A stretch of 23,514 nt of DNA from a virus, in IMG/VR virus record IMGVR_UViG_3300031566_000375, positions 1-23,514 of that record. One strand, 5' to 3'. The translations under genes and the position numbers were made by a program. Of this stretch, positions 1 to 23,514 are shown one piece after another; position 1 is the first letter of the stretch; each line of letters opens with the position of its first letter. The notes beneath the pieces are model-generated. The model worked only from the letters and a program-made list of their open reading frames with translations. It had not been told where the DNA came from and did no database searches.

Positions 1-2
1 TG

Positions 3-422
3 CGCTTCAAGGGGCGGGCGACCTACTTTGTCGCCGTCGCGCTCAAGGACATGTTCAAGCGCAGGCCTGCCGGGTCACACTCGCCCGTCAAGTGGGCCAG
101 TCGCAAGCAGCAGGCATTCTACCACTGGATGCGGCGCAAGGCCGGCCTGCCGCTCAAGTACACGCGGGGTAGCGACCCGATGAGCCAGCGCTCGGGCGCA
201 AGCTGGGCCATCTCGCGCCAGGCGGAGAGCGCCACGCTGGGCAACCGGGCGACCTATTCGCCCTACGTGGTGAGCAGCCAGTACCAGACCGAACAGCACA
301 AGGCGACGGGATGGCAGACGGACCAACAGATTGCAGATAGGGCGCTGAGCGATGGCACGGTGAAGCGCATCGTGGACGCCAACATTGCCACCATCGTGCG
401 TGAGGCGTTCAGGGGGTTGTGA
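3..422 (+). CDS. Phage virion morphogenesis / neck-like protein, C-terminal part (5' end outside window)
   Basis: The reading frame is open from base 3 to the TGA at 420-422, and the first ATG (base 51) is internal to a protein-like stretch, so the gene starts upstream of the window. The visible part carries a motif order found in phage head-to-tail joining and virion morphogenesis proteins (Mu gpG or HK97 gp10-like): an S-G-x-S-W segment, then 'LGNRATYSPYV', then 'GWQTD', then a helical tail ending VREAFRGL. Placement upstream of the protease and capsid genes fits a head morphogenesis role. The next gene begins at the same base as this stop ends (TGATG), which suggests translational coupling. 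Family assignment rests on motif resemblance only; the truncation prevents a length check. Confidence 0.55.
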   Translation, partial: RFKGRATYFVAVALKDMFKRRPAGSHSPVKWASRKQQAFYHWMRRKAGLPLKYTRGSDPMSQRSGASWAISRQAESATLGNRATYSPYVVSSQYQTEQHKATGWQTDQQIADRALSDGTVKRIVDANIATIVREAFRGL

Positions 423-697
423 TGACACTCGAACCTATGTACTGGACCGATACCATGATCGAGGACACCACCTTTGTCCCTTGCGGGCCGCTGCTTGAGG
501 GCGAAGACATGGCCGCACGACTTGAGAAGACGCGCCAGTGGTGGGCCGAGTTGTTGGATACGCCCCTGGATGAGCGGCTGACGTGGCCGCTCAAAGTTGC
601 GGCACCCCACCTTATGACCATCGAGCAGCTTCGTGTCGAATGCTGGCAGCATCGTCTTGCGGATTATGACCGGCCTACCGGCTGGATGGACGGCTGA
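422..697 (+). CDS. Small Trp-rich protein of unknown function
   Basis: This 91-residue protein starts at ATG 422, overlapping the upstream TGA by one base (TGATG). A GTG one codon earlier is possible but less likely. It has no membrane segment or signal peptide. The middle is rich in Trp and acidic residues (ARLEKTRQWWAELLDTPLDE) and probably helical. I do not recognise a family. Its tight packing between the morphogenesis-like gene and the next small gene supports it being real and part of the late operon. It could be a structural accessory or a moron-type gene; the sequence does not decide. Confidence 0.6.
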   Translation: MTLEPMYWTDTMIEDTTFVPCGPLLEGEDMAARLEKTRQWWAELLDTPLDERLTWPLKVAAPHLMTIEQLRVECWQHRLADYDRPTGWMDG

Positions 698-698
698 C

Positions 699-827
699 AT
701 GGACCGCGAGTTCTGGCTACAGTTTCGCCAAGCGCTGCTGATGATGGTGGACATCATCGAACGGTTCAAGCTGCCGGAGCTGCCGAGAACGAGCGAGCTG
801 AGGAAAGAGGCGAAGAGGCAACCCTAG
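699..827 (+). CDS. 42-residue small phage protein (MDREFWLQ... type)
   Basis: The open frame extends upstream to 633, but the ATG at 699, one base after the upstream TGA (695-697), gives a compact 42-residue protein beginning MDREFWLQFRQALLMMVDII and ending PRTSELRKEAKRQP. It is an amphipathic helix followed by a basic tail. Very similar short proteins (a helix with FWxQxRQALLMxxDxIER and a PRTSELRK tail) are, as I recall, common in late operons of environmental siphophages, without a known function. The 633-698 part overlaps the previous gene and is not counted. Function unknown. Confidence 0.65.
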   Translation: MDREFWLQFRQALLMMVDIIERFKLPELPRTSELRKEAKRQP

Positions 828-841
828 AGAGGAGTGCTGAG

Positions 842-1078
842 ATGGAAGTACCAGAAGCAAGGTGGATTGACCCGGAGGAGGCGCTACCGCCAGTCGGGCA
901 GTTGGTCTGGGTGCGTACTGAATGCGCGTGGGGCCTGATAGGCACGAAGGAAGCTTTGCTACAATATGACGGCGAAGAGAATGCATACCGCTGGAAAGAG
1001 GCTATAGGGCCTGTCAAGAGCAGAGTGACCGGCTGGTGGCCCTTGCCTGAAGCAGTGCAATGTAAGACAGAGGGCTAA
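842..1078 (+). CDS. DUF551-like small protein
   Basis: A 78-residue protein starts at ATG 842 behind an AGAGAGGAG ribosome-binding site. It has the DUF551 layout: an N-terminal 'RWIDPEEALPPVGQLVWVR' resembling the WI-x-x-x-E-x-LP-x-x-G-x-x-V-x-V-x family opening, and a C-terminal 'TGWWPLPEA' resembling the conserved W-x-PLP ending. DUF551 proteins are common phage accessory proteins with no established function. It is the last gene before a 99-base structured intergenic region, so it probably closes a transcription or translation sub-block. Confidence 0.7.
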   Translation: MEVPEARWIDPEEALPPVGQLVWVRTECAWGLIGTKEALLQYDGEENAYRWKEAIGPVKSRVTGWWPLPEAVQCKTEG

Positions 1079-1096
1079 CAACAACCTAACTGGCAG

Positions 1097-1158
1097 TCTA
1101 CACTGTAGAACGCCGCTTACGCCGGGGAATGGCAACATCCCCAGGCATAGGCGGCGTT
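1097..1158 (+). other. Palindrome plus two-tier hairpin in intergenic region before the protease gene
   Basis: The 99-base gap between 1078 and 1178 contains a 13-bp palindrome (TCTACA-C-TGTAGA, 1097-1109) followed by a two-tier stem. The outer arms are AACGCCGC (1109-1116) with GCGGCGTT (1151-1158). The inner arms are GCC-GGGGA (1121-1128) with TCCCC-A-GGC (1138-1146). The 3' side continues TTGCGTTTT, which is not a clean U-tract. It may be a weak terminator, an mRNA processing or stability element, or a structured leader for the protease and capsid genes. The protease SD (GGGAGG, 1167-1172) lies outside the stem. Confidence 0.5.
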
Positions 1159-1177
1159 TGCGTTTTGGGAGGGCAAC

Positions 1178-1987
1178 ATGCCAAACCCTAGCGACTATGA
1201 TGACAAGGACAAGTGGATGGCAGCCTGCGTGCCCGTTCGCAAGGAAGAGGGCGACAAACAGGATGAGGCAGTCGCCACATGCCTGTCCACCTGGCGCAAG
1301 CACGCCGGGGAGCCAGAGTCGAAGGCGGCGAACGCCCTCAAGGCCATCTCGCGCACTGATGACGAGCTGCGCGTGGGCAACTACATCGTCCTATTCGGCG
1401 GGCGCGACCTGGAGGGCATCGCCAGCGAGAACAAGAACCAAGACGGCTCGCTTGGCGAGTTCTTCACGGCAGAGACAGACCTGGAGAGCGCTTACACCAA
1501 GGCCGGCATGCTGTATGAGGATTGGGAGCATGGGCAGGGCGAGCTAGGCGATGAACTGCTTGGCGTTGTGGACTGGAAGACGGCCCGCGTAGATGACAAG
1601 GGCGTCTTTGTCGAGCGGGTGCTCAACAGGCGCAATCAATATGTCCAATGGCTGGAGGAGTTGGGCTGGTTTGATGACGGCACGCTTGGCACCAGCTCAC
1701 ACGCGGACCCCAAGGGTGTAGTAAAGCGGGCAGATGGCGAGATCATGCGGTGGCCCTTGTTCCGTGACACGATCACGGTTCAGCCGATGGAGCCACGAAA
1801 TCTAACCGAGAACCATATACGAGCGTTCAAGGCGCTGGGCATTCCCATGCCCGCGCAGGACGATACAGCAAACGACTCGATACCTCCAGAGGCAGAGCCA
1901 GAGGCCGACACGTCGGCGGCGTCTGCGGCAGGCAAGGGACGGATGCGCATGCAACTTCTCAAAAACAGACTGACTATGGAGGCATGA
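1178..1987 (+). CDS. Prohead serine protease (HK97/S78-like)
   Basis: This 269-residue protein is the maturation protease that trims capsid delta domains and scaffold inside the prohead. It starts at ATG 1178 behind GGGAGG. Residues 10-45 form a Cys-containing segment (AACVPVRKEEGDKQDEAVAT) often seen at the front of environmental phage morphogenesis proteins. Residues 62-207 match the protease fold: 'VLFGGRDLEG' strand, catalytic-type His118 in 'YEDWEHGQ', 'GVFVERVLNRRNQY', the serine motif 'LGTSSHAD' (Ser173/Ser174, matching the usual G-x-SSG position), and 'RWPLFRDTITVQPMEPRNL'. The tail after residue 215 is acidic and Ala-rich, perhaps scaffold-like or self-cleaved. It lies one base upstream of the capsid gene, as expected. 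The function is firm; catalytic residues are assigned by motif position. Confidence 0.88.
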   Translation: MPNPSDYDDKDKWMAACVPVRKEEGDKQDEAVATCLSTWRKHAGEPESKAANALKAISRTDDELRVGNYIVLFGGRDLEGIASENKNQDGSLGEFFTAETDLESAYTKAGMLYEDWEHGQGELGDELLGVVDWKTARVDDKGVFVERVLNRRNQYVQWLEELGWFDDGTLGTSSHADPKGVVKRADGEIMRWPLFRDTITVQPMEPRNLTENHIRAFKALGIPMPAQDDTANDSIPPEAEPEADTSAASAAGKGRMRMQLLKNRLTMEA

Positions 1988-1988
1988 C

Positions 1989-3362
1989 ATGAAGATCGAA
2001 CAGATGAAGGCGCTGGCCGATGCCAAGGCACAGGAGGCTCTCGACGCTTGGAGCGCAGATCCTCTCGACGAGGCAGCGGCCAAGGTGCTTGATGCCGAGG
2101 CTGTGAAGCTCGGCGAACGCCTGGAGCGCATGAAGGCGCTGCTGACCATCAAGACAGCGGCAGCGGAAGCAGAAGACAAGCCAGAACCAGGCGGCATTGT
2201 GGTCGTCGAGGACGAGGCAGACAAGGCCATCAAGGCCCGACCCTACAAGGGGCTGGGCGAGTTCCTGATGGATGTCAAGAACGCGGCGCTGGGCCAGGTC
2301 GATAAGCGCCTCTTGCCGCTGCGCTCGAACGACGCGGTGAATGAGGGTGGCTACTCGGTCAACGGCGCGATGGGTGACGAGTTCGTCGGCGGGCTGACCA
2401 AGAGCGCCTTCCGTAAGCAGACGGGCCTGTACGAAGGGGACAATGCGCACGGTGGGTTCCTGGTCGGCACCGACGAGGGCGGTGCCCTGTTGCAGCGCGT
2501 GTATGACGTGGGCGAACTGCTGCGACGGGTGGATATGGTGGGCGTCAGCGCCAACAGCAACGGCATGACCTTCAACGCCGTCAATGAGACGGCGCGCGCG
2601 GACGGTCACCGGCGCGGCGGTATCCGTGCCTACTGGACGGCAGAGGCGGGCACCAAGTTGCCGACCCATCCGGAGTTCCGCGAGCTGGAGCTGCGCTTGC
2701 GCAAGGTGGTTGGGTTGTGTTACGCCACTGACGAACTGCTGCAGGATGCCAACGCACTCGAAAGCTGGATCATGGGCAATCTCCCTGAGGAGCTGCGCTT
2801 CGTGGTCGAGGATGCAATCATCAGGGGCACGGGCGTAGGTATGCCGCAGGGCATCCTGCTCTCAGGCGCGCTGGTGACGCAGGCGGCGGAGCCCGCGCAA
2901 GCAGCCGATACCATCGTGACCGCAAACATCGACAAGATGTGGAGCCGGATGTGGGCGCCGAGTCGCAGGAACGCGATCTGGCTTATCAATCAGGACTGTG
3001 AGCCAGAGCTGATGAACCTACAGCGGGCCTCGGGTACGGGCGGCGTGCCGGTCTATACTCCCCCAGGCGGAGTGAGCGCAGCACCGTATGCTACCATCTT
3101 CAACCGGCCCGTCATCGCGTCCGAATACGCCGATACGGTCGGCGACGTGGGCGACATCCTGCTCGTTGACCTGAGCGAATACCAGATGATCGAGAAAGGC
3201 GGCATGCAGAGCGCCAGCTCGATCCACCTGAACTTCCTCACCGACGAGACGGTGTTCCGGTTCGTCTACCGGGTCGATGGGCGCAGCAAGTGGAATGCCA
3301 CGCTGACCCCGTTCCAGTCCGTGCTGGACCAGAGCCCCTTTGTGGCCCTGGCGGCAAGATAG
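1989..3362 (+). CDS. Major capsid protein, HK97 fold
   Basis: A 457-residue protein with ATG 1989 behind GGAGG (1978-1982). Residues 1-60 are a charged coiled coil, the delta (scaffold-like) domain; residues 60-85 are a flexible Pro/Glu/Asp-rich linker where the prohead protease probably cuts. The rest is the HK97 fold: 'GLGEFLMDVKNAA' (E-loop approach), 'GGFLVGTDEGGALLQRVYD' (N-arm), 'YATDELLQDANALESWI' and 'EDAIIRGTGVGMPQGIL' (spine helix and the conserved G-x-G-x-PQGIL), and a C-terminal 'TDETVFRFVYRVDGR'. Total length is typical for a family member with a delta domain. It is directly downstream of the protease. No covalent cross-linking residues can be assigned. Confidence 0.95.
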   Translation: MKIEQMKALADAKAQEALDAWSADPLDEAAAKVLDAEAVKLGERLERMKALLTIKTAAAEAEDKPEPGGIVVVEDEADKAIKARPYKGLGEFLMDVKNAALGQVDKRLLPLRSNDAVNEGGYSVNGAMGDEFVGGLTKSAFRKQTGLYEGDNAHGGFLVGTDEGGALLQRVYDVGELLRRVDMVGVSANSNGMTFNAVNETARADGHRRGGIRAYWTAEAGTKLPTHPEFRELELRLRKVVGLCYATDELLQDANALESWIMGNLPEELRFVVEDAIIRGTGVGMPQGILLSGALVTQAAEPAQAADTIVTANIDKMWSRMWAPSRRNAIWLINQDCEPELMNLQRASGTGGVPVYTPPGGVSAAPYATIFNRPVIASEYADTVGDVGDILLVDLSEYQMIEKGGMQSASSIHLNFLTDETVFRFVYRVDGRSKWNATLTPFQSVLDQSPFVALAAR

Positions 3363-3374
3363 GAGTGACATAAA

Positions 3375-3857
3375 ATGAGCAACATCACACTTCCCGAGAA
3401 CTTTAAGATCGTAAGCGCGACCGCTGGGGCTGTCACGACCAATGGTGGCGTAACGTTCGACGTGATCGACCTGACGGACGCGATCAAGGTATGGATCGTC
3501 GCGCACTATCAGCAGGCGGTCACGCATGCCACGACCATCGTCCCGGTGACGGGCATTAGCATCGCCGCTTGTGCGACGGCGATCACTTTCACCGCACGGT
3601 GGTGGAAGAATGCCGACATCAGTGCCACGGATACGCTGGTGGCACAGACGGCAGCGACCACGATGGCCTGCACGGCAGGGGCCACCGATCAGTTGGTCGT
3701 GATCGAGATCGACCCGGCAGATATCGCGGCGCAGTTGAGCACTTACCACTGCCTGGGTGGAACTGTCGCAACCTCGGGCCAAGCCAACTATATGAGCGCC
3801 GTCTACTACATCCAGACGGCCTATAAGCAAGCGACGCCCGCGACGGCAATCGTGTAA
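3375..3857 (+). CDS. Capsid-proximal beta-rich protein, possible decoration protein
   Basis: A 160-residue protein starts at ATG 3375 with AGGAG overlapping the capsid stop region. It is rich in Thr, Ala, Ile and Val with short beta-strand-like segments, contains several Cys, and has no signal or membrane segment. I do not recognise a named family. Position immediately after the major capsid gene, small size and beta-rich composition suggest a capsid decoration or head-fibre base protein, but this is inferred from position. A strong GC hairpin follows the stop. Confidence 0.6.
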   Translation: MSNITLPENFKIVSATAGAVTTNGGVTFDVIDLTDAIKVWIVAHYQQAVTHATTIVPVTGISIAACATAITFTARWWKNADISATDTLVAQTAATTMACTAGATDQLVVIEIDPADIAAQLSTYHCLGGTVATSGQANYMSAVYYIQTAYKQATPATAIV

Positions 3858-3869
3858 CTGGATTCGCCG

Positions 3870-3903
3870 GGGGGCGGGCGGCATTACGATTACGCCCGCC
3901 CCC
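3870..3903 (+). terminator. Strong GC hairpin after the capsid/decoration genes
   Basis: A perfect 11-bp stem pairs GGGGGCGGGCG (3870-3880) with CGCCCGCCCCC (3893-3903) around a 12-base loop. It lies in the 95-base gap after the 3857 stop. Only TCTAT follows, so a classical U-tract is missing. It is more likely an attenuator or mRNA 3'-end stabiliser for the highly expressed capsid transcript than a full terminator. Confidence 0.5.
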
Positions 3904-3952
3904 TCTATGGCCTGACAATGGACAACCCAGGACAGGCAAAGGAGACTAGGCA

Positions 3953-4861
3953 ATGGTGAAGAGACGTTCACCACTTTTCATGCAGCACCAACCGGGCGGC
4001 GTCTTTGGCTACGTGAGCATCGACGACTACCCGGCGGACATCTGGTTCGTGGACAGCACCAACACGGCATCCAGTGATGCGGCGGGCTACGGGCAGAACC
4101 CGGACAGCCCGTTCGCCACGCTGGACTATGCGGTGAGCGCATGTGCGGCGGCGGCGGGCGACGTGATCATCTGCCTGCCGGGGCACGCCGAAGTCGTGAG
4201 CGCGGCAGCCGGTCTGGACCTGGACTGCCAGGGCATTACCATCATCGGTGTGGGCGAGAACTCGCTGATGCCGACCGTCACCTTTGACACGGACGTGCTC
4301 GCCGACATGGACGTGGATGCGGCGGACATCACCGTGCAGCACATGCATTTCGTGGCCGGAATCGCCGACGTGACGGCAGCCATCGACGTGAATGCGTGCG
4401 GCTTCACCCTGCGCGACTGTCGATTCACCGGAGACGGCACGTTCTGTGCGACCATCTGGGTACAGCCTGCCGCCGGCATCGACTACATCACGATCGAGGA
4501 CTGCTACTGCTGCGATCTGAATGCCAGTAACACGCACTTTATCAACCTCTCCGGCACCGGCGAGGGGCACATCATCCGGCGCAACATCCTGATCGGCGAC
4601 TTTGGGACGGTGTGCATCGGCGGGGCGGGCGTGGTCACCAACTGCTGCGTCCTCGACAACCGCATCTACAACATCGCGGCGACGGCGGAGGCGGCGATCC
4701 ACCTGGCCGACACGGCGACCGGCATCGTCATGGGCAACATGGCGGGCGGTACGGCGGCACAGGCAACAGGCATCGGGGCGACGGCATGTGCCCTGGCTGA
4801 GAACTACTACGGCGACCTGGGCGGCGACGTGTCGGCCTTGCTCGAACCCGTGGTGACATAG
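3953..4861 (+). CDS. Right-handed parallel beta-helix protein (capsid-proximal)
   Basis: A 302-residue protein, ATG 3953 with GGAG upstream. Residues 30-75 read 'IWFVDSTN', 'GQNPDSPFATLDYAVSAC', 'GDVIICLPGHAEVVSAAAG', the usual cap and first rung of pectate-lyase-fold beta-helices. Residues 75-290 then repeat rung-like units of about 20-25 residues (I-T-I-I-G-x-G, F-T-L-R-D-C-x-F, I-T-I-E-D-C, I-I-R-R-N, V-L-D-N-R-I-Y, V-M-G-N). It lacks obvious lyase catalytic motifs, so a structural or glycan-binding role is more likely than enzymatic. Similar proteins often sit downstream of the major capsid gene in environmental phages. Unusually many Cys residues line the rungs (for example DCYCCDL). Fold confident, role inferred. 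Confidence 0.8.
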   Translation: MVKRRSPLFMQHQPGGVFGYVSIDDYPADIWFVDSTNTASSDAAGYGQNPDSPFATLDYAVSACAAAAGDVIICLPGHAEVVSAAAGLDLDCQGITIIGVGENSLMPTVTFDTDVLADMDVDAADITVQHMHFVAGIADVTAAIDVNACGFTLRDCRFTGDGTFCATIWVQPAAGIDYITIEDCYCCDLNASNTHFINLSGTGEGHIIRRNILIGDFGTVCIGGAGVVTNCCVLDNRIYNIAATAEAAIHLADTATGIVMGNMAGGTAAQATGIGATACALAENYYGDLGGDVSALLEPVVT

Positions 4862-4873
4862 GAGCGATGACAA

Positions 4874-5590
4874 ATGTCTACAGAAACGACTGAGGTCAGA
4901 CAGGCTATCGTCTATCGCTCCCACGAGTACCCGCATCGCTGGTACGATGCCTTCGGCGAGGGCGTGACCAAGTACATCCAGGACTTCCAGGGCTACCCGG
5001 TGGATAACACCACCTTCCTGCCGACCGAGTTCGTGACGACGCTGGTCAATGCATCGACCTGCGTGCCCACGGACGCGGCAGGCGGGGCGATGCTGATCAC
5101 CACGGCGGGCGCGGACAACGACGGCGTGAAGCTGCAGTTGGGCAGCACGGCGGGCGAGAGCGTCGGCTTTGCGGGGCAGTACCCCTGCTACTTCGGGGTC
5201 AGCTTCCAGGCCAGCGTGGTCACGCAAGCGGACTGCCTGTTCGGGGTCTGCGTGACCGACACCGCGTGCCTTGACGCCGTGACGGACGGCATGTACTTCC
5301 GTTGCGTGGACGGATCGGCGCTGCTCTACTTCGTGACCGAGAAGGACAGCGTAGAGAGCGCGACGGCAGTAGCGACGTTGGCTGCTGCTACACCGATCAT
5401 CTGTGAGTGGTACTTTGACGGTTCGACCGTCTACGCCTACATCAACGGCGCGCAGGTATGCAGCGTAGCAGCGACGGACGCAACGTTCCCGAATGATGAG
5501 CTGATGCGCCTAACGATGGAGTTCCTGACGGGCGACAACGCGGCTATCACCTGTACGGTTACCGACGTCAAGTTGATCCAGGTGAGATAG
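4874..5590 (+). CDS. Jelly-roll/ConA-like capsid-proximal protein
   Basis: A 238-residue protein, ATG 4874, with AGGAGCG at the previous gene's stop. Residues 1-35 (SHEYPHRWYDAFGEG) are a short anchor-like lead. Residues 50-235 have a ConA/jelly-roll strand pattern: 'CYFGVSFQASVVTQADCLFG', 'DGMYFRCVDGSALLYFV', 'IICEWYFDGSTVYAYINGAQ', 'LRLTMEFLTGD' type segments. In this group a disc of beta strands displays a carbohydrate- or surface-binding face. No enzyme motif is seen. Position between the beta-helix gene and other capsid-proximal genes suggests a head decoration or fibre component. Family assignment is by strand pattern only. Confidence 0.65.
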   Translation: MSTETTEVRQAIVYRSHEYPHRWYDAFGEGVTKYIQDFQGYPVDNTTFLPTEFVTTLVNASTCVPTDAAGGAMLITTAGADNDGVKLQLGSTAGESVGFAGQYPCYFGVSFQASVVTQADCLFGVCVTDTACLDAVTDGMYFRCVDGSALLYFVTEKDSVESATAVATLAAATPIICEWYFDGSTVYAYINGAQVCSVAATDATFPNDELMRLTMEFLTGDNAAITCTVTDVKLIQVR

Positions 5591-5597
5591 CAAGTAC

Positions 5598-5623
5598 TGG
5601 GGCGGGTCTCGTGGCCCGCCCCA
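5598..5623 (+). terminator. GC hairpin just upstream of the 5638 gene
   Basis: TGGGGCGGG (5598-5606) pairs perfectly with CCCGCCCCA (5615-5623) around an 8-base loop, in the 47-base gap after the 5590 stop. No U-tract follows; the next gene's SD (TTGGAGGA) begins within about five bases of the stem. It resembles the hairpin at 3870-3903 in composition and may tune relative expression or RNA stability of the decoration genes. Confidence 0.45.
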
Positions 5624-5637
5624 CCTTGGAGGACAAC

Positions 5638-6105
5638 ATGGGCGATACGAAGATCGACATCGTGGCCGAGTGTGTGCTCAGCCTCGACACGGCAGCCTAT
5701 ACCGCTGGCGACCTGATGTGCCAGGCGGTGGAGCTGGAGTATGCGTGCGTTCCCAACTACCCCAGCTTTATCGAGTCGGTGACGCTGCTGGACTACGACG
5801 ACAACGGCGCGGCGTTGGATCTGCTGTTCTTCCGCGCCTACCCGGGCATCCTGGGCGCGGTCAACGCGGCGGTGGCGCTCTCGGCCGTTCAGGCGGAGAT
5901 GATCCAGGCAGTGGTTCACATCGTCGCTGGTGACTACACCGACCTGGGCGCACGCCAGATCGCACAGCCGGAGTTCTACCCGCGCAAGGTACGCCCGACG
6001 GACGGGCAGACCTCGATCTGGGTGGCTGCCGTGGCGCGCACCAGCCAGACGGCCTATGCCAGCGGGCGACTGCTGCTCAAGGTGGGCGTGGTTAAGGTAG
6101 AGTAG
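5638..6105 (+). CDS. Capsid-proximal protein of unknown function
   Basis: The open frame reaches back to 5611, but that part would lie in the hairpin. ATG 5638 has a good TTGGAGGA site, giving 155 residues. The protein is beta-rich with 'LDYDDNGAALDLLFFRAYPGILGAVNAAVALS' (a two-strand unit with a D-x-D-x-x-G turn) and ends 'SGRLLLKVGVVKVE'. No signal peptide or membrane segment. Proteins with a 'VTLLDYDDNGAALDLLFF' core are, to my knowledge, common next to environmental phage capsid genes and have no assigned function. Likely a virion decoration or adaptor for the fibre genes that follow; inferred from context. Confidence 0.65.
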   Translation: MGDTKIDIVAECVLSLDTAAYTAGDLMCQAVELEYACVPNYPSFIESVTLLDYDDNGAALDLLFFRAYPGILGAVNAAVALSAVQAEMIQAVVHIVAGDYTDLGARQIAQPEFYPRKVRPTDGQTSIWVAAVARTSQTAYASGRLLLKVGVVKVE

Positions 6106-6129
6106 GCAAGGACTATTAGGGGAACTGGG

Positions 6130-6912
6130 ATGAATCAGACGATTCGCAATCTGCTGCTGCTCTGCCCGCGCGGGGGCTTCAGGCCGAGCGACATTCCCGG
6201 CCTCGTGCTCTGGCTCGCGGCGCGGAGAATCGCGGGCAAAAGCGATGGCGATGCGCTGACGGCCACCATCGCGGATCTGTCGCCAGCAGGAAACGACATC
6301 ACGCCGGTCAACAGCCCCACTTTTCAGAGTGGCGCGGGCGATCTAATCAATGGCCATCCAGTTATCCGCACGGTGATTGCCAGCAGCCAATATCTGACGG
6401 CCAACGGGGTGGCGCTCTCGCTGACCGGTGACGATCAGCCTGCGACGGTGTTCCTCGTCGCCAAGGTCGCCTCGGTGGCAACGACGCAGGTGCTGTGGGG
6501 TGCCGGCAATTCTGGCAACAACACGCCGATATGGCAGGAGATGATAATGACCGGCACGCCCTCAACACTATGGAGCACGCGCCGGGATGATGGCGGCACT
6601 GGACCCAGCGAGGGTCGCGGGACAATAGACACAAATCTGCACATTCTAGCGTGGTGGTTCAATGGGACGACCATCCGCATCTACAAGGATGGCGTCCAGC
6701 AGGGCACCGACCTGGCCTTTGACGCGAATACCATCACGCTCAACCGATTCGCCATTGCTGCCCTACTGCGCATCGGGGCCGAAGCGTATTGTGGCATGGA
6801 TCTGGCAGAGATGACGATGCACGGCAGCGCACTATCCGTGGCGAACATGAACACGATGGGGCGCTGGCTAGCGAAACTCTATGCTCAGAGCTGGACCGAC
6901 ATCCCAAATTGA
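6130..6912 (+). CDS. LamG/ConA-like lectin-fold protein (0-frame product)
   Basis: A 260-residue protein starts at ATG 6130 behind AGGGGAACTGGG. Residues 20-35 (SDIPGLVLWLAARRI) and the rest match LamG/ConA-type phage and surface proteins: 'ITPVNSPTFQSG', 'PATVFLVAKVAS', 'HILAWWFNGTTIRIYKDGVQ' and the closing 'LAEMTMHGSALSVANMNTMG', which is the usual final strand and helix of these domains. The domain therefore looks complete and probably binds glycan or surface polymer. The gene ends C CCA AAT TGA, a slippery-type heptamer right before the stop, and a -1 slip would continue into the pectate-lyase frame. Both the short and a 613-residue fused product may be made. Confidence 0.8.
   Translation: MNQTIRNLLLLCPRGGFRPSDIPGLVLWLAARRIAGKSDGDALTATIADLSPAGNDITPVNSPTFQSGAGDLINGHPVIRTVIASSQYLTANGVALSLTGDDQPATVFLVAKVASVATTQVLWGAGNSGNNTPIWQEMIMTGTPSTLWSTRRDDGGTGPSEGRGTIDTNLHILAWWFNGTTIRIYKDGVQQGTDLAFDANTITLNRFAIAALLRIGAEAYCGMDLAEMTMHGSALSVANMNTMGRWLAKLYAQSWTDIPN
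6903..6909 (+). promoter_or_regulatory. Candidate -1 ribosomal frameshift site (C CCA AAT)
   Basis: In the LamG frame the last codons are ATC CCA AAT TGA. The bases 6903-6909 form C CCA AAT, which fits X XXY YYZ exactly. A -1 slip gives CCC AAA and then TTG ATT TAC, entering the pectate-lyase frame that is open to 7970. The stop codon directly after the heptamer would slow the ribosome and favour slipping. Downstream, CACTA (6923-6927) and TAGTG (6938-6942) could form only a weak 5-bp stem. Reinitiation at the TTG overlapping the stop is the main alternative. Confidence 0.5.
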
Positions 6913-7970
6913 TTTACCGTGTCACTAACCTGAACGATAGTGGCGCGGGCAGTCTCCGAGCAGCACTGGAAGCGAGCGGATTTCGAGTAGTGGTATTCGA
7001 TGTGGCGGGGACAGTTGAGCTGGTGTCCCAAATCATGATCCGCAATCCGAACATCGAAGTACGTGGGCAGACTGCACCTGGTGGCGGGATCTGCGTGAAG
7101 GGCGGCTACATTGCGATTGAGGCGGCAGATGTGACGTTGCGGTACCTGCGACTGAGGCCAGGAGCCACGGATGAGGTGGATGCACTACAGATCAACGCCC
7201 CGGCGCGGCGCGTGTTGATCGATCACTGCAGCCTGTCGTGGGCCGTGGACGAAAACCTGGATTTGTACGGCAATATCCACGACATAGTGATCCGCCACTG
7301 CATTATCAGCGAGGGATTGAACGATGCTGGACACAGCAAGGGGCCGCACAGCATGGGTGCCCTAGTGGGCGGCGGCGCGGATCGCGTGTTGTTCGAGCGC
7401 TGCCTGTTTGGCCACAACAACCAGCGCAACCCGCTGGTGGCCTCTGGGCGGGCTGACGTGGTGAACTGCGTGATGTACGGCGAGGGCATCCTGTTTCACT
7501 GTAGTGGCGATCCGCGTTGGCCAGATACCCGCGTCAATTTCATCGGCAACTATCAGGGATTCCCGGCAGCGGAAACAGACCGCCTCCAGAACTACATCTG
7601 GTGGTATGAGGACGGCGTGGTGCAGGTCTACGAGCACGACACGGAGATCGATGGATACGATGGGCCACCGCTGCGCTTGCTTGACGGTTATCCGGGCACA
7701 GTTGAAGACCACCTGGAGGATGTACCATTCCCTCCATTGTATGGTGGCGAACCACTGAGCGCGATGGATGCGTTGGCTGACGTTCTCGCCAATGCTGGGG
7801 CCACGCTGCCACAGCGGGATATGGTAGATGCGCGGATTGTGGCAGATGTGCAGAATGGGACGGGCGGCATCATCGACGATCCAGCAGACGTGGGCGGCTG
7901 GCCGGACTTGACGGTCTATTCACCTAATCAGACATGGGCACATAGGAGCAGGGCATGTACATCAGCCTGA
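6909..7970 (+). CDS. Pectate-lyase-like parallel beta-helix protein (own TTG start or frameshift product)
   Basis: A 353-residue domain, counted from TTG 6909, opens 'LIYRVTNLNDSGAGSLRAAL' and continues 'VVFDVAGTVEL', 'IEVRGQTAPGGGICVKG', 'VTLRYLRLRPG', 'VLIDHCSLSWAVDENLDLYG', 'IVIRHCIISEGLNDAGHSKG', 'GHNNQRNPLV'. This is the order of bacterial pectate lyase (PL1-like) proteins, including the DHCS-x-SW-x-x-DE segment and the Arg in 'QRNP'. The usual N-terminal AFPGAEGFG cap is absent; the LamG gene lies where it would be. There is no ATG before the domain and no good SD before the TTG, so translation by -1 frameshift from the LamG gene is attractive. It would cleave acidic polysaccharide or serve as a binding helix. 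It overlaps the connector gene by 16 bases. Confidence 0.8.
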   Translation: MIYRVTNLNDSGAGSLRAALEASGFRVVVFDVAGTVELVSQIMIRNPNIEVRGQTAPGGGICVKGGYIAIEAADVTLRYLRLRPGATDEVDALQINAPARRVLIDHCSLSWAVDENLDLYGNIHDIVIRHCIISEGLNDAGHSKGPHSMGALVGGGADRVLFERCLFGHNNQRNPLVASGRADVVNCVMYGEGILFHCSGDPRWPDTRVNFIGNYQGFPAAETDRLQNYIWWYEDGVVQVYEHDTEIDGYDGPPLRLLDGYPGTVEDHLEDVPFPPLYGGEPLSAMDALADVLANAGATLPQRDMVDARIVADVQNGTGGIIDDPADVGGWPDLTVYSPNQTWAHRSRACTSA

Positions 7971-9064
7971 GCGAACTTAGAGACTACCTGGACCTGGAGG
8001 ACACCGACACCTATACGCCGGCCTTCGGGGCCGACACGCTGACCCTGGCGAGCGTCCCGTTTCGCAACACGCTCAAGACGGGGACAGAGGTCACGGTGGC
8101 ATCGACGCTGGCCGACCCGCCTGCACCGCTGGTGGAGGGCACGGTCTACTATGTGATCCTGGGCGCTGACCAGGTGATCCAGCTTGCCGCCACCAGCGCA
8201 CTCGCTGCCGTGCCCACGCCTATCGTCCTGACCGACGACGGGACGGGCACGCACACCATCACCCGGGAGGACGCGGACACGGCGCTGCTCACCGACGCCA
8301 TCAGCGCAGCACAGACCTATATCGAGTCGCAGACCAACCGCACCTTTGAGGCAGCGGAGGACATCCGCTACTACGGGCGCGACGCGCTGAGCGACGAGGA
8401 CCGCCGCCTGCTGCTGGTGGATGGCGATCTGGTGACGGGGAACACGCTGACCAACGGCGACTTTCAGGCGGGCACAACCTATGTGCCGGCATTTGCTGCC
8501 GATAGGCTGACGCTGGCCAGCACTGCGGTCTGGGATGCGCTGATAGCGGCCACGCCGCTGACGGTGACCTCGACCACCCACGACCCGCCCGCGCCGTTGG
8601 TGGAGGGGACGGTGTACTATGCCATCCTGCTCGTTTCGCCGGGCATCCAAGTGGCTGCAACCGCTGCACTGGCCCTGGCAGGCACGGCGATCACCCTGAC
8701 CGACAACGGGACGGGCACGCACACGGTCGTGCCTGAAGGAACCCCGATCCCGAACACGGAATACTGGCTGCACCCGCGCAACCTGGGGCCGCCCTACTTC
8801 GGCATCCGGCTGAAGACGGACAGCACCTACTCGTGGACGTTTGACACCGACTGTTTCGTGAGCGTCAACGGCGATTGGGCCTACAGCGCGGCAGTGCCGG
8901 GGGATATCAAGGAGGCATGCAAAGTGCTGGCCGCGTTCGCTTATAGAAGGAAAGACAGTCAGGTGTTCGAGGTCACAGCGATCCCTGGTGCGGGCGTGAT
9001 CACGATCCCACAGGGCATACCGGCGGGCATAACCGACGTTCTGACATACTACAAGAGGCACTGA
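7955..9064 (+). CDS. Head-tail connector (gp6-like) with two inserted beta domains
   Basis: A 369-residue protein, ATG 7955 with AGGAG upstream. The connector core is split: residues 1-19 (MYISLSELRDYLDLED), 103-170 ('TALLTDAISAAQTYIESQTNRTF' helix pair and 'RYYGRD'), and 260-369 ('YWLHPRNLGPPYFGIRL', 'SWTFDTDC', 'PGDIKEACKVLAAFAYRRK', 'ITDVLTYYKR'). That pattern is the adaptor placed between portal and tail in siphophages. Residues 20-102 and 177-259 are two similar domains (both contain DPPAPLVEGTVYY, then I-Q-L/V-AAT, then LTD-x-GTGTHT). Without them the core is about 203 residues, a normal connector length. It ends TGATG into the tail terminator gene. Confidence 0.8.
   Translation: MYISLSELRDYLDLEDTDTYTPAFGADTLTLASVPFRNTLKTGTEVTVASTLADPPAPLVEGTVYYVILGADQVIQLAATSALAAVPTPIVLTDDGTGTHTITREDADTALLTDAISAAQTYIESQTNRTFEAAEDIRYYGRDALSDEDRRLLLVDGDLVTGNTLTNGDFQAGTTYVPAFAADRLTLASTAVWDALIAATPLTVTSTTHDPPAPLVEGTVYYAILLVSPGIQVAATAALALAGTAITLTDNGTGTHTVVPEGTPIPNTEYWLHPRNLGPPYFGIRLKTDSTYSWTFDTDCFVSVNGDWAYSAAVPGDIKEACKVLAAFAYRRKDSQVFEVTAIPGAGVITIPQGIPAGITDVLTYYKRH
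8012..8731 (+). repeat. Duplicated domain-coding repeat inside the connector gene
   Basis: Copy A spans about 8012-8260 and copy B about 8483-8731. The two encode similar 83-residue beta domains, and the DNA is also clearly related (for example the DPPAPLVEGTVYY segments at about 8114-8152 and 8581-8619). The 220-base spacer between them encodes connector core. The arrangement points to duplication of a mobile domain rather than a tandem repeat. Confidence 0.75.
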
Positions 9065-9468
9065 TGACCACCTACCGCAGCTTTGTGGATGCACTGGAGG
9101 CGCTGGTCATCACCGGCGTGGTGCGGCGCTACACGAGCGGACCGCCTGCAGGAGCACCCGGTGTGGGCGATACGCCCGCGCAGTACGTGCGCTATCCAGG
9201 CGGCGACGAGCGGGTGCTGGTATTCGGTGAGGGAGGCGGGTTTACCACGCTCCGTGCCGAGATGGTGCTCCTGGTCGAGCCGGTGGCGCAGAGCATGCAG
9301 GGCCGCAACTTCGACTTGACGGTGGATATGATGGACAACCTGGCGGCGGCGCTGCGCGGGGCTCCATGTACAATTGGGGGCAAGCTGAGCTGGTCGCTGC
9401 GCCAAATCATCGACACCGTGGCAGGCACTGACTACTGGGCCGTCTTGGCTTCGGTAGAGGGGCACTGA
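9064..9468 (+). CDS. Tail terminator / tail completion protein
   Basis: A 134-residue protein whose ATG 9064 overlaps the connector stop by one base. It starts with a helix 'TYRSFVDALEALVITGVVRR', continues with beta strands including 'TTLRAEMVLLVEPVAQSMQGRNFDLTVDMMDNLAAALRG', and ends 'LSWSLRQIIDTVAGTDYWAVLASVEGH'. Size, alpha-beta order and position after the connector match siphophage tail terminators (lambda gpU-like role), which cap the finished tail tube and join it to the head. The assignment is mostly positional and structural. The tail-tube gene would normally follow closely, but here about 3 kb of accessory genes intervene. Confidence 0.65.
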   Translation: MTTYRSFVDALEALVITGVVRRYTSGPPAGAPGVGDTPAQYVRYPGGDERVLVFGEGGGFTTLRAEMVLLVEPVAQSMQGRNFDLTVDMMDNLAAALRGAPCTIGGKLSWSLRQIIDTVAGTDYWAVLASVEGH

Positions 9469-9493
9469 TAACGCATCCCGAAAGGAGAGCGAA

Positions 9494-9673
9494 ATGAAGG
9501 ACAATGAAGGGTTCCGAGAATGGCCGTCTGATGCCTGTATGGGTTGCGGATGGCTACAGTGCAGCAATTGCACGATACCGGGTGGCGTATGTTGGAAGCG
9601 CCTTATCGCCGGGACATCAGTATCGGTGGCCGACCTTCTGGTCAAGCTCGGCATCATCCAGAGAATCGGATGA
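9494..9673 (+). CDS. 59-residue Cys-rich small protein
   Basis: ATG 9494 lies behind AAAGGAGAG of the first 29-bp leader and the frame closes at TGA 9671-9673. The protein carries Cys15-x2-Cys18-x4-Cys23-x2-Cys26 and Cys33 in 'ACMGCGWLQCSNCTI', a likely zinc-binding knuckle or small ribbon, followed by a helix-like C-terminus (VADLLVKLGIIQRIG). No family is recognised. It sits at the front of the accessory island, in a stretch less GC-rich than its neighbours. A role in DNA, RNA or protein binding is conceivable but not shown. Confidence 0.6.
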   Translation: MKDNEGFREWPSDACMGCGWLQCSNCTIPGGVCWKRLIAGTSVSVADLLVKLGIIQRIG

Positions 9674-9708
9674 GACTCCTTAACATCGGCGTAGAAGGCA
9701 ACGTATAA
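9670..9708 (+). pseudogene. Remnant of the methyltransferase gene start (12-codon mini-ORF)
   Basis: ATG 9670 overlaps the stop of the Cys-rich gene and encodes MRLLNIGVEGNV before a TAA. Bases 9673-9690 match 10069-10086 at 16 of 18 positions, where the intact methyltransferase encodes R-L-L-N-I-G. This looks like the original first codons of the methyltransferase gene, left behind when the second small gene and its leader were inserted. It could still act as a tiny coupling peptide. Confidence 0.6.
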
Positions 9709-9730
9709 CGCATCCCGAAAGGAGAGCGAA

Positions 9731-10078
9731 ATGGGAATGAGTAGGCGCAAGTTTATGGAGGGCACGCTGGGTGCTCTGGGTGGGCTTATTGCATCTGGTG
9801 GGACACTGGGTGCCGCATTGGCAAGTGACCGCCGCGAACAGAACATGATCGAGATATACGCCGCCGACAATCCATTCGTCACCCTATGGCTCAATGGAAA
9901 AGATATCTCCATAGATGCTACGGGCTGTCGTGTTTATTGTGAACCAGGTAAGGTGATATGGGGCTGGGCCGAGGTTGTTGTACGCAGTGACCAAGGCGGC
10001 ATCATCGCGGGACCAGATCACAAGCCCCTAGTGCGTCGGCGCTATGGATGGGTGCGGTGGGCACACCAAGACTACTAA
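9731..10078 (+). CDS. Small protein with Tat-like signal sequence
   Basis: A 115-residue protein starts at ATG 9731 (or 9737) behind the second 29-bp leader. The N-terminus reads MGMSRRKFMEGTLGALGG, continuing IASGGTLGAALA: a twin-arginine S-R-R-x-F motif, a weakly hydrophobic Gly/Ala/Leu core and a possible A-L-A-S cleavage near residue 32. The mature part (from about NMIEIYAADN) is beta-rich: 'PFVTLWLNGKDIS', 'CRVYCEPGKVIWGWAEVVVR'. The family is not recognised. If functional, the Tat system would export the folded protein, for example for surface exclusion. The 3' end overlaps the methyltransferase start by 31 bases. Confidence 0.65.
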   Translation: MGMSRRKFMEGTLGALGGLIASGGTLGAALASDRREQNMIEIYAADNPFVTLWLNGKDISIDATGCRVYCEPGKVIWGWAEVVVRSDQGGIIAGPDHKPLVRRRYGWVRWAHQDY

Positions 10079-10839
10079 ACATCGGCTCCGGCCCGGCGAG
10101 CCTCACCATCCCCGCCTACTACGAGGACTGGGACGCGGTGCGGCTGGACATCGAGCCGCGCAACGAGCCCGATCTGCTGATGGACGCAATGGACCTGGAC
10201 ACGCTGGAGGCGAGCCAGTTCGATGCGGCCTATGCGTCGCACCTGCTGGAACATATCTACCCGCAGGGCCTGGAGCGCTTCATGCGCGGTGTGCATCACG
10301 TCCTGGTGGCCGACGGCTTCGTGGACTTTCGCGTGCCCGACGCCCTGGCGGCGTGCAGGAGGGCGACAGAGGACGGCACCCTGGACGCACCCTGCTACAC
10401 CGTGGCGGTGGGGACGGTCACGGCCTGGGACATGCTCTATGGCTACTTGCACTATCAGCAGGTGATGGGGCCGGCGATGGCGCACCACAATGGTTTCAGC
10501 CAGCAGACGCTTACCGGGACGCTACAGGCGTTCGGCTTCGGGCGGGTGTACATCGCCCGCAACGAGTGGGAGATGGGCGCTATCGGCTGCAAGACGGACC
10601 TGGACGATGACATGAAAGAGAGGATTGGCCTTGACAGAGCAACGGGTGAGCATCGCCTTGTGCATTCCGACGATGGGGCCGCCAACGTGGAGCCTGTTCG
10701 ACAGCTTCGGCCTGTGGCAGAGCTACCACTACGCGACCCATCCCGACGTTCCGGTAACGGTCATTCGCCCGCCGCGCTCGCTGCCGGTGGACGTGGCACG
10801 CACCTACCTCGTGCAGCGGGCCTTGGAGGGCGACTGTAG
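10048..10839 (+). CDS. Class I SAM-dependent methyltransferase
   Basis: The 263-codon frame starts at ATG 10048 inside the previous gene. The core from residue 8 reads 'RLLNIGSGPASLTIP' (SAM-binding motif I), 'AVRLDIEPRNEPDLLMDAMD' (acidic residue after strand 2 and motif II), 'FDAAYASHLLEHI' (motif IV) and 'VLVADGFVDFRVPDAL', typical of Rossmann methyltransferases of the Methyltransf_11 type. The substrate is unknown. The real protein probably ended near residue 195 (DDDMKERIGL). From there to 10839 the frame runs 209 bases over the glycosyltransferase gene and reads Arg/Gly/Pro-rich shadow sequence, so the natural stop seems lost or the extension is tolerated. The start was apparently rebuilt after an insertion. 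Confidence 0.8.
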   Translation: MGAVGTPRLLNIGSGPASLTIPAYYEDWDAVRLDIEPRNEPDLLMDAMDLDTLEASQFDAAYASHLLEHIYPQGLERFMRGVHHVLVADGFVDFRVPDALAACRRATEDGTLDAPCYTVAVGTVTAWDMLYGYLHYQQVMGPAMAHHNGFSQQTLTGTLQAFGFGRVYIARNEWEMGAIGCKTDLDDDMKERIGLDRATGEHRLVHSDDGAANVEPVRQLRPVAELPLRDPSRRSGNGHSPAALAAGGRGTHLPRAAGLGGRL

Positions 10840-11392
10840 CCATGTGTGGTTCACCGACCAGGACGCGGCGTACACGCCGGACACGCTGGAGCGCCTGCTG
10901 GCCTGGGACGTGCCTATCGTCGGGGTGCTATGCATGATCCGCGCCTCGACATGGTGCATGCCGATGGCCTTCAAAGGCGAGAAGGAAGACGAGCCGGGGA
11001 AGTACCTCGTCCTGGTGGACGAGCCATATAACTACTTGCGCGAGCATGCCAACGTCGAGACGAACGACCCGCAGGCCATCAGCCCGATACCGGAGGGCAG
11101 CCTGTGGGACGTGGACATCACCGGGTGCCACTGCCTACTCATCAAGCGGGAAGTGCTTGAGGCGCTGGAGCCGCCGTGGTTTAGCGGCCTGCCGGGCCAG
11201 GAGGATATGTACTTTTGCCGCAAGGCGTCGGCGGCGGGCTTCCCGATTTACGTGGATTTCAGCACCATCGCCGGCCACGCCACAGGCGAGCGCATCATCG
11301 GCGTGTACGACTTTATGGCACACTACATTTTCCAGTCCTTGCTGGAGGGAATAGATGTCGGAATCGCAAACCGAACCACAGAAGATGCGTAA
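10631..11392 (+). CDS. GT-A-type glycosyltransferase
   Basis: The likely start is TTG 10631, seven bases after GAGAGG; TTG 10625 and GTG 10646 are alternatives. The 253-residue protein has 'RVSIALCIPTMGPPTW' (GT-A first strand), 'HVWFTDQDAAYTPDTLERLL' (a D-x-D-like metal/nucleotide-sugar site), 'ITGCHCLLIKREVLEAL', 'GLPGQEDMYFCRKASAAGF' (acceptor-side ED motif) and 'STIAGHAT'. It would transfer a sugar from a nucleotide-sugar donor in the cytoplasm; the acceptor, perhaps a virion protein or phage DNA, is unknown. It overlaps the methyltransferase frame upstream and the next gene by 38 bases, suggesting one accessory cassette. Confidence 0.82.
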   Translation: MTEQRVSIALCIPTMGPPTWSLFDSFGLWQSYHYATHPDVPVTVIRPPRSLPVDVARTYLVQRALEGDCSHVWFTDQDAAYTPDTLERLLAWDVPIVGVLCMIRASTWCMPMAFKGEKEDEPGKYLVLVDEPYNYLREHANVETNDPQAISPIPEGSLWDVDITGCHCLLIKREVLEALEPPWFSGLPGQEDMYFCRKASAAGFPIYVDFSTIAGHATGERIIGVYDFMAHYIFQSLLEGIDVGIANRTTEDA

Positions 11393-11612
11393 GAGCTGCA
11401 CCTATCGGATCAACGGCGCCCTGTGCATTCGCGCCTCGGGAGCCTGGATACCGGCGGGCGTCATCGCCGACCTATCCGACTGCGAGGACGCGTTCATCAC
11501 CTGGGCGCTCAAGGGCGGGTTGATCGAGACGGCGGACCCCACGGATGAGGAGCCGCTGTTCAATCAAGCTGTGGGCGCGGTCAAACGCAAACCGTGCCCG
11601 TGTGGGAACTGA
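11355..11612 (+). CDS. Small protein of unknown function, glycosyltransferase-linked
   Basis: An 85-residue protein, ATG 11355 behind GGAGGGA within the end of the glycosyltransferase gene. The middle has 'CTYRINGALCIRASGAWIP' and 'DAFITWALKGGLIE', suggesting a small alpha-beta domain, and the C-terminus is Lys/Cys-rich (KRKPCPCGN) with a Cys-Pro-Cys-Gly that could bind metal. No family recognised. Its stop TGA (11610-11612) abuts the stop of the converging homing endonuclease gene (TGATCA). It may be a late-operon protein whose downstream neighbour was originally the tail-tube gene. Confidence 0.6.
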   Translation: MSESQTEPQKMRKSCTYRINGALCIRASGAWIPAGVIADLSDCEDAFITWALKGGLIETADPTDEEPLFNQAVGAVKRKPCPCGN

Positions 11613-12395
11613 TCACCAATCGTCCGCAATAGTCTTCTTGCGGGGCAAGTATACGGAGCAGTTTTGATAAAGACATCGGGCAACATTGCGAGAGGTTCTG
11701 GTGTCACACCACAGACGGAATATACCAGGCCCGCGCCCTATAGAGACAGCCGCACTGGGCCTAAGGGCAAGGACAAAAGAGCGGAATTGCATGAGCAGGG
11801 GCTCTGTTCCGCAAAGCCTCAGGGAGGGATATTTTCCCTTGGCCATGAACAGACATCCGTCTCCGTCTACGAGGCCTCGCCAGAAGTGGCGATTAGCGTC
11901 CAGTTGGCGCACATATCCGGATGCGGATTTACTAGCGGTTATTCCAAACTGTGAAAGCGCGGAGACAAGATGCTTGGAGCGAACCTGATAGCGAGCCTTC
12001 GGCTTGGTACTGAATGAATCAGTTCTAGAACAGCTCGTTATCTTATGGCCCGACTTGAGGAATACACGGAATCGTTCAAGGTGTGCTTGGTCTTCCGACG
12101 AAAGTTCCACAGAAATGCATGGAGAATGGCCATCTTGATAGCTAATGCAACCATCGGCCATAAGAAATCCGGCCCAGTAAGCGGACTCTTCAGTGATGTT
12201 GTCAAAGACTGACTCATCGAGCGGCATTGTGCGAGCTGGTCCCTGCGGACGCCTGGGAATATCGCGGCGTTTGAGCAGGCCCAATATGGCCTTGTGCGTA
12301 ACACCATAACGGGCAGCCAAAATGCCGGATGAATCACCTTGGCGGTATTCGGAAATCATCTGTTGTACCTGTTCGCGTGTAAGATGCTTGGCCAT
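11613..12395 (-). CDS. LAGLIDADG homing endonuclease with N-terminal HTH
   Basis: A 260-residue minus-strand gene, ATG at 12395 with AGGGAG upstream, transcribed against the late operon. Residues 5-48 form a helix-turn-helix (LTREQVQQMISEYRQGD, then AARYGVTHKAILGLLKRR). Residues 74-84 (YWAGFLMADGC) and 171-182 (FWRGLVDGDGCL) are two LAGLIDADG-type motifs, each with the acidic Asp that binds metal, so the enzyme should be a monomeric double-motif nuclease cutting a long DNA site. It is freestanding, with no intron or intein parts seen. The gene has clearly lower GC (about 45% in a sample at 12061-12120) than the tail gene beside it (about 67% at 12661-12720), as expected for an invader. It separates the small gene at 11355 from the tail-tube gene. 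Confidence 0.9.
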   Translation of the reverse strand: MAKHLTREQVQQMISEYRQGDSSGILAARYGVTHKAILGLLKRRDIPRRPQGPARTMPLDESVFDNITEESAYWAGFLMADGCISYQDGHSPCISVELSSEDQAHLERFRVFLKSGHKITSCSRTDSFSTKPKARYQVRSKHLVSALSQFGITASKSASGYVRQLDANRHFWRGLVDGDGCLFMAKGKYPSLRLCGTEPLLMQFRSFVLALRPSAAVSIGRGPGIFRLWCDTRTSRNVARCLYQNCSVYLPRKKTIADDW

Positions 12396-12427
12396 GTGTG
12401 TTCTCCCTATGCTCTACCAATAGGGAC

Positions 12428-12456
12428 ATTATAAGCCAAAGTAGGTGTGTTGTCAA
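12428..12456 (-). promoter_or_regulatory. Consensus sigma-70 promoter for the homing endonuclease gene
   Basis: On the minus strand TTGACA (12456-12451) and TATAAT (12433-12428) are separated by exactly 17 bases, a perfect match to the housekeeping consensus. The start ATG is 33 bases downstream of the -10 end, with AGGGAG in between. It fires leftward, antisense to the late genes. Confidence 0.85.
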
Positions 12457-12469
12457 CTTGAGTTGACAA
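12450..12469. promoter_or_regulatory. 20-bp palindromic operator overlapping the -35 box
   Basis: TTGTCAACT-TG-AGTTGACAA is a perfect 9+9 bp inverted repeat that covers the leftward -35 box. A dimeric repressor bound here would block the promoter; the HTH of the endonuclease or a host repressor are candidates. In the rightward late mRNA the same bases form an 8-bp hairpin just before the AAAGGAG site of the tail-tube gene, so it may also affect that gene's translation. Confidence 0.65.
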
Positions 12470-12482
12470 AGGAGTAAGCGAA

Positions 12483-12959
12483 GTGGCTCTACCGACCGGA
12501 ATTTTGTCAAGCTGCACGATGTGTGTGGAACTCAGCACAGATGGCACGACCTGGACGGACTTCAGCGACTACCTGACCGTCCTCGAGCCGACGCCCGTCA
12601 CCCGCGATAGTGGGCAGACGGCAGTGTTCGGCGAGGAAGACATGGCGATGGGCGTCGGGCGGAAGAACCCCATCGAGGTCACGATCCGGGGCGTCTACGT
12701 GGACGCGACGGCGACCACCAACCCGTTTCGCTATGTGTGGGCGCAGTGGACGACTGTCTGCGGCGGCGCGCTGGCGGTACGTTGGGCGCCTGCCGGGTGT
12801 ACTACGACCAATCAGGTGTTCAGCACGGCGACGGCGACGGGTCACTACTCACGGCTGATCAGCCAGACGCCGCCGGCCAGTAACGCCGACACCGTGGACC
12901 CGATCATGTGGGAGGCGATCGTCAAGTCGCCCAGCCTGTATCTCGCCACATACGCATAG
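12483..12959 (+). CDS. Major tail protein (tail tube)
   Basis: A 158-residue protein, GTG 12483 after AAAGGAG (12468-12474). It has the tail-tube pattern: 'CTMCVELSTDGTTWTDFSDY', 'VLEPTPVTRDSGQTAVFG', 'GVGRKNPIEVTIRGVYVD', 'NPFRYVWAQW', 'LAVRWAPAG', 'WEAIVKSPSLYLATYA'. These beta strands form the ring subunit that stacks into the tail tube around the tape measure. Length is normal. It is followed directly by the G/GT chaperones and tape measure, the standard siphophage order, which supports the call. The homing endonuclease gene and its promoter lie immediately upstream. Confidence 0.85.
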   Translation: MALPTGILSSCTMCVELSTDGTTWTDFSDYLTVLEPTPVTRDSGQTAVFGEEDMAMGVGRKNPIEVTIRGVYVDATATTNPFRYVWAQWTTVCGGALAVRWAPAGCTTTNQVFSTATATGHYSRLISQTPPASNADTVDPIMWEAIVKSPSLYLATYA

Positions 12960-12968
12960 GAGGACGCG

Positions 12969-13268
12969 ATGCGAAGGAACCAGTTTACCGTAGACGCTGA
13001 GTCCGTTCAGGGGAACGCCGGGGCCGAGGTCACGTTCAAGGCGCTGAAGGTGCGGGAGGTCGGAGAATACCGCAGCACCGGGATGACTGATCGCGACCTA
13101 CTGCATGAGCACCTCTTGTCGTGGAAGGGCATCGTGGATGACGAGGGTCACGCCTTGCCATCCCCGGCGGATGAGCCGGAGATCCTGGGCGAGTTGTACA
13201 TCCACGAGCAGCAGGAGCTCGCGCGGTTGCTCTTTCAGGGGCCGGACGGCGAGAACGCAAAAAACTGA
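12969..13268 (+). CDS. Tail assembly chaperone, short form (gpG-like)
   Basis: A 99-residue protein, ATG 12969 after AGGAGG. It contains 'GAEVTFKALKVREVGEYRST', a long helical part and 'GELYIHEQQELARLLFQGPD', fitting gpG-type chaperones that coat the tape measure during tail assembly. The C-terminus is ENAKN and the gene ends GCA AAA AAC TGA. The last bases make A AAA AAC, a classical -1 slippery heptamer, so a fraction of ribosomes should continue into the T frame. Position between tube and tape measure is diagnostic. Confidence 0.82.
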   Translation: MRRNQFTVDAESVQGNAGAEVTFKALKVREVGEYRSTGMTDRDLLHEHLLSWKGIVDDEGHALPSPADEPEILGELYIHEQQELARLLFQGPDGENAKN

Positions 13269-13492
13269 CCCAGCGCCTCGTTGAGTATCTCTGGCTCCAC
13301 GGGGGCGTGTACCCTGACCGGATCGTGGACGATGTGCAAACGCTGCGCGATTGTGAGCGTTATGGCTGTCTCCCGTCGCAACTGGACGAGGAAGACTGGC
13401 ATGTGATCGCGCGCCACAGGGCCATCGCGGCGGCGGAGGCCAAGTACCTGCGGGCCGAGAGCGAGTCGCGGGCGCGGAGAGGACGGCGCTAG
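12969..13492 (+). CDS. Tail assembly chaperone, frameshifted long form (gpGT-like)
   Basis: This is the predicted -1 frameshift product: 99 G-frame residues followed by 75 T-frame residues (LTQRLVEYLWLHGGVYPDR onward, ending SRARRGRR), 174 in all. The T part has 'RDCERYGCLPSQLDEEDWHV' and a helix with many Ala and Glu. T domains recruit tube subunits to the tape measure. No credible start codon or SD begins the T frame on its own, which supports fusion expression. Its TAG overlaps the GTG of the tape measure gene by one base. Confidence 0.82.
13259..13265 (+). promoter_or_regulatory. -1 frameshift slippery site (A AAA AAC)
   Basis: In-frame codons are GCA AAA AAC TGA; bases 13259-13265 form A AAA AAC in the X XXY YYZ arrangement. 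A -1 slip skips the stop and reads CTG ACC CAG into the frame that is open to 13492. The same site type makes gpGT in lambda-like tails. Confidence 0.85.
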
Positions 13493-15855
13493 TGCCATCA
13501 TCTGAATACAACGTCAACATCACCATCACGACAAAAGACAAGACAAGCGCGGCGGCGAAGACGGCCACGAGTAGCTTGGGCCAGTTGAAGCAGGGCATCC
13601 GTATGGTTGCCGCTGCCTGGGCGGCGCTGCGCACAGCACAGAAGCTCATCGACTTTGTCAAGCTGGGCGGTCAAGTAGCGCGCGCGGGACAGGCATTCGA
13701 GTCGCTTGCCAAGAGCGCGGGCACGTCCGGCGACGCAATCCTCAAGTCGATCCAAGTTGCCAGCAACTATACCATCGACAACATGATGGCGATGAGTGCC
13801 GCGAACAAGGCGCTGATCATGGAGGTGGCACAGACGCCCGCGCAATTCGAGGAATTGGCAACAGTTGCCGTGCGCCTGGGGCGTGCTATGGGCCTGGATG
13901 CAGCGACCGCCATCGACCGTTTCACGGTGGCGGCTGCACGCAAGTCGATCAAGGTCGCGGACGATCTGGGCCTGACCATCGATGCATCCATAGCGAATGA
14001 GAAGTATGCCAAGGCGAACGATCTGGTTGCGGAAAGCCTGACCGGAGCGCAGCAAGCTCAGGCATTCCTCAACGAGATGCTGGAGCAGGGCAAGGACAAA
14101 GTTGAGAAGCTGGGGCCGCCCGTGCTTGGCGCTGCGGAAAAGATTGACATCCTCACGTCGGCCTGGAAGAATCTGCGCGATCAAGTGGCCCTGGCGGTAG
14201 CCGAAGGCACACTCGATCCCGTCGGTGGAATTGAGGGAATGGGCCGCTGGGCAGCGGAGGCCACGGAACGCTTTGAGAAAGCGCAGAGGGCGACATACGC
14301 ACAACCGCAGGCTGGTCTCTTTGGTATGCCCGCCGTCTCCATCCTGGATCAATATGCGGCAGCACAAAACTCGGTAGAGGCGGCGACGCAGCGGGCGACT
14401 GCGGCGGCGGAGCGGCAGAATGCAGCGGTGACGATCACCGTTGACACTACATGGAGGCATATCGCCACTGAGGAAGAACTAGCCGCCGCGCAAAAGCTGG
14501 TGGACGAGAATCAGCGCAGATCCAACGAGACATTTGAGCAGCGGATATGGCTCTTACAGCGCGAGGGACAACAGGCAAGGGACGCGACGGTGGCTGCCCG
14601 GGAACATGCGCAGGCGCTACAGGCCGAGATGGCGGCGGCTTACAATGCCAGCATTGCCATGATGGATCTGGCGGCGTCCTATAGCTCCTATCTCGGCCAA
14701 GTCGCCATGTCAAGTGTCGACTATGCCGGCAGCATGGCCGAGATCGAGGCACAGTACCAGAAGACGATAGAGGGCATCACGTCTGGCGGTGGTGGCGGTG
14801 CCGGTGGCGGTGCAGCAGCGGCGGCGCGCGAGTTCGACAAGGCCGACATCGAACGCGGGCTGAACATCCAGAAGCTACAGCTTGAGGAGTACGAGAAGCA
14901 GCGCGGCGAGTTCGGCAAGGTGGCGGAGGAAACCGAGCCGGTCTTTTGGTATGAGCTGTCCCGCCAGGATCGCAAGTGGCTGATGGAGTCGGGTAAGTCC
15001 TTGGACGACCTGGCCCTCAAACGGGAGAAAACCACCGACGAGGCGACCGAACTCGAAAAGGCACAGATGGATGACCGGATCGAGGATCTGAAGGGCGAGA
15101 TCGCCGAGACGGAGCGCATCCTTAAACAAGGCCATTGGGACCAGAGTCAGCTTCGCATCGGCGCCTACCAGCGCGACACGACGGCGCTGCTGGAAGAGGC
15201 AGCGACGCGACGGGACGCGCAGATCGCGGCGCTCGAAAAGTCGCAGGCACGTGAAGAGCTGGCGAATCAGCAATCGCTCGGACGCATCAAGCTGGCGGCG
15301 TTCGACAACTGGCTGTCTATGCAGGAGGACACGGACGCCTGGACGCAGGCCCAATGGGATGCGGTGGAGAAGATGCGGCTGAACATCATGACCGAGTACG
15401 GGCTGCTGACGCCAGCACTGTTGGCCGAGACGATCAAGTGGCAGGAAGGATTCGACAGCATGTTCCTGGCTGTGACTACCGGCGCGAAGGCGGCCGTAAG
15501 CGAGATACAGAAGGTGATCGACAAGCTGCTTGAGATCCCCGCCGAGAGGCGCATCAAGATCATCACGGAGATCATCAAGGAAGAGTCGCCCGGTATCACT
15601 GTCCCCGAGATCACCAAGAAGCAGCACGGCGGCCCGGTCAAGGCGGGGATGCCCTATATCGTCGGCGAACCCAATGGGGAACTGTTCGTTCCGCAGATGA
15701 GCGGCTACATCATTCCCCACGCCGAGACACAGCGCATCATCAACAGCAACAACCAGCAGACCTACAACTTCCCCGACGCGCGCGCAATGGCTTACTTGGG
15801 AATGCAAGAGCGGACGCGGGCGCGGCAGGGCTTCGCCGCAGCCAGCGGAATGTGA
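13492..15855 (+). CDS. Tape measure protein
   Basis: A 787-residue protein starting at GTG 13492 (TAGTG overlap). It is mainly helical and Ala/Glu/Gln-rich, with coiled-coil segments around residues 300-400 and 450-640 and a Gly-rich hinge at about 431-440 (SGGGGGAGGG). Residues about 711-750 carry the familiar tape-measure ending 'HGGPVKAGMPYIVGEPNGEL' then 'FVPQMSGYIIPH'. The protein sets tail length and probably helps DNA entry. With the usual rule of about 0.15 nm per residue the tail would be near 118 nm, an inference. A hydrophobic stretch near residue 390 (SIAMMDLAASYSSYL) is too polar to be a clear membrane segment. No peptidoglycan hydrolase domain is visible. Confidence 0.93.
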   Translation: MPSSEYNVNITITTKDKTSAAAKTATSSLGQLKQGIRMVAAAWAALRTAQKLIDFVKLGGQVARAGQAFESLAKSAGTSGDAILKSIQVASNYTIDNMMAMSAANKALIMEVAQTPAQFEELATVAVRLGRAMGLDAATAIDRFTVAAARKSIKVADDLGLTIDASIANEKYAKANDLVAESLTGAQQAQAFLNEMLEQGKDKVEKLGPPVLGAAEKIDILTSAWKNLRDQVALAVAEGTLDPVGGIEGMGRWAAEATERFEKAQRATYAQPQAGLFGMPAVSILDQYAAAQNSVEAATQRATAAAERQNAAVTITVDTTWRHIATEEELAAAQKLVDENQRRSNETFEQRIWLLQREGQQARDATVAAREHAQALQAEMAAAYNASIAMMDLAASYSSYLGQVAMSSVDYAGSMAEIEAQYQKTIEGITSGGGGGAGGGAAAAAREFDKADIERGLNIQKLQLEEYEKQRGEFGKVAEETEPVFWYELSRQDRKWLMESGKSLDDLALKREKTTDEATELEKAQMDDRIEDLKGEIAETERILKQGHWDQSQLRIGAYQRDTTALLEEAATRRDAQIAALEKSQAREELANQQSLGRIKLAAFDNWLSMQEDTDAWTQAQWDAVEKMRLNIMTEYGLLTPALLAETIKWQEGFDSMFLAVTTGAKAAVSEIQKVIDKLLEIPAERRIKIITEIIKEESPGITVPEITKKQHGGPVKAGMPYIVGEPNGELFVPQMSGYIIPHAETQRIINSNNQQTYNFPDARAMAYLGMQERTRARQGFAAASGM

Positions 15856-15862
15856 GGGATAG

Positions 15863-17812
15863 ATGGCAGTTACCTTTACTCTGACCAGCACCGGCCTGAC
15901 GACGGTCGATTTCACCGACGCCACGTTCGACTTTATCTTTGCTGATGTGGACTATGTGCCCGTCGTGGCGTCCCCGACTGGCGATGGCTCGATCCCGCCC
16001 TACGTGACCGAGACGCTGCCCGTCATCCTGCGCGGCACGTCGCACGACGATATGGCGACCTCGATGCAGGAGCTTGCGGCGCTGCAAAAGCGGGCGGCAG
16101 AGTATTGGGTCGATCAGCAGCAAGCCACGCCCGTGTGGCTCAACTGCAAGCTCTACAGCGAGACGGGCGCGCGCCGTGCTCTGGTCAAGGCCATCCACTA
16201 TGAGTTCCGCCCCGACGTCGAGGCCGTCTACCGCGATTGCGCCGGCGTGCAGGACTACCTCGTCGGCACGGTGCTGATCGAGCGCCACCCCTACTGGGAG
16301 CGGACGGTGGCGCGCGTCTTCCCCAACAACACGCCCACGGCGGCGGCGGCGGTGGCCTACGATTACACGGCGGATGAGACCGAGAAGATGTCCAATGCCG
16401 GCTTCGAGACGGCGGGCGGCGGCGATCCAGACTTCTGGCTGAACTGGATGGAGAATGCAGGTGCAGGCACCCTGGCAGATGAGGGCGTCATCGTCTTTGC
16501 GGGCAGCCACGCATGCAAGATGACCAGCGGCAACCCGGCTGACACGTGTGTCTATCAGGACATCACCGTGGTCCCGGGCGGGATCTATTATCTCGATTTT
16601 CATGCGCGAGGGGATGGGACGAATGCCGGGCGCTATTTCGTCCGGGACAACACACACGCTGCCAATATTCTGCCCATGACAAGTACGGGAGTCACGGCAG
16701 CAGCTTATGCAGAAGTAGCCCTGTTGTTCACCGTACCGGCAGGCTGCACGAGCGTGGGCATCTATCTCTATTGTACTCCTGTGAATGGCGGCGTATGCTA
16801 CTTTGACAATGTTTTCTCGTGGCTGCCCGCCCACGACATCGTGGGCGACGTGGCGGCGCGGGTGAATGCGCTGGCCATACAGTCCGGGACGGCAGGCGCG
16901 ACGCTGACAAAATACTGGATGGGCATCCGCAGCGCTACGCTACATGGGGCGACAGGCGTCACGAGCTTTATCCCCGTGTGGGAATGCGAGGACGGCACGA
17001 ACATCGGCGATGCATCCGTTTCCGATGATGGTGGTGGAAGCGAGCCCAATACGGCGAGTCCTGGCGGTGGCTCAGGTGATTACGTGATCATCAATCCTGG
17101 TGCGGGCGGCACGGCGATTGACTGGAGCGATGGGGATTTCCATCAGGTGTACGGGCAAACCCTTACTGGTGCAGGCTATAACGACAATACGAAGGTGGAT
17201 GCGGCGGGCCGCTTCCTCCTTTTGCTGCGCACAAAGATGCAGACGGCGGGCAATGAATGGCGCGTGCGCATTCGCAGTGGCTTCGGTGGCTATCTACAGA
17301 GCTATCACGATCCCATCTCCGTCGCCAGCACTTCATGGAACTATTATCAGGTCGGCACAATCACCATGCCGGGACGAAACAAGCAGGCCCTAGAGACCGC
17401 GTTTCTATCGAGCGCGGGAGAATATGATTCTATCTTCCTGGAGGCCAAGCAGATCACAGGAAGCGGCGACCTGTACCTGGATTGCGTGTGCTTTGTCCCG
17501 ATTGATGAGGGATTCCTCAAGATCATAGACACCATCACCGACACATCGCGCCTGGCTGTCATCGCAGAAGGACCAAAGGGCGATACTCAGGTATTGCAGG
17601 TGGACGATGTAGGTGGGGGCGCGTTCGCCATCTACCGCAATGAGGCATTCGAGTTCGAGCACTTCCGGCTTCCGCCGGGGGATGGTAGGATCGTGTGTGT
17701 CTATGCGCGTAGCGCGAGCAGTGTGTTCACCGATCAAGCAGAGTTTGCCGATGCGTCGATCATGACATCGGCCTACACCGAGCGCTGGGCGGGATTGCGC
17801 GGGGCTGAGTGA
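15863..17812 (+). CDS. Distal tail protein (Dit-like) with carbohydrate-binding-like inserts
   Basis: A 649-residue protein, ATG 15863. Residues 1-150 are the tail-tip base: 'TETLPVILRGTSHDDMATSM', 'RRALVKAIHYEFRPDVEAVY', 'GTVLIERHPYWERTV'. Residues about 174-325 are a CBM4/9-like jelly roll: 'MSNAGFETAGGGDPDFWLNW', 'HACKMTSGNP', 'VYQDITVVPGGIYYLDFHAR', 'YFDNVF'. A second beta-rich module with a Ser/Gly linker (GGGSEPNTASPGGGSGD) follows to about residue 560. The last 80 residues ('AFEFEHFRLPPGDGRI' region) resemble the closing half of the tip domain. Dit proteins form the hexamer joining tube and hub; such inserts probably grip host glycans. It overlaps the hub gene by one base. Confidence 0.78.
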   Translation: MAVTFTLTSTGLTTVDFTDATFDFIFADVDYVPVVASPTGDGSIPPYVTETLPVILRGTSHDDMATSMQELAALQKRAAEYWVDQQQATPVWLNCKLYSETGARRALVKAIHYEFRPDVEAVYRDCAGVQDYLVGTVLIERHPYWERTVARVFPNNTPTAAAAVAYDYTADETEKMSNAGFETAGGGDPDFWLNWMENAGAGTLADEGVIVFAGSHACKMTSGNPADTCVYQDITVVPGGIYYLDFHARGDGTNAGRYFVRDNTHAANILPMTSTGVTAAAYAEVALLFTVPAGCTSVGIYLYCTPVNGGVCYFDNVFSWLPAHDIVGDVAARVNALAIQSGTAGATLTKYWMGIRSATLHGATGVTSFIPVWECEDGTNIGDASVSDDGGGSEPNTASPGGGSGDYVIINPGAGGTAIDWSDGDFHQVYGQTLTGAGYNDNTKVDAAGRFLLLLRTKMQTAGNEWRVRIRSGFGGYLQSYHDPISVASTSWNYYQVGTITMPGRNKQALETAFLSSAGEYDSIFLEAKQITGSGDLYLDCVCFVPIDEGFLKIIDTITDTSRLAVIAEGPKGDTQVLQVDDVGGGAFAIYRNEAFEFEHFRLPPGDGRIVCVYARSASSVFTDQAEFADASIMTSAYTERWAGLRGAE

Positions 17813-18879
17813 TGCATAACCTGCTACTCTACGATCGCTTGGCAATCAGCACCACCAACTTCCGCCAGAACATCACGCGGCTGGCCCAGGACTGGCACCG
17901 CAGCATCAAGGCCGTGGGTGGCTACTGGCTCGGTGATTTCAGCATTGGGCAGGACCAACTCACGCGCGGCGAGATCGTGGACCTTTACAACAATGCTGTC
18001 GGCTGGCGCGTGGTTGAGATGTCCTATGGCTTCGTCACTTGGGAGGGCAGAATATCGCAGCTCAAGTTGACTCTGGATGGCGCCGAGTATACGCGCTCAC
18101 TGGACCCCGAGCATTGGCATAACAAGGTCAAGGTGCGCTACCCGCCGACGATAACGGCCTGGACTGAGAACACCGACAGCTCTGATCTCTATGGCGAGAG
18201 CTGCTATGTGGATTCCGTGGGCGGTGCCTACAACAGCACGGCGGCGATAGCCCGGCGGGATCGGCGGCTGGCGGAGAACGCATATCCGCGCAGTAGGGCC
18301 ACAGGCGGACTGGCAAGCGCAAAAGAGGCAAAGGGCGTCCGGCTTGACGTGTTGTGTGCCGGGTATGCCTTTACGATCAATCAGCGCTACCGCCTGACAG
18401 ATACGGCACCGGCGAACCTGAGCACGCAGGTCGGCGTCTTGGTGGGAGAATCGGAGTTTGTCACGGCGGGCACGATTGCCACCAACCCGCTGCAGGTGCC
18501 CATCTCCACCGAGGGCGTCCCGACGTGCCTATGGGATTTGATCGAAGAACTCATTGGCATGGGCGATGACACCGGCGCGGAATATGTGGGCGGGGTGTAT
18601 GCTGGGCGCGTGTTCAACTGTGCAGCGGCGGCGACAACCGTCACTTACTACTGGCGCAATGGCGTGCTGTACGATGTGGCGGGCAACCCGAAGCTGCCAA
18701 CACACATCCAGCCCAACACCATCGTCGAGTTGGTCAAGGCACCGCGATCGCAGGCCGTTCCCGGCGGGGGCGTGAAAGAGAAGCCGAACCGGGTGTATAT
18801 CGAACAGGTAGAGTTTATTGCGCCAGACGCCTACCGACTGACGCCACGCTATGGCCCCGTGCTGGAGGGAAGAGCGTAG
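17812..18879 (+). CDS. Tail hub / minor tail protein (baseplate-type)
   Basis: A 355-residue protein; ATG 17812 overlaps the upstream TGA by one base (a GTG at 17809 is possible). It has beta-rich segments such as 'GGYWLGDFSIGQDQLTRGEI', 'VVEMSYGFVTWEGRISQLKL' and 'AGYAFTINQRYRLTDTAPAN', the last resembling the repeated layers of siphophage tail-hub and tail-associated proteins. No lysozyme or peptidase motif is seen. Position between the Dit-like protein and the fibre supports a role as central hub that carries the fibre. Its TAG overlaps the next GTG by one base. Family call moderate. Confidence 0.65.
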   Translation: MHNLLLYDRLAISTTNFRQNITRLAQDWHRSIKAVGGYWLGDFSIGQDQLTRGEIVDLYNNAVGWRVVEMSYGFVTWEGRISQLKLTLDGAEYTRSLDPEHWHNKVKVRYPPTITAWTENTDSSDLYGESCYVDSVGGAYNSTAAIARRDRRLAENAYPRSRATGGLASAKEAKGVRLDVLCAGYAFTINQRYRLTDTAPANLSTQVGVLVGESEFVTAGTIATNPLQVPISTEGVPTCLWDLIEELIGMGDDTGAEYVGGVYAGRVFNCAAAATTVTYYWRNGVLYDVAGNPKLPTHIQPNTIVELVKAPRSQAVPGGGVKEKPNRVYIEQVEFIAPDAYRLTPRYGPVLEGRA

Positions 18880-19796
18880 TGGATAGGCGGCAGTTCCTCA
18901 GAGGAGCACTGCTCGCACTAATAGGAGGCAGAATGACCGAAAGACGATTCTTGGGGCGACAGGAGATAACAGCAGATGCAAGACGCCTGCAAGCCATGTT
19001 CGGCACACTATACGCTGCCGGCGGGCTTGTGAAGCTGGACGCAAACGGGATTGAGATCATTGCGGGCACCACGTTTGCTAATTCGCGTTCGTACAAGTTC
19101 GTGGACGCGAGCGGTGATATAGTGGCGCGTCTCGGGGCCGTCCACGATGACACCGTGAGCGACTATCGAAGCGTGGACATGCGAACGCTGCCCCATGCAG
19201 GGCTCGCCTCAGTTGCCTGGGTAGTGGCCGACGCCCCGACCGGAGAGATTGCGCAGACAAATATTGAGGCCAAGCTGAACTCTGCCTACGCGCGTAGTGC
19301 CACGATGCTGTGTGACGTGTCGGCTGCGTCATCCGTTCAGTGGGCCATCGATGATGTGTGGCGGGCGACAATAGGTGCCACGGAGATCAGCGCTGGGCTC
19401 CGAGGATCGGCAACGGCTGGTAATGATGTACGGCTACAAGCCGACTGGGAAGTGACCTATGACACGTCTATCCGGGCTGCCAAGACGGACATCGCACCCT
19501 GGCAAGCTGACCGAGCGAAGTTTATGGAGCTCAAGCCGTCTTCGTACAAGTCGGTCACGAAACCGGATGGGCCGCCGATCGTCGGCCTGATCGCTGAAGA
19601 TGTCGAGAAGACGATGCCGCACCTGGCCAACTATCTCGCCCAAAGGGGGCCGGATGGCAAGCCCGACATAGGCGATCTAAGGCTGTCAGGCTGGGACGAT
19701 AAGCAGATGATGGCCACCATGATCTCGGTCATCCAACAGCAGCAAAAGGATATCGAGGCGCTGAAGGCCCGGGTGGCGGCGCTGGAGGCCAAGTGA
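18879..19796 (+). CDS. Tail fibre with C-terminal S74 intramolecular chaperone domain; Tat-like N-terminus
   Basis: GTG 18879 has GGAGGG nine bases upstream (18864-18869) and TAGTG coupling, giving 305 residues. ATG 18933 with a perfect AGGAGG (18923-18928) gives 287 and is a real alternative. Middle residues (50-190) are beta-rich repeats of phage-fibre type ('GLVKLDANGIEIIAGTTFAN'). Residues about 196-305 form an S74 chaperone: 'DTSIRAAKTDIAPWQADRAK', 'FMELKPSSYKSV', 'PPIVGLIAEDVEKTMPHL', ending in a heptad helix (QQQQKDIEALKARVAALEAK). Ser197 and Lys202 keep the Ser-x4-Lys spacing of the endosialidase self-cleavage dyad. The domain trimerises the fibre and cuts itself off. The long form opens MDRRQFLRGALLALIGG, a twin-arginine-like sequence. 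Confidence 0.85.
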   Translation: MDRRQFLRGALLALIGGRMTERRFLGRQEITADARRLQAMFGTLYAAGGLVKLDANGIEIIAGTTFANSRSYKFVDASGDIVARLGAVHDDTVSDYRSVDMRTLPHAGLASVAWVVADAPTGEIAQTNIEAKLNSAYARSATMLCDVSAASSVQWAIDDVWRATIGATEISAGLRGSATAGNDVRLQADWEVTYDTSIRAAKTDIAPWQADRAKFMELKPSSYKSVTKPDGPPIVGLIAEDVEKTMPHLANYLAQRGPDGKPDIGDLRLSGWDDKQMMATMISVIQQQQKDIEALKARVAALEAK

Positions 19797-19797
19797 G

Positions 19798-21405
19798 GTG
19801 ACCCACTATCTTCACGGCATCCATGCGAGTTCATGGATAGACGGGATCACGCCACCGTCAACCAAGTTCCCGGGCTGGCTGACCTTCACCGAGATCGCGG
19901 GGTCCGAAGGCGGTGACTATCGGCGCTGGGCCAATGCCGGATATGGTATCATCGCGCGGCTAAATCATAGTTATGCACCGGGAGGAACTATCCCAACCTC
20001 AGACAGATACGATGCGTTTGCGACTAGATGTGGAGCTTTTGTGGCGCATAGTCAAGGCTGCTATATCTGGATCGTTGGCAACGAACCAAACTTGTCGATT
20101 GAACGATCCGATGGCATCCCGATTCAGCCAGAGCAATATGCGGCTTGTTTCATTCGTTGCTATGCTGCTATCAAGCAGCAGCATCCCAGTGATCTAGTAA
20201 TTCCTGCCGCTATCGGACCATGGAATACTGAGACAGGCCATTGGATAGACTACTGGCAATGTATGCTACAGACACTTCCGATGGGGCTACCTGATGGCAT
20301 CGCCATCCATAGCTATACGCATGGACATGATCCGCGCCTCATTACTGCTAGCACAACAATGGATGCGCCCAACCAGATGTGGCTCTATGAGTTTCGTCAC
20401 TATCGGCAGTTGCTTGAAGCCGTGCCAGATGTGCAGCATGACGTGCCGATCTTTCTCACAGAGTTCAACCCGACAAACGGCTGGCAGAACGTCGACAATG
20501 GCTACATCGGGGAAGCGCTGTGTGAGATCGACGCCTGGAATCAGGCCAACCCGCGCCAGATCATTCGGGCGTGCTGTGCATTCCGGTGGCACGACCCGTC
20601 GCGGCCAGGGTGGACGATCGGGGACAAGGCCGGCGTGGTGACGGACTACCAGCGCGCTGCCGACGTGGGATATACTTGGGAAACTTGGGATAATGGAGAT
20701 GAGGAGGAACCGATGGGGTTCACCAATGGCAGCTTTGAGGGGACATACGTGGCGCACCCTTGGCATGATAACATCCTGGTCGCGCCTGGATGGCATGCGT
20801 GGTGGTCGGACAAGAAATGGCCCGACCAGGACCAGAACCCAGAACGCCCACTGGCTGCACCGGAATACAAGGCGATCACGCTCCTGGACGACGCGGCGCG
20901 CATCCTTGAGGGCACGAGTTGCCAGTGTTTCTTCGTGTTCAGCAAGCTGATGAACGCGGGCGTGTACCAGCAGGTCCAGGTCGGCGCGGGCAAGCGCGTG
21001 ACCTACAGCCAGCCCTTCCATGCCTGGTGCAGCCAGAGCGACAACCCGCGCGTCAGCGACGGGGAGCTGTACCTGCGCGCGGGCATCGACCCGCGTGGCG
21101 GGACCGACTGGGAAGCGCCGGGCATCGTGTGGGGCAACTGGGTGCGCGGGATGGCCGAGTATGCCGGTACGTCGATCAGCACCGTCTCAGAGACGGACGA
21201 CGTGACGGTGTGGGTCCACGCCTGGAACAAATGGGCGCTGAAACACGACGACTGCTACCTGGACGGGGCGACGCTGGAGGTCGAGGGAGAGGAGCCCGAG
21301 CCGCCCGAGCCGCCACCGTCGGGAGTGCTGCGCGTGGAGCTCAGCGGAACGGTGCGGCTGGAGATGCCGTCATTGGTGGAGCGGGTCAGGGCACTGTTTC
21401 GCTAG
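19798..21405 (+). CDS. Clan GH-A-like glycoside hydrolase with C-terminal binding domain
   Basis: A 535-residue protein, GTG 19798 with GGAGG nine bases upstream. Residues 1-300 look like a TIM barrel: 'LHGIHASSW' (beta 1), 'IIARLN', 'YIWIVGNEPNLS' with Glu96 as the probable acid/base (N-E-P at the end of beta 4), 'IAIHSYTHG', and 'VPIFLTEFNP' with Glu222 as the probable nucleophile (beta 7). Residues about 305-495 are a CBM-like jelly roll (TNGSFEGTYV to DDCYLDGATLEVEG). A Pro/Glu linker and a short strand tail (RVELSGTVRLEMPS) follow. It may be a tail-associated depolymerase or a cell-wall hydrolase released at lysis. Base composition differs between halves, see findings. Its TAG shares CTAG with the converging gene's stop. 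Confidence 0.8.
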   Translation: MTHYLHGIHASSWIDGITPPSTKFPGWLTFTEIAGSEGGDYRRWANAGYGIIARLNHSYAPGGTIPTSDRYDAFATRCGAFVAHSQGCYIWIVGNEPNLSIERSDGIPIQPEQYAACFIRCYAAIKQQHPSDLVIPAAIGPWNTETGHWIDYWQCMLQTLPMGLPDGIAIHSYTHGHDPRLITASTTMDAPNQMWLYEFRHYRQLLEAVPDVQHDVPIFLTEFNPTNGWQNVDNGYIGEALCEIDAWNQANPRQIIRACCAFRWHDPSRPGWTIGDKAGVVTDYQRAADVGYTWETWDNGDEEEPMGFTNGSFEGTYVAHPWHDNILVAPGWHAWWSDKKWPDQDQNPERPLAAPEYKAITLLDDAARILEGTSCQCFFVFSKLMNAGVYQQVQVGAGKRVTYSQPFHAWCSQSDNPRVSDGELYLRAGIDPRGGTDWEAPGIVWGNWVRGMAEYAGTSISTVSETDDVTVWVHAWNKWALKHDDCYLDGATLEVEGEEPEPPEPPPSGVLRVELSGTVRLEMPSLVERVRALFR

Positions 21406-21698
21406 TACATGGACTTCCCATGTTGCCGTGCCCACCTGCTTGAAGCCCGGCGTCCGCGTTCCATACGAATTTCTTGGGCACGACTCGACCGAACAGGATA
21501 CTGATAGTCCCTGGTGCGGCGGGCCGTGAACGGTATGCCTTCCGTCACCCAATTCGCCCAGTGGCGATAGGCGTCATGATAAAACGAGATGTACCAACGG
21601 GCCCCTGGTTTTGGCCTCGCAGTCAGATTTTCCGTGTATTCTCTGCCATTCACCAGTAGCTTACCGTCCTGGTAAACACACGTCGGGCCTTCTGTCAT
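21402..21698 (-). CDS. Small hypothetical protein
   Basis: A 98-residue minus-strand gene, ATG at 21698 with AGAGAGAAG upstream. The N-terminal 60 residues are protein-like ('CVYQDGKLLVNGREY', 'RWYISFYHDAYRHWANWVTE'), with several aromatic residues, and the C-terminal third is basic (RERGRRAS-like: MERGRRASSRWARQHG). No family recognised. It is the last gene of the minus-strand cluster; its stop (CTA at 21402-21404 on the plus strand) overlaps the hydrolase stop. It could be a small DNA- or RNA-associated protein by charge, but that is speculation. Confidence 0.55.
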   Translation of the reverse strand: MTEGPTCVYQDGKLLVNGREYTENLTARPKPGARWYISFYHDAYRHWANWVTEGIPFTARRTRDYQYPVRSSRAQEIRMERGRRASSRWARQHGKSMY

Positions 21699-21775
21699 TC
21701 TGTTGTCTTCTCTCTAGCTGCCCTACCATGCGTAGGGACAGTAACGGGGCCGTCCTGGACGAACGCGGGGCGGCC
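21699..21775 (-). other. 77-base intergenic region with small stems
   Basis: Between the 124-residue and 98-residue minus-strand genes. It contains CCCTAC (21721-21726) pairing with GTAGGG (21732-21737) and, near 21747-21776, GGGCCG/CGGCCC arms that can pair. No U-tract and no consensus promoter is seen. It may hold a weak processing site. Confidence 0.3.
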
Positions 21776-22150
21776 CTAGCCTTGTTCGCCCTCCCCTGTC
21801 CCGGCGCGGATGGCAGCAACTTCAGCTTCAAGCAGATCAGCAATATATGACACGCGTTCCACCGTGTATTCGTAAGACTTAAACTTTTCCACAAGCCCCT
21901 CAAGCCGTGCGACGCACGCCTCCCGCTCGGCGGCGACGGCCTGAACAGCAAGCCGCGCTGCTGTATCCGCTAGGCGGTCTATCTCCGCCAGGCGCAACAT
22001 CACATGATCCTCATTGTATTCATCGGGCAGATAGACAAACAAGAATAGCTCTTTGTCCATCTCATCCACCCGATAACGAGCACCAAGTCGCGGGTGCTCC
22101 GCATCCATGCTGTAGTGCTCCTCTACGCGATAGCTGATACGTTCAACCAT
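21776..22150 (-). CDS. Hypothetical protein with C-terminal coiled coil
   Basis: A 124-residue minus-strand gene, ATG 22150 behind GGAGGT. Residues 1-50 are beta-like with acidic and aromatic residues (RISYRVEEHYSMDAEH, then KELFLFVYLPDEYNEDH). Residues 55-118 are a continuous charged helix ('RLADTAARLAVQAVAAEREA', 'CVARLEGLVEKFKSYEYTVE', 'DLLEAEVAAIRAGTGE'). Many small phage proteins carry such an AxEREAC helix with no known role. It overlaps the upstream 58-residue gene by 8 bases, which supports a shared operon. Confidence 0.7.
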   Translation of the reverse strand: MVERISYRVEEHYSMDAEHPRLGARYRVDEMDKELFLFVYLPDEYNEDHVMLRLAEIDRLADTAARLAVQAVAAEREACVARLEGLVEKFKSYEYTVERVSYIADLLEAEVAAIRAGTGEGEQG

Positions 22151-22319
22151 GTCTCACCTCCACCTTCTCCCCCACCTTCACCCCGAACGCCGCAAGCTGG
22201 CAGCGCACCAGCCACTCGACCAGCGCCCGTTCCGCCGGCGTCAGCCTCGGCCACGCAGCGGCGATGGGCGCGGTGAGCATGGCGGCGATGTCCTCCTTGA
22301 AATACACATCTAGCGACAC
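22143..22319 (-). CDS. 58-residue small protein (VYFKEDIAAML... type)
   Basis: A short minus-strand frame from GTG 22319 to the TGA at 22143-22145 encodes MSLDVYFKEDIAAMLTAPIA and continues to GEKVEVRHG. The opening resembles small phage proteins starting with a [V/I]-[Y/F]-[F/Y]-K-E-D-[I/V]-A segment. The rest has 'LTPAERALVEWLVRCQLAAF', a helix. An internal ATG at the M of IAAML has GGAGG 11 bases upstream and is a second possible start. The 8-base overlap with the next gene supports it being real. Function unknown. Confidence 0.6.
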   Translation of the reverse strand: MSLDVYFKEDIAAMLTAPIAAAWPRLTPAERALVEWLVRCQLAAFGVKVGEKVEVRHG

Positions 22320-22362
22320 CTACCTACCCCTACTCTACCTATGTACTGTAGTCCCATAGCCC

Positions 22363-22989
22363 TCACGCGGGCGGCGGGGTGGTGGCCCACGCCTTGACCA
22401 GCGCCTTGCCCGGGCCGTGCAGCTCGGGCGTACCCCGGCGCTTGCCGAGCTTGTACCACTGTTTGCTCTCAAAGTCAGCCTTGACCGTCTGCCAGTCTAC
22501 CGGCGCGACCTCGTGCCGCATCGCCTCGTTCTCAGAGAAGTTGCGCCCGGCCTCCACCGCCTTGCAGAAGGCGTACCACTGGCGCGGGCGTACCATCTCA
22601 TAGCGGGCCCACACTTGGCGGCGACCATCGGGTGACGTGACCACGCCGGTCACGGCCCACTGGCGCGGCTCTGTCTCGCCTTCCACGTGCCAGTCGGTTG
22701 TCTGCGGGGCTCGTTGCTGCTTCCGGTCCCGGCGTTCGTCCCGTGCCCATAGGCCGAATAGCAACAGATACACAGCCACGCCGACGGCTGCACCGATAAT
22801 GCCGGGGCGCACCAAGACGACCCACCACGCCACGTTCTCCTTGGGCATCAGCGCAGCCCACAACAGTGCCACGAGTAGCCCGAATCCCACGCCCAGCCGG
22901 ATCGCCAACCCGCAAGGCACGCGCACGTCCAGGTCGACCACGGACGGCGCGGCAACCTCGGCCTCGGCGTCGTAGCGGCGGCGGGTCAC
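22363..22989 (-). CDS. Two-helix membrane protein with soluble C-terminal domain
   Basis: A 208-residue minus-strand gene, GTG 22989, overlapping the upstream stop by 4 bases (GTGA). Residues about 28-48 (LAIRLGVGFGLLVALLWAAL) and 59-80 (VRPGIIGAAVGVAVYLLLFG) are membrane helices. A basic stretch (ARDERRDRKQQR) follows, so the C-terminus should be cytoplasmic. Residues 90-205 are soluble, with 'WYAFCKAVEAGRNFSENEAM', 'VDWQTVKADFESKQWYKLGK' and 'LHGPGKALVKAW', looking like a winged-helix fold. A membrane-anchored DNA- or protein-binding domain is unusual. It is not obviously a holin (too long, large soluble domain), though no other holin is visible. Confidence 0.7.
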   Translation of the reverse strand: MTRRRYDAEAEVAAPSVVDLDVRVPCGLAIRLGVGFGLLVALLWAALMPKENVAWWVVLVRPGIIGAAVGVAVYLLLFGLWARDERRDRKQQRAPQTTDWHVEGETEPRQWAVTGVVTSPDGRRQVWARYEMVRPRQWYAFCKAVEAGRNFSENEAMRHEVAPVDWQTVKADFESKQWYKLGKRRGTPELHGPGKALVKAWATTPPPA

Positions 22990-23219
22990 GGGGCGACCTT
23001 AGCAATGGCAACCTCGGCCATGCCCACAGGACAGTCAGAGTCATGTCGGATGCCAACTGGAATGCAGCCCCACACACCCCTGCCGCAGAACTTACATTCC
23101 ACAGCATCATAGATCTGCTTATAGCCAGCATCGACTACGGCCTCACACACCGCCAATAGCGCATCGCGTTCGGCTGTCACATCGTCCAGAACCTCAGTTA
23201 TCGGTATAGGTTTCGCCAT
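22986..23219 (-). CDS. Cys/His-rich small protein
   Basis: A 77-residue minus-strand gene, ATG 23219 with GGAGGAG just upstream and TGATG overlap with the HTH gene; a GTG at 23222 is an alternative. Residues 10-40 are helical (LDDVTAERDALLAVCEAVVD). The C-terminal half has C-x-x-C ('ECKFCGRGVWGC') and H-x-x-x-C ('RHDSDCPV'), a typical zinc-binding arrangement in small phage proteins. The role is unknown. It sits between the HTH gene and the membrane protein gene in one tightly overlapping operon. Confidence 0.7.
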   Translation of the reverse strand: MAKPIPITEVLDDVTAERDALLAVCEAVVDAGYKQIYDAVECKFCGRGVWGCIPVGIRHDSDCPVGMAEVAIAKVAP

Positions 23220-23514
23220 CACTCCTCCTCCCCGCCCTGCTCGCGGGCTTCCAGCCGCACCACAACGCGAGCATCAAGTGCCTCCGCAACACGGCGCAGG
23301 AATGGTAGGCCGGGTTCCCTTCTGCCATCCTCTAAGCGTGTTATGGCTAGTCGCCGCGTGCCGACTCGCCGGGCCAAGTCCTTTTGGGTCCAGCCCCGCA
23401 GCATACGAAGACGCGCAACCTGATATGCTGGCTCCAGTCTCTCCCAGGCAGCTCGGAACTCTGGATCTTTCATCTCCTCTGCTACCCAGTCCTCAAGGCG
23501 TGTAGTTTCTGCCA
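23219..23514 (-). CDS. XRE/HigA-antitoxin-like HTH protein (5' end at or beyond window edge)
   Basis: A minus-strand frame open to the window edge. ATG 23473 would give 84 residues, but the upstream frame reads A-E-T-T-R-L-E-D-W-V-A-E-E-M-K-D-P-E-F, matching the usual start of these proteins (a helix before KDPEF-R). The codon before it, cut by the edge, ends in TG, so the true start may be one base outside. The visible HTH is 'YQVARLRMLRGWTQKDLARR' then 'VGTRRLAITRLEDGRREPGL' then 'PFLRRVAEALDARVVVRLEA', the HigA-type layout. It may repress its own operon or serve as an antitoxin. Any toxin partner would be upstream, outside the window. Confidence 0.85.
   Translation of the reverse strand, partial: AETTRLEDWVAEEMKDPEFRAAWERLEPAYQVARLRMLRGWTQKDLARRVGTRRLAITRLEDGRREPGLPFLRRVAEALDARVVVRLEAREQGGEEE

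Follow-up and report, generated by a model that had tools for sequence, protein, structure and literature searches.

The DNA analysed here (hereafter the window) is a 23.5-kb IMG/VR virus record of a tailed phage. Its late genes run in the order capsid (Phage_capsid 2.6e-39), head-tail adaptor-like gene, a 134-aa gene (the upstream gene), a slot holding two small genes (cargos), methyltransferase (MT), glycosyltransferase-like gene and tail genes (Table 1). The upstream gene gave no Pfam or PHROG match, and the glycosyltransferase-like gene stands beside methyltransferase genes in related phages too. From left to right the slot reads SVEGH-TGA (the end of the upstream gene), leader, cargo 1, an ATGA overlap, a fusion of MRLLNIG with VEGNV-TAA, a second leader, cargo 2 and the methyltransferase.

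Table 1. Features of the slot and of its neighbouring genes (positions in the window)
Feature	Position	Strand	Description or basis
Head-tail adaptor-like gene	7955-9064		Precedes the upstream gene; PHROG head-tail adaptor match
Upstream gene, 134 aa	9064-9468	+	ORF; left border of the slot, ends SVEGH-TGA; relatives 65-87% identical
Leader copy 1	9468-9496	+	TAA, possible GAAA-loop hairpin, SD AAGGAG, ATG
Cargo 1, 59 aa	9494-9673	+	ORF; cysteine-rich; stop overlaps remnant start (ATGA)
MT-start remnant MRLLNIG	9670-9690	+	16/18 to 10069-10086
Upstream-gene-end remnant VEGNV-TAA	9691-9708	+	Recombination joint; sequence comparison
Leader copy 2	9705-9733	+	Same letters as copy 1
Cargo 2, 115 aa	9731-10078	+	ORF; twin-arginine-like N-terminus SRRKFM
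SAM methyltransferase core, intact	10048-10650	+	Pfam Methyltransf_23 1.1e-7; RLLNIG from 10069
Glycosyltransferase-like gene, late operon	10625-11392	+	Pfam Glyco_tranf_2_3 5e-5 (below cut-off); phrog_1574

The initial annotation of this DNA had placed two unrelated small genes behind identical 29-bp leaders, which we could confirm: ATAACGCATCCCGAAAGGAGAGCGAAATG is present in two exact copies, each of which precedes one small gene (59 and 115 codons, unrelated to each other). The leader lies between cistrons and is composed of a stop codon, a Shine-Dalgarno (SD) site and a start codon, the TAA of the second copy being the stop codon of the fused remnant. A search of the window for the 23-base leader core with up to three mismatches returned these 2 sites only (mean of 0.00 in 100 shuffles), and the chance expectation for a doubled leader is about zero. 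An Rfam search gave no match.

The copy of the methyltransferase start that had been reported behind the first gene was likewise borne out. The sequence 3' of cargo 1, ATGAGACTCCTTAACATCGGC, shares 16/18 bases with the intact methyltransferase start at 10069 (AGACTCCTTAACATCGGC, positions 9673-9690, versus AGACTACTAAACATCGGC, positions 10069-10086), and no third + strand site in the window matches at 14/18 or more. The remnant shares 18/21 bases with the methyltransferase start of the related contig L004 (GTGAGACTGCTCAACATCGGC). The description of the unit as leader, gene and methyltransferase start held as far as these parts are concerned, but it had overlooked the end of the upstream gene. 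The MRLLNIG remnant is joined to VEGNV-stop (fusion sequence MRLLNIGVEGNV), which is encoded by GTAGAAGGCAACGTATAA between this remnant and leader copy 2. The VEGNV-stop remnant agrees at 14/18 positions with the upstream-gene end of contig L021 (GTAGAAGGGCACTGATAA), at 13/18 with that of the window itself (GTAGAGGGGCACTGATAA) and at 12/18 with that of L004 (GTGGAAGGAAATGGGTAG), which ends SVEGNG-stop. Among the 537 in-frame stops of the window, VEG occurs in the last five codons only at the upstream-gene end and at the remnant. Since the remnant is a methyltransferase start fused to an upstream-gene tail, the repeated unit includes the upstream-gene end; as read from the letters, this unit is upstream-gene end, leader, cargo and methyltransferase start, arranged head to tail.

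The homology available at the joint (ATCGGC/GTAGAA) amounts to 2-6 bp at most (the methyltransferase has ATCGGC, upstream genes of relatives have AGCGT or CATCGGTAGA), and the joint was therefore probably formed by illegitimate recombination, the long homology being provided by the leader. The earlier proposal of a duplication or recombination at short homologies is corrected in that the joint has to be placed between methyltransferase start and upstream-gene end, as in an unequal head-to-tail exchange.

The cargo genes differ from their surroundings in base composition. The GC content is 0.55 for cargo 1 (0.65 in neighbouring genes) and 0.555 for cargo 2, and all cargos of the window and its relatives are GC-poorer than adjacent genes (0.48-0.57 versus 0.61-0.66). 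No relatives of cargo 1 were found in Pfam, PHROG and phage searches; for cargo 2 the same searches yielded none except in window-identical contigs, and its predicted structure (mean pLDDT 38) was unusable. None of the cargos matched a recombinase. The intact methyltransferase has lost its canonical start codon to the junction with cargo 2 (10048-10078); it must begin within cargo 2, at ATG 10048 or GTG 10057, and the stop of cargo 2 is formed by methyltransferase codons.

Scanning IMG/VR for the exact leader retrieved four contigs (two window-identical ones and two others), and a further two came from scans that used the upstream protein and a relaxed leader pattern. Besides the window, four lineages were thereby seen to have the leader in this operon; three of them carry other small genes in the slot, as had been predicted. 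In L004 the order is upstream gene, MT1, leader, a 78-aa cargo and an MRLLNIG-type methyltransferase (GTGA overlap); in L006, upstream gene, leader, a 68-aa cargo and an MRP-type methyltransferase (ATGA overlap); and in L020, upstream gene, leader, a 74-aa cargo, a short spacer and an MRP-type methyltransferase. The stop of the cargo overlaps the methyltransferase start in three cases in all (ATGA/GTGA). A cargo-free form had also been anticipated and exists in L021, except that here the leader directly precedes a methyltransferase of the MRP type (MRPLIRQF) and not MRLLNIG. The L004 cargo is unrelated to those of the window, the methyltransferase behind it is the same and the upstream protein is 65% identical; in this contig the leader lies between MT1 and MT2 and hence is not bound to the upstream gene. 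Over 43 residues, identity between the 68-aa and 74-aa cargos is 44%, and no other cargo found a relative in the searches made. Weak family matches of the relatives' cargos (e.g. SLD5_C 0.0033 in L004, below the cut-off) were disbelieved, and a phage carrying either window cargo alone, as a parent would, was not found. The idea of a cassette-like loading of genes is supported in that the cargo varies behind the leader; no dedicated loading machinery is evident.

The leader is identical at 26/26 positions in all five lineages, in which third codon positions of the upstream gene are 69-86% identical. As a control, the 30 bases preceding other orthologous genes were compared: these mostly share about 11-26/30 (29/30 in one pair), and no other gene start is conserved at the 29/30 level across all relatives. 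Each relative's record holds one leader and each window-identical contig (G005 and G006) holds two, with no further copies there, and none was found in the 84,980 prokaryotic genomes scanned; the leader thus does not behave as an ordinary ribosome-binding module, the case that would have spoken against the initial annotation. A wide spread among viruses was rejected as well, as the relaxed patterns add only matches with unrelated flanks (L007-L016, L026).

Between L006 and L020, the upstream genes show 33 differences in the first 243 positions and then none through the leader; the identical stretch, about 190 bp long, stops at the leader, beyond which identity falls to about 50% in the cargos and returns to mostly 75-100% in MT1. 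To judge from these alignments, the pattern may be the mark of an exchange ending at or near the leader. In L020, a candidate for a second, decayed leader ahead of MT1 (P 0.08) was not accepted. In a spring-water phage with a P22-like coat (L048, MW202573.1), a related methyltransferase (31%) starts at the end of a 78-aa ORF, with an A197-like transferase behind it; this phage has no leader.

We consider it likely that the leader is a conserved stop-SD-start boundary behind which cargo is exchanged, and that an unequal exchange between two relatives gave rise to the arrangement in the window. A small set of uncultured tailed phages would then have, in the late (structural) operon, a slot of variable gene content, bordered on the left by the end of a head-tail gene with the invariant leader and on the right by the methyltransferase start. 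By closing the upstream frame and opening a new one, the leader would allow immediate expression, from the late transcript, of a gene joined behind it, and a cargo stop that usually overlaps the methyltransferase start (ATGA or GTGA) would keep the coupling. A leader common to two phages would permit a crossover at this point, by homologous recombination or by single-strand annealing (for which an Erf-type protein might be used), and so swap the gene behind it. In the unequal exchange, codons 1-7 of one parent's methyltransferase would have been joined to the last upstream-gene codons of the other parent, and the outcome would be the two tandem units with different cargo which are seen in the sequence. 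The comparison comprises five lineages and is unrooted as to its direction (gain or loss of cargo).

An assembly artefact, conceivable for a metagenomic contig with a direct repeat, is extremely improbable, because two other IMG/VR contigs are 100% identical to the window over 10-11 kb, doubled unit included, and the two units differ in cargo and flanks. Alternatively, the unit might have been duplicated in tandem within one genome, one cargo being replaced later through the flanks. We regard this as unlikely: the head-to-tail joint is as expected and the leader copies are identical, yet the flanks have diverged (13/18 in the upstream tail and 16/18 in the methyltransferase start) though the leader has not, the copy-2 tail (VEGN) is nearer to that of L004 than to the window's own VEGH, and the cargos have nothing in common. 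It also seems very unlikely that leader and cargo form a mobile unit which inserts as such. That they follow the upstream gene in some phages but lie between MT1 and MT2 in L004 might suggest this; however, a rearrangement of MT1/MT2 through the leader accounts for L004 equally, each relative's record has a single copy with a different cargo, and the slot is without an integrase or transposase.

The identity of the leader between differing flanks could also result from selection on the leader alone. It would then be kept solely for the control of translation by a hairpin that holds the SD, and cargo turnover would be ordinary gain and loss bypassing the leader. Taken alone, the leader can form a GAAA-tetraloop hairpin in which the SD is paired (-7.1 kcal/mol, z -3.6), and in L021 it also serves as the ribosome-binding site of MT1. 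With more of the surrounding window sequence included, however, the fold does not stand out (z -0.45 and +0.94), and the hairpin was rejected as an exceptional feature, since the folds of several other starts in the window are equal or better. The leader letters are invariant among lineages, and the identity tract of L006 and L020 stops at the leader. We therefore find this explanation doubtful. To see in the leader a dedicated docking module, with a hairpin kept both for translation and for annealing-based capture of cargo, appears quite improbable to us; if it were so, the structural operon would contain a standing accessory slot for one gene, extendable by tandem units.

Exchange at a conserved boundary, the reading that we favour, belongs to a known type of mechanism; anatomically, the locus is a modest variant in which a translational leader at a single locus is combined with changing cargo and a tandem unit. 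That short conserved boundary sequences underlie phage mosaicism is a proposal of long standing, e.g. for lambdoid phages (PMC3029335). Like the window leader, they are short, sit at gene junctions, are shared by phages that otherwise differ and are flanked by genes that have been exchanged; they are usable by general recombination, as the leader may be (PMC3029335). The leader is conserved beyond its flanks in divergent phages and has genes without mutual homology on one side of its junction; unlike the lambdoid boundaries, it is a translational stop-SD-start at one locus, and its unit is doubled. A close precedent is gene 68 of mycobacteriophage Island3 (compared with Brujita), an extra small ORFan whose borders are short copies (about 50-60 bp) of part of a neighbouring gene and which is explained by recombination between these copies (PMC3029335). 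The Island3 repeat is the 3' end of a gene, whereas that of the window comprises a gene end, a leader with ribosome-binding site and the start of the next gene, and other cargos occur in relatives of the window.

The SAS/ESAS of Cluster K mycobacteriophages are also conserved, contain an SD, stand before the starts of different genes, are rare or absent in hosts and, like the leader, may contain an upstream stop codon (PMC3203893). The SAS (GGGATAGGAGCCC) occurs many times per genome, in the non-structural half, in contrast to the one or two leader copies in the structural operon, and on these copy numbers a genome-wide repeat of this kind was rejected. The leader has neither the SAS sequence nor dispersed copies before non-structural genes; the only window site with one mismatch to SAS (21285) lies inside a gene, and shuffles average 0.55.

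The PeSL cassettes described by Arbiol et al. in 2010 reportedly combine an early promoter with a terminator stem-loop; a sigma-70 consensus scan of 8800-12600 (+ strand) found no promoter-like or terminator-like site, the leader included. As far as they are presented where cited (Arbiol et al. 2010, in PMC4503421 and PMC3950731), these cassettes of T4-like phages are short regulatory sequences at gene borders, proposed to act in modular shuffling, and in these respects the leader is similar. The cargos resemble morons in their differing base composition; unlike morons, those of the window showed no promoter or terminator of their own in the same scan. Leader plus cargo shows neither the recombinase functions nor the several genomic places of an autonomous mobile element.

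The locus may be seen as a natural record of how small genes are added without breaking late-operon expression: the border is the same throughout, the cargo has been swapped, one relative has none, and the joint of the doubled unit can still be read. Recombination at short boundaries becomes testable here, at a single defined site of 26 bp.

An Erf-type single-strand annealing protein (ERF 2.8e-25) is encoded on a window-identical contig and also in G006. Rad52-like phage recombinases, Erf included, work on short or diverged homology, and in lambda assays they recombined identical or diverged sequences at rates above those of the RecA pathway (PMC3945230). The region that contains the Erf-type gene (L053, G005 24000-43999) is the replication half of the same phage as the window, and it also encodes an HNH endonuclease, a DnaB-like helicase, a DUF5131 protein, portal and terminase.

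Several other features of the window were noted. A LAGLIDADG homing endonuclease gene (11613-12395, - strand; LAGLIDADG_3 1.9e-8, phrog_4645 8e-34) lies between two late genes, against the direction of the operon, with a perfect TTGACA-17-TATAAT promoter ahead of it (12428-12456, - strand). It is present in the window-identical contigs and absent from the records of the four other relatives; in L021 the genes flanking its site adjoin each other. Such an endonuclease could stimulate exchange nearby. Twin-arginine-like protein starts occur at 9731-9820 (SRRKFMEGTLGALGG) and 18879-18930 (DRRQFLRGALLALIGG); the latter belongs to a tail-fibre-like protein and is unusual for a virion protein. Finally, the head-tail adaptor-like gene contains an internal repeat of about 150 bp (8113-8262 and 8561-8724, 76% identical), which points to a duplicated domain.
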